From the NCBI GenBank assembly GCA_003241895.1, contig QBLY01000019.1, forward strand, positions 1 to 52,016: a DNA stretch of 52,016 bases, written 5' to 3'. A program made the position numbers and the translations under genes. Below the pieces are notes generated by a model. It was given only the letters and a program-made list of their open reading frames with translations, made no database searches and was not told the origin of the DNA. How positions within the stretch are numbered: position 1 is the first letter of the stretch; every line of letters begins with the position of its first letter. Positions 1 to 52,016 of the stretch are shown here, in pieces. This DNA is from Lysobacteraceae bacterium (GTDB lineage: Bacteria > Pseudomonadota > Gammaproteobacteria > Xanthomonadales > Xanthomonadaceae).

Positions 1-1
1 C

Positions 2-364
2 CCGGCGCCGGTGGCCCCACCTGCCCCCCGCGGGGAGCCCGGCCTGGTGCACGTGCACCCGGTTCGCTCCGGCCAGCAGGTTTACGCCCAGGACCGCGAC
101 CTCACCGTCTGCGCCACGGTCGGCGCCGGCGCCGAAGTCATCGCCGACGGCTCCATCCACGTCTACGGCGCCCTGCGCGGGCGCGCCCTGGCCGGCGCCG
201 GCGGGCTGGCCTCGGCCCGCATCTTCTGCCGTGAGTTCCATGCGGAGCTGGTGGCCGTGGCTGGACACTACAAAGTGCTGGAAGAAATCCCCAAGGAACT
301 GCTCGGCAAAGCCGTGCAGATCTGGCTTGAGAATGACAAGCTGCGCATTGAACAGCTCGACTGA
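2..364 (+). CDS. minC: Septum site-determining protein MinC, C-terminal part (5' end outside window)
   Basis: MinC inhibits FtsZ polymerisation and is recruited to the membrane by MinD, keeping division away from the poles. The open frame runs in from the left edge, so only about 120 C-terminal residues are present. They form the MinC C-terminal beta-helix domain: the stretch reading VYGALRGRALAGA followed by ARIFCREFHAELVAVAG is the family hallmark, and the tail has the usual amphipathic end (LENDKLRIEQLD). Stop at 362-364. minD starts 47 bases downstream and minE follows, the standard minCDE order. Identity is secure; the N-terminal FtsZ-inhibiting domain cannot be assessed. Confidence 0.95.
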   Translation, partial: PAPVAPPAPRGEPGLVHVHPVRSGQQVYAQDRDLTVCATVGAGAEVIADGSIHVYGALRGRALAGAGGLASARIFCREFHAELVAVAGHYKVLEEIPKELLGKAVQIWLENDKLRIEQLD

Positions 365-411
365 ACCCACAATAGACGCGCTTTCCAAGCGCCTCGTCCC
401 GGAGAAGACCA

Positions 412-1221
412 TTGGCTGAAATCATCGTTGTGACCTCGGGCAAGGGCGGCGTCGGCAAGACCACCACCAGCGCCAGCATCGCCTGCGGCCTGGCCAAGGC
501 CGGCAAGAAGACCGTGGTGATCGACTTCGACGTCGGCCTGCGCAACCTCGACCTGATCATGGGCTGCGAGCGCCGGGTCGTTTACGACTTCGTGAACGTG
601 GTCAACGACGAAGCCAACCTCAAGCAGGCCCTGATCAAGGACAAGCGCTTCGACAACCTGTTCGTGCTGGCGGCCTCGCAGACCCGCGACAAGGATTCGC
701 TGACCAAGGAAGGCGTCGAAAAGGTGCTCAAGGGCCTGGCCGACGAGGGCTTCGACTTCATCCTGTGCGACTCGCCGGCCGGCATCGAGAAGGGCGCTTT
801 CCTTGCGATGTACTTCGCCGACCGCGCCGTGGTGGTGGTGAACCCGGAAGTGAGTTCGGTGCGCGACTCCGACCGCATCCTGGGGCTGCTCGCCAGCAAG
901 ACCCGCAGGGCCGAAAACGGCGAGCGCGTGAAGGAACACCTGCTGCTCACCCGCTACAGCCCCAAGCGCGTCGAGGCCGGCGACATGCTGTCGATCGCCG
1001 ACGTGCAGGAAATCCTCGGCCTGGACGTGGTTGGCGTCATTCCCGAGTCGCCCGAGGTGCTGCAGAGTTCCAACGCCGGCGTACCGGTGATCCTGGACGA
1101 GAACTCGCCCGCCGGGCAGGCCTACACCGACGCCGTCGCGCGCATCCTGGGCGAAGACCGCCCGATGCGATTCACCACCGTCGAGAAGAAAGGTTTCTTC
1201 TCCAAGATGTTCGGGGGCTGA
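412..1221 (+). CDS. minD: Septum site-determining ATPase MinD
   Basis: Membrane-associated ParA/MinD-type ATPase that oscillates between poles with MinE and delivers MinC. The 269-residue protein has the deviant Walker A motif GKGGVGKTT at about residues 10-18, the conserved FDVGLRNLDL segment near 39-48, and a C-terminal amphipathic membrane-targeting helix (KKGFFSKMF). The start is a TTG preceded by GGAGAAG seven bases upstream, and MAEIIVVTSGKGG matches the family N-terminus, so no earlier start is needed. Length equals the family norm. It lies between minC and minE, with minE only 3 bases after its stop. Confidence 0.97.
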   Translation: MAEIIVVTSGKGGVGKTTTSASIACGLAKAGKKTVVIDFDVGLRNLDLIMGCERRVVYDFVNVVNDEANLKQALIKDKRFDNLFVLAASQTRDKDSLTKEGVEKVLKGLADEGFDFILCDSPAGIEKGAFLAMYFADRAVVVVNPEVSSVRDSDRILGLLASKTRRAENGERVKEHLLLTRYSPKRVEAGDMLSIADVQEILGLDVVGVIPESPEVLQSSNAGVPVILDENSPAGQAYTDAVARILGEDRPMRFTTVEKKGFFSKMFGG

Positions 1222-1224
1222 GCC

Positions 1225-1494
1225 ATGGGTATCTTCGACTTCCTCACCCAGAGCAAGAAAAACTCCGCCAACGTCGCCAAGAACCGCCTGCAGATCCTGA
1301 TCCAGCAGGAACGTTCGATGCGCGGCGCGCCCGACTACCTGCCGCTGCTGCAGCGCGAGTTGCTGGAAGTGATCCGCAAGTACATCAACGTCGACTCTGA
1401 CGCGGTGAAGGTGGGCCTGCACAAGGACGGCGACAACGACCTGCTCGACATCTCGGTGGCCCTGCCCGACAAGGCCGCCTCCACGGGCAACTGA
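1225..1494 (+). CDS. minE: Cell division topological specificity factor MinE
   Basis: MinE stimulates MinD ATPase and drives Min oscillation so that MinCD inhibits division only at the poles. The 89-residue protein starts MGIFDFL (amphipathic membrane-binding N-terminus), then has the MinD-interacting helix ([14 protein letters not shown], about residues 18-31) and the dimerisation beta domain with [15 protein letters not shown]. Length is normal for the family. ATG start 3 bases after the minD stop implies translational coupling within minCDE. Confidence 0.97.
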
Positions 1495-1497
1495 GCC

Positions 1498-1953
1498 ATG
1501 CTGACCTTGGCCGACATCGGGGTGGATGCGGCCGGGGCCCTGCTGTCCGCCTACGGCCTGGCGCTTGAACGCGTGCCCGACGGCCAGGACATCCCCGGCA
1601 GCTACTGGGGCGAAGTGGAGGCCGGCCTGATCGGCTGCACCGTCTACGCCCGCGCCGATACCCCGGTGCATTCGCTGCTGCATGAAGCCTGCCACCTGAT
1701 CGTGATGCCCCCGGAGCGGCGCGCCGCGGTGCACACCGACGCCACCGATTCCGTGCCCGAGGAAGACGCCGCCTGCTACCTGCAGATCCTGCTGGCCGAC
1801 GCGCTGCCGGGCGTGGGCCGCGACCGCCTGATGGCCGACATGGACGCCTGGGGCTACAGCTTCCGGCTGGGTTCGGCGCGCGACTGGTTCGAACGCGACG
1901 CCGAAGATGCGCGGGCCTTCCTGTCCACCCGCGGCCTGGTCCCGGCCGCATGA
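1498..1953 (+). CDS. Uncharacterised 151-aa protein with an HEXXH motif, downstream of minE
   Basis: Not recognised as a named family. The protein is small, acidic and lacks a signal peptide. It contains HEACH at residues 62-66 and an acidic EED at 88-90, about 22 residues after the second histidine. That spacing resembles gluzincin-type zinc sites (HEXXH plus a distal Glu), so a minimal zinc metallopeptidase or metal-binding fold is possible. This is inferred from motif geometry alone. The ATG follows the minE stop by 3 bases, so it is probably cotranscribed with the min genes, although a role in division does not follow from that. Frame and codon use match the neighbours. Confidence 0.8.
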   Translation: MLTLADIGVDAAGALLSAYGLALERVPDGQDIPGSYWGEVEAGLIGCTVYARADTPVHSLLHEACHLIVMPPERRAAVHTDATDSVPEEDAACYLQILLADALPGVGRDRLMADMDAWGYSFRLGSARDWFERDAEDARAFLSTRGLVPAA

Positions 1954-2042
1954 CCTGCGGCAAAAATGGCCGGAAACGCGGCCTGCTTTCCGTTCTGCTC
2001 GGGGAGCGCCCCGAATCGCCCGCCCACTTCCGGAGTTTCCCC

Positions 2043-3035
2043 ATGCCGACCCGCCGCCCGACCCCCTGGATTCACAGCCTGTTCGCCACCCTGCTGATGG
2101 CCGGCGCCGCGCTGGCGCAGACCGCGCTGCCGCCCGATGTCGCCGGCGGCAAGGACAACCCGCTGGTGGGCCGCTACGAAGGCTCGCGCCTGAGCGCCTA
2201 CGAGCACCAGGACTTCGCCAGCAAATCCATGCTCAGCAGCACGCTCACCCGCGCCGCCAACTACAAGCTGGCGCCGTCCAACACCACCACGCACGAGGGT
2301 CGCTACACGCATATCGCCTACCAGGCGCCGTTCGGCCGCTCGTCGCTGGAAGTGTTCCGCAACCAGGTCAGCCGCCTCACCGACCAGGGCTTCCGCACGG
2401 TATTCAGCTGCGAAGAAGCCGCCTGCGTGGACGACCCCAAGCAGGCGCGCTACATGTCGCTGAGCTGGAGCGACACCGGTGAACACAAGATCGGCGCCGA
2501 CCGCAAGATCCGCTACGCCCTGCTCGAGCGCGACCAGGCCGGCGCGGTCACCACGGTCGCCATCCGCACCGCCGAACACGGCGCACCCAACGTCGGCCCG
2601 CGCAGCGTCATTTCGGTGGTCGAGTCAAAGGCCATGGAAACCGGCAAGATCGTCTTCGTGGACGCCTCGGCCATGCAGGCCTCCATCGACACCAGCGGCC
2701 GCGTGGCGCTGTACGGCATCCTGTTCGACACCGACAAGGCCGACATCAAGCCCGAGTCCAAGGCCACGCTGGAGGAAATCGCCAAGTTCCTGCGCGCCAA
2801 TCCAAAGCTCAACCTAGTGGTGGCCGGGCACACCGACGCCCAGGGCGCCTTCGACTACAACGTCACCCTGTCCAAGCGCCGCGCCGCCGCCGTGGTTTCG
2901 GCCCTGGTGGGGCAGCACGGCATAGCCGCCGCCCGCCTGACGGCATTCGGCGCCGGCATGGCCGCGCCCGTGGCCAGCAATGACGACGAAGCCGGCCGCA
3001 GCAAGAACCGTCGCGTCGAGCTGGTCAAGCGCTGA
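2043..3035 (+). CDS. OmpA-family protein with N-terminal DUF4892-like domain
   Basis: Predicted secreted or outer-membrane-associated protein of 330 residues. The chosen ATG at 2043 gives a signal peptide (basic start, hydrophobic core, cleavage after ALA-Q) and has CGGAG upstream; the frame is open further upstream but without such a start. The middle region (about 40-190, with GRYEGS and YEHQDF near its start) resembles DUF4892 lipoprotein-like domains. The C-terminus (about 215-330) is an OmpA peptidoglycan-binding domain: LFDTDKADIKPES, VAGHTD and NRRVEL are its typical segments, with the diaminopimelate-binding Asp and Arg present. A GC-rich hairpin follows the stop. Confidence 0.88.
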   Translation: MPTRRPTPWIHSLFATLLMAGAALAQTALPPDVAGGKDNPLVGRYEGSRLSAYEHQDFASKSMLSSTLTRAANYKLAPSNTTTHEGRYTHIAYQAPFGRSSLEVFRNQVSRLTDQGFRTVFSCEEAACVDDPKQARYMSLSWSDTGEHKIGADRKIRYALLERDQAGAVTTVAIRTAEHGAPNVGPRSVISVVESKAMETGKIVFVDASAMQASIDTSGRVALYGILFDTDKADIKPESKATLEEIAKFLRANPKLNLVVAGHTDAQGAFDYNVTLSKRRAAAVVSALVGQHGIAAARLTAFGAGMAAPVASNDDEAGRSKNRRVELVKR

Positions 3036-3044
3036 ACCGGCACG

Positions 3045-3068
3045 GTCGGGGGGCGTCCGCCCCCCGAC
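3045..3068 (+). terminator. GC-rich hairpin after the OmpA-like gene, possible terminator
   Basis: A perfect 11-bp inverted repeat (GTCGGGGGGCG / CGCCCCCCGAC) separated by TC begins 9 bases after the stop at 3035. It is followed only by TT, so it lacks a proper T tract. It may act as a weak or factor-assisted terminator or as a 3'-end stabiliser. Confidence 0.45.
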
Positions 3069-3139
3069 TTGCACCCAAGCCCCACGGAGGAATAGCCTTC
3101 CGGCACCCTGCGCCCGCAGCTGATCCTGGAGACGTTCCC

Positions 3140-5149
3140 GTGAATTCCCAACGCGCCCTGCTGGCGCTCGCCATCACTGCCGGCCTGCTTGTCCTGGGCG
3201 GCTGCAAGTCCGAAGAAAAATCCGCCGCCGGCCAGCCGGCCGCCGCATCCGCCCCCGCCGCGGCCGCCCCTGACGCCGCGGCCGGCGAAACCGCCGACGA
3301 GTTCGTGGCCCGGGTCAACAAGACCGTGAAGGACATGACCCCCGAGATCACTTCGGCGGCATGGCTGGGCGCGACCTACATCAACGCCGACAGCCAGCGC
3401 GTCGAATCGGCGGCCAACGAGCGCTACCTCACGCTCAACAACGCCTTCGTCGAACAGGCCAAGACCTACGACACCGCAGGCCTCAAGCCCGAGACGGCGC
3501 GCGTGCTGCACCTGCTCAAGGTCAGCGCCTCCCTGCCCGCCCCGCGCGACCCGGCCAAGCTCAAGGAGCTCACCGAGATCGTCAGCCGCATGGGCGGTGA
3601 CTACGGCAAGGGCAAGTGGTGCGTGGACGGCAAGGACTGCAAGGACATCGGCCAGGTGTCGGAGATCCTCGCCAGCCCGGCCAGCAGCTACGACGAGCTC
3701 AAGGCGGCCTGGGAGGGCTGGCACACCATCGCCGTGCCGATGCGCAAGGACTACCAGCGCTTCGTGGAGCTGACCAACGAAGGCGCCACGGAAATGGGCT
3801 TCGCCAACACCGGCGACGTCTGGCGCTCGGGCTACGACATGCCGGCGGTCGACTTCCAGGCCGAGGCCGACCGCCTCTGGGGCCAGGTGCAGCCGCTGTA
3901 CGAACAGCTGCAGTGCTACACCCGCGAGAAGCTGGTGGCCAAGTACGGCGACCAGGGCTCGGTGGACGGCATGATCCCGGCCCACCTCACCGGCAACCTG
4001 TGGCAGCAGGACTGGGGCAACCTCTGGCCGATCCTGGAGCCCTACCAGGGCGTGGGCAGCCTGGACGTGGGCGGTGCGCTGAAGAAGCAGCGTGACGCCA
4101 TCCTGGCCGAAATGGTGGCTGCCGCCGGCGGCATGGGCAAGCTCACGGCAGCCGAACAGGTCGAGATCGAGCGCAAGGCCGACCTGGAAATGGCCACCCG
4201 CATGACCAAGCTGGCCGAGAGCTTCTACACCGGCCTGGGCATGCCGGCCCTGCCGGAAAGCTTCTACACCGACTCGATGCTGGTGCAGCCGCGCGACCGC
4301 GACGTGGTCTGCCACGCCAGCGCCTGGCCGATGAACACCGAGGGCGAAGTGCGCATCAAGATGTGCATCAAGCCGACCGAGGAAGAGCTCACCACCATCT
4401 ACCACGAGCTGGGCCACATCTATTACTACCTGGCCTACAAGGACAAGCCGCCGATGTTCCAGAACGGCGCGCACGACGGCTTCCACGAAGCCATCGGCGA
4501 CACCATCGAGCTGTCCATGACCCCCGACTACCTGGCCTCGATCGGCCTGGTGGACAAGCCGGCGCTGAGCACCGAAGCGGTGATCAACTCGCAGATGCGC
4601 ATGGCGTTGGCGAAGGTCGCCTTCATGCCCTTCGGCCTGATGATCGACCGCTGGCGCTGGGGCGTCTTCGACGGCTCGATCGCGCCGGCGGACTACAACA
4701 AGGCGTGGTGGGAGCTCAAGGCCAAGTACCAGGGCGTGGCGCCGGTGGACGCGCGCGGCGAGGAGTTCTTCGACCCGGGCGCGAAGTACCACGTGCCGGG
4801 CAATACGCCCTACACGCGCTACTTCCTGTCGCACATCCTGCAGTTCCAGTTCTACAAGTCGCTGTGCGATGCGGCCGGCCACACGGGCCCGCTTTACAGC
4901 TGCAACTTCGCCAACAACCCCGAGGCGGGCAAGCGCTACTGGGCCATGCTCGAGCGTGGCGCCAGCCAGCCCTGGCAGGCGACGCTGAAGGAGCTGACCG
5001 GCGGCGAGCAGATGGACGGCTCGGCGGTGCTGGAGTACTTTGCGCCGCTGCAGACCTGGCTGATCGAGCAGAACAAGGGCAAGACCTGCGGCTGGTCGGG
5101 CGAGTCCCAGCCCGCCGCGCCGGCACCGGCACCGGCACCGGCCGCATAA
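3140..5149 (+). CDS. M2-family (angiotensin-converting-enzyme-like) dipeptidyl carboxypeptidase, lipoprotein
   Basis: Zinc peptidase predicted to release C-terminal dipeptides from oligopeptides in the periplasm. The 669-residue protein begins at a GTG (CTGGAG upstream) and has a lipoprotein signal ending in LGGC with the lipidated Cys at residue 22, followed by an Ala/Pro-rich linker. The zinc site is HELGH at 422-426 with the third ligand in GFHEAIGD (Glu450). The 24-residue gap from the second His to this Glu equals that of human ACE, and the intervening LAYK..PPMFQNGA segment is diagnostic of family M2. The C-terminus ends in a short Pro-Ala repeat. It is followed by a strong terminator, so it is likely transcribed alone. 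Confidence 0.95.
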   Translation: MNSQRALLALAITAGLLVLGGCKSEEKSAAGQPAAASAPAAAAPDAAAGETADEFVARVNKTVKDMTPEITSAAWLGATYINADSQRVESAANERYLTLNNAFVEQAKTYDTAGLKPETARVLHLLKVSASLPAPRDPAKLKELTEIVSRMGGDYGKGKWCVDGKDCKDIGQVSEILASPASSYDELKAAWEGWHTIAVPMRKDYQRFVELTNEGATEMGFANTGDVWRSGYDMPAVDFQAEADRLWGQVQPLYEQLQCYTREKLVAKYGDQGSVDGMIPAHLTGNLWQQDWGNLWPILEPYQGVGSLDVGGALKKQRDAILAEMVAAAGGMGKLTAAEQVEIERKADLEMATRMTKLAESFYTGLGMPALPESFYTDSMLVQPRDRDVVCHASAWPMNTEGEVRIKMCIKPTEEELTTIYHELGHIYYYLAYKDKPPMFQNGAHDGFHEAIGDTIELSMTPDYLASIGLVDKPALSTEAVINSQMRMALAKVAFMPFGLMIDRWRWGVFDGSIAPADYNKAWWELKAKYQGVAPVDARGEEFFDPGAKYHVPGNTPYTRYFLSHILQFQFYKSLCDAAGHTGPLYSCNFANNPEAGKRYWAMLERGASQPWQATLKELTGGEQMDGSAVLEYFAPLQTWLIEQNKGKTCGWSGESQPAAPAPAPAPAA

Positions 5150-5172
5150 GCCAAGCGCGAAAGCGGCATCGG

Positions 5173-5209
5173 GCGGCCGGCGAAGCGATTCGCCGGCCGC
5201 TTTGTTTTT
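5173..5209 (+). terminator. Rho-independent terminator after the M2 peptidase
   Basis: A 12-bp perfect stem (GCGGCCGGCGAA / TTCGCCGGCCGC) with a GCGA tetraloop is followed directly by TTTGTTTTT. It lies 23 bases past the peptidase stop and 18 bases before the GNAT start, and clearly ends the upstream transcript. Confidence 0.9.
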
Positions 5210-5226
5210 GGTGCTAGCGTTGGCCC

Positions 5227-5676
5227 ATGGCTCCCTTGGACATAGCCCGCGCCGGCACCGACGACCTGGCCGAATGGATGCCCCTGTTCGCCGGCTACCT
5301 GCGCTTTTACGGCAAGCCCGTGGACGAGGCGCGCATCGCCGCCTTCCTCCGGGAGCGCCTGGCGCGCGGCGACTCGGCGGTGTTCCTGGCCCGGCATGGC
5401 GCCGCGGCGGTCGGCTTCGTGCAGCTTTACCCCTGCTTTGCCAGTCTGTCGCTGGCGCGCAGCTGGATCCTCAACGACCTGTTCGTACAGCCCCAGGCCC
5501 GTGGCGTGGGCGCGGGTCGCGCGCTGATGCTGGCCGCGCACACGCTGGCCCGCGACACCGGGGCGGCCGAGCTGTTCCTGCAGACCGCGGGCGACAACAC
5601 GACGGCGCGCAAGCTCTATGAGGGCCTGGGCTGGAAGCGGGACGACGCGTTCCTGGTCTATACCCTGGATCCGTGA
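5227..5676 (+). CDS. GNAT-family N-acetyltransferase
   Basis: Transfers an acetyl group from acetyl-CoA to an unidentified amine. The 149-residue protein shows the GNAT core: an N-terminal recognition part, strands ending in SWILNDLFVQP, then motif A RGVGAGRALM (about residues 94-103) that binds the CoA pyrophosphate, and motif B NTTARKLYEGLGWKR, typical of single-domain GNATs. No partner suggests the substrate. The ATG lies just after the terminator and has no clear Shine-Dalgarno sequence, so the transcript may have a very short leader. The Rieske gene starts 38 bases downstream. Confidence 0.88.
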   Translation: MAPLDIARAGTDDLAEWMPLFAGYLRFYGKPVDEARIAAFLRERLARGDSAVFLARHGAAAVGFVQLYPCFASLSLARSWILNDLFVQPQARGVGAGRALMLAAHTLARDTGAAELFLQTAGDNTTARKLYEGLGWKRDDAFLVYTLDP

Positions 5677-5714
5677 GGCGCGATACTCGCCCTATCCCAA
5701 CGCCGGCCTCGCCC

Positions 5715-6788
5715 ATGAATCCCCACCTCCCCGACCCGCTGGCCCCGCAGACGCTGGACCACGCGCTGGCGCTGCACCCCGACTTCTACCGCGGCGAAGC
5801 GATGCTCGAGCGCGACCGCCGCGACGTGTTCGCCTGCAGCTGGCAGCTGGTGGGACACGAATCGGCGCTGGCCAACGCCGGCGACCACGTGGTGACCGAC
5901 ATCGCCGGGCTGCCGGTGATCGTGATCCGCGACACCGCCGGCCAGCTGCGCGCCTACCACAACGTCTGCCGCCATCGCGCCGGCCCGCTGGCCACCTGCG
6001 ACGGCAAGGCCGCCAAGGTGCTGCGCTGCAAGTACCACGGCTGGACCTACACGCTGGAAGGCGTGCTGCGCAGCGCGCCGGAAATGCAGACCGCCGAGGA
6101 CTTCGAGCCCAGCGACGTGCGCCTGCCGGAACTGCGCGTGGACAGCTGGCAGGGCCTGGTGTTCGTGGCGGGCGACGGCGCGCCTTCGTTTGCTCAGTTC
6201 AGCGCCGGCTTCGACGCACCGCTGCGCGGCCTGTCGCCCAAGGACTTCGTCTTCCACAAGCGCTTGAGCTACGAAGTGGCCTGCAACTGGAAGGTGTACT
6301 GCGACAACTACCTCGAGGGCTACCACGTGCCGCACATCCACCCGGGCCTCAACAGCCTGCTGGACTACCGGCAGTACGTCACCGAAACGCTGGACTGGTT
6401 CTCTTACCAATACAGCCCGCTGCAGAGCGACCAGGGCCTGTATGGCGACGGCGACGCGGTGTACTACTTCATCTATCCCAACACCATGCTCAACCTGCTG
6501 CCCGGCCGCCTGCAGACCAACCGCGTGCTGCCGCTGGGCGCCGACCGCTGCGTCGTCGAGTTCGATTATTACTACGCCGCGTCCGACAGCGCCGACGCCG
6601 AGGCGCGCAAGCAGGCCGACCACGATTTCGCCCACCAGGTACAGGACGAGGACATCGAGATCTGCGAACACGTCCAGCGTGGCCTGGCTTCGGGTTCCTA
6701 CGTCCCCGGCCGCCTGAACCCGCTGCGCGAGAACGCCGTGTTCCACTACCACGAGCTGCTGCGCCAGGCCTACCGCCAGGCGATCTGA
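5715..6788 (+). CDS. Rieske-type aromatic ring-hydroxylating oxygenase, alpha subunit
   Basis: Oxygenase component that uses a Rieske [2Fe-2S] cluster to feed electrons to a mononuclear iron site. The ATG at 5715 gives 357 residues; an in-frame GTG at 5673 would add 14 residues overlapping the GNAT stop. Cluster ligands are CRH (Cys85, His87) and CKYH (Cys105, His108). The catalytic iron motif is DNYLEGYHVPHIHPG (about 197-211), with two of its histidines plus a downstream Asp as ligands. The overall style resembles choline/carnitine monooxygenase-like proteins. No ferredoxin or reductase gene is adjacent, so the electron donor must be encoded elsewhere and the substrate is unknown. Confidence 0.92.
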   Translation: MNPHLPDPLAPQTLDHALALHPDFYRGEAMLERDRRDVFACSWQLVGHESALANAGDHVVTDIAGLPVIVIRDTAGQLRAYHNVCRHRAGPLATCDGKAAKVLRCKYHGWTYTLEGVLRSAPEMQTAEDFEPSDVRLPELRVDSWQGLVFVAGDGAPSFAQFSAGFDAPLRGLSPKDFVFHKRLSYEVACNWKVYCDNYLEGYHVPHIHPGLNSLLDYRQYVTETLDWFSYQYSPLQSDQGLYGDGDAVYYFIYPNTMLNLLPGRLQTNRVLPLGADRCVVEFDYYYAASDSADAEARKQADHDFAHQVQDEDIEICEHVQRGLASGSYVPGRLNPLRENAVFHYHELLRQAYRQAI

Positions 6789-6819
6789 CGCAGGCTGCAC
6801 CGGACCGCTGTCCAACCCG

Positions 6820-8082
6820 TCACAGCTCGGCGGTCGGTTCGTGCCTGGCGATGTTGGGATCGGGATCCGGGATCGGGTCGGGGTAGCGGTTGCTGTGCGA
6901 GACGTACCAGCGCCACAGGGCGAAGGCACCCACCGTGAAGGCGGCAGCAGTGAGCGCCAGGTGCAGCCCGCTGCCGCTGACCAGCGGTGACAGCACGCCG
7001 GCGATCAGGGCGTTCGACATCAGGCTGACGAAGGCCTGCATGGACGAGGCGCTGCCGCGCTGGCGCGGGTACATGTCCAGGATCGCCAGCGTCACGATCG
7101 GGAAAACCAGGGCGATGCCGAAGGCACCCAGCGCCGTGGGCAGCACGGCCCAGGGCAGCGTGGGGGCATCGGTCAAGGCGTTGTAGCCGATGTTGTAGGC
7201 CGCGGCGACGCCGCAGCAGGCGAAGCCCCACTCCACCAGCCGCCGCCCGCTCATGCGTCCGGCCGCGCGGCCGCTGAAAAACGCGCCCAGCATCATGCCG
7301 CCGATGGTGGGCGCGAAGAACCACACGAAGTCCTGCTCGCCCAGCCCCAGCAGGTCCATCACGAACGCCGGCGCCGAGGCGATGTACAGGAACAGCGCGC
7401 CGAAGTTGAGCGTGCCCACCAGCGTCAGCAGCCGGAACCGCCGGTTGGCCAGCATGCGGCCGTAGTCACGCGCCAGGGTGACCGCGTGCAGCGGCACACG
7501 ATTGCCGGGCGGATGCGTCTCGGGCAGGCCCCAGGCCGTCAGCACGAACAGCACCAGCCCGAACAGCGCCAGGAACCAGAAGATGCCGTGCCAGTCGGTC
7601 CAGCCCAGGATCAGGCCGCCGATCACCGGCGCGATGGCCGGGGCGATGCCGAAGATCATGGAAATCTGGCTCATCAGGCGCTGCGCATCGTCGCCGTCGC
7701 GGCAGTCGCGCACCACCGCACGCCCCACGATCAGCCCCACGCCCGCCGACAGGCCCTGCAGCGCGCGGTACACCAGCATCGTGGTCATGTCGGTGGCCAG
7801 CGCCGCGCCGATGGACGCCAGCGTGAACAGCACGATGCCCGCCAGCAGCACCTTCCGTCGCCCGATGGCGTCCGAGATGGGCCCGTGGAACAGCGACATG
7901 GCCGCATACCCGAACAGGTACACGCTGATCGTCTGCTGCATGGCGACCTTGCCCACGCCCAGGTCGCCGGCCATCACCACGAAGGCCGGGAACACCGTGT
8001 CGATCGAGAACGGCCCGAACATGGCCAAGCCGCCGAGGATGAAGGCCAACCGGGCACGTGAGATTTGCTGTGGGGAGGTCAT
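6820..8082 (-). CDS. Bcr/CflA-type MFS drug efflux transporter
   Basis: Inner-membrane proton antiporter of the DHA1 type with about 12 hydrophobic helices. The ATG at 8082 gives 420 residues beginning MTSPQQISRARLAF. The N-terminal half contains FSIDTVFPAF in TM1, the loop 2-3 motif GPISDAIGRRKV, and motif C-like GIAPAIAPVIGG, all typical of Bcr/CflA transporters that export bicyclomycin, chloramphenicol-like drugs or metabolites. The C-terminus has a charged tail ending in RHEPTAEL. It is convergent with the Rieske gene and divergent from the ABC exporter, with an 89-base shared promoter region. Substrate is not predictable. Confidence 0.92.
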   Translation of the reverse strand: MTSPQQISRARLAFILGGLAMFGPFSIDTVFPAFVVMAGDLGVGKVAMQQTISVYLFGYAAMSLFHGPISDAIGRRKVLLAGIVLFTLASIGAALATDMTTMLVYRALQGLSAGVGLIVGRAVVRDCRDGDDAQRLMSQISMIFGIAPAIAPVIGGLILGWTDWHGIFWFLALFGLVLFVLTAWGLPETHPPGNRVPLHAVTLARDYGRMLANRRFRLLTLVGTLNFGALFLYIASAPAFVMDLLGLGEQDFVWFFAPTIGGMMLGAFFSGRAAGRMSGRRLVEWGFACCGVAAAYNIGYNALTDAPTLPWAVLPTALGAFGIALVFPIVTLAILDMYPRQRGSASSMQAFVSLMSNALIAGVLSPLVSGSGLHLALTAAAFTVGAFALWRWYVSHSNRYPDPIPDPDPNIARHEPTAEL

Positions 8083-8171
8083 CGGCGTGGGCAGCGGGAA
8101 ACCGTGCCAGCATAACAAGCCCCACCCTGCCCCGGCTTGCAAGCCGCATCGTAAGCCCCGGACAATCCAGC

Positions 8172-9971
8172 ATGACCGAGCCTGCCGCTACCACCCCCGA
8201 CGCACCGCCGGTCGCCGAACGCAGCCTCTCGGGCATCCTGCGCGAGCTTGTTCCGTTCCTGAAACCCTACCTGGGGCGGATCGCGCTCGCGCTGGCCTGC
8301 CTGGTCGCGGCCAAGCTGGCCAACCTGGGCGTGCCGCTGATCCTCAAGGGGCTGGTGGATGGCCTGGACGTGGAGCCGTCGCTGCTGGTGCTGCCGGTGG
8401 GGCTGCTGCTGGCCTACGGCGCCTCGCGCCTGTCGGTGACGCTGTTCACCGAGATGCGCGGCATCGTCTTCGCCCGCGTGATGGCGCGCAGCTCGCGCAC
8501 CGTCATGCTGCGCGTGTTCCGCCACCTGCACGCCCTGAGCCTGCGCTTCCACCTCAACCGCCGCACCGGCGGCGTGGCGCGCGACGTCGAGCGCGGCGGC
8601 AGCGCCATCTCCGACCTGCTCGACTGGACCATCTACACGATCATCCCGACCATCCTCGAGATCGGCCTGGTGACGGCCGTGCTGGTGTGGAAGTACGACT
8701 GGGGCTTCGCCGCCATCACGCTGGGCACCATCGCCGCCTACGTGGCGTGGACCTTCCGCGTCACCGAATGGCGCACCCGCTACTACCGCGCCGCGGTCGA
8801 GGCCGACACCCGCGCCAGCGCGCGCGCCGTGGACTCGCTGCTCAACTTCGAGACGGTGAAGTACTTCAACAACGAGGAACACGAGGCCCGCCGCTACGAC
8901 GAGAACCTGCGGCAGATGGAGGACGCGACGGTCAAGAGCCTCAAATCGCTCGCAGTGCTCAACCTGGGGCAGAGCGCCATCGTCGCCGTCGGCATCACGG
9001 CCCTGATGTGGCGCGCCGCCGCCGGCGTGGCCGCGGGCGAGATGACCATCGGCGACCTGGTGCTGGTGAATGCCTACCTGCTCCAACTTTCCGCGCCGCT
9101 CAATTTCCTGGGCATGGTGTACCGCGAAGTGAAACAGGCGATCACGAATATCGAACGCCTGTTCGGCCTGCTGGACGAGAGCCAGGACGTGCGCGACCGC
9201 CCGGACGCCAAGGCGCTGGTGGCGACCCGCCCGGAGGTGTCGTTCACCGACGTGCACTTCGGCTACGACGAGCGCCGCGAGATCCTGCACGGCGTCAGCT
9301 TCACCATCCCGCCCGGCGGCACGCTGGCGGTGGTGGGGCATTCGGGCAGCGGCAAGTCCACGCTGTCGCGGCTGCTTTACCGGTTCTATGAAATCAACGG
9401 TGGCAGCATCGCCATCGACGGCCAGGACCTGCGCACGCTGACGCAGGATTCGGTGCGCGCGGCCATCGGCATCGTCCCGCAGGACACCGTGCTGTTCAAC
9501 GACTCCATCCGCTACAACATCCGCTACGGCCGGCCCGAAGCCAGCGACGATGAGGTGGAGGCCGCTGCACGCTCGGCCCACATCCACGACTTCATCCTCA
9601 CCCTGCCCGACGGCTACGACAGCGAAGTGGGCGAACGCGGCCTGAAGCTGTCCGGCGGCGAGAAGCAGCGCGTGGCCATCGCCCGCGCGCTGCTCAAGAA
9701 CCCGGCCATCCTGATCTTCGACGAGGCGACGTCGGCGCTCGATTCCGCCAGCGAACAGGCCATCCAGGACGAACTCGACCGCATCGCCATCGGCCGCACC
9801 ACCCTGGTGATCGCCCACCGCCTGTCCACGGTGATGGACGCCGACGAGATCCTGGTGCTGGACGGCGGCAACGTGGTGGAGCGCGGCAGCCACGCCGCCC
9901 TCCTCGCCCGCAACGCCCGCTACGCCACCATGTGGCGCCTGCAGCAGCAAGAAGCCCCAACCCCCGCCTGA
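8172..9971 (+). CDS. ATM1-type ABC transporter, fused permease and ATPase
   Basis: Homodimeric ABC exporter of 599 residues, from an ATG at 8172. The transmembrane domain occupies about 25-325 and contains LLNFETVKYFNNEEHEARRY, a signature of the ATM1/HMT1 group, whose members export glutathione-linked metal or Fe-S species. The nucleotide-binding domain has Walker A GHSGSGKST (389-397), signature LSGGEKQR, Walker B ILIFDEATSALD and the H-loop IAHRLST. It is divergent from the MFS pump and ends 10 bases from a convergent small gene. A role in metal, glutathione-conjugate or Fe-S homeostasis is inferred from the subfamily. Confidence 0.9.
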   Translation: MTEPAATTPDAPPVAERSLSGILRELVPFLKPYLGRIALALACLVAAKLANLGVPLILKGLVDGLDVEPSLLVLPVGLLLAYGASRLSVTLFTEMRGIVFARVMARSSRTVMLRVFRHLHALSLRFHLNRRTGGVARDVERGGSAISDLLDWTIYTIIPTILEIGLVTAVLVWKYDWGFAAITLGTIAAYVAWTFRVTEWRTRYYRAAVEADTRASARAVDSLLNFETVKYFNNEEHEARRYDENLRQMEDATVKSLKSLAVLNLGQSAIVAVGITALMWRAAAGVAAGEMTIGDLVLVNAYLLQLSAPLNFLGMVYREVKQAITNIERLFGLLDESQDVRDRPDAKALVATRPEVSFTDVHFGYDERREILHGVSFTIPPGGTLAVVGHSGSGKSTLSRLLYRFYEINGGSIAIDGQDLRTLTQDSVRAAIGIVPQDTVLFNDSIRYNIRYGRPEASDDEVEAAARSAHIHDFILTLPDGYDSEVGERGLKLSGGEKQRVAIARALLKNPAILIFDEATSALDSASEQAIQDELDRIAIGRTTLVIAHRLSTVMDADEILVLDGGNVVERGSHAALLARNARYATMWRLQQQEAPTPA

Positions 9972-9981
9972 CCCCGTTTCT

Positions 9982-10125
9982 CTACGCGCCGCCCAGGAGG
10001 GGGGCCAGCAGCAGCCAGGCGCCCACCAGGGCCACGCCGATCATCAGCAGGCGGATGAAGAAGAAGGTGACCTTCCAGGCCACCAGCAGGCCCAAGGCCA
10101 GCAACACGAATCCCAGCACGCTCAT
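9982..10125 (-). CDS. Small (47-aa) two-helix membrane protein, uncharacterised
   Basis: Short hydrophobic protein starting MSVLGFVLLALGLL with two predicted membrane helices (about 3-18 and 22-42) separated by KVTFFFIR. The ATG has a good GAGGA ribosome site 10 bases upstream, which favours this start over a longer open frame reaching 10251. Gene-like codon use and hydrophobic composition support it. It is convergent with the ABC exporter and divergent from parC. No function can be assigned. Confidence 0.6.
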   Translation of the reverse strand: MSVLGFVLLALGLLVAWKVTFFFIRLLMIGVALVGAWLLLAPLLGGA

Positions 10126-10221
10126 GACTTTGATTCCTCGAAGTTTCCCGGCAGCCTGCGGGCCTGCGCCTGAACGCCCCGGAAACCACACCGATCGCGG
10201 CCCATGAGACGGCGCGGCGGA

Positions 10222-10227
10222 TAGAAT
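10222..10227 (+). promoter_or_regulatory. Candidate -10 hexamer for parC
   Basis: TAGAAT occurs 32 bases before the parC ATG within otherwise very GC-rich DNA. No convincing -35 box is visible at the expected distance, so this is a low-confidence call based on position and composition. Confidence 0.35.
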
Positions 10228-10259
10228 GGCGGCTCCATACGTTCCGAGCACGACCCCGC

Positions 10260-12506
10260 ATGACCGAGCCCGCCCGCCCCACCTTCCACGGCTTCGAACA
10301 GATCCCGCTGCGCGAATACGCCGAGCGCGCCTACCTGGACTATTCGATGTACGTGGTGCTGGACCGCGCCCTGCCCTTCCTGGGCGACGGCCTCAAGCCG
10401 GTGCAGCGCCGCATCATCTACGCCATGAGCGAACTGGGCCTGGGCGCCGGCGCCAAGCCCAAGAAGTCCGCCCGCACCGTCGGCGACGTCATCGGCAAGT
10501 TCCACCCGCACGGCGACAGCGCCTGCTACGAAGCCCTGGTGCTGATGGCCCAGCCGTTCTCGTATCGCTACCCGCTGATCGAAGGCCAGGGCAACTTCGG
10601 CTCCACCGACGACCCCAAGTCGTTCGCGGCCATGCGCTACACCGAATCCAAGCTCACCCCGATTGCCGAAGTGCTGCTGGGCGAACTGGGCCAGGGCACC
10701 GTGGACTGGGTTCCCAACTTCGACGGCACCCTGCAGGAGCCCAGCTGGGTTCCGGCGCGCCTGCCGCACCTGCTGCTCAACGGCACCATGGGCATCGCCG
10801 TGGGCATGTCCACCGACATCCCGCCGCACAACCTCAACGAAGTGGTGAGCGCGGCCATCCGCCTGCTCGACGACCCCGACGCCAGCGTGCGCGACCTGTG
10901 CGAACACGTGCGCGGCCCCGACTACCCCACCGGCGCCGAGATCATCACGCCCGCCGCCGACCTGATCAACATCTACGAAACCGGCGGCGGCAGCGTGCGC
11001 GCCCGCGCCACGTGGACCCGCGAAAACCTCAACATCGTCATCACCAACCTGCCCTACCAGGTCTCGCCTTCGAAGATCATGGAGCAGGTGGCGCAGCAGA
11101 TGCGCGCCAAGAAGCTGCCCTGGCTGGAGGACCTGCGCGACGAGTCCGACCACGAGAACCCCGTGCGCCTGGTGCTGGTGCCGCGCAGCAACCGCGTTGA
11201 TTTCGACGGCCTGATGGGCCATTTGTTCGCCACCACGGACCTCGAGAAGAGCTTCCGGGTGAACTTCAACATCATCGGCCTCGACGGCCGCCCGCAGGTG
11301 AAAAACCTCAAGACCTTCCTCACCGAATGGCTGGAGTTCCGCAACACCACGGTGGCACGCCGCCTGCGCCACCGCCTGGATCGCGTCGAGCGCCGCCTGC
11401 ACATGCTGCAGGGCCTGCTGGTGGCCTTCCTCAACCTCGATGAAGTCATCCGCATCATCCGTACCGAAGACGAGCCCAAGGCCGTGCTGATGGAGCGCTT
11501 CGGCCTGGACGACGACCAGGCCGAGTACATCCTGGAAACCAAGCTCAAGCAGCTGGCCCGCCTGGAGGAAATGAAGATCCGCGGCGAGCAGGACGAACTG
11601 GCCAAGGAGCGCGACAAGATCCAGTCCATCCTCGAATCCAAGGCCAAGCTCAAGAAGCAGGTGAAGGACGAACTGCTGGCCGACGCCAGGAAGTTCGGCG
11701 ACGCCCGCCGCTCGCCGCTGGTGCAGCGCGACGCGGCCCAGGCCATCAGCGAGAACGAGCTGGTGCCCAGCGAGCCGGTGACGGTGGTGCTGTCGAAGAA
11801 AGGCTGGATCCGCAGCGCCAAGGGCCACGACGTGGAAGCCGGTGCGTTGAGCTACCGCGACGGCGACGGCCTGCTGCAGGCGGTGAAGGGACGCAGCACG
11901 CAGCAGGTGGCCTTCCTGGATTCCACCGGCCGCAGCTACTCCGCGCTGGCGCATACCCTGCCCAGCGCACGCGGCAACGGCGATCCGCTGAGCGGGCGCT
12001 TCTCGCCGCCGGCGGGCGCGTCGTTCGTGGGCGTGGCGGTGGCGGAAAACGAAGCGCGCTACGTGCTGGCCTCCAGCTATGGCTATGGCTTCGTCACGAA
12101 ATTCGAAAACTTCACCGGCCGCAACAAGGCCGGCAAGGTCCTGCTCAACCCCGGCGACGGCGACGTGCTGCCGCCGGCACCGGTCACCGACGCCAAGACC
12201 GACTGGGTGGTGTCGATCACCAGCGCCGGCCACCTGCTGGCGTTCCCGCTTACCCAACTGCCGGAGCTGGACAAGGGCAAGGGCAACAAGCTCATCCAGA
12301 TCCCGCCGGCGAAGCTCAAGAGCGGCGACGAGAAAGTCATCGCCCTGGCCAGCGTGCGCAACGGCGGTGAGCTCACGGTGTACTCGGGCAAGCAGAAGCT
12401 GGTGCTGAGCTGGCGCGACCTGCAGGCCTACGAAGGCACGCGCGCAAGCCGCGGCAACCTGCTGCCGCGCGGGTTCACCAAGGTGGATCGGGTCGAAGGC
12501 ACTTGA
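10260..12506 (+). CDS. parC: DNA topoisomerase IV subunit A
   Basis: Catalytic subunit that decatenates daughter chromosomes together with ParE. The 748-residue protein has the winged-helix core with [13 protein letters not shown], the quinolone-determining region [19 protein letters not shown], and active-site Tyr127 in AAMRYTE. Residues Ser87 and Glu91, equivalent to E. coli ParC Ser80 and Glu84, are wild type, so no target-based quinolone resistance is visible here. A coiled-coil segment rich in Lys/Glu lies near 420-480, followed by a C-terminal beta-pinwheel-type domain. The region before the pinwheel is typical of ParC, not GyrA. parE is not in this window. Confidence 0.95.
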
Positions 12507-12546
12507 GCGCCCCGGCTACGCGCTCATAGCGCGAACGTGGGGGCGC
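12507..12546 (+). repeat. Nested inverted repeats downstream of parC
   Basis: GCGCCCC pairs with GGGGCGC across the interval, and within it CGCGCT/AGCGCG forms a hairpin with a CAT loop. There is no T tract. It could fold in the parC 3' untranslated region or serve as a weak terminator. Confidence 0.35.
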
Positions 12547-12593
12547 ACGTCCAGCGCGCGCCATCAAGTCCGTGAAAAACCTGGGAGGCAGGC

Positions 12594-12836
12594 ATGAAGA
12601 GTTGGATTTTCCTGGGGATCGCCATACTCGGCGAGGTGGTGGCCACGTCGGCACTCAAGGACATCCCGGTCGGCATCGCCTATGCGGTTTGGGCCGGCCT
12701 GGGCATCGTGCTGGTGGCCGGCATCGCATGGGCCCTCTACGGCCAGAAGCTGGACGCCTGGGCCCTGGTGGGCATCGGGATGATCCTGGGCGGGGTGCTG
12801 GTGTTGAACCTGCTTTCCAAGAGCAGCGCGCACTGA
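12594..12836 (+). CDS. SMR-family transporter homologue with internal deletion of the second helix
   Basis: The family (EmrE, QacE, SugE) consists of proteins of about 105-110 residues with four helices that work as dimers exchanging protons for cationic drugs. This one has only 80 residues. It aligns with EmrE through TM1 ([17 protein letters not shown], with the essential Glu14) and then jumps directly to the TM3 sequence [17 protein letters not shown], followed by a complete TM4 and NLLSKSSAH. About 30 residues equivalent to EmrE 23-52, including TM2, are missing without a frameshift. GGGAGG lies upstream of the ATG. It may be a decayed gene or a genuine three-helix variant; identity to the family is clear, function is not. 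Confidence 0.85.
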
Positions 12837-12867
12837 GAACGGGGCCCGGCCGAAGGTCGTATGACCG

Positions 12868-13047
12868 CTATTCGATGACGGCGCGCCAACCCGGGTTCCC
12901 GGCCCGCCACTCGGCCAGACGCTGTGCGTGGCGCTCAAGCTCCTCGGCGTAGATCTCGAAGACGCAGCGTTGGCAACCGCTGTCGCAGCAGTCCGACGGG
13001 AGCGGTTTTTCGGGCGGCTGCGGTGGGTCGCGAGCGGGGTCACGCAT
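12868..13047 (-). CDS. Oxidoreductase-like small cysteine-rich protein (59 aa)
   Basis: Short minus-strand gene starting MRDPARDPPQPPEKPLP. It contains the cluster DCCDSGCQRCVFEIYAEEL (about residues 19-37), with four closely spaced cysteines, then a charged helix (ERHAQRLAEWRA), and ends GWRAVIE. This matches the oxidoreductase-like protein, N-terminal family (PF09791 type), small proteins common in Xanthomonadaceae and found in mitochondria-associated proteins. The cysteines suggest metal or Fe-S binding; activity is unknown. ATG at 13047, TAG at 12868-12870. It is convergent with the SMR gene and divergent from the cytochrome-rhodanese gene. Confidence 0.8.
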   Translation of the reverse strand: MRDPARDPPQPPEKPLPSDCCDSGCQRCVFEIYAEELERHAQRLAEWRAGNPGWRAVIE

Positions 13048-13240
13048 GGTGCCATGGTATCCGACCCGGGATTCAAGGCTGGTTTGAACCCGGTTCGCGC
13101 CCGTGGGCCGCGCGGTTTCCGCGGCATCGCAGGCTTACCCGGCATCCAAACCGCGAGGGGGTCAGCCGCTACCGCAAGTTAGCGCCGCATGCCGGCCTGG
13201 GTTAAGTTCAACGGATAACAACGCCGATCCGGAGCCCCGA

Positions 13241-14314
13241 ATGCCGCACGCCACCCCGCTGCTCGCCCTGTTGCTGCTTGCCAGCACCCCGGCCCTGGCC
13301 CAGAACGGCCCGCCGCCGCTCACGCCCGAACAGAGCCAAGCCGCGTCGGCCCGCTACCAGCAGTACTGCGCGCTGTGCCACAGCCCGGACCGGTCGGGTT
13401 ATGCCAACGACCACGCGCCGTCGCTGAAGTCGCCGCAGCTGTTTGCGGCGGGGTATCCGTACATCATCGGTGAGGCCATTGCCTACGGGCGGCCGGGCAC
13501 GCCGATGGGCGCCTACCACGAGGAAGTAGGCGGGCCGCTGAAGCGGGCCGAAATCCGGGAGCTGACGATGTGGCTGCGTGACCAGGCCGGCGCCGAGCCC
13601 GTCGAGTTGCCCGACGGCGCCGTGCTGGGCGACGTGGCGCTGGGCGCACAGGTCTACGCCGACACCTGCGCCACTTGCCACGGCGCGCAGGGCGAAGGCG
13701 GCACCGGCACCGCGCTGGGCAATGCCACCATGCTGGCGCTCACGCCCGACGCCTTCATCCGCCACACCATCGAGAACGGCCGCGACGGCACGCCCATGCT
13801 CGCCTTCCGCGACACCCTCAGCGACGCCCAGATCGACGGCGTCACGGCTTTCATCCGCAGCCGCAGTTCGGGCTGGACGGTGCCCGAGCCGCAGCGCCAC
13901 GTGCCCCCCGCGCTGGATGCATACATCATGAATCCGGAGGCGCCGGCGCCCGAGTTCGCGCTCACCGATGGCCTTTACGTCAGCTCCGCCGAGCTCGACC
14001 GTGAGCTCAAGGCCGGCAAGCGCCTGGTGCTGCTCGACACCCGCGTCACCTCCATGTGGGAGCGCGGGCACATCGAGGGCTCGGTGCCAGGGCCCTACTA
14101 CGCCAGCCGCGAAGAAGTGATGGCGAACCTGCCGACCGACGGCACCTGGATCGTGGCCTATTGCGAGTGCCCGCGCGCCGCCGCCGAATCGGTGGTGCGC
14201 AAGCTGCGCGAAGGTGGCCTCACCCATACCGCCGTGCTCTGGGAAGGTTTCCAGGGCTGGGTGAGCCTGGGCTACCCGGTGGTGGGCGGCAACGCGGCGC
14301 CCAAGCCCGAATGA
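13241..14314 (+). CDS. Diheme cytochrome c fused to a rhodanese-like domain
   Basis: Exported 357-residue protein with a signal peptide (MPHATPLLALLLLASTPALA, cleaved before QNG). Two class I cytochrome c domains follow, with heme motifs CALCH (43-47) and CATCH (143-147) and likely axial methionines Met89 and Met186. The C-terminal part (about 240-347) is a rhodanese domain with LVLLDTR, the ERGHIEGS segment and the active-site loop YCECPRAAAES (Cys318). The combination suggests periplasmic electron transfer coupled to sulfur transfer or sulfane handling. DUF924 follows after 13 bases. The substrate is unknown, but the domain assignments are secure. Confidence 0.9.
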   Translation: MPHATPLLALLLLASTPALAQNGPPPLTPEQSQAASARYQQYCALCHSPDRSGYANDHAPSLKSPQLFAAGYPYIIGEAIAYGRPGTPMGAYHEEVGGPLKRAEIRELTMWLRDQAGAEPVELPDGAVLGDVALGAQVYADTCATCHGAQGEGGTGTALGNATMLALTPDAFIRHTIENGRDGTPMLAFRDTLSDAQIDGVTAFIRSRSSGWTVPEPQRHVPPALDAYIMNPEAPAPEFALTDGLYVSSAELDRELKAGKRLVLLDTRVTSMWERGHIEGSVPGPYYASREEVMANLPTDGTWIVAYCECPRAAAESVVRKLREGGLTHTAVLWEGFQGWVSLGYPVVGGNAAPKPE

Positions 14315-14327
14315 AAGGAGCCAACGC

Positions 14328-14879
14328 ATGAGCGTTGAGACCACGCCCGGGGACATCCTGCGATTCTGGTTCCAGGAAACAACCGAAGCGTCATGGTGGA
14401 AAGTGGACCCCGCCTTCGACGCAGTACTGCGGCAGCGCTTCCAGCCGCTGCTGCTGCAGGCCGCCGCCGGCGAGCTGCACGCCTGGCGCGACAGCGCGCA
14501 GGGCCGCCTGGCCGAGGTGATGGTGCTCGACCAGTTCCCGCGCAACATCCACCGCGGCACGCCGCAGGCGTTCGCGCAGGACCCGATGGCCCTGGTGCTG
14601 TCGCAGGAAGCCGTGCGCAGCGGTGCGCTGGCGGAGCTGCCGCCGGTGCAGCGCGGTTTCCTGCTGATGCCGTACATGCACAGCGAATCGGCCGCCATCC
14701 ACGCGCTGGCCGACCCGCTCTACCGCGACCACGCGCCGGGCGGGAACTACGAGTTCGAACTCAAGCACAAAGCCATCATCGACCGCTTCGGTCGCTACCC
14801 GCACCGCAACGCCATCCTCGGGCGCGAGCCCACGCCCGAGGAAACCGCATTCCTGCAGCAGCCGGGTTCAAGCTTCTAG
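14328..14879 (+). CDS. DUF924 family protein
   Basis: A 183-residue cytosolic protein of the DUF924 family, helical TPR-like proteins of unknown function. Typical segments are ILRFWF near the N-terminus, VMVLDQFPRNIHRGTPQAFAQD in the middle (only the first part is the conserved core), FLLMPYMHSE, and the C-terminal HKAIIDRFGRYPHRNAILGR. A strong AAAGGAG site precedes the ATG. It lies 13 bases after the cytochrome-rhodanese gene and is probably cotranscribed, though no functional link is established. Confidence 0.9.
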   Translation: MSVETTPGDILRFWFQETTEASWWKVDPAFDAVLRQRFQPLLLQAAAGELHAWRDSAQGRLAEVMVLDQFPRNIHRGTPQAFAQDPMALVLSQEAVRSGALAELPPVQRGFLLMPYMHSESAAIHALADPLYRDHAPGGNYEFELKHKAIIDRFGRYPHRNAILGREPTPEETAFLQQPGSSF

Positions 14880-14978
14880 CGGCCCCGATGCCGGGCACGC
14901 GCGGCCACGGCCACGGCCCGGGTGGGCCATAATGGCCGCCCCCGGCCGCTGGCCGGCATCGCCAGCCCCTGGAAAGCC

Positions 14979-15449
14979 ATGATCAACAACGACGTCCTGC
15001 GCAGCATCCGCTTCATGCTCGACCTGGGCGACAACAAGATCGTCGAGATCGCCCAGCTGGCCAACGCCGGTTTCGAGCTGGACAAGTCCGAAGTGCAGGC
15101 CTACCTGAAGAAGGAAGGCGAAGCGGGTTTCAGCGAATGCCCCGACCTGGTGCTGTCGCATTTCCTGGACGGGCTGGTGATCCACTACCGCGGCCCCGGC
15201 AGCGAAGCCGACAAGCGCCCGGTGGAAAAACGCGTCAGCAACAACCTGGTGCTCAAGAAGCTGCGCGTGGCCTTCGAGTTCAAGGACGCCGACATGCACC
15301 AGATCTTCCAGGATGCCGGCTTCCCGGTGTCCAAGCCCGAACTGTCGGCGCTGTTCCGCGCACCCAAACACAAGAACTTCCGGCTTTGCGGCGACCAGAT
15401 GCTGCGCAACTTCCTCAAGGGCCTGACGCTGCGCTTCCGCGGCGAGTGA
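14979..15449 (+). CDS. DUF1456 family protein (YehS-like)
   Basis: A 156-residue protein starting MINNDVLRSIRFMLDL, the family signature, with two repeats of the approximately 65-residue DUF1456 unit: the first at about 3-65 and the second from NNLVLKKLRVAFEFKD to about 150 with LRNFLKGLTLRFRG. Function is unknown; the family is cytoplasmic and widespread in proteobacteria. The start at 14979 is chosen because it matches the conserved N-terminus. A CATAAT hexamer at 14928-14933 could be its -10 element. It is convergent with asnB. Confidence 0.92.
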   Translation: MINNDVLRSIRFMLDLGDNKIVEIAQLANAGFELDKSEVQAYLKKEGEAGFSECPDLVLSHFLDGLVIHYRGPGSEADKRPVEKRVSNNLVLKKLRVAFEFKDADMHQIFQDAGFPVSKPELSALFRAPKHKNFRLCGDQMLRNFLKGLTLRFRGE

Positions 15450-15465
15450 AAGCCGCCGCGCGCCT

Positions 15466-15486
15466 ACCCGCCGAGCGCTGGCGGGT
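15466..15486. terminator. Inverted repeat between convergent DUF1456 and asnB genes
   Basis: ACCCGCC and GGCGGGT flank a 7-base loop in the 51-base gap between two convergent stops. It could serve both strands as a weak terminator. No T tract is present on either side. Confidence 0.4.
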
Positions 15487-15500
15487 CCAAGCGCAGCCGA

Positions 15501-17180
15501 TCACCCTGCGGCAGTCGCGGCCAGGTGCACCCCCGCCACCGCGCGCCCGGACGGATCGGCCGCGGCGGCGAACGCCGGGTCCCAGGCAATCGCCGCCGGG
15601 GATGAGCAGGCGATCGACTTGCCGCCGGGAATGGTGCGCGCGCAGGCGTCACCCGGGAACTCGCGCTCGAACAGTTCGCGGTACCAGTACGCTTCCTTGG
15701 TCTGCGGCGGGTTCACCGGGAAGCGCAGCTGGGCTTGCGCCAGCATCGAGTCACTGACGTGGCTTTCCGCGTGCGCCTTGAGGCCATCGATCCAGCCATA
15801 GCCCACGCCGTCGCTGAACTGTTCCTTCTGGCGCCACAGGATTTCATCGGGCAGCACGCCGGTGAAGGCTTCGCGCAGCACGGCTTTCTCGATGCGGCCC
15901 TTGCCGGCCATCTTGTGGGCGGCGTCCATGGACATCGCCAGGTCCATGAACTCAAGGTCCAGGAAGGGCACGCGTGCCTCCACGCCCCAGGCCATCATCG
16001 CCTTGTTGGCGCGCAGGCAGTCGTAGAGGTGCAGCGCGTCGAGCTTGCGCACGGTTTCTTCGTGGAAAGCCCGGGCGTCGGGCGCCTTGTGGAAGTAAAG
16101 GTAGCCACCGAAAATCTCGTCGGCGCCCTCGCCCGACAGCACCATCTTCACGCCCATGGCCTTGATGCGCCGCGCCAGCAGGTACATCGGCGTGGACGCA
16201 CGCACGGTGGTGACGTCGTAGCTTTCGATATGGCGGATCACGTCGGGCAGCGCATCCAGGCCTTCCTCGAAGCGGTAGGTGTAGCCGTGGTGCACCGTGC
16301 CCAGCGCCTTCGCCGCCACTTCGGCGGCCGCCAGGTCGGGGGAACCGTCCAGCCCGATCGCGAACGAGTGCAGGCGCGGCCACCAGGCTTCGCCGCGATC
16401 GTCGTCCTCCACGCGCTGGCGGGCGAAGCGCGCCGCGCAGGCCGTCACCAGCGACGAATCCAGCCCGCCCGACAGCAGCACGCCGTAGGGCACGTCGGTC
16501 ATCAGCTGGCGATGCACGGCCTGCTCGAAGCCCGCGCGCAGCGCTTCGGGCGACACCGACACGCCCTGCGTGGCCGCGTAGTCGCGCCAGGGCCTTTCAT
16601 GGAAGGCCACCAGCGTGCCCGTGGCGCTGTCGAACACGTGGCCGGGCGGGAACGGCGCCACGTCGGCGCAGTGGCGGGCCAGCGCCTTCATTTCCGACGC
16701 CACCCACAGGCGGCCGTCGGCGTCATGGCCCCAGTACAGCGGGCACACGCCCATCGGGTCGCGGGCGATGAGGTAGCGGCCCTGCGCCGCGTCCCACAGC
16801 GCGAAGGCGTAGATGCCGTTGAGCCGGGCAATGCCTTCGGCGCCTGATTGGCGATAAAGCGCGTTGATCACTTCGCAGTCCGAACCGGTCTGGAAGTCGT
16901 ACGGCTGGGTGAGCGCGCGCTCAAGCTCGCGGTGGTTGTAGATTTCGCCGTTCACCGCCAGCGCCAGCTCGCCGTCGGCCGAACGCAGCGGCTGGGCGCC
17001 GCCGGCCGGGTCCACGATGGCCAGTCGCTCGTGCACCAGCACGCAGCGTGCGTGCGTGTACACGCCCGACCAGTCGGGACCGCGATGGCGCTGGCGTGCC
17101 GACAGCGACAGGGCCAGCGGCCGCAGCGGCGCCAGGTCGGCGCCGGGGCGCAGGTCGAAGATTCCGAGGATCGAACACAT
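15501..17180 (-). CDS. asnB: Asparagine synthase (glutamine-hydrolysing)
   Basis: Makes asparagine from aspartate, ATP and glutamine. The 559-residue protein starts MCSILGIF; Cys2 is the glutaminase nucleophile exposed after Met removal, which fixes the start at 17180 despite an open frame upstream. The glutaminase domain (1 to about 200) contains RHRGPDWSG, HERLAIVD and NGEIYNH. The synthetase domain has the PP-loop LLSGGLDSSLV and the downstream GEGADEIFGGY segment. Length is close to E. coli AsnB (554). Upstream, on the same strand, lie an Asn-rich leader peptide and a terminator, so expression is probably attenuated when asparaginyl-tRNA is plentiful. Confidence 0.96.
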   Translation of the reverse strand: MCSILGIFDLRPGADLAPLRPLALSLSARQRHRGPDWSGVYTHARCVLVHERLAIVDPAGGAQPLRSADGELALAVNGEIYNHRELERALTQPYDFQTGSDCEVINALYRQSGAEGIARLNGIYAFALWDAAQGRYLIARDPMGVCPLYWGHDADGRLWVASEMKALARHCADVAPFPPGHVFDSATGTLVAFHERPWRDYAATQGVSVSPEALRAGFEQAVHRQLMTDVPYGVLLSGGLDSSLVTACAARFARQRVEDDDRGEAWWPRLHSFAIGLDGSPDLAAAEVAAKALGTVHHGYTYRFEEGLDALPDVIRHIESYDVTTVRASTPMYLLARRIKAMGVKMVLSGEGADEIFGGYLYFHKAPDARAFHEETVRKLDALHLYDCLRANKAMMAWGVEARVPFLDLEFMDLAMSMDAAHKMAGKGRIEKAVLREAFTGVLPDEILWRQKEQFSDGVGYGWIDGLKAHAESHVSDSMLAQAQLRFPVNPPQTKEAYWYRELFEREFPGDACARTIPGGKSIACSSPAAIAWDPAFAAAADPSGRAVAGVHLAATAAG

Positions 17181-17212
17181 GGGCTTACTCCGGTGGGTCG
17201 TTTCAAGGGCAC

Positions 17213-17248
17213 AAAAGGAAACGGCCCGCACTGTTCAGTGCGGGCCGT
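17213..17248 (-). terminator. Attenuator terminator hairpin upstream of asnB
   Basis: On the minus strand a 12-13-bp perfect stem (ACGGCCCGCACTG / CAGTGCGGGCCGT on plus, 17221-17248) with a tight loop is followed by TTTCCTTTTGT. It lies after the leader peptide stop and about 40 bases before the asnB start, so it must be bypassed for asnB expression. Its promoter-proximal arm can alternatively pair with 17287-17295 (9 bp including one G-U) to form an antiterminator. Confidence 0.85.
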
Positions 17249-17278
17249 CGGAGACTGGGGCGTTGGGGTGGAGCGCGC

Positions 17279-17395
17279 CTAGTCGTCGACCCGCAAGCGG
17301 GGACGATTATTGTTATTGGCGTTGTTGAGCGCGCAAGCACCGGAACCGGCGGGGTTCGAGGAGGCTTGGCTGGCAATGGCGGCGCGCTTGGACAT
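17279..17395 (-). CDS. Asparagine-rich leader peptide of the asnB attenuator
   Basis: A 38-codon reading frame starting MSKRAAIASQASSNPAG and ending in ALNNANNNNRPRLRVDD. Six of seven consecutive codons near the end (17306-17326 on the plus strand) are Asn, using both AAC and AAT, and a seventh Asn lies earlier. It ends 30 bases before a terminator hairpin that precedes asnB. This is the layout of classical amino-acid attenuators: ribosome stalling at Asn codons would cover the first arm (17297-17302), freeing the second arm (17287-17295) to pair with the terminator's first arm. Conservation in relatives was not checked. Confidence 0.82.
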   Translation of the reverse strand: MSKRAAIASQASSNPAGSGACALNNANNNNRPRLRVDD

Positions 17396-17401
17396 GGGCC
17401 A

Positions 17402-17431
17402 TCCTAGGCACAGTCCCCTCCCTCCCGCAAG
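17402..17431 (-). promoter_or_regulatory. Possible promoter of the asnB leader
   Basis: On the minus strand TTGCGG and TAGGAT are separated by 18 bases. The latter ends about 5 bases before the leader ATG, so transcription would start at or very near the A of ATG, giving a leaderless leader-peptide mRNA. Matches to consensus are modest, and the 46-base gap to the divergent acylase gene constrains where the promoter can lie. Confidence 0.35.
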
Positions 17432-17441
17432 CGACCCCTCC

Positions 17442-19820
17442 ATGCGCAAGGCTCTACGCGTCACCGGCTGGCTGTTGATGTCCCTGTTGGTCGTGGTCCT
17501 GGTCGCGTTGATGGTGGCGCTGTGGTTCGTGCGCGGCAGCCTGCCGCAGCTCGACGGCGACCGGGTACTGCCGGGCCTCTCGACCCAGGTGCAGGTACAG
17601 CGCGACGCGCTGGGCGTCGCCACGGTGGACGCCGCCAACGAGGCCGACGCGGCCAGGGCGCTGGGCTTCCTGCACGCGCAGGAACGTTACTTCGAAATGG
17701 ACCTGCTGCGCCGCTCGGCGGCGGGTGAGCTGTCGGCGCTGTTCGGGCCGATCGCGATCGAACGCGACAAGGTGGTGCGCGTGCATCGCCTGCGTGCGCG
17801 CGCCGACGACAGCCTGGCCGCCATCGCCGGCGACCGCCTGCCGGTGCTGGAGGCCTACCGCGACGGCGTCAACGCCGGCATGGCCGCACTTCACCGCAAG
17901 CCCTGGCCCTACCTGCTGCTGCAGGCCGAGCCCGAGCCGTGGACGGTAACCGACACCGCGCTGGCCGGCTATGCGATGTTCTTCGACCTGCAGGATGAAA
18001 CCAATTCGCGCGAACTGGCGCTGTGGCGCATCCGCGACGCCGTGCCGCCGGCGCTGTACGCGCTGGTGGCGATGGACGGCAGCCAGTGGGATGCGCCGCT
18101 GGTGGGCCCGGCGCGCGGCAACGTCGCCCTGCCCGGCCCCGGACTGCTGGACCTGCGCACGCTGCCAACGCCCGGGGCCGAGGCCGACTACGAAGTGTCC
18201 GAGCCGGCGGCGCCGGGCAGCAACAACTTCGCCGTGTCCGGCCAGCGCACCGCCGACGGCCGCGCCATCGTCGCCGACGACATGCACCTGGGCCTGCGTG
18301 CGCCCAACATCTGGTTCCGCGCGCGCCTGCGCTATGCCGACGCGCGCGCGCCGGGTGGAAAGGTGGACGTCAGCGGCTTCACCCTGCCCGGCATCCCGGC
18401 GGTCATCGTCGGCAGCAACGGCCACGTGGCCTGGGGCTTCACCAACAGCTACGGCGACTGGCTGGACTTCTACCGCGTGGACTGGGCCGACAAGGACCGC
18501 ACGCGCTATCGCGTGGCCGATGGCCAGCAGGCGCTGCGGGTCACCAGTGAATGGATCCGGGTGAAGGGCGGCGCGCCGGTGGAGCTCAAGGTGCGCGAGA
18601 CGCGCTGGGGCCCGATCACCGCCGAGCTCGACGACCGCACGTCGCTGGCGCTGCGCTGGACGGCGCAGCTGCCGGGTTCGCTGAACTTCGGGCTGGCCGA
18701 CCTGGCCTTCGCCGGCAACCTCGATGAAGGCCTCGCCGCCGCCGACCTGGCCGGCATCCCCGCCCAGAACCTGGTGATCGGCGACAGCACCGGCCGCATC
18801 GGCTGGCGCCTGACCGCGCAGTTGCCCGAACGCGCCGGCCAATGTGACCCCACCGCCCCGTTGGCCGTGGCCGACGGCTGCCGCTGGAACGGATGGCTGC
18901 CGGCCACCGAAAACCCCAGCCTGGTGGACCCGGCCGACGGCGTGCTGTGGACGGCCAACAACCGCACGCTGGACGGCGACGCGCTGCGCCTGGTCGGCGA
19001 CGCCGGCTACGCCAACGGCGCCCGCGCCCGCCAGATCCGCGACGCCCTGCTGGCCAAGGACAAGCTCACCGAGGCCGACCTGCTGGCGATCCAGCTCGAC
19101 GACCGCGCCCTGTTCCTGGCGCGCTGGCACCAGGCCCTGCTGGACGAGGCCACGCGCAGCCCCAGCGCCGACCTCACCGCGCTGGCGGACGCCGCGCGCA
19201 CCTGGGACGGCCGCGCCAGCGTCGATTCGGTCAGCTACCGCATCGTGCGCGGCTGGCGCTGGGAGGTAGTGGAAAGAATCCAGAACGGTCTGCTGGCGCC
19301 GGCCCAGGTGGCGCTGGGCGATCGCTTCGTCATGCCCGACCTGCCGCAGATGGAATCGGTGGCCTGGCCACTGCTGCAGCAGCGGCCGGCGCACCTGCTG
19401 CCGCGCAAGTTCGAAAGCTGGGACGCCCTGCTGGCCGACGCCGCGCGCGCCGTGCACGAGTCGATGGCGGCGCAGGGTCCGCTGGCGCAGCGCACCTGGG
19501 GTGAACGCAACACAGCATCCATCTGCCACCCCCTGGCCGGGGCACTGCCGGCGTTGGCCCGCGGCTGGCTGTGCATGCCGTCCGACCCACTGCCCGGCGA
19601 CGGCAACATGCCGCGCGTGCAGGGCCCTGGTTTCGGCGCCAGCCAGCGCATGGTGGTGTCGCCGGGCCACGAAGCCGAAGGTTTCATCCACATGCCCGGC
19701 GGGCAAAGTGGCCACCTGCTGTCGCCGTTCTGGGGCGCCGGCCACGCGGCCTGGGTCAACGGCGACGCCACGCCCTTCCTGCCGGGCCAGGCCGAATACC
19801 GCCTGCAGCTCAGCCCGTAA
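17442..19820 (+). CDS. Penicillin acylase (Ntn-hydrolase) family protein
   Basis: Amidase-type Ntn hydrolase, 792 residues, in the family that includes penicillin G acylases and N-acyl-homoserine-lactone acylases. The ATG at 17442 gives an N-terminal membrane segment or uncleaved signal (LLMSLLVVVLVALMVALWFV). The alpha-chain region has ALGFLHAQERYFEMDLLRR. The autocatalytic nucleophile is the Ser in PGSNNFAVSG (about Ser260), where the chain would be split to expose the beta-subunit. ADDMHLGLRAPN follows as usual. The end is HMPGGQSGHLLSPFW. Substrate (beta-lactam side chain, acyl-homoserine lactone or other amide) cannot be told from sequence. It is divergent from the asnB leader. Confidence 0.9.
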   Translation: MRKALRVTGWLLMSLLVVVLVALMVALWFVRGSLPQLDGDRVLPGLSTQVQVQRDALGVATVDAANEADAARALGFLHAQERYFEMDLLRRSAAGELSALFGPIAIERDKVVRVHRLRARADDSLAAIAGDRLPVLEAYRDGVNAGMAALHRKPWPYLLLQAEPEPWTVTDTALAGYAMFFDLQDETNSRELALWRIRDAVPPALYALVAMDGSQWDAPLVGPARGNVALPGPGLLDLRTLPTPGAEADYEVSEPAAPGSNNFAVSGQRTADGRAIVADDMHLGLRAPNIWFRARLRYADARAPGGKVDVSGFTLPGIPAVIVGSNGHVAWGFTNSYGDWLDFYRVDWADKDRTRYRVADGQQALRVTSEWIRVKGGAPVELKVRETRWGPITAELDDRTSLALRWTAQLPGSLNFGLADLAFAGNLDEGLAAADLAGIPAQNLVIGDSTGRIGWRLTAQLPERAGQCDPTAPLAVADGCRWNGWLPATENPSLVDPADGVLWTANNRTLDGDALRLVGDAGYANGARARQIRDALLAKDKLTEADLLAIQLDDRALFLARWHQALLDEATRSPSADLTALADAARTWDGRASVDSVSYRIVRGWRWEVVERIQNGLLAPAQVALGDRFVMPDLPQMESVAWPLLQQRPAHLLPRKFESWDALLADAARAVHESMAAQGPLAQRTWGERNTASICHPLAGALPALARGWLCMPSDPLPGDGNMPRVQGPGFGASQRMVVSPGHEAEGFIHMPGGQSGHLLSPFWGAGHAAWVNGDATPFLPGQAEYRLQLSP

Positions 19821-19853
19821 ATGTGAACTGATTCACTGTTTGGGGAATAACAG

Positions 19854-19882
19854 CTGACAGGCGTGACGTTTTAGGCCATAAA
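19854..19882 (+). promoter_or_regulatory. Sigma70-type promoter upstream of the 143-aa gene
   Basis: CTGACA (19854-19859) and CATAAA (19877-19882) are separated by exactly 17 bases and match the consensus at 5/6 and 4/6 positions. This is among the best promoter matches in the window. A start near 19889 would leave a leader of about 95 bases before the ATG at 19983. Confidence 0.6.
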
Positions 19883-19982
19883 CGGCGTATTGCATCGGCT
19901 GCTCCGCCGGTGCAGGACGGGTGGATCGCCGTCAGGGGGAGCGGTCTGCCGAACCTAGTGCTGTAAAGGTGAGGTGGGTCAG

Positions 19983-20414
19983 ATGGACATGTTGATTACG
20001 GTGTTGACGCACTGGCGTCGAATGATGCTCTCCCGACAGGCCGGCGCCGTTCGCCAGGCCGTGGTCGCGCTCAATGCCGAGCAGCGCAAGGCCACCGCAG
20101 ACCACACGCTGGCGGAAATCCAGCACGCCGCGACGCTGCCGCAGCCGCACCTGCACGGGGTGACGGAAAGTTCTATCTACCGCCCCTGGTCCCAGGTCGC
20201 CAGCACCGCGGCCGGCCGCGTGCGCGACCGCTCCATCCAACTGCGCCAGCGCAGCATCGCGATGTGGCTGGCGGTGGTGTACCACGAGACCCGCGGCGCC
20301 ACCGATGAGGGACTGCAGGCCGTGCACCGCGACGTGCTGGGCATCCTGCGCGAGCTCAAGGACAACAAGGCCGCCGCGTCGGCCGAGAAAGCCTGGTTCA
20401 ACAAGGCGGCTTGA
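19983..20414 (+). CDS. Uncharacterised 143-aa protein
   Basis: Not recognised. The protein begins MDMLITVLTHWRRMMLSRQ, is mostly predicted helical, has no signal peptide or clear membrane helix, and contains a run of Arg/Gln-rich helix (RVRDRSIQLRQRSIAMWLAVVYHE) and an Ala/Lys-rich end. GGTGAGG lies upstream of the ATG, and a GTG three codons earlier is an alternative start. A good promoter lies upstream with an approximately 95-base leader. It stands alone between the acylase gene and the convergent dapE. It may be a lineage-specific protein. Confidence 0.75.
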   Translation: MDMLITVLTHWRRMMLSRQAGAVRQAVVALNAEQRKATADHTLAEIQHAATLPQPHLHGVTESSIYRPWSQVASTAAGRVRDRSIQLRQRSIAMWLAVVYHETRGATDEGLQAVHRDVLGILRELKDNKAAASAEKAWFNKAA

Positions 20415-20440
20415 GGCGGGCGGAAGAACAAAGCGGGAGG

Positions 20441-21571
20441 TCAGGCAAGCAGCAGGCGTTCGGCAATGGCTCGGTAAAGCGCGGGGAGGCGCTCGAGTTC
20501 GTCCAGCGCGATGCGTTCGTTGACCTTGTGGATGCTGGCATTCACCGGCCCCAGCTCCACCACCTCGGCGCCCAGGGGCGCGATGAAGCGCGCATCCGAG
20601 GTGCCGCCGCCGGTGTTTTCCTCAGGCGCCGCGCCGAAATGTTCCTGCAGTACCGCGCGCACGGCCGCGCGCAGGCGCCCGTCGGCTGTGAGGAAAGGTT
20701 CGCCGCCGCGGTGCCAGCGCAGGTCGTATTCCAGGCCGTGGCGATCCAGCACGGCGTGCACCTCGCGCTCCAGGGCCTCGGCGCGCCAACCGGGGTTGTA
20801 GCGGAAGTTGAACGCCACCTCGCAGTGGCCCGGGATGACGTTGTTGGCGCCGGTGCCGGCGTGGATGTTGGACACCTGCAGGCTCGACGCCGGGAACTCC
20901 GGGTAACCCTCGTCCCAGGTGCGCGCCGTCAGTTCGGCCAAGGCCGGCAAGGCCTGGTGGATGGGGTTGCGGGCCTTCTCCGGGTAGGCCACGTGGCCCT
21001 GGATGCCGCGCACGGTGAGCTTGCCCGACAGCGTGCCGCGGCGGCCCACGCGCAGCAGGTCGCCCAGGAGTTCCTTCGACGAAGGCTCGCCGGTGACGCA
21101 GAAATCGATGCGCTGGCCGGTGGCGCGGAAGTGCTCGGCCACCCGGCGCACGCCGTCGATGGCGTCACCCTCTTCGTCCGAAGTCAGCAGCAGGGCCAGC
21201 GTACCCGGGTGGTCGGGATGCGCGGCCACGAACTGCTCGAGCGCCAGCACGAAGGCCGCCACGCTGCTTTTCATGTCGGCGGCGCCGCGGCCGTACAGGA
21301 ACCCGTCGCGCACCGTGGGCTCGAACGGGTCGCTGTGCCAGGCCTCGCGCGGCCCCGGCGGCACCACGTCGGTGTGGCCCAGGAAACACAGCACGTCCCC
21401 GCCCTGGCCGTGCGTGGCCCAGAGGTTCTTCACCTCGCCGAAATCAATCTGACGGCACTGGAAACCGGCGCGCGCCAGGCGGTCCGAGAGCAAGGCCTGG
21501 CAGCCGGCGTCGTCGGGAGTCACCGATGCCCGGGCAATCAGGTCACGCGTCAACGCCAGCACTTCGCTCAT
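20441..21571 (-). CDS. dapE: Succinyl-diaminopimelate desuccinylase
   Basis: Di-zinc M20-family hydrolase producing LL-diaminopimelate for lysine and peptidoglycan. The start at 21571 gives 376 residues beginning [20 protein letters not shown]. Metal ligands appear in GHTDVVPPG (His66, Asp68 region), [10 protein letters not shown] (Asp99) and [10 protein letters not shown] (catalytic Glu133, ligand Glu134), with the late [10 protein letters not shown] segment typical of DapE. The ATG overlaps the stop of the upstream arsC-like gene by four bases, so it is translationally coupled. It is the last gene of map-glnD-dapD-arsC-dapE. Confidence 0.96.
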
Positions 21572-21930
21572 TTCTTCATCCCCAATCGCAGCTTGAAGCC
21601 ATTGTCCGTGAATCCGACGCTCACCGTGCCGTCTTCGGTTACCAGCACCGGGCGCTTCACCAGCGCCGGGTGCTCCTTGAGCAGCAGCGTCCACTCGGGA
21701 TCCGTGGCCGGCGACTTGCGCGCCTCGGGCAGCTGCCGCCAGGTGGTGGAAGCGCGGTTGATCAGCTTGTCCCAGCCGCCCAGCTGCGCCGCCCAGTCCT
21801 TGAGGGTTTCCGGCGGCACGCGCTGGGCGCGGTAGTCCACGAACGCGTGCTCGACGCCGAAACGTCCCAGCCAGTTGCGCGCCTTCCTGCACGTATCGCA
21901 GTTGTCCAGGCCGTAGACGTTGGCGATCAC
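21568..21930 (-). CDS. ArsC/Spx/YffB-family thioredoxin-fold protein
   Basis: A 120-residue protein of the ArsC-like Spx/MgsR group, starting at GTG. It has a thioredoxin fold with CDTC at residues 11-14, then [19 protein letters not shown]. The LVKRPVLV segment near the C-terminus is typical. Such proteins act as glutathione- or thiol-dependent reductases or remain of unknown role; true arsenate reduction is not implied. It overlaps dapD and dapE by four bases at each end, a placement conserved in related bacteria and suggestive of coupled translation rather than of a lysine-pathway function. Confidence 0.9.
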
Positions 21931-22775
21931 TCCAGCGCGCCCCGCAGCAGCTCGTTCACCGACGTCTTCGCGCGCGTCTTGGCGTCCACCTGCTTGACGA
22001 TCACCGCGCAGTACAGCGAGTACCTGCCGTCGGCCGAAGGCAGCGAACCCGACACCACCACGCTGCCCGCCGGCACGCGGCCATGCGATATCTCGCCGGT
22101 GGCGCGGTTGTAGATGCGCGTGCTCTGGCCGATGAACACGCCCATGCCGATCACGCTGCCCTTCTCCACCACCACGCCTTCCACCACCTCGGCGCGGGCG
22201 CCGATGAAGCAGTCGTCCTCGATGATGGTCGGGCTGGCCTGCAGCGGTTCAAGCACGCCGCCGATGCCGGCGCCGCCCGACAGGTGGCAGTTCTTGCCGA
22301 TCTGCGCGCAGCTGCCCACCGTGGCCCAGGTGTCCACCATGGTGCCGGCGCCGACGAAGGCGCCAATGTTGACGAAGCTGGGCATCAGCACCACGTCCTT
22401 GCCGATGTGGGCGCCGGCGCGAACGATCGCGCCGGGCACCACGCGGGCGCCGACCGCGCGGAAATCCGCCTCGTCGAAACCCTGGAAGCGCTGCGGCACC
22501 TTGTCCCAGAACGGCGCCGGGTAGCTTTCCACCAGCTGCATGTCGTTGACGCGGAAATAGAGCAGCACTGCCTTCTTGAGCCATGGATTGACCTGCCAGC
22601 CGCCCTTCACCGGTTCGGCGACGCGGACCTTGCCCGATTCAAGCAGCGCGACGACGTCCTCGACCGCCGGCCGGGTGGACCCGTCTATCTCGGCGGCGCT
22701 GAGCGTGGCGCGGCGTTCGAACGCATCCTCGATGATCGCCTGCAGCTGCTCAGTGGCGGGCTTCTTTCTTGCCAT
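21927..22775 (-). CDS. dapD: Tetrahydrodipicolinate N-succinyltransferase
   Basis: Succinylates tetrahydrodipicolinate in lysine/diaminopimelate synthesis. The 282-residue protein begins [12 protein letters not shown] at ATG 22775; an in-frame TTG 18 bases earlier is possible. The N-terminal part has [11 protein letters not shown], and the left-handed beta-helix follows with [23 protein letters not shown]-type hexapeptides, then GVLEPLQA and the [17 protein letters not shown] segment. The protein works as a trimer. Its start overlaps the glnD 3' end by 26 bases, and its stop overlaps the arsC-like start. Confidence 0.97.
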
Positions 22776-25404
22776 GGTTCGTGTCTCCGTCAACGCAGGC
22801 CATCACGGCCTGGCTCAGCTTGTCCAACAGGGCCTGGTCGTCGATGGCGCAGTTGCGCTCGTCGGTGAGCAGGAAAAAGTCCTCGACCCGCTCGCCGAAG
22901 GTGGCGATGCGGGCGTCATGCACGCGCAGGCGCTGCTGGCGCAGCACCTGCGCCACGCCGGCCAGCAGGCCGGGATGGTCGGTGCACACCAGGCTCATCC
23001 GCGTGCGGCGGCCGTCGGCCGCGACGTCGAAGCCCACCCGCGCCGGCACCCGGAAGTGGCGCAGCTGGCGCGGCGCCGCTCGGCGCACCGGCTTCACCTT
23101 CAATGGGTCGCGCAGGGCGGCCTTGAGCGCCGACACCACCGCTTCGGGCTCGGGGGCGCGGCCGTGCGGCGCGATGAGCTGGAAATTGTCCAGCGCGTAG
23201 CCGTCGGTGGAGCTGAGCACGCGGGCGTCGAGCACGTTCAGGCCCAGGCGGTCGAGCGTTGCCACCAGGGCCGCGAACAGGCCGTCGCGGTCGGGCGTGC
23301 GCACGAACACCTCCAGGCCGCCCGCCTGCACGTGCGGCCGCACCAGCACCAGGCTTTCGGCGCCACCCGCCTCGGCGATGCCGCGGGTCTGCCAGGCGAT
23401 CTGCTCGGGCCGGTAGCGCAGGAAGCCCACGTCGGGATAGTCGGCCCAGATGCGCTCCACCACCGACTGCTCGAGGCCGTCGCCCAGCAGCCGCTCCAGC
23501 GCGGCCGCGCGGGACTCGGCCACGATCTCGTTGGCGTGCACCGGGTTTTCCAGCCCGCGGCGCAGCGCGAAGCGGGTGGCGGAATACAGGTCGGCCAGCA
23601 GCCGGTCCTTCCAGCCGTTCCAAAGCTTCGGGCTGGTGCCGGCGATGTCGGCGCAGGTCAGCAGGTACAGGTAGTCGAGGTGCTCGCGGTCGGCCACCTT
23701 GGTGGCGAAGCGGGCCACCACCGCAGGGTCGGAAATGTCCTGGCGCTGCGCGGTCGTCGACATCAGCAGGTGCTGCTCGACCAGCCAGGCCAGCAGGTCG
23801 CCGTCGGCCGCAGGCATCGCGTGCGCCTGCGCGAATTCCCGGGCATCGGCCGCGCCCAGTTCGGAATGATCGCCGCCGCGGCCCTTGGCGATGTCATGGA
23901 ACAGCCCGGCCAGCAGCAGCAGGTGCGGCTTGCGCAGCCGCGGCAGCACTTCGTGTGCGATCGCGAAGCGCTCGTCCACGCGGCGCGCGAACCCGTCCAT
24001 GTGCGCCAGCACCGTAAGCGTGTGCTGGTCCACGGTGTAGACATGGAACAGGTCGTACTGCATGCGCCCCGACACCTTGCCGAAGGCCGGCAGGTAGCGC
24101 GCCAGCACGCCCAGGCGGGCCATGCGCGTGAGCGTGGCGACGGCGCGGCGCGAATCAAGCAGGGCCATGAAACGCGCGCGCACCTCCGGCGGCTGCTGCG
24201 TGCACGGCGCGATGGCACCGAGTGATTCGCCCAGCGCGCGCGCGGTTTCCGAATGCAGGCCGCGCGCGTCGGGCAGCGCGTCCCAGGCCGCGAACAGATC
24301 CAGCACCGGCGCCAGGCCTTCACCCAGGCGCTCGGGCTCGACCATGGCCAGGTAGCCGTGGCGCAGCTCGTATCCCGCGCCCACCGGCACGGCCGGCTCC
24401 TCGCCCGACAGCTGCTCCTCGAAGCGCTGCAGCAGCCGGTCGTTGATCCGCATCACGGTGGCGGCGCTGCGGAAGAAGCCCTGCATCATCTGTTCCACCG
24501 CCAGGTTGTCGCGGTGCTCGTCGGTCAGGCCGAGCATGGCGGCCAGCGTCTTCTGGTAGTCGAAGCCCAGGCGCTCCTCGCGCCGGCTGGCCAGCAGGTG
24601 CAGGCCGAAACGCAGGCGCGCCAGCTGCCGCCACTCGCGCTCCAGGCTGGCGCACTCGTCCTCGCCCAGCAGCCCCAGGGGCACCAGCGCACGCAGGCCG
24701 GGCACGCCGTACAGGCGCATGCCCATCCAGGTGACCGTCTGCAGGTCGCGCAGGCCGCCGGGGCCTTCCTTGATGTTGGGCTCGAGGTTGTGGGCGGTGT
24801 CGTGGAAGCGGGCGTGGCGCTGGGTCTGTTCGGCGCGCTTGGCGTCGAAGTAGGCGGCTGGCGGCCATATCCCGGGCGGCGCCAGCGCGGCGGCGAGCCG
24901 GCCGGCGGCGCCCGGCTCACCCGCCAGCATGCGGCATTCCATCAGCGAGCTCAGCACGGTGATGTCGTCGCTGGCCACTTCAACGCACTGGGTGATCGAC
25001 CGCACCGCCTGCCCCGGGGCCAGGCCGGCGTCCCAGAGCAGCGAGAAGAAGCGGCCAATGGAGGCCGCGCACGCCTGCTGGTCGGCAGGCTCGCCCAGCA
25101 CCAGCAGGTCGATGTCGGAGTGCGGGTACAGTTCGGCGCGGCCGTAGCCGCCGGTGGCGATCAGCTGCAGCGGCGCGTCGGCCGGCAGGCTTCTCGACCA
25201 GGCCGAGCAGACCACCTGGTCGCTGGCCTCGCAGCACAGGGACACCAGCCGGTCGATGGCCTCGCCGGCCTCGAAACGGCGGCGCAGTCCGGCCCGGCGC
25301 TCGGCCAGGCCGGCCTTGGCGGCGTCAATCCAGCCGGCGTCATCGGGGGCTTGCGCAAGGGCGGCCGCCAACGGCAGCCCGGGGGACGAGGGCACGGCGC
25401 TCAC
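22750..25404 (-). CDS. glnD: PII uridylyltransferase / uridylyl-removing enzyme GlnD
   Basis: Senses glutamine and uridylylates or deuridylylates PII. The 884-residue protein starts at GTG 25404. The nucleotidyltransferase motif [15 protein letters not shown] lies at about 85-99. An HD domain around 440-560 carries [13 protein letters not shown] near residue 500, and two ACT domains occupy about 690-770 and 795-875, the latter with [17 protein letters not shown]-type sequence. Domain order and length are normal. It starts 13 bases after the map stop and overlaps dapD, placing nitrogen sensing in the same operon as diaminopimelate synthesis, as in other proteobacteria. Confidence 0.97.
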
Positions 25405-25417
25405 GGGCCGGCCCCGG

Positions 25418-26209
25418 TCACAGGTCGTTGTCGTCGCCGGGCAGGCGGGTGAGGATCTCGACGCCGTCGTCGGTGACCGCCACGGTGTGCTCCCACTGCG
25501 CGGACAGGGACTTGTCGCGCGTCACCACGGTCCAGCCGTCGTTGAGCAGCTTGGAGTGGCGGGTGCCTTCGTTGATCATCGGCTCGATGGTGAACACCAT
25601 GCCCTTTTGCAGCACCACGCCCGACATCGGCTGGCCGTAGTGCAGCACCTGCGGCTCCTCGTGGTAAATGCGGCCGATGCCGTGGCCGCAGTATTCGCGC
25701 ACCACGGTGAAGCGCTCGCCCTCGGCGTATTTCTGGATGGCGTGGCCGATGTCGCCCAGCGTGGCGCCCGGCTTCACCGCGCGGATGCCGCGGAACATGG
25801 CCTCGCGCGTCACCTCCACCAGGCGCTTGGCCTTGATGCTGGGCTCGCCCACCAGGTACATGCGGCTGGTGTCGCCATGCCAGCCGTCCTTGATCACGGT
25901 GACGTCGATGTTGAGGATGTCGCCGTCCTTGAGGACCTTGGACTCGCTGGGCATGCCGTGGCAGATGACGTTGTTGACCGAGGCGCAGATGGTGGCCGGG
26001 AACGGGATGCGGCCCGGTCCCCCGCCATACCCGACGTTGGCCGGGATGGTGCCCTGCACGTTGACGATGTGGTCGTGGCAGATGCGGTCCAGCTCGGCCG
26101 TGGTTACGCCGGGCTTCACGTGCGGGGCCACGACCTGCAGCACCTCGGCGGCCAGGCGGCCGGCGACGCGCATGCGCTCGATGTCCTGGGATGACTTGAT
26201 GGTGATCAT
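25418..26209 (-). CDS. map: Methionine aminopeptidase, type I
   Basis: Removes initiator Met from nascent proteins using a dinuclear metal site. All ligands and key residues are visible in the 263-residue protein: His84 (CHGMP), Asp102 and Asp113 (NIDVTVIKDGWHGD), His176 (CGHGIGR), Glu209 (FTIEP) and Glu240 (QWEHTV). There is a short glycine-rich insertion (YGGGPGRIP) before the substrate-binding histidine. It is the first gene of the minus-strand operon and is divergent from rpsB, an arrangement conserved in many bacteria. Confidence 0.97.
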   Translation of the reverse strand: MITIKSSQDIERMRVAGRLAAEVLQVVAPHVKPGVTTAELDRICHDHIVNVQGTIPANVGYGGGPGRIPFPATICASVNNVICHGMPSESKVLKDGDILNIDVTVIKDGWHGDTSRMYLVGEPSIKAKRLVEVTREAMFRGIRAVKPGATLGDIGHAIQKYAEGERFTVVREYCGHGIGRIYHEEPQVLHYGQPMSGVVLQKGMVFTIEPMINEGTRHSKLLNDGWTVVTRDKSLSAQWEHTVAVTDDGVEILTRLPGDDNDL

Positions 26210-26228
26210 GGCCCGGATTATCCCTCAG

Positions 26229-26258
26229 TTGCGGCCGATTGGGCCAGCGGGCTATAAT
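26229..26258 (+). promoter_or_regulatory. Promoter of rpsB(-tsf)
   Basis: A perfect TATAAT at 26253-26258 lies in GC-rich DNA, with a weak -35 TTGCGG at 26229-26234 (18-base spacing). Transcription near 26265 would give an rpsB leader of about 210 bases. It lies in the 267-base divergent gap with map. Confidence 0.7.
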
Positions 26259-26264
26259 CCCGCG

Positions 26265-26476
26265 GCTTGATCCGGACTTTCCCGAACCCTGGGGCGCCCG
26301 GACCATCCCGCCCACGCCGGGCGTCACCGGCGAATACACACACCTGGCCATACCCCGCCCCGGGGTGCCCGTGGTCCATTGGACCGCAGGTTCGAGGCGG
26401 CGGCCAGGTGGAGGCCCAACCCCGGAGCTCCGAAGCCGCCAGTGTGCGGCCGGCTCCCTTTTCAAGGAATACCCAG
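26265..26476 (+). promoter_or_regulatory. Long structured 5' leader of rpsB, candidate S2 autoregulatory region
   Basis: No gene is visible in this stretch. It contains short inverted repeats: GGTCCA-T-TGGACC (26373-26385), CGGAGCTCCG (26423-26432) and CCTT-TTC-AAGG (26457-26467), the last of which includes part of the AAGGA ribosome site. Ribosomal protein S2 represses its own operon through the rpsB leader in other gammaproteobacteria. That this leader works the same way is inferred. Confidence 0.45.
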
Positions 26477-27331
<855 letters not shown>

Positions 27332-27387
27332 GTCATCGCGGCGTCATGCCGCGGCGCCAAGCTGCGCCGCTCTTTGCGCTGTTGGAG

Positions 27388-27438
27388 CCCCCCTTGAGTC
27401 AAGGGGGGCGGCCGATGACGGCCCCATCGTCATCGGCC
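27388..27438 (+). repeat. Two adjacent perfect hairpins in the rpsB-tsf spacer
   Basis: The first is CCCCCCTTGA-G-TCAAGGGGGG (27388-27408). The second is GGCCGATGACG and CGTCATCGGCC with a 7-base loop (27410-27438). Neither is followed by T residues. They could attenuate tsf relative to rpsB, protect the rpsB mRNA end, or be copies of a dispersed palindromic element. Confidence 0.6.
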
Positions 27439-27542
27439 AGGGGATCTGGAAGCCGTACGAAGTCGCGAAGATCTTCGACGAGCCGCCGCCGCAATCCATC
27501 CCGACGGCCATCATCATTCAAGTTAATGAGGAACAACCATGA
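27408..27542 (+). pseudogene. Coding-like fragment before tsf without a start codon
   Basis: The frame ending at the TGA that overlaps the tsf ATG (27540-27542) reads sensibly from about 27411: DDGPIVIGQGIWKPYEVAKI, then [20 protein letters not shown]. Nearly every codon ends in G or C, like real genes here, and the composition is protein-like. There is no ATG, GTG or TTG in frame between the rpsB stop region and this segment. It may be the 3' relic of a lost or displaced gene. I do not recognise the family. Confidence 0.4.
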
Positions 27543-28420
27543 CCACTGAAATCACCGCAGGCCTCGTCAAAGAGCTTCGCGAGCGCACCGGCGCCGGCAT
27601 GATGGAATGCAAGAAGGCGCTGGTCGAGAACGCCGGCAACATCGACAACGCCGCCGAGTGGCTGCGCAAGTCGGGCCTGGCCAAGGCCGACAAGAAGTCC
27701 GACCGCGTCGCCGCCGAAGGCCGCATCGTGGCCGCCAGCGAGGGCGGCAAGGCCGTGCTGGTCGAGATCAACTCCGAGACCGACTTCGTGGCCAAGGACG
27801 ACAACTTCCTGGCCTTCACCAACGCCGTCGCCCAGGCCGCCCTGGCCTCCGGCGCCGCCGACGCGCAGGCACTGAAGTCCGCCAAGCTCGCCTCGGGCGA
27901 GACGGTGGACGAAGCACGCGCCGCGGTCGTGGCCAAGGTCGGCGAGAAGCTGGAAGTGCGTCGCCTGGCCAAGATCGACAGCGCCCACAACGTCGCTGCC
28001 TACATCCACGGCGGCCGCATCGGCGTGCTGGTGGAGCTCAAGGGCGGCGACGTCGAGCTGGCGCGCGGCATCGCCATGCACGTGGCGGCCATGAACCCGC
28101 CCTACAACAAGGCGGCCGACGTGCCGGCCGACTTCCTGGCCAAGGAAAAGGAAATCGAGCTGGCCAAGATGTCGGAAAAGGACAAGGCCAAGCCGGCCGA
28201 GATCCTCGAGAAGATCATCGGCGGCAAGGTGGCCAAGATCGTCAACGAAGTGACCCTGTACGGCCAGCCCTACGTGCTCAACACCGACCTGTCGGTGGAA
28301 GCCACGCTCAAGGCCGCCGGCGCCGAAGTGATCGGCTTCCAGCGCCTGGCCGTTGGCGAGGGCATCGAGAAGGTGGTCGAGGACTACGCGGCCGAAGTCG
28401 CCAAGGCCATGGCGGTCTGA
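27539..28420 (+). CDS. tsf: Elongation factor Ts
   Basis: Guanine nucleotide exchange factor for EF-Tu. The 293-residue protein begins [20 protein letters not shown], followed by MMECKKAL, the diagnostic N-terminal EF-Tu contact region, and contains [14 protein letters not shown] in the core. The C-terminal module has the usual GEGIEK near the end. GAGGA lies upstream of the ATG. A strong terminator follows 24 bases after the stop, which separates it from the following minus-strand autotransporter gene. Confidence 0.97.
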
Positions 28421-28443
28421 TCCAACGACCATCGCCGTGAACG

Positions 28444-28472
28444 AAGGCCGCGGGGCGACCCGCGGCCTTTTT
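28444..28472 (+). terminator. Rho-independent terminator of rpsB-tsf
   Basis: An 11-bp stem (AAGGCCGCGGG / CCCGCGGCCTT) with loop GCGA, its end running into TTTTT and a C. It sits between tsf and the convergent autotransporter stop. Confidence 0.9.
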
Positions 28473-28491
28473 CATTGCGCAGCCGCCGTGC

Positions 28492-31400
28492 TCAGAACTC
28501 CCAGCGGAAGCCCAGCGACAGGGTCTGCTGGTCGATGCCGGACCTGGCAACCAGCCGCTCGTAGGTGATGAAGCCCGACCGTCCGTGGGTGAGCACCATC
28601 GACATGCCCAGGCCGATCCGGAAGTAATCGTTGTCGAGGTCATCGCCCAGCACCAGGATAGGCGTCTGGGTCGGGTCGTCGACGAAGAAGCCGCGGAAGG
28701 CCTCGGTGTCGCTGCCGTACTCACGCACCCATTCCACCTCCAGCTGCGGCACCAGGATGCCCCACGAAGCGCTGTGCGCGTAGGCGGCCTTGCCGCCCAA
28801 GGTCGAGGACAAGCCCGTCACCGTGCGCGATTCCACCCGCAGCGCCAGGCCACTGCCGTTGAGGGAGGCATCGAGCTCCTCCTGGAACTCGTCGAAGCCC
28901 AACCGGCTGTAAGCAGCCCGGCCATAGGCGCCGAACGTCCACGCCGCCCGCGAGAAGTCGCGGCCGAAGGTCAGCGTCGCACTCACGTCGGTGCCGTCCG
29001 AGTCCGCCTTTGCGACCTGGTTCACCACTTCGCCCGGCAGGATGTACTGGATGCGGCGCTCGTGGTCGTAGCGGTTGTCGCCCAACGTCACCACGCTGTC
29101 GAGGTACCAGTCGCGGCCGTGGTACCAGGTGGAATAACCCGACAGGCTCAAGCCCTGCATGCCCACCGATCCCTGCCCGCCCGCGAGGGCCGTGTCCTGG
29201 CGGGTGTAGCCCAGGGCCACGCCCAGCACCATCGTGTCGCTCCAGCGGTAGTCGACGCCGGCCGTGATGCCTTCGACGTCGAAGTCGTAGCGCGGCGTCA
29301 GGTTGGTGGGGTCGGACTCGCCGCGGCCGATGTTGCCCGACAGGAAGAAACCCCACTTCTGAAGCTCGAAATCCTCCACCGGCGCGGCTTCGGCCGCACC
29401 CAGCAGCGACATCCCCATCGTGCCCAGCGGCACGCGGCCGCCGGCCATCGCCAGCGTTAGGTCGGCAAACGAAAGCTGCGCCACCGGCGCGCCGCTGCGC
29501 AGGCCGACCATGCGGGTGTTGAGGTTGTTGAACTGCGCGCCGACCGCCGCCTTCCCGGCGTCGGCCTGGGTCTGCGCCACGTCGGGCAACATTGCGGTCA
29601 ATGCCTCGCTGACGGCACCCGGGTCGCTCGTGGATGCGGCAATCAAAGCATTGCACTGGTCGACCAGGTCCTGCTGGTCGGGCGTGAGCGCTCCACTGCC
29701 CCCGAGCGAGAGGCATGCGGCATCCAGGGCTTCGGCCACCGACGCCTCGTTGATCGACAGCGCCGGCAGCGCCGCCAGCGTGGAGTTGTGGGTGAAGCTG
29801 ACGCTGGAGCCCACGAACTCGTTGAACGTCGGCACGCTCGCCGTGACCACGGTGGTGCCCGCACCGGTCACCGTGACGCGGTTGCTGGTCTTGCCGGTGG
29901 CATCGGTGGTGGTGGTGGCGCTGTCGAGCGTGCCGCCGGAGGTGGACCAGCTCACGCTCTGGCCCACCAGCGGCACGCCGTTGCCGATGAGCACGAGCTC
30001 CATCGGCGCCGACGGGGTGCCGGGTGTCAGCGTCTGGCCGCCGCCGGTGGACGAGCCCACGCTGGTGACGACCAGCGTGCCGCTGACCGTGGCGTTGAAC
30101 TGGGTCACCACTCCGCCCGGCGCGGTGGCCTGCACGACCACCGGGCCCGGGGTGCGGCCCAGCGTGAGCTGCGTGCCGGCCTGGCCGCTGGCGTCGGTGA
30201 GAGCGTTGGCCGGTGCCAGCGTGGCGCTGCCTGAAATCACGACGAAGCTGATCGGAATGCCGGATAGGTCCGGCGCCGGATCGACGATCTGCACCACCAG
30301 CAGCTGCGGCAGCACGTCGCCGGGATTGCCGGTCTGGCCATCGCCACTGGCCGCGGCGATGCCGCCGGGCGGCAGGGCCGTGGCGGTCGCAGTGGCGGTG
30401 GCGCCACCGCTGAACACGGACGCGCCGATCACGATCGGGCCGGGAACGTTCCCGTAGCGGACCGTGACGCTGGCGAGGCCGTCGGAATCGGTGATGGCAA
30501 ACGGCGCGTCGAGACTTGCCGAGCCCGACTTCACGGTCCAGCTCACGGTCTGGCCCGCCATTGCGTCGCCATTGCCGTCCTTCAACTGCACCTCCACCGG
30601 CGCGGCCGCCCGCGCGCTGGCCAGGCCGCTCTGAGCATCGCCCGAAAAGACCGTGAGCGAAGGCGGCAGCACGTTGAAGCTGAAGGTCACCGACAGGGCG
30701 GGCTGGTCGGCGCGCCGTGCGGTCACCGTAAAGGGATCAAGCCCCAGGCCCGTGTCGGTGACGGTGATGGTGCTTTCGCCGGCACCGTCGGTGACGGTGC
30801 TGTTGGTGCTGAGCTGAACGCCCGGCGACGAATTCCAGAGGATGTTCACGCCGGGATCCGCCAGCGCGCTGTCGGTGGCACGGACCACCAGCGGGCTGGG
30901 CAGGGCGTTGCCCTGTGCCTGCGTCTGGTTGTTGCCGCTGACGATGGCCAGGTCGCGCAACTCGACGGCGTTGACGGTAAAGGTCTGCTGCAGCAGCGGG
31001 GAATCGGCGCGGCTGGCTCGCACGGTGATGGTGCCCGGCAGCGAGCCGGCATTGACGAAGGCCTGCGCCAGTCCGTTGGCATCGCTGAGCGCACTCACGC
31101 CGCTGAGGCTGCCGTTGCCACTGACCACCTGCCAGCTCACGGTGACACCGGCCTGCGGCGCCCCGTTGAGGCGGGTGCGCACGACCAGCGGCAGGGCGGT
31201 GGTGGTGTCAACGGGCGCGGTCTGGCCGTCGCCCGAAACCTTGTCGAGCGCGGCGATGTTGATGGTGAGGGTGAAGGTGGCGCTGGCGCCGTTGTCGGCG
31301 CGGGTGGCGGTGACCGTGATCGGGCCGGGCCCCGGGCCGAGGCTGGTGACATTGACGCGCGCGCGACTGTCGGCGCCGGTGCTGGTGCTGGCCGCCGAGA

Positions 31401-32124
31401 GCGTCGCACCGCCGGTGACGGCCCACTGGATGGCAATACCCGAGGCCGCGGCGCCGCCGTTCAGTGCCACCACTTCCAGCGCGACCGGCAGAGCCCGGTT
31501 GGCCAGGCCGCTCTGTCCGTTGCCGGCAAAGATGGCCAGGGTGCCCGAGCGCGTGCTGTCGCCGCCGCCGTCGGAGCCGATGCTGGAAGCCGCACCGATC
31601 AGGGCCAGTCCGGCGGCGCCACCTGCGACCCAGCGCAGGTCGCGCGGCGGGTCGGATTCGGACGCGGTGGCGCCAGCGGCCTGCGCCAGCACCACCAGCC
31701 GGTGCGCGACCCGGGCGCAATCGCTGGCAACGCAGCCGGCCTCGCGCGGCATCTGCACGGTGATGCCGTGGCGGCCTGGCGACGCGGCGGTGAACAGCGC
31801 CCGGCCGGATCCGGCCTCGACGCCCTCGCCCGCCGCCCTCGACGTGGCATCCAGCGCGGCGAGTTCCCCGGACTCAGGGGTTTCCAAGGACCAGGACAGT
31901 GGGTCGCCGACGCTCGCAACGCCGTCGCGGTCGGCCATGATGAGCAACTCGACCGGTTCACCGACGCGTGCCTGCACTTCCTGCGCTTGTCCGCCAGCGG
32001 GACCGAGCCGGGCGACGTTGGCGTCCTGCGCCCCTGCACCCGCCGAGGCCAGGCCCAGCCAGAAGAAAACCACCCACGACGCAGCGGTGGTGGCGCGCGG
32101 TAAGATCCGGCCAGACTGCTTCAT
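28492..32124 (-). CDS. Autotransporter with six Ig-like repeats and a C-terminal beta-barrel
   Basis: Large (1210-residue) surface protein. The N-terminus has a signal peptide (WVVFFWLGLASAGAGA-QD). A globular region follows with one CVASDC cysteine pair and a second hydrophobic segment (about 165-182). Six bacterial Ig-like repeats lie at about 195-290, 294-389, 391-486, 489-585, 588-683 and 685-780. Each opens with a SGDGQTG-like motif and contains a VSWxV..GSA..L strand and a TDAxG turn. A linker with two Cys (804, 824) leads to an autotransporter-type barrel from about 920, ending LSLGFRWEF with terminal Phe. It is probably an adhesin or invasin-like protein. It interrupts the usual tsf-pyrH adjacency in the opposite orientation. 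Confidence 0.88.
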   Translation of the reverse strand: MKQSGRILPRATTAASWVVFFWLGLASAGAGAQDANVARLGPAGGQAQEVQARVGEPVELLIMADRDGVASVGDPLSWSLETPESGELAALDATSRAAGEGVEAGSGRALFTAASPGRHGITVQMPREAGCVASDCARVAHRLVVLAQAAGATASESDPPRDLRWVAGGAAGLALIGAASSIGSDGGGDSTRSGTLAIFAGNGQSGLANRALPVALEVVALNGGAAASGIAIQWAVTGGATLSAASTSTGADSRARVNVTSLGPGPGPITVTATRADNGASATFTLTINIAALDKVSGDGQTAPVDTTTALPLVVRTRLNGAPQAGVTVSWQVVSGNGSLSGVSALSDANGLAQAFVNAGSLPGTITVRASRADSPLLQQTFTVNAVELRDLAIVSGNNQTQAQGNALPSPLVVRATDSALADPGVNILWNSSPGVQLSTNSTVTDGAGESTITVTDTGLGLDPFTVTARRADQPALSVTFSFNVLPPSLTVFSGDAQSGLASARAAAPVEVQLKDGNGDAMAGQTVSWTVKSGSASLDAPFAITDSDGLASVTVRYGNVPGPIVIGASVFSGGATATATATALPPGGIAAASGDGQTGNPGDVLPQLLVVQIVDPAPDLSGIPISFVVISGSATLAPANALTDASGQAGTQLTLGRTPGPVVVQATAPGGVVTQFNATVSGTLVVTSVGSSTGGGQTLTPGTPSAPMELVLIGNGVPLVGQSVSWSTSGGTLDSATTTTDATGKTSNRVTVTGAGTTVVTASVPTFNEFVGSSVSFTHNSTLAALPALSINEASVAEALDAACLSLGGSGALTPDQQDLVDQCNALIAASTSDPGAVSEALTAMLPDVAQTQADAGKAAVGAQFNNLNTRMVGLRSGAPVAQLSFADLTLAMAGGRVPLGTMGMSLLGAAEAAPVEDFELQKWGFFLSGNIGRGESDPTNLTPRYDFDVEGITAGVDYRWSDTMVLGVALGYTRQDTALAGGQGSVGMQGLSLSGYSTWYHGRDWYLDSVVTLGDNRYDHERRIQYILPGEVVNQVAKADSDGTDVSATLTFGRDFSRAAWTFGAYGRAAYSRLGFDEFQEELDASLNGSGLALRVESRTVTGLSSTLGGKAAYAHSASWGILVPQLEVEWVREYGSDTEAFRGFFVDDPTQTPILVLGDDLDNDYFRIGLGMSMVLTHGRSGFITYERLVARSGIDQQTLSLGFRWEF

Positions 32125-32340
32125 GCATGCCCCTGCGCCCCGCCCACCCCCATCGCGAATGGCGGGTTCCAGGCTTGGGCTGGCATCAAGGCAAAACGAC
32201 TTTGTGACGCAAGTGAGGACATTTCGTCCTTGTCAGCGGCCCCCCGGGGCGTACGGAGACCGTGATGGCGGCCATGCCGGGCCACGCGCATGGCCCCGAT
32301 CGGCTAGAATTCCGGCGTTTGCCCGCCTTTGGAGAGTTTC

Positions 32341-33063
32341 ATGCACACGCCCCCGCTGAAGTACCGCCGAATCGTGCTCAAGCTGTCCGGCGAAGCGCTG
32401 ATGGGGAACGTGGACTACGGCATCGACCCCGAGGTGATCAAGGCTCTGGCGGCCGAGATCGTGGCCGTGCAGCGGGCCGGCGCCGAGATCGGCCTGGTGC
32501 TGGGCGGCGGCAATATTTTCCGCGGCGCCGGCCTGGCCGCCAAGGGCATGGACCGCGTCACCGGCGACCACATGGGCATGCTGGCCACTGTCATCAACGC
32601 CCTGGCCATGGCCGACGCCATCGAGAAGCAGGGCGGCTTCGCCCGGGTCATGAGCGCGATCAAGATCAACGAGGTGTGCGAGGACTACATCCGCCGGCGC
32701 GCCATCCGCCACATGGAAAAGGGCCGCATCGCCCTGTTCGCGGCCGGCACCGGCAACCCCTTCTTCACCACCGATTCGGCGGCCGCGCTGCGCGCCAGCG
32801 AGGTTGGCGCCGACCTGCTGCTCAAGGCCACCAAGGTGGACGGCATCTACGACTCGGACCCGAAGAGGAACCCCGGCGCCAAGCGCTTCACCCGCCTGAG
32901 CTACGACGACGTGATCAGCCGCAACCTGCAGGTGATGGACACCGCCGCGTTCGCACTGTGCCGCGACAACCAGGTGCCGCTGCGCATCTACGACATGATG
33001 CAGCCCGGCGCCCTGATGCGCATCGTCCAGGGCGAAGACCTGGGCACCCTGGTCGCCGCCTGA
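32341..33063 (+). CDS. pyrH: UMP kinase
   Basis: Phosphorylates UMP to UDP, bacterial amino-acid-kinase fold, GTP-activated hexamer. The ATG at 32341 with GGAGAG six bases upstream gives 240 residues; a GTG-type longer frame upstream is unlikely. Motifs KLSGEALMG (14-22), LGGGNIFRG (54-62) and [16 protein letters not shown] are typical, as is the [10 protein letters not shown] segment. TAGAAT at 32305-32310 may be its -10 element. It leads the run pyrH-frr-uppS-cdsA-dxr-rseP. Confidence 0.97.
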
Positions 33064-33084
33064 GCGGCACCTGCCGCCAGCGCC

Positions 33085-33090
33085 TATAAT
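33085..33090 (+). promoter_or_regulatory. Candidate -10 hexamer before frr
   Basis: A perfect TATAAT lies 34 bases upstream of the frr ATG in the 60-base pyrH-frr gap. No clear -35 box is visible, so an internal promoter is possible but not established. Confidence 0.4.
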
Positions 33091-33123
33091 CACCGATTGC
33101 CTGGATTCACTGCGGAGCCCGCG

Positions 33124-33681
33124 ATGCTTACCGATATCAAGAAAGACGCCACCACCCGGATGACCAAGACCGTGGACGGTTTCCGACAGGACCTGACCAA
33201 GCTGCGCACTGGCCGCGCCAGCACCGCGCTGGTGGACCACCTGAAGGTGAACTACTACGGCTCGGACATGCCGCTGTCGCAGGTGGCCACGGTGTCGGTG
33301 GCCGACGCCCGCTCGCTGCTGATCACGCCCTGGGAAAAAGGCATGGTCTCGGCCATCGAGAAAGCCATCCTGTCCTCGGACCTGGGCCTGAACCCCAACA
33401 CCGCCGGCACCGCCATCCGCATCAACCTGCCGCCGCTCACCGAAGAGCGCCGCAAGGAGCTGTCCAAGCACGTGCACGGCGAAGGCGAGACGTCCAAGGT
33501 TTCCATCCGCAACGTCCGCCGCGACGCCATCCAGCAGGTGAAGGAACTCCTGAAGGAAAAACAGGTCACCGAGGACGAGGCGCACCGCTGCGAAGACGAC
33601 ATCCAGAAGCTCACCGACAAGCACGTCAAGGACGTGGACGAAGTGGTGCGCGCCAAGGAACAGGAACTGATGTCGGTTTGA
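33124..33681 (+). CDS. frr: Ribosome recycling factor
   Basis: Splits post-termination ribosomes with EF-G. The ATG at 33124 gives 185 residues, the family length, with LRTGRAST near 30, VDHLKVNYYG, the TPWEK segment and the C-terminal helix EDEAHRCEDDIQKLTDKHVK (tRNA-mimic three-helix bundle). It sits 60 bases after pyrH, and its stop overlaps a TTG that could start uppS. Confidence 0.97.
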   Translation: MLTDIKKDATTRMTKTVDGFRQDLTKLRTGRASTALVDHLKVNYYGSDMPLSQVATVSVADARSLLITPWEKGMVSAIEKAILSSDLGLNPNTAGTAIRINLPPLTEERRKELSKHVHGEGETSKVSIRNVRRDAIQQVKELLKEKQVTEDEAHRCEDDIQKLTDKHVKDVDEVVRAKEQELMSV

Positions 33682-33695
33682 GCCAAGCCGCCGGC

Positions 33696-34442
33696 ATGTC
33701 GTCGCCCTCGCCCGCCCCCAGGAAACCCAGGCACATCGCCGTCATCATGGACGGCAATGGCCGCTGGGCCGAACGTCGCCAGCGCCCGCGCACGCTGGGC
33801 CACCGCGCCGGCGTGAAGGCGGTGCAGGTCTGCATTGAGTACTGCCTGGCCCACGGCATCCAGGCGCTGACCCTGTTCGCGTTCTCCAGCGAGAACTGGA
33901 ACCGCCCCAAGGAAGAAGTGGGCGCGCTGATGAAGCTGTTCCTGCGCATGCTCGACTCCGAAGTGGACGAGCTGCAGCGGCGCGGCGTGCGCGTGGCCTT
34001 CATCGGCGACCGTGCCGGTTTCCCCGAAGCGCTGCGCCTGAGGATGGCCTCGGCCGAACGGCTCACGCACGGCAATTCCCGGCTGGTGCTGACCATCGCG
34101 GCCAGCTACGGCGGCCGCTGGGACATTGCCCAGGCCTGCCGCCAGCTGGCCGTCGAGGCAGCGGCCGGCACGATCAACCCGGCGATGATCGACGAAGCCA
34201 TGCTGCACTCGCGGCTCGGCCTGGCCGACCTGCCCGAACCCGACCTTTTCATCCGCACCGGCGGCGACCTTCGCATCAGCAATTTCCTGCTGTGGCAGAT
34301 GGCGTACACCGAGCTTTGGTTCACTGAAACCCTTTGGCCTGACCTGGATGCGTCGGTACTCGATGCGGCCCTGGCCGACTTCGCCGACCGAGAGCGTCGC
34401 TTCGGCCTGACCAGTGCCCAAGTGGCCGGGAGCCCCGCATGA
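33696..34442 (+). CDS. uppS: Undecaprenyl diphosphate synthase
   Basis: Cis-prenyltransferase that extends farnesyl diphosphate to the C55 carrier lipid used for peptidoglycan and O-antigen. From the ATG at 33696 it has 248 residues; a TTG at 33678 overlapping the frr stop would add six. Motifs VIMDGNGRWA (catalytic Asp at 19), GHRAGVKA, FSSENWNRP and FIRTGGDLRISNFLLWQ are all present. The stop overlaps the cdsA ATG as ATGA. ispA elsewhere in this window supplies its farnesyl substrate. Confidence 0.97.
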   Translation: MSSPSPAPRKPRHIAVIMDGNGRWAERRQRPRTLGHRAGVKAVQVCIEYCLAHGIQALTLFAFSSENWNRPKEEVGALMKLFLRMLDSEVDELQRRGVRVAFIGDRAGFPEALRLRMASAERLTHGNSRLVLTIAASYGGRWDIAQACRQLAVEAAAGTINPAMIDEAMLHSRLGLADLPEPDLFIRTGGDLRISNFLLWQMAYTELWFTETLWPDLDASVLDAALADFADRERRFGLTSAQVAGSPA

Positions 34443-35266
34443 GCCGCAAGCAACGCGTCACCACCGCCCTGCTGCTGGCGCCGGTTCCGATCCTGGCGGT
34501 GCTGTTCCTGCCTACGCCCTGGCTGGCCGCGGCCGTGGCGGCGCTGATGCTGGCCGGCCTCTGGGAATGGACCACGTTCGCCGGGCTAGAGGAAAAACCC
34601 GCGCGCCTGTTGTTCCTCACGGCCAACGCGCTGCTGATGGCCGCGCTGGTCTGGGGCGGCGGCCCGGGCCTGTTCACGCTCAAGGTCGCCAGCCTGGTCG
34701 GCGTGGCCTGGTGGGGCCTGGTGCTGCTGTGGCTGGCGCGCCCGCGGCTGGGCTCAAGCGACAACCATGCCGCGCGCAGCTTCAAGCTGCTGGCCGGCAG
34801 CCTGTGCGTCGTGCCGGCGTGGTGTGCGCTGGGCTGGCTGCATTCGGAAGACCCGCTGGGTCCGCGCTGGACGCTGTTCGCGCTCATGCTGGTGTGGGCC
34901 GCCGACAGCGGCGCGTATTTCACCGGCTCGAAGTTCGGCAAGCGCAAGCTGGCGCCCAGCATCAGCCCGGGCAAGACCTGGGAAGGCGTCTTTGGCGGCC
35001 TGGCAGCCAGCGTGCTGCTGGCCGCGCTGGTGCTGCCGCTGCTGGGCCTGGCCTGGTCGTCGCTGCCGGCGCTGGCGCTGCTGACCCTGGTCACCGCCGC
35101 CATCTCGGTGGCCGGTGACCTGTTCGAAAGCCTGATGAAGCGCCAGTCGGGCATGAAGGATTCGGGCAAGATCCTGCCCGGCCACGGCGGCCTGATGGAC
35201 CGGATGGACAGCCTGATGGCCGCACTGCCGGTGTTCGTCGTCGGCAAGGCTTGGCTGGGCCTTTGA
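34439..35266 (+). CDS. cdsA: Phosphatidate cytidylyltransferase
   Basis: Inner-membrane enzyme forming CDP-diacylglycerol, the entry to all phospholipids. The 275-residue protein has several hydrophobic helices, the cytoplasmic segment [18 protein letters not shown] and SPGKTWEG, and the family signature [15 protein letters not shown] followed by LMDRMDSL near the C-terminus. Start and stop overlap uppS and dxr by four bases each (ATGA and TTGA), so translation is tightly coupled. Confidence 0.96.
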
Positions 35267-36432
35267 AAACCATCGCGCTGCTGGGAGCCACGGGTTCGAT
35301 CGGCGGTTCGGCGCTGGACGTCGTGGCGCGACACCCCGACCGGTTCCGCATCGGCGCGCTCACCGCCCATGCCAAGGTGGACGAACTGCTGACGCTGTGC
35401 GCGCGGTTCCGTCCCGATTCAGCCGTGGTCGCGGACATGGCCGCCCTGGGCGCCCTGCGCGACGGGCTGCGCGCGCTGGGCCTGCCCACGCGCGCGCTGG
35501 CCGGGCCGCAGGCGCTGGTCGACGTGGCCACCGACCCGGCCAACGACACAGTCATCGCCGCCATCGTCGGTGCGGCCGGGGTCGCGTCCACGCTGGCCGC
35601 CGCGCGCGCCGGCAAGCGCCTGCTGTTGGCCAACAAGGAATCGGTGGTGCTGGCCGGCGACCTGCTGGTGCAGGCCGTGGCCGAAGGCGGCGCCACCCTG
35701 CTGCCGATCGACAGCGAACACAACGCCATCTTCCAGTGCCTGCCCGCCGACGGCGGCCGCGGCGGCGTGCGCCGGCTGCTGCTCACCGCCTCGGGCGGCC
35801 CGTTCCGCGGCCGCCCGCGCGCCGAGCTGGCGCAGGTCACGCCCGACCAGGCCTGCGCCCATCCCAACTGGGTGATGGGCCGCAAGATCTCGGTCGACTC
35901 GGCCACGCTGATGAACAAGGGCCTGGAGGTGATCGAGGCGCACTACCTGTTCGGCGTGCCGGCGTCCCGGATCGAAGTGGTGGTGCACCCGCAGAGCGTC
36001 ATCCATTCGCTGGTGGACTACGTGGACGGCTCGGTGCTGGCCCAGTTGGGCAACCCGGACATGCGCACGGCGCTGGCCTACGGCCTGGCCTGGCCCGAGC
36101 GGGTGGAATCGGGCGTGGCGCCGCTGGACCTGGCGGCGCTGGGCCGCTTCGATTTCGAGGCGCCCGACCTGGCCGCCTTCCCCTGCCTGAGCCTGGCGTT
36201 CCGGGCCTTGGAGGCCGGCGGCCGCGCCCCCGCCATCCTTAACGCGGCCAATGAAATCGCGGTTTCAGCGTTTCTTCAGGGCAGACTGGGTTTCCTAGGC
36301 ATCCCGGACCTGATCCAGGCCTGCCTGGACGCCCTTCCGGGCGGCCCGGCCGGGGACCTGGCCCAACTGATGGACACCGACGCCGAGGCCCGGCGCATGG
36401 CCCAAACACTGATCCCGAGGATGACTACATGA
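35263..36432 (+). CDS. dxr: 1-deoxy-D-xylulose-5-phosphate reductoisomerase
   Basis: Second step of the MEP isoprenoid pathway, NADPH and divalent-metal dependent. Starts at TTG 35263 overlapping the cdsA stop (TTGA), giving 389 residues that begin [20 protein letters not shown], with the NADPH-binding GATGSIG. Other conserved parts are [20 protein letters not shown] (metal ligands), [10 protein letters not shown] and [20 protein letters not shown]. No better start exists. Its stop overlaps the rseP ATG. It provides precursors ultimately used by ispA and uppS. Confidence 0.97.
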
Positions 36433-37763
36433 CGGAGTTTTTCGGGTCGGTATGGTGGCTGCTGGTCAGCCTGGGCATCCTGGTGACGTTCCACGAATTC
36501 GGCCACTACTGGGTCGCGCGCCGCTGCGGCGTACGCGTGCTGCGCTTCTCGGTGGGGTTCGGCAAGCCGCTGTGGACACGCGTGGGCAAGGACGGCACTG
36601 AATACGTATTGGCCATGCTGCCGCTGGGCGGCTACGTGAAGATGCTGGACGACCGCGAAACCGAGGTCGCGCCCCAGGACCGCCACCAGAGCTTCAACGC
36701 CAAGCCGGTGGGCCAGCGCATCGCCATCGTGGCCGCCGGCCCGATCGCCAACCTGCTGCTGTGCATCGCCCTGCTGTGGCTGATGTTCGTGATCGGCAAG
36801 CCCGACTACGCCCCCGTGATGGGCCCGGTGGACGGCATCGCCGCCAGCGCGGGCTTCCAGCCCGGCGACCGCCTGCTGGCCGTGGGCGAGCGCGAAACCC
36901 GCACGCTCACGGAGGCCGGCATCGCCCTGTCCAACGCCGCCATGGACCGCCGGTCCACCCTGGTCCGGGTGCGCACCGCCGCCGGCGACGAGGTGATGCG
37001 GGTGCTGCCGCTGGACCGGCCGGAGGTCGTGGTGAGCGAACAGAACCCGTTCCGCGACCTGGGCCTGACCCTGGCCGACCCGGCCGTGGTCGGCACCGTT
37101 CAGCCGGGCAGCGCCGCCGAGGGCCGCCTGCAGCCGGGCGACCGCATCGTCGCGGTCGGCAGCCAGCCGATCGTCACCTATATCGAGCTTGGCGACGCCG
37201 TCCAGGTGGCCGCCCGCAACGGCGAGCCGCTGGCGCTGAAGATCGAGCGCGACGGCCAGGCCGCCGTGGTCGAGGTGGACCCCCGGCTGGCCGACGTCCA
37301 GGGCCAGCCGCGCTGGCTCCTGGGCATCACCGGTGCGGCCCGTCCGCAGGACGCCGTACTGCGCTTCGGCCCGCTGCAGGCCATCCCCGAGGCCCTGTCC
37401 CAGACCCGCCAGATGGCCTCGGACGTGCTGCGCATGCTGGGCCGCATGGTCACCGGGCAAGCCTCGCTGCAGAACATTTCCGGCCCGATCACCATCGCCC
37501 GGGTCGCCAACGGCAGCGCCAGCCTGGGCCCGGCCTGGTTCCTGAACTTCCTGGCGATCCTGTCGCTGAGCCTGTGCATCATGAACCTGCTGCCCATCCC
37601 GGTCTTGGATGGGGGGCACCTGCTGTATTACCTTATCGAGCTGGCCAAAGGCAGCCCGGTCGGTGAACGAACGCTCATGGCGGGTCAGTATGTCGGTCTG
37701 GTGTTCCTGGCTGGCCTGATGGGCCTGGCCTTCTATAATGACCTCTTCCGACCCAGTTTCTGA
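36429..37763 (+). CDS. rseP: Site-2 intramembrane zinc protease RseP
   Basis: Cleaves the anti-sigma-E factor RseA in the membrane after DegS, and degrades signal peptides. The 444-residue protein has HEFGH at 22-26 in the first helix, two periplasmic PDZ domains (about 110-190 and 205-290) and the third metal-ligand motif in [16 protein letters not shown]. Length is normal. It starts as ATGA overlapping dxr and is followed by bamA, linking envelope-stress signalling to outer-membrane protein assembly. Confidence 0.96.
37734..37739 (+). promoter_or_regulatory. Candidate -10 element for bamA within the end of rseP
   Basis: A perfect TATAAT lies inside the last codons of rseP, 71 bases before the bamA start. 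The -35 position is only a weak match (CTGGCC). It could allow bamA-specific transcription; confidence is low. Confidence 0.3.
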
Positions 37764-37809
37764 CCCCACCCTTTCGCGGGCGCCCCCGGCGTCCGTCACC
37801 AACGGATTG

Positions 37810-40317
37810 ATGATGACGCGACCCACTGTTCGCCGCTGCCTCCTGAGCCTCGCGCTTGCCGCCGCAATCGCCGGCCCCGTCCAGGCCCAGAACTTCGACG
37901 CCTTCACCGTGGCGGACATCCGCGTCGAGGGACTCCAGCGGATTTCCGCAGGTACCGTGTTCACGTACCTGCCGGTTGAAAAGGGCGACACGCTCGACCG
38001 CAGCCGATCGTCGGAAGCCATCCGGGCGCTGTTCAAGACCGGGTTCTTCAGCGACGTCCGGCTCGAGCGCCAGGGCGGCATCCTGGTGGTGGTGGTCATC
38101 GAGCGTCCGGCCATCAACGCCATCACGCTGTCGGGCAACAAGGACATCAAGTCCGACGACCTGCTGGGCGGCCTGCGCAACATCGGCCTGACCGAGGGCG
38201 AGACCTTCAACCCGCTCAACCTCGACCGGGTGACGCAGGAACTGATCCGCCAGTACAACAACCGCGGCAAGTACAACGTCTCCATCACCCCGACCATCAC
38301 CAACCTCGACCGCAACCGCGTCGACATCAACATCGTGATCGCCGAGGGCAAGGCCGCGCGCATCCGCGACATCAACATCGTCGGCAACCCGACCTATCCC
38401 GACCTGCAGATCCGCGAAGGCTGGGAGTCGGGCACCAGCAACTGGCTGTCGTGGTACCGCCGGGACGACCAGTATTCGCGCGAGAAGCTCTCGGGCGACC
38501 TGGAAAAGCTGTCCAATTATTACCTCGATCGCGGCTACGTCGACTTCAACGTCGAGTCCACCCAGGTCGCCATCACCCCCGACAAGCGCGACATCTTCGT
38601 CACGGCCAACGTCGCCGAGGGCGAGGTGTACACGGTTTCCTCGGTGAAGGTCACCGGCGACACCATCCTGCCGATGGAAGACATCGAGAAGCTGGTGGCG
38701 CTGCAGGAAGGCAACACCTTCTCGCGCGCCCTGGTCGAACTGACCAGCGACAGCATCATCGCCACCCTGGGCAACATCGGCTACGCCTTCGCCCAGGTGA
38801 ACCCGGTGCCGGAGATCGACCGCGAAGGCCGCAAGATCGCCATCAACTTCTTCGTCGAGCCGGGCCCGCGCGTGCAGGTCCGCCGCATCGTCTTCACCGG
38901 CAACCCCACCACCGCCGACGAAGTGATGCGCCGCGAAATGCGCCAGTTCGAAGGCGCCTGGTTCTCGCAGGCCGCGTTGGATCGCTCCAAGATCCGCCTG
39001 CAGCGCCTGGGCTTCTTCGACACCGTGGACATCGAGACCCCCGAAGTGGCCGGCCAGCCCGACCAGGTGGACGTGGTGATCAACGTCAAGGAGCGCAACT
39101 CGGGCCAGTTCACCTTCGGCCTTGGCTACCAGCAGGCCTACGGCCTGATCACCAGCGCGCAGCTCACCCAGACCAACTTCCTGGGCACGGGCAACCGCTT
39201 CAGCCTGGCGGTCCAGAACAACAGCTTCTCCAAGCAGTTCTCGCTGGGCATCACCGACCCGTACTTCACCGACGACGGCGTCAGCCTGGGCTTCAACCTC
39301 AACTACAGCGACTACAGCTACAGCCGCAGCGACTCCGAGAACCTGGCGCAGTTCGACAACGCGGTGGCCTCTGGCGAATTCCAGATCGGCATCCCGCTGA
39401 CCGAAACCGACAGCATCTCGATGTCGCTGGGCATCGACCGCAACCAGCTCACCACCGACGACAACAGCACGCCGCCGCTGCTGATCGACTACCTCGTGAA
39501 CTCGCTGGGCGACCGTGCGCGCTTCCCGCAGTTCCACATCGACGACGACCTCAACGCCACTACGCCGCCCGAGAACGACGACGGCGACCCCACCACCACC
39601 GACCCGCTGCAGAACGGCCCCTTCCGCAAGTGGAACGTCAACGCCTGGCGCGTGCAGCTGGGCTGGCAGCGTGACTCGCGCAACGACTTCCTGATGCCCA
39701 CCCGCGGCACCTACAACCGAGTGGGCGCGGAAATCGTGCTTCCGGGCAGCGACCTCGAGTACTACCGCCTGAGCTACAACTTCGAACACTACCTGCCCAT
39801 CACCAACTGGATGGGCCTGAAGATCGGCGCGGAGCTGGGCTACGGCGACAGCTACGGCGTCACCAAGGAGCAGACCTGCAACGTCTACGACGACTTCGGC
39901 GCGATCATCCCGGGCCAGACCACCAACTGCGGCCTGCCGTTCTTCCGCAACTACTACGCCGGCGGCCCGCAGTCGGTGCGCGGGTTCGAAACCAACACCA
40001 TCGGTCCGTTCTATGCGTTCGCGGCCGACTTCCGCCAGCCGATCGGCGGCTCGTTCAAGACCGCGGGCAACTTCGAGCTGTACTTCCCGACGCTGTTCGA
40101 CAACCGCGGCACGCGCCTGTCGGCCTTCATCGACTACGGCAACGTCTACCGCTCGGTGGACTCGTGGGAAGCCAAGACCCTGCGCATCTCGGCGGGCCTG
40201 TCGCTGCAGTGGCAGTCGCCGGTGGGCCCGATCGCGATCAGCTACGCCGCGCCGTTCCAGCGCGAGCGCAGCGACAAGCTCGAGCGCCTGCAGTTCACCT
40301 TCGGCGGCCGCTTCTAA
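37810..40317 (+). CDS. bamA: Outer membrane protein assembly factor BamA
   Basis: Central Omp85 component that folds beta-barrel proteins into the outer membrane. The 835-residue precursor has a signal peptide (cleaved after VQA-Q), five POTRA domains (about 28-425) and a 16-strand barrel. The loop 6 VRGF motif is present (QSVRGFE). The chain ends with a terminal Phe (FTFGGRF). It is somewhat longer than E. coli BamA (810), partly through an acidic Asp/Thr-rich extracellular loop at about 575-605. The start is ATG 37810 (an ATG at 37813 is also possible). lpxD begins only 10 bases after the stop, with no skp between. Confidence 0.97.
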   Translation: MMTRPTVRRCLLSLALAAAIAGPVQAQNFDAFTVADIRVEGLQRISAGTVFTYLPVEKGDTLDRSRSSEAIRALFKTGFFSDVRLERQGGILVVVVIERPAINAITLSGNKDIKSDDLLGGLRNIGLTEGETFNPLNLDRVTQELIRQYNNRGKYNVSITPTITNLDRNRVDINIVIAEGKAARIRDINIVGNPTYPDLQIREGWESGTSNWLSWYRRDDQYSREKLSGDLEKLSNYYLDRGYVDFNVESTQVAITPDKRDIFVTANVAEGEVYTVSSVKVTGDTILPMEDIEKLVALQEGNTFSRALVELTSDSIIATLGNIGYAFAQVNPVPEIDREGRKIAINFFVEPGPRVQVRRIVFTGNPTTADEVMRREMRQFEGAWFSQAALDRSKIRLQRLGFFDTVDIETPEVAGQPDQVDVVINVKERNSGQFTFGLGYQQAYGLITSAQLTQTNFLGTGNRFSLAVQNNSFSKQFSLGITDPYFTDDGVSLGFNLNYSDYSYSRSDSENLAQFDNAVASGEFQIGIPLTETDSISMSLGIDRNQLTTDDNSTPPLLIDYLVNSLGDRARFPQFHIDDDLNATTPPENDDGDPTTTDPLQNGPFRKWNVNAWRVQLGWQRDSRNDFLMPTRGTYNRVGAEIVLPGSDLEYYRLSYNFEHYLPITNWMGLKIGAELGYGDSYGVTKEQTCNVYDDFGAIIPGQTTNCGLPFFRNYYAGGPQSVRGFETNTIGPFYAFAADFRQPIGGSFKTAGNFELYFPTLFDNRGTRLSAFIDYGNVYRSVDSWEAKTLRISAGLSLQWQSPVGPIAISYAAPFQRERSDKLERLQFTFGGRF

Positions 40318-40327
40318 GGCGGCCTGC

Positions 40328-41350
40328 TTGGCCACGCCCGCCCGGTCCCACACGCTGTCCGAACTGGCGGAGAGGTTCGGGCTGGAACTGCGTGGCGCCG
40401 GCAGCACCGTCATCCAGGGTGTAGGCACGCTGGCAGGCGCCGGCGCCTGGCAGCTGGGTTTCCTGGCCAACCCGCGCTACCGCAAGGAACTGGCCGCCAC
40501 CGCGGCCAGCGCCGTGGTGCTGTCGGCCGACGACGCCGACGCCTGCCCGGTCCCCTGCCTGGTGGCGAAGTCACCCTACGTGGCGTTTGCGAAAATCGCC
40601 GCCCTGTTCGAAGCCGAACCGGCGCTTGAGCCTGGCATCCATCCCAGCGCCGTGATCGCCGCCGACGCCCTGGTCGACCCGGGCGCGCAGATCGGCCCCT
40701 TCACCGTCATCGGTGCCCGCAGCCGCGTGGCCGCCGGCGCCGTGGTCGGCCCCGGCTGCGTGGTGGGCGAAGACTGCAGCATCGGCGCCGGCAGCCTGTT
40801 GGTGGCGCGCGTGACCCTGGTGGCACGGGTGCGCCTGGGCGCTCGCGTGCGCATCCACCCGGGCGCCGTGCTGGGCGCCGACGGCTTTGGCCTGGCGATG
40901 GACGCGGGACGCTGGATCAAGGTGCCGCAGCTGGGCGGCGTGGTGATCGGCGACGACTGCGAGATCGGCGCCAACACCACCATCGACCGCGGCGCGATCG
41001 AAGACACCGTGCTGGAAGAAGACGTGCGCCTGGACAACCAGATCCAGGTCGGCCACAACGTGCGCATCGGCGCCCATACCGCCATGGCCGGCTGCGCAGC
41101 GGTGGCCGGGTCGGCGAAGATCGGCAGGTACTGCCTGATTGGCGGCGGCGTGGGCGTCACCGGGCACCTGGAAATCTGCGACCGGGTCACGGTGACGGCC
41201 ATGAGCCTGGTCACCCGGTCCATCACCGAGCCGGGCGAGTATTCGTCGGGCATGCCGGTGCAGGACAGCCGATCCTGGCGCCGCAACGGCGCCCGTTTCA
41301 GGCAATTGGATGCGCTGGCGCGTAAGATAGGCGCCCTCGACAAGGATTGA
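40328..41350 (+). CDS. lpxD: UDP-3-O-acyl-glucosamine N-acyltransferase
   Basis: Third step of lipid A synthesis. Starts at TTG 40328, giving 340 residues beginning MATPARSHTLSELAERFG, the usual N-terminus. The uridine-binding N-terminal domain is followed by a left-handed beta-helix of hexapeptides (from about 105), with the catalytic His243 in QIQVGHNVRIG (E. coli His239) and a C-terminal helical part. It directly follows bamA without skp, and is followed by fabZ after 16 bases. Confidence 0.96.
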   Translation: MATPARSHTLSELAERFGLELRGAGSTVIQGVGTLAGAGAWQLGFLANPRYRKELAATAASAVVLSADDADACPVPCLVAKSPYVAFAKIAALFEAEPALEPGIHPSAVIAADALVDPGAQIGPFTVIGARSRVAAGAVVGPGCVVGEDCSIGAGSLLVARVTLVARVRLGARVRIHPGAVLGADGFGLAMDAGRWIKVPQLGGVVIGDDCEIGANTTIDRGAIEDTVLEEDVRLDNQIQVGHNVRIGAHTAMAGCAAVAGSAKIGRYCLIGGGVGVTGHLEICDRVTVTAMSLVTRSITEPGEYSSGMPVQDSRSWRRNGARFRQLDALARKIGALDKD

Positions 41351-41366
41351 AGCAGGGAAACGCCGG

Positions 41367-41837
41367 ATGAGCGACGACACCATCAAGATGCCCATCGACG
41401 TCTCGTGCATCCTGCACCTGCTGCCGCACCGGTATCCGTTCCTGCTGGTGGACCGGGTGATCGAGCTCGAAGCGCACAAGCGCATCCGCGCCATCAAGAA
41501 CGTCACCTTCAACGAACCCTTCTTCCAGGGCCATTTCCCGGGCCGCCCGGTGATGCCCGGCGTGCTGGTGATCGAGGCGATGGCCCAGGCCGGAGGCCTG
41601 CTCACCCAGCTGTCGCAGGCCAAGGACGCCAAGCCCGAAGGCAAGCTGTTCTACCTGGTGAAGGTGGACAACGCCCGCTTCAGCCGCATGGTGGTGCCTG
41701 GAGACCAGATCGACATCGAAGTGGTGCTCAAGCGCACCATCCGCAACATGGCGCTGTATGCCTGCGTCGCCCGTGTCGACGGCAAGGAAGTCGCGAGCGC
41801 CGAGATACTCTGCGCCGAGGGCAAGGCCGACGCATGA
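41367..41837 (+). CDS. fabZ: 3-hydroxyacyl-ACP dehydratase FabZ
   Basis: Hot-dog-fold dehydratase in fatty acid elongation that competes with lipid A synthesis for 3-hydroxyacyl-ACP. The 156-residue protein has [13 protein letters not shown] and the catalytic His56 in [20 protein letters not shown] with Glu70. The N-terminal [12 protein letters not shown] is typical for the clade. TAAGAT near 41323-41328 may be a promoter element. The stop overlaps lpxA by four bases (ATGA). Confidence 0.97.
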
Positions 41838-42607
41838 TCCACCCGAGCGCGCAGATCGATCCGGGGGCGCGCCTTGGCGCGAACGTCACCGTTGGCGCGT
41901 TCGCGGTCATCGGCGCCGACGTGGAAATCGGCGACGGCACCCGGATAGACGCGCACTGCGTGGTCACCGGCCCGACACGCATCGGCCGCGACAACCACTT
42001 CCATCCGCACGCCGCCGTCGGCGGCGACCCGCAGGACAAGAAGTACGCCGGCGAGCGCACCGAGCTGGTCGTCGGCGACCGCAACTGCGTGCGCGAGTTC
42101 ACCACCATCAACCGCGGCACCGGCGATGGCGGCGGCGTCACCCGCATCGGCAGCGACAACTGGATCCTGGCGTATGCGCACATCGCCCACGACTGCCAGG
42201 TCGGCAACCACTGCGTGTTCTCCAACAACGCCACGCTGGCCGGCCACGTCGAGGTCGGTGACTACGTCATCCTCAGCGGCTTCGCCGGCATCCACCAGTT
42301 CTGCCGCATCGGCGCCCATGCCTTCATCGGCATGGGCGCCCTGGTGAACGGCGACGTGCCGCCGTATTTGATGGTCGCCTCGGAAGGCTACAGCCGCCCG
42401 CGCGGCATCAACGCCGAAGGCCTCAAGCGCCGTGGCTTCGACGCCACCCGCATCGCCGCGATCAAGCGCGCCTACCGCGCGCTGTACATGTCCGGCGCGC
42501 CGATGGCCGCCGCGCGCGAGCAGCTGGCGCCGGTGGCGGCGGAATCCGAAGACGTGCGGCTGATGCTCGAGTTCATCGAGCGCAGCGAGCGCGGCCTGCT
42601 GCGCTGA
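41834..42607 (+). CDS. lpxA: UDP-N-acetylglucosamine acyltransferase
   Basis: First step of lipid A synthesis, a trimeric left-handed beta-helix enzyme. The 257-residue protein starts [12 protein letters not shown] at the ATGA overlap with fabZ. The conserved [10 protein letters not shown] segment precedes the catalytic His119 in [11 protein letters not shown] (E. coli His125). The C-terminal helical domain contains [12 protein letters not shown], the usual form. Acyl-chain length is not predictable from these residues with confidence. Confidence 0.97.
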
Positions 42608-42618
42608 CGGGCGCCGGC

Positions 42619-43800
42619 ATGGCCTTGCCCGGGACCGCCGTGCCCACGCCGCCCCGCCCGCTGCGCATCGCGCTGGTTGCCGGAGAGGCCTCGGGTGACC
42701 TGCTGGGCGCCGGCCTGGTCAATGCACTGAAGCTTCGCTTCCCGGACGCGGAATTCGCCGGCGTCGGCGGCCCCAGGCTGCGCGCGGCCGGCATGGCCAC
42801 CTGGCACGACTGCAGCGAGCTGGCGGTGATGGGCCTGGTGGAAGTGCTGCGGCACCTGCCGCGCCTGCTGCGGCTGCGCCGATCGCTGCGCAAACGCCTG
42901 CTGGCGTGGCGGCCGGACGTGTTCATCGGCATTGACGCACCCGACTTCAACCTGGGCCTTGAACGACAGCTCAAGCAGGCCGGCATCCGCACCGTGCACT
43001 ACGTCAGCCCGTCGGTCTGGGCGTGGCGCGAAGGCCGTGCGGCCAAGCTGGGCCGCAGCGCCGACCGCGTGCTGTGCCTGTTCCCGATGGAGCCACCGAT
43101 CTACGAGCGCCATGGCGTGGATGCGCGCTTCGTCGGGCATCCGCTGGCAGAGAGCTTCGCGATGGAGCCCGATCGCCACGGCGCGCGCGCCCACTTCGGG
43201 CTCGACGACGCCACGCCCGTGCTGGCGCTGCTGCCAGGCAGTCGCCTGGGCGAGATCCAGCGGCTGCTGCCGGTGTTCCTGGAGGCCACGCGCCGGGTGC
43301 ACGGCAAGCTGCCCGCGCTGCAGGTGCTGTTGCCCGCCGCCAACGCCGCCTGCCGCGAAGCGATCGATGCCTGCCTGGCGAACGCGCCTGCGGCCAACGT
43401 GCGCGTGGTGGACGGCCAGTCGCACGAAGCCATGATCGCCAGCGACGTGGTGCTGCTGGCCTCGGGCACCGCCGCGCTGGAGGCGATGCTGGCCAAGCGG
43501 CCGATGGTGGTGGGCTACCGCATCTCGGCCCTCACCTATCGCCTGGTGATGCTGCTGGGCCTGATGAAGGTCAACCGCTACAGCCTGCCCAACGTGCTGG
43601 CGAACGAACCCATCGTGCCCGAACTGATGCAGGGCGACTGCACGCCCGACAGGCTCGCCGCGGCGGTGCTGCACTGGTTCGACCATCCCGAGGCGCGCGC
43701 CACGCTGCTGCCGCGCTACCAGTACATCCACGCCAAGCTGCGCGGCGACCCCTCGGCCGGCGCCGCCGACGCCGTGGCCGAGCTGCTGGCCGGCAAGTGA
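42619..43800 (+). CDS. lpxB: Lipid-A-disaccharide synthase
   Basis: Peripheral membrane glycosyltransferase (GT19) joining UDP-2,3-diacylglucosamine with lipid X. The 393-residue protein has [14 protein letters not shown] near 20, the IDAPDFNLG segment, [20 protein letters not shown] and [10 protein letters not shown], all family motifs. It follows lpxA after 11 bases, and its last codons overlap the rnhB GTG (GTGA). lpxC and lpxH are not in the window. Confidence 0.96.
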
Positions 43801-44378
43801 GCGCACTGCGCGTGTGCGGCGTGGACGAAGCGGGCCGCGGCCCGCTGGCGGGCCCGGTGGCCGTGGCCGCGGTGATCCTCGACCCGCGCCGGCCCATCGA
43901 AGGCCTGGGTGATTCCAAGAAGCTCAGCCAGGCGCGCCGCGAGGCGCTGGCGCCGCTGATCCGCGAACGCGCGCTGGCCTGGCACCTGGAATTCGTCAGC
44001 GCCGCCGACATCGACCGGCTCAACATCCTGCGCGCCACCCTGGAAGGCATGGCGCGCGCAGTGCGTGCGCTGCAGCCGCAGGCCGACCACGCGCTGGTGG
44101 ACGGCAACCGCCTGCCGCTTGGCCTGCCCTGCCCTGCGCAGGCGCTGGTGAAAGGCGACGCGCGCGAGCCGGCCATCATGGCCGCGTCCATCCTGGCCAA
44201 GGTCGGCCGCGACCAGCTGATGGTCGCCATGGAAAGCCGCTACCCCGGCTACGGCTTCGCGGTGCACAAGGGCTACCCCACGCCGATGCACCTGGAAGCC
44301 CTGCGCCGGCTCGGCCCGTGCGCCGAGCACCGCCGCAGTTTCGCGCCCGTGCGGGCCTGCCTGGTACCGGCTGCCTAG
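43797..44378 (+). CDS. rnhB: Ribonuclease HII
   Basis: Removes ribonucleotides misincorporated in DNA. Starts at GTG overlapping the lpxB stop, giving 193 residues with the [12 protein letters not shown] active-site motif (Asp10, Glu11), the DSKKLS segment and [14 protein letters not shown], typical of RNase HII. The C-terminus contains [14 protein letters not shown]. It lies between lipid A genes and dnaE, the usual gammaproteobacterial order. Confidence 0.96.
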
Positions 44379-44490
44379 CGCTGAGCGGTGCCCCTGGAAC
44401 GGGGGGACGGCGCTGGCAGCCAACCCGGGCAGTCAAGCCTTGTCCGCCCCCTGTCGGGGTAAACTGCCGGTCGGCCACGCGGTCCCCGGC

Positions 44491-47400
44491 ATGACCCCTC
44501 GCTTCGTCCACCTGCATCTGCACAGCGAGTATTCGCTCACCGACTCCACCATCCGCATCCCGGAGCTGGTGGGTCGCTGCGCTGCGCTCGGGCTGCCGGC
44601 GGTGGCAATCACCGACACCAGCAACCTGTTCGCGCTGGTGAAGTTCTACAAGGCCGCCGAACCCGCCGGGCTCAAGCCCATCGCCGGCGCCGACCTGTGG
44701 CTGTCGGCCGAGGGCGGGCCGCCGTCGCGGCTCACCCTGCTGTGCCAGGACCGCGACGGCTACCTGGCGCTGTCGCGGCTGATCTCGCGCGCGTTCCTGG
44801 AAGGACACGCCGGCGACTACGTGGCGATCGAACCCGAATGGCTCTATCGCGACTGCCGTGGCCTGATCGCCCTGGCCGGGCGCGACAGCCTGCTCGGCCA
44901 GTCGCTGGCCGCCGGCCGCCAGGACCAGGCCGAGCGCGTGCTGCGCGACTGGCAGGCCGCTTTCCCCGACCGCCTGTACCTGGAGCTCACCCGCACCGGC
45001 CGCGACGGCGAGGACGCCTTCAACGCCGCCGCCATCGCCCTGGCCGGCGCGCACGACCTGCCGCTGCTGGCCAGCAACGACGTGCGCTTCCTGTCCAAGG
45101 ACGACTTCGAGGCGCACGAAGCCCGCGTCTGCATTTCCACCGGCCGCGTGCTCGAAGACCCCAAGCGGCCGCGCGAATACTCGTCCGAGCAGTACCTGAA
45201 GTCGCCAGAGGAAATGGCCGAGCTGTTCGCCGACCTGCCCGAGGCGCTGGAAAACACCGTCGAGCTGGCCAAGCGCTGCAACTTCGAACTGAGCCTGGGC
45301 AAGTACTTCCTGCCCGATTTCCCGGTGCCCGACGGCCACACGCTCGACAGCTGGATCCGCGAGGAATCGCACCGGGGCCTCAGCGACCGCCTGGCCAGGT
45401 TCGAGATGGCGATCGGCCACGACGAGCCGGCCTACCGCGCGCGCCTGGACATCGAGCTGGGCGTGATCGCGTCAATGGGCTTCCCCGGCTACTTCCTGAT
45501 CGTGGCCGACTTCATCAACTGGTCCAAGCGCAACGACATCCCGGTGGGGCCGGGCCGCGGTTCGGGCGCCGGCTCGCTGGTGGCCTGGTCGCTGGGCATC
45601 ACCGACCTCGACCCGATCCGCTACGACCTGCTGTTCGAGCGCTTCCTGAATCCCGAACGCGTGTCGATGCCCGACTTCGACATCGACTTCTGCATGGACC
45701 GCCGCGATGAAGTGATCGACTACGTCGGCCGCAAGTACGGCCGCGACAAGGTCAGCCAGATCATCACCTACGGCACCATGGCAGCGAAGGCCGCCGTGCG
45801 CGACTGCGGCCGCGTACTGGGCTATCCGTACGGCTTCGTCGATTCGGTGGCCAAGCTCATCCCGTTGACCTTGGGCGTCACGCTGGAAGATGCGCTGGGC
45901 CTGAGCGAAGCGGCCAGGAAGAACACCGACCTCGCGTCGGCCGAGCTGATCCAGCGCTACCGCGACGAAGACGACGTGCGCGACCTGATCGACCTCGCGC
46001 GCAGCCTGGAAGACCTCACCCGCAATGCCGGCAAGCACGCCGGCGGCGTGGTGATCGCGCCCACGCCGCTCACCGACTTCAGCCCGCTGTTCGCCGAACA
46101 CGTGGCCAAGGGCGAAACCGCCAAATCGGTGGTAACCCAGTTCGACAAGGACGACGTGGAAGCGGTGGGCCTGGTGAAGTTCGACTTCCTGGGCCTGCGC
46201 ACGCTGACCATCATTGATTGGGCGGTGAAGGCCATCAACGCAAGGCGCCTGGCCGCCGACGTGCCGGCGCTGGAAATCCTGGCGCTGCCGCTGGACGACC
46301 CGGACACCTACGCGCTGCTTTCAAAGGGCCAGACCACCGCGGTGTTCCAGTTCGAATCGCGCGGCATGAAGGAATACATCCGCAAGCTGCAGCCGCAGGT
46401 GTTCGAAGACCTGATCGCGCTGGCCGCGCTTTACCGGCCCGGCCCGCTGGGCGCGGGCATGGTGGACGACTTCATCGACCGCCGGCACGGCCGCGCCGAA
46501 GTCAGCTACCCGCACGCACTGCTCGAGCCGATCCTCAAGCCCACCTACGGCGTGATCGTCTACCAGGAACAGGTGATGCAGATCGCCCAGGTGCTGGCCG
46601 GCTATTCGCTGGGCGGCGCCGACCTGCTGCGCCGCGCGATGGGCAAGAAAAAGCCCGAGGAGATGGCCAAGGAGCGCGTGAAGTTCGAGGCCGGCGCCGC
46701 GGCCCAGGCCATCCAGGCCGACGTGGCCAGCCCGATCTTCGACCTGATGGAGAAGTTCGCCGACTACGGCTTCAACAAGTCGCACTCGGCGGCTTACGCG
46801 CTGGTGGCCTACCAGACGGCGTGGCTCAAGGCACACCACCCGGCCGAGTTCATGGCCGCCACGATGTCCTCGGACATGGACAACACCGACAAGGTGGTGA
46901 CGTTCCTGGAGGAGTCGCGCGAGATCGGCCTGACGGTGCTGCCGCCGGACGTGAACGCGTCCGGTTACATGTTCGTCGCCAACGACCGCAAGATCGTGCG
47001 CTACGGCCTGGGCGCGGTGAAGGGCGTGGGCCGCGGCGCCTGCGAATCGATCGTCGAGGCGCGCGTATCCGGCGGCCCGTTCCGCGACCTGCTCGACTTC
47101 TGCCGGCGGGTGGACTCGTCCAAGCTCAACCGCCGCGTGCTCGAGGCCATGGTGCACGCCGGCGCGCTGGACGCGCTGGGCAGCAACCGCGCCTCGCTGA
47201 TGCTGCAGCTGCCCGAAGTGGTCAAGGCCACCGACCAGCTGGCGCGCGAACGCGCCGCCGGCCAGGTGTCGCTGTTCGGCGGCGCGGGCGACGTGCCGGA
47301 AATCCACCTCGAACTGCCCGAGGCACCCGACTGGCCGCTGGAAACCAAGCTGCTGGGAGAACGCGAAACCCTGGGCCACTACCTCAGCGGCCATCCGCTC

Positions 47401-48009
47401 GACCCTTGGCGCGGCGAACTGCAGTCGCTGGTCGGCGTCACGCTGGCCGACCTCGACAGCCTGTGGAGCGCCAAGAAGGACCGCCGCGGCGAAGCGGCCG
47501 TGGTGCTGGCCGGCATCGTCACCGGCGTGCGCCGGCGCGGCGACAGCATGGCCTTCGCGCGCATCGAGGACGGCCGTGGCCAGCTGGAAGTGGCCTTCTT
47601 CCGCGAGGCCTTCGCCGAGTGCGGGCACCTGCTGTCTCGCGACCGCATCCTGCTGGTGGAAGGCAACCTGGCCGAAGACCAGTTTTCGGGCGGCTTCGTG
47701 CTGCGCGCGCGCCAGTGCTGGGACTTCCGGGCGCTGTGCGCCCAGCACGCCCGGCGCCTTGGCCTGACCGTGGACCTGCGCGCCCTGGGCACCTGGGACC
47801 GGCTGCAGACGATACTGGCGGCCTTCCGCCCGGGCGCCACGCCGCTGCGGCTGGACCTGTTGACCCCGGCCAAGGCCCGCGGCGTACTGGAGGTGAACGG
47901 CACGCAGGGCGTGCGCACCGACCCCGAGCTGATCAGCCAGCTGCGCGCGCTGCCCGGCGTAAGCCAGGTCAACCTGCAGCTGCACCGCCCCTGGCAGCAG
48001 GGCGGCTGA
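44491..48009 (+). CDS. dnaE: DNA polymerase III alpha subunit
   Basis: Replicative C-family polymerase of 1172 residues from ATG 44491 (MTPRFVHLHLHSEYSL). The N-terminal PHP domain (about 1-280) keeps HLHLHSEYS and AITDTSN, where the metal site is partly degenerate as in E. coli. Catalytic Asp395 and Asp397 lie in MPDFDIDFCMDRRD and the third Asp in VKFDFLGLRTL. The beta-clamp-binding motif QVSLFG is at 925-930 and the OB-fold near 1000-1080 (GIVTGVRRRGDSMAF). Length is normal. There is a 112-base gap after rnhB in which I see no gene. Confidence 0.97.
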   Translation: MTPRFVHLHLHSEYSLTDSTIRIPELVGRCAALGLPAVAITDTSNLFALVKFYKAAEPAGLKPIAGADLWLSAEGGPPSRLTLLCQDRDGYLALSRLISRAFLEGHAGDYVAIEPEWLYRDCRGLIALAGRDSLLGQSLAAGRQDQAERVLRDWQAAFPDRLYLELTRTGRDGEDAFNAAAIALAGAHDLPLLASNDVRFLSKDDFEAHEARVCISTGRVLEDPKRPREYSSEQYLKSPEEMAELFADLPEALENTVELAKRCNFELSLGKYFLPDFPVPDGHTLDSWIREESHRGLSDRLARFEMAIGHDEPAYRARLDIELGVIASMGFPGYFLIVADFINWSKRNDIPVGPGRGSGAGSLVAWSLGITDLDPIRYDLLFERFLNPERVSMPDFDIDFCMDRRDEVIDYVGRKYGRDKVSQIITYGTMAAKAAVRDCGRVLGYPYGFVDSVAKLIPLTLGVTLEDALGLSEAARKNTDLASAELIQRYRDEDDVRDLIDLARSLEDLTRNAGKHAGGVVIAPTPLTDFSPLFAEHVAKGETAKSVVTQFDKDDVEAVGLVKFDFLGLRTLTIIDWAVKAINARRLAADVPALEILALPLDDPDTYALLSKGQTTAVFQFESRGMKEYIRKLQPQVFEDLIALAALYRPGPLGAGMVDDFIDRRHGRAEVSYPHALLEPILKPTYGVIVYQEQVMQIAQVLAGYSLGGADLLRRAMGKKKPEEMAKERVKFEAGAAAQAIQADVASPIFDLMEKFADYGFNKSHSAAYALVAYQTAWLKAHHPAEFMAATMSSDMDNTDKVVTFLEESREIGLTVLPPDVNASGYMFVANDRKIVRYGLGAVKGVGRGACESIVEARVSGGPFRDLLDFCRRVDSSKLNRRVLEAMVHAGALDALGSNRASLMLQLPEVVKATDQLARERAAGQVSLFGGAGDVPEIHLELPEAPDWPLETKLLGERETLGHYLSGHPLDPWRGELQSLVGVTLADLDSLWSAKKDRRGEAAVVLAGIVTGVRRRGDSMAFARIEDGRGQLEVAFFREAFAECGHLLSRDRILLVEGNLAEDQFSGGFVLRARQCWDFRALCAQHARRLGLTVDLRALGTWDRLQTILAAFRPGATPLRLDLLTPAKARGVLEVNGTQGVRTDPELISQLRALPGVSQVNLQLHRPWQQGG

Positions 48010-48012
48010 GGT

Positions 48013-48042
48013 TTGGCCCCGGGGCGGCAACCCCGCTAGAAT
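48013..48042 (+). promoter_or_regulatory. Candidate promoter for accA
   Basis: TTGGCC (48013-48018) and TAGAAT (48037-48042) are 18 bases apart, matching consensus at 4/6 and 5/6 positions, in the 99-base gap between dnaE and accA. A start near 48049 would give a leader of about 60 bases. Confidence 0.5.
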
Positions 48043-48108
48043 CGCCGGCTTAGAACCTTTGCTCTAGATGCCCGGCCGCAGGCTCGGGCGTCTTCACCGA
48101 GTAACCGC

Positions 48109-49068
<960 letters not shown>

Positions 49069-49119
49069 TCCGTTGCGCCCGCGGCCACCTGGCCACGGGC
49101 ATTCGAAGGGGACATCGAT

Positions 49120-49425
49120 ATGGTCATCACCAAAATTGGCGTGCTGTCGCTCGGCAAGCTGTTGGGCCTGATATACGCCGCCATCGGCGCGCTGTTCGGG
49201 CTGCTCTATGCGCTGTTCGCGGTCGTGGGCGGCGGCGCCATGCTGGCCATGGGCAGCGGCGACAGCGCGATGGGCGGCGGCATGATGATGGGCCTGGGCG
49301 TCGCGGCGGTTTTCGTCCTGCCGATCTTCTACGGGATACTCGGGTTCATCGGCGGGCTGCTGACCGCGCTGTTCTTCAATATCGCGGCGAAATACACCGG
49401 CGGGCTGGACATCGAAACCCGCTGA
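49120..49425 (+). CDS. Uncharacterised 101-aa membrane protein
   Basis: Starts MVITKIGVLSLGKLLGLIYA with an AAGGGGAC site upstream. Two strongly hydrophobic regions (about 14-45 and 57-88) are separated by a Gly/Met-rich stretch (GSGDSAMGGGMMMGLG), and the end is IAAKYTGGLDIETR. The style resembles DUF3566-like small membrane proteins, but the match is not certain. It lies between accA and tilS with no clear link. Real by frame, ribosome site and composition; function unknown. Confidence 0.78.
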   Translation: MVITKIGVLSLGKLLGLIYAAIGALFGLLYALFAVVGGGAMLAMGSGDSAMGGGMMMGLGVAAVFVLPIFYGILGFIGGLLTALFFNIAAKYTGGLDIETR

Positions 49426-49465
49426 TCCCCAGAGGCCCCGGCGCCACCGCCCGGGCGGAGGCGCC

Positions 49466-50749
49466 ATGGCCCTGACATTGCCCGCAGCCCCCGGTAACGG
49501 TCCGGTCACGATCGCCTTCAGCGGCGGGCTGGACTCGACCGTGCTGCTGCATCTTGCGACGCAGGATCCACGGCTGCGCGACCGTGGCCTGCGTGCGCTG
49601 CACGTCGATCACGGCCTGCATCCCGATTCAGCGCACTGGGCGCAGGCCTGCGGCGACACCTGCGCTGCGCTGGGCATCGGCTTCCAATCGCAGCGCGTGC
49701 TCGTACAAGACCGCGCAGACGGCCTGGAAGCCGCGGCACGCGCCGCGCGCCACGCCGCGTTCCTGGCCTGCCAGCGCGACGGCGAGCTGATCGCACTGGC
49801 CCACCACCGCGACGACCAGGCCGAAACCCTGCTGCTGCGGCTGCTGCGCGGCTCCGGCGACGGCCTGGGTGCGATGCGCGCGCTGCGGGCGTTCGGCCGC
49901 GGCTGGCTGTGGCGTCCCCTGCTGGCGCAGCCGCGCGCACAGCTGCATGCCTACGCGCTGGAACACGGCCTGCGCTGGATCGACGACCCGTCCAACGCCA
50001 GCGAACAGCACGACCGGAACTTCCTGCGGCACCGCGTGCTGCCGGTGCTGCGGGAGCGCTGGCCACAGGTCGACGCCGGCTTCGCGCGCAGCGCCGGCCT
50101 GTTGGCCACCCAGCAGGACCTGCTGGCGTCCGAGGATGCGAAACGGCTGGCGCAGGTGCAGGCCATGGATCCGGCCAGCCTGTCCGTACCGGCGCTGCTG
50201 GCACAGCCGCCGGGCTGGCAGCACCGGCTGCTGCGCCGCTGGACCGCGCAGCTGGGCCTGCCGATGCTGTCGGCGCAGGCGCTGGACACGATCAGCGCCG
50301 AGCTGCTGCCGGCCCGTCCCGATGCGCGCGCGCAGTTCGCCTGGTCGGGCGCGGTGATCCACCGCTGGCGCGACCTGCTGCACGCAGGCCAGGCCCTGGC
50401 GCCGCTACCCGACGACTGGCGCGCCGCCTGGGACGGCGCGCAGGCGCTGACCCTGCCCGGCGGCGACCGGCTGCAGCTTTCCCCGGCGCGGACGTTCGAT
50501 GCACCGCTGCAGGTGCGGGCGCGCCAGGGCGGCGAGCGGCTGGTGCTGCCCGGCCGCCGCCATTCGAGCGAACTCAAGCGCGTGCTGCAGGACCTGGGCG
50601 TACCGCCCTGGCAGCGGGCCCGCCTGCCGCTGCTGTTCGCCCCGGACGGCACCCTGCTGGCCGCCGGCGACGTCGCTCTGTCGGGCCGCCTGCGCGACTG
50701 GCTGGCCGACCAGGGCACGCGGCTCGAGCTGTGCCCCGCCGACCGCTGA
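49466..50749 (+). CDS. tilS: tRNA(Ile)-lysidine synthetase
   Basis: Converts C34 of tRNA-Ile(CAU) to lysidine so it reads AUA. The 427-residue protein has the PP-loop SGGLDS at 19-24, the core LHVDHGLHPDS segment, ALAHHRDDQAETLLLRLLRG, and WIDDPSNASEQHDRNFLRH, followed by the substrate-binding and C-terminal domains (PGRRHSSELKRVLQDLGVPPWQR style). The start at 49466 is the only plausible ATG; its upstream has GGCGGAGGCGCC. xseB follows. Confidence 0.96.
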   Translation: MALTLPAAPGNGPVTIAFSGGLDSTVLLHLATQDPRLRDRGLRALHVDHGLHPDSAHWAQACGDTCAALGIGFQSQRVLVQDRADGLEAAARAARHAAFLACQRDGELIALAHHRDDQAETLLLRLLRGSGDGLGAMRALRAFGRGWLWRPLLAQPRAQLHAYALEHGLRWIDDPSNASEQHDRNFLRHRVLPVLRERWPQVDAGFARSAGLLATQQDLLASEDAKRLAQVQAMDPASLSVPALLAQPPGWQHRLLRRWTAQLGLPMLSAQALDTISAELLPARPDARAQFAWSGAVIHRWRDLLHAGQALAPLPDDWRAAWDGAQALTLPGGDRLQLSPARTFDAPLQVRARQGGERLVLPGRRHSSELKRVLQDLGVPPWQRARLPLLFAPDGTLLAAGDVALSGRLRDWLADQGTRLELCPADR

Positions 50750-50797
50750 TGCCGCCATGCATTGACCGTGCCCCAAGCGTCCGCGCAAACTTCCCCC

Positions 50798-51055
50798 ATG
50801 GCCGCCAAGACCCCCGCACCGCCGCCGTCGCCCGTCGCCCAGTTCGAGACCTCGCTCGATGAACTCGAGCAGCTGGTCCAGAAGATGGAGAAAGGCGACC
50901 AGACCTTGGACGATTCGCTGGCCGCGTACGAGCGCGGCGTGAATCTCTACCGCCAGTGCCAGGGCGCGCTGGAACAGGCCGAGCTGCGCGTTCGCCTGCT
51001 CAGCGACCCCGCCGATCCCGACGGCGGCCAGCCCTTCCAGCCCGATGCTTCCTGA
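50798..51055 (+). CDS. xseB: Exodeoxyribonuclease VII small subunit
   Basis: Small subunit of the single-strand exonuclease. The 85-residue product has [20 protein letters not shown] near the start and [19 protein letters not shown], the conserved helical pair. The ATG at 50798 gives the family length; a TTG at 50762 in frame would add 12 residues with no family resemblance. The stop lies inside ispA: the ispA ATG is 10 bases before the xseB end, so translation is coupled. Confidence 0.93.
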
Positions 51056-51920
51056 AGCGGAGCGCGCGCGCTGGCTGCAGCGCGTGGAAGCCCAGCTTGA
51101 AGCCGCCCTGCCCCGCACCACGCTGGAACCCACTCGCCTGCACGCGGCGATGCGCCACGCGGTGCTCGGCGGCGGCAAGCGCCTGCGTCCGCTGCTGGTG
51201 TACGCGGCCGGCGCCGCCACGGGCGCCGATGAATCACGGCTCGACGCACCCGCTGCGGCGGTTGAACTGATCCACGCCTTTTCGCTGGTGCACGACGACC
51301 TGCCGGCGATGGACGACGACGACCTGCGCCGCGGCCAGCCCACGGTGCACGTGGCCTTCGACGAAGCCACCGCCATCCTGGCCGGCGACGCGCTGCAGTC
51401 GCTGGCGTTCGAACTGCTTGCCGCCGCGCACGCGGACGCTTCTCTGCGCGTGGCCTGGCTGGCAACGCTGGCGCAGGCCACCGGCGCCGCCGGCATGTGC
51501 GGCGGCCAGGCGCTGGACATGGCAGCCACCGGCCAACGCCTCGAACCCGCGGCGCTGCAGCAGGTGCACGCGCTCAAGACCGGCGCGCTGATTCGCGCCA
51601 GCGTGCGCATGGGCGCGCTGGCGGGCCACGCCGATGCCGCCACGCTCGCCCGGCTCGACGACTACGCCGCCGCCCTGGGCCTGGCCTTCCAGATCCGCGA
51701 CGACCTGCTGGACATCGAGGGCGACAGCGCGCAGTTGGGCAAGTCCACCGGCAAGGACCAGGCGCAGGAAAAATCCACGTATCCGTCGCTGCTGGGCATG
51801 GACGGCGCCCGCACCGAACTGGCGCGCCAGTCCCAGCGCATCACCGACGCCCTGGCCAACCTGCCCGGCGCCGACGCCCTGCGCACCCTGGGCCACTTCG
51901 CCGCCCAACGCTCGCACTGA
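51045..51920 (+). CDS. ispA: Farnesyl/geranyl diphosphate synthase (IspA type)
   Basis: Condenses IPP with DMAPP and GPP. The 291-residue protein has [10 protein letters not shown] at about 42-51, the first Asp-rich motif DDLPAMD at 84-90 within [17 protein letters not shown], and the second, [12 protein letters not shown], at about 216-227 (Asp219, Asp220, Asp223). It overlaps xseB by 11 bases, as commonly found. In many gammaproteobacteria dxs follows; here the window ends 96 bases after the stop, so the downstream gene cannot be seen. Farnesyl diphosphate from this enzyme is the primer for UppS. Confidence 0.95.
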
Positions 51921-51931
51921 CCCATCGCCAC

Positions 51932-51963
51932 AAAAAAAAGGTTCTTCTCCCAAGTAAGGGAAC
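51932..51963 (-). terminator. Possible terminator for a minus-strand gene entering from the right
   Basis: On the minus strand an imperfect hairpin around GTTCCC-TTACTT-GGGAGAAGAAC is followed by CC and eight T residues (A8 at 51932-51939 on plus). This would fit a leftward transcript ending in the gap after ispA, but the stem is short and the gene is outside the window. Confidence 0.3.
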
Positions 51964-52016
51964 TGGCGCCGGCCCCACCGCGAAGGCGAGGGTCACTGCC
52001 TGCTCAGTGAGGCCTT

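Follow-up and report, generated by a model that had tools for sequence, protein, structure and literature searches.

A predicted asparagine-specific leader-peptide attenuator upstream of asnB in Lysobacterales

Does the short asparagine-rich open reading frame (ORF) that precedes asnB at this locus take part in controlling the gene, and if so, by what mechanism? The system lies on the minus strand of the 52,016-nt stretch of DNA that was analyzed (the window), and all coordinates below are window positions. Direct reading of that strand gives, in order, a promoter-like pair, a 38-codon ORF, a 13-bp hairpin with a U-rich tail, and asnB, and the positions originally reported for the ORF, the Asn codons, the arms, and the hairpin all hold. 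The assignment of the gene as asnB proved correct, since a profile search against NF006949 (asparagine synthase B) returned 831.7 bits for its product with a cut-off of 499. Its ATG lies at 17180, 39 nt after the end of the hairpin, and the fold of 17210-17394 has a z-score of -3.8. The features discussed here are the following.

17425..17430, minus strand: predicted -35 element, TTGCGG (from the sequence; TTGCNN is the usual -35 at that place in relatives)
17401..17406, minus strand: predicted -10 element, TAGGAT (spacer of 18 nt; 5 nt upstream of the leader ATG)
17279..17395, minus strand: leader peptide ORF, 38 codons plus the stop TAG (ORF reading; counterpart ORFs in relatives)
17306..17326, minus strand: putative regulatory codons, NNANNNN, with three AAC and three AAT (direct reading)
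17297..17302, minus strand: arm 1, CCCCGC, able to pair with arm 2 in the window (local fold)
17287..17295, minus strand: arm 2, TGCGGGTCG, lying in the final codons of the leader (pairs with arm 3; covariation)
17237..17249, minus strand: arm 3, the 5' side of the terminator, of which 17239-17247 pairs with arm 2 (terminator scan; covariation)
17220..17232, minus strand: arm 4, the 3' side of the terminator (terminator scan; covariation)
17212..17219, minus strand: U-rich tail, UCCUUUUG (terminator scan)
15501..17180, minus strand: asnB, glutamine-hydrolysing asparagine synthase B, the gene predicted to be regulated (NF006949; Asn_synthase, GATase_7)

The leader is a short ORF rich in codons for asparagine, the amino acid that the enzyme encoded downstream makes. 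It runs from 17395 to 17279 and translates as MSKRAAIASQASSNPAGSGACALNNANNNNRPRLRVDD, ending at a stop codon (17281-17279). Codons 17326-17306 read AAC AAC GCC AAT AAC AAT AAT, which bears out the claim that Asn occupies six of seven consecutive codons. Another in-frame ATG lies 16 codons further upstream and would give a 54-codon leader; the 38-codon version is preferred because of the position of the promoter motif described below. Shuffling the 500-nt upstream region 2000 times never gave four Asn in eight codons, compared with six in the window, and a chance ORF was rejected on these shuffles together with the antisense-strand controls presented below. The leader peptide has no match in NCBIfam or Pfam. 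The pattern AAYAAYNNNAAYAAYAAY is found once in the source genome, at the asnB leader only, which speaks against several genes with such a leader there. Across 99 genomes of the family this codon-run pattern was uninformative, being present in 23 of them and with a reversed control pattern matching as well.

An intrinsic terminator is predicted between the leader ORF and the structural gene. The hairpin of 12 to 13 bp with a U-rich tail that had been described upstream of asnB was recovered with 13 pairs, as GACGGCCCGCACT-GAAC-AGTGCGGGCCGTT (17249-17220) followed by the tail TCCTTTTG, and 29 nt separate it from the stop codon of the leader. It is the sole terminator-like site in 17150-17550, for which the mean in shuffled sequences is 0.3. 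The U-tract is imperfect in the window, where it is interrupted and weaker than in many relatives.

The upstream region was then compared across relatives. Within the window's family (f1), 186 of 198 genomes have some asnB match at an E value of 0.001, weak paralogues included, and upstream DNA was compared for 130 full-length asnB copies among the matches listed. Our strict test demanded an ORF of 8 to 60 codons with at least three Asn in eight codons and then, within 90 nt, a hairpin with a T-rich tail. It was passed by 122 of these 130 loci (111 with four Asn) and, for the close asnB among the matches listed in two other families, by 28 of 28 (f12) and 3 of 3 (f2); the controls gave 0 of 520 for shuffles and 0 of 130 for the antisense strand. 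An Asn-rich leader upstream of asnB, for which the original prediction had proposed looking in relatives, is thus present in all three families. The misses in f1 include L011, L012, L023, L024, L058, and L096, which keep the leader and the hairpin and have a poor U-tract, and L059, which has fewer Asn, partly replaced by His. In another miss, L041, both elements fall outside the 500/360-nt limits of the test, the end of the leader being 422 nt and the hairpin 364-390 nt before asnB. About 16 f1 genomes with a much lower-scoring best match fall outside the 130; the one examined, G040 (L174), has no leader before its lower-scoring asnB.

Among the named loci of the clade (L228-L269, overlapping with the f1 and f12 sets), 38 of 40 pass the strict test, the misses L242 and L245 being of the poor U-tract type. 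The passing genomes include Stenotrophomonas maltophilia, Xanthomonas cannabis, Luteimonas, Lysobacter, Thermomonas, Dyella, Rhodanobacter, Fulvimonas, and Arenimonas malthae. Only 1 of 28 diverged asnB genes of the order (identity of at most 69%) passes. This one, L167 (G268, family f7), encodes an asnB at 64% identity and carries MFAIYNTINTTNNRLLRSAGSF plus a strong terminator. In L309 (G068), about 360 nt lie between the terminator and asnB, some 300 above the usual distance and likely due to an insertion, with leader and hairpin intact. The genus g14 loci L011, L012, L023, and L024, plus L242 and L245, show an interrupted U-tract, some of them with an overlapping alternative hairpin, and the output of leader and hairpin may differ in these loci. 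Two of 36 other named asnB (L278 and L285; L270-L306 without L272) and 1 of 18 further phylum members (L386; the antisense strand also gave 1 of 18) were taken as background, with only three Asn each; L377-L379, for which no start was found, are not in the counts.

The quality of the U-tracts bears on what the hairpin does. The same sensor could have another output, with the stalled ribosome acting on asnB translation or on Rho access instead of on an intrinsic terminator, as the interrupted U-tract of the window and the poor ones after the hairpins of the six f1 misses named above would allow. This reading is improbable given that the hairpin ends 39 nt from the asnB ATG in the window and lies at several hundred nucleotides from it in L041, and that a U-tailed terminator is found in most relatives.

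A promoter-like pair precedes the leader in nearly all relatives. Among 116 distinct leaders, 113 score at least 5.0 with a -10 element ending 4-8 nt before the ATG, a figure somewhat inflated by taking the best in-frame ATG per row, whereas the controls gave 31 of 559 for other ATGs and 24 of 696 for shifted positions. The pair mostly has TTGC at -35 and a spacer of 17-18, and the distance from -10 to ATG is 6 nt in 83 leaders and 7 nt in 23 (106 together). A stricter consensus promoter scan found no promoter at 17401-17430 in the window. Because the promoter-like motif sits just before the leader AUG in 113 of 116 leaders, transcription probably starts at or next to this AUG, i.e., the leader mRNA is predicted to be leaderless. 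This motif is also what bears on the proviso in the original prediction that transcription might start downstream of 17221. The divergent neighbor on the plus strand is a penicillin amidase gene (17442-19820); its start codon is 12-41 nt away from the promoter predicted for the asnB leader (17401-17444), and the two control regions may overlap.

A small leaderless mRNA raises the question of action in trans, since peTrpL and rnTrpL of Sinorhizobium are reported to act in part in this way. An Asn-rich peptide or a short attenuated RNA acting mainly in trans would share with rnTrpL (PMC7298713) the leaderless small mRNA predicted here. We give this possibility hardly any weight, as the N-terminal half of the leader peptide varies freely in relatives, judging by eye, and its C-terminal residues overlap arm 2.

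We then turned to the pairing of the arms. In a covariation alignment of 69 rows, one per distinct arm combination, 96.8% of the terminator cells are paired and 8 of 11 pairs are changed on both sides; the covariation is 0.425, compared with 0.231 in shuffles, and 0 of 500 shuffles reach it. Arm 2 was said to pair alternatively with arm 3 over 9 bp with one G-U, which is what we find, and this putative 2:3 antiterminator is mutually exclusive with the 3:4 terminator. When the last 45 nt of the leader are shuffled, 13 of 5000 sequences match arm 3 as well as the window does. In the 69 rows, 75.2% of the 2:3 cells are paired, compared with 25-44% when the pairing is slid by 1-3 columns, and none of 500 shuffles attains the 2:3 covariation score. 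Columns 23/94 of this pairing hold 63 G-C, 6 A-U, and no mismatch, and the arm 4 partner keeps G in five of the six A-U rows, so the match to arm 3 is kept more strictly by arm 2 than by arm 4. The number of 2:3 pairs with double-sided changes (5) is close to that in shuffles (4.3; matched by 191 of 500), and each of three outer pairs is mismatched in 37-43 of the 69 rows. As to the covarying arms that relatives were expected to show, the terminator covaries and the antiterminator covaries at its core.

The position of arm 2 was further analyzed with a free choice of arms per row, which covered 124 f1 rows (105 distinct) out of the 129 whose leader lies within 500 nt. L011, L012, L024, L037, and L056 were left out for having no CCYRC core in the chosen hairpin, and L041 for having no leader within 500 nt. 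In 77 of the 105 distinct rows, arm 2 and the leader end were separated by the same distance. When the position of arm 2 was instead fixed, 8 nt from the leader end (107 distinct rows), 61.9% was paired, compared with a maximum of 59.3 in 1000 permutations, and cognate arms 2 and 3 pair better than 2000 of 2000 and 1000 of 1000 permutations. The control with synonymous codons was weaker row by row: 26 of 105 rows have at most 5 of 100 random-codon controls as good (means of 19.1 vs 15.5), and the 2:3 match of a single row is therefore often explained by peptide and codon usage. Peptide, codon usage, and RNA pairing are intertwined, and single rows are too short to separate them.

This control lends something to the view that the hairpin is a constitutive terminator that only dampens or insulates asnB, next to a chance Asn-rich frame that is never read: a conserved hairpin by itself requires no leader, and many 2:3 matches do not go beyond their synonymous-codon controls. 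However, Asn runs recur at the same place in three families and are absent from the antisense strand and from shuffles, arm 2 covaries with arm 3, and the promoter motif keeps a fixed distance from the leader ATG. We thus consider a constitutive terminator unlikely.

In the original prediction, arm 2 also pairs with arm 1. This pairing is visible in the window fold, but across 105 relatives it is no stronger than with the upstream part shuffled (mean of 0.55 vs 0.61), and 1 row of 105 stands out. In our view, arm 1 is accessory to attenuation rather than defining, and the model works without it. The spacing among the Asn codons, arm 2, and the stop codon is tight in relatives: relative to the first base of the final Asn codon in the run, the arm 2 core begins 14 nt downstream in 57 rows and 17 nt downstream in 32, together 89 of 105. 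Counted from the first base of the A-site codon, a ribosome shields about 12-13 nt. Spacing and footprint together imply that arm 2 would be just free under a stall on the last Asn codon. The geometry thus fits a model in which a stall at the Asn codons would free arm 2 and a ribosome at the stop codon would cover it.

The breadth of leader and terminator, the covariation of arms 2 and 3, and the spacing of arm 2 give the proposed classical leader-peptide attenuation of asnB strong support from comparison. At the level of sequence, the ORF, the codon run, the terminator, the 2:3 pairing with its covariation, the spacing, and the breadth are established, and we consider it very probable that they make up a ribosome-mediated transcription attenuator specific for asparagine that controls asnB, a rating that was lowered slightly because of the synonymous-codon control. 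Promoter use, termination, stalling, and the response to asparagine are what we infer, as follows. Transcription would begin at or beside the leader AUG. With ample Asn-tRNA, the ribosome would pass the Asn codons and reach the stop codon, covering arm 2, so that arms 3 and 4 would form the terminator and transcription would stop upstream of asnB. With scarce Asn-tRNA, the ribosome would stall within the Asn run, its front edge immediately upstream of arm 2, and arm 2 would pair with arm 3; no terminator would form and asnB would be transcribed.

The codons themselves indicate what is sensed. In 125 distinct leaders, the 729 Asn codons comprise 349 AAU and 380 AAC, which interchange within runs, indicating that the amino acid is what is kept. 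A ligand-binding asparagine riboswitch using the same hairpins could likewise place a conserved structure ahead of a biosynthetic gene. However, little in the alignment is conserved apart from the arms and the codon run, and the feature that is kept is an amino acid in frame; a riboswitch is therefore highly improbable. Rfam gave no match at gathering score anywhere in the window, and a T-box or another Rfam family was rejected on this basis. AAU makes up 48% of leader Asn codons (leaders in L003-L132), compared with 10% in asnB (26 of 265; asnB genes found in L003-L032), in DNA of 64-74% G+C. This enrichment could reflect slow decoding, or a low tendency of the codon run to pair. The choice among synonymous regulatory codons matters in an attenuation model described in PMC1183508. 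As for asparagine supply, asparaginyl-tRNA synthetase (AsnRS) was found in the source genome by profile search (628.7 bits; cut-off 342.6) and above the cut-off in 39 of 41 genomes searched, and asnA had no hit in the source genome. Charging of Asn-tRNA is hence predicted to depend on free asparagine, of which asnB is probably the main internal source.

Similar arrangements were encountered outside the order. A Rubrivirga MAG (L272) and its relatives L315, L316, L345, and L346 carry Asn-containing leaders and terminators before asnB, and Rubricoccaceae-like Rhodothermota asnB pass the strict test in five of five cases (three of five with four Asn). L361 also passes, and its asnB frame is interrupted. 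None of the 19 other asnB of this Rhodothermota class (the class of G609) passes, this number comprising 17 asnB plus L360 and L363, with the duplicates L314, L321, L344, and L350 left out. For the pairing between leader and arm 3, the shuffles as good per 1000 were 21 for L316, 53 for L346, 101 for L315, 344 for L345, and 387 for L314, i.e., only one row of five (L316) is above 95% of shuffles, and the antiterminator of these loci is at most putative.

An asnB tree places the five Rhodothermota leader-bearers and the Lysobacterales leader-bearers in separate, starred clades; it holds 75 proteins chosen by hand, with L167 left out, and was built by a quick method with no bootstrap and with manually assigned leader labels. 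The label needs five changes on this tree, all forced by starred branches. Three of them are L227, L240, and L247, orthologues nested in the leader-bearing clade that have no leader upstream of asnB. Their contigs are labelled Deltaproteobacteria, Rhodococcus, and Holophagales, and they may represent transfer with leader loss or mislabelled bins. Asparagine might then be sensed through leaderless leader-peptide attenuation with at least two origins, in the Lysobacterales and the Rubricoccaceae-like asnB clades, unless the regulatory region was passed between phyla independently of asnB. We put this forward tentatively, as a reading that could well fall either way, and rate it lower because the 2:3 pairing in Rhodothermota is mostly not above shuffles.

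If the attenuator reading is true, asparagine joins the amino acids that have leader-peptide attenuators, and asnB of a large order (its named genomes include Xanthomonas, Stenotrophomonas, Lysobacter, Luteimonas, Dyella, and Rhodanobacter) has a predicted regulator that is absent from Rfam models. Whether an attenuator arose repeatedly could be tested on two separate asnB clades that both have an Asn leader and a terminator, and the AAU enrichment together with the predicted leaderless start would open codon-choice theory and leaderless translation in attenuation to direct tests.

Attenuators of this type are known, and the specificity for asparagine seems to be new. In enterobacteria they exist for his, trp, thr, leu, ilv, and phe and likewise rely on a ribosome-mediated switch between 2:3 and 3:4 pairing; they answer to other amino acids, and their leaders have ribosome-binding sites, unlike the predicted leaderless asnB leader. 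A 2004 survey of proteobacterial attenuators reportedly covered His, Trp, Thr, Phe, and branched-chain operons. By title or abstract, no asparagine leader-peptide attenuator was found in the open-access literature, subscription journals being mostly outside this scope. In Actinobacteria, leader peptides were likewise predicted by comparison and from codon runs ahead of trp, ilvB, leuS, and cys genes; the words asparagine and asnB are absent from that text (PMC1262725). The Gram-positive T-box of asnS and an Asn transporter also exerts control by tRNA-Asn charging, but there the tRNA binds the RNA directly, without a leader peptide (PMC2494555). The trp attenuator of Sinorhizobium meliloti, trpL/rnTrpL (PMC7298713), has a leader ORF with consecutive regulatory codons and two mutually exclusive RNA structures, as at asnB, but it differs in its amino acid (Trp instead of Asn), its 14-aa leader, its gene, and its lineage. 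Its RNA 5' end was measured at the ATG, making it leaderless (PMC7298713), whereas the leaderless start of the asnB leader is predicted only, from the spacing of the promoter motif.
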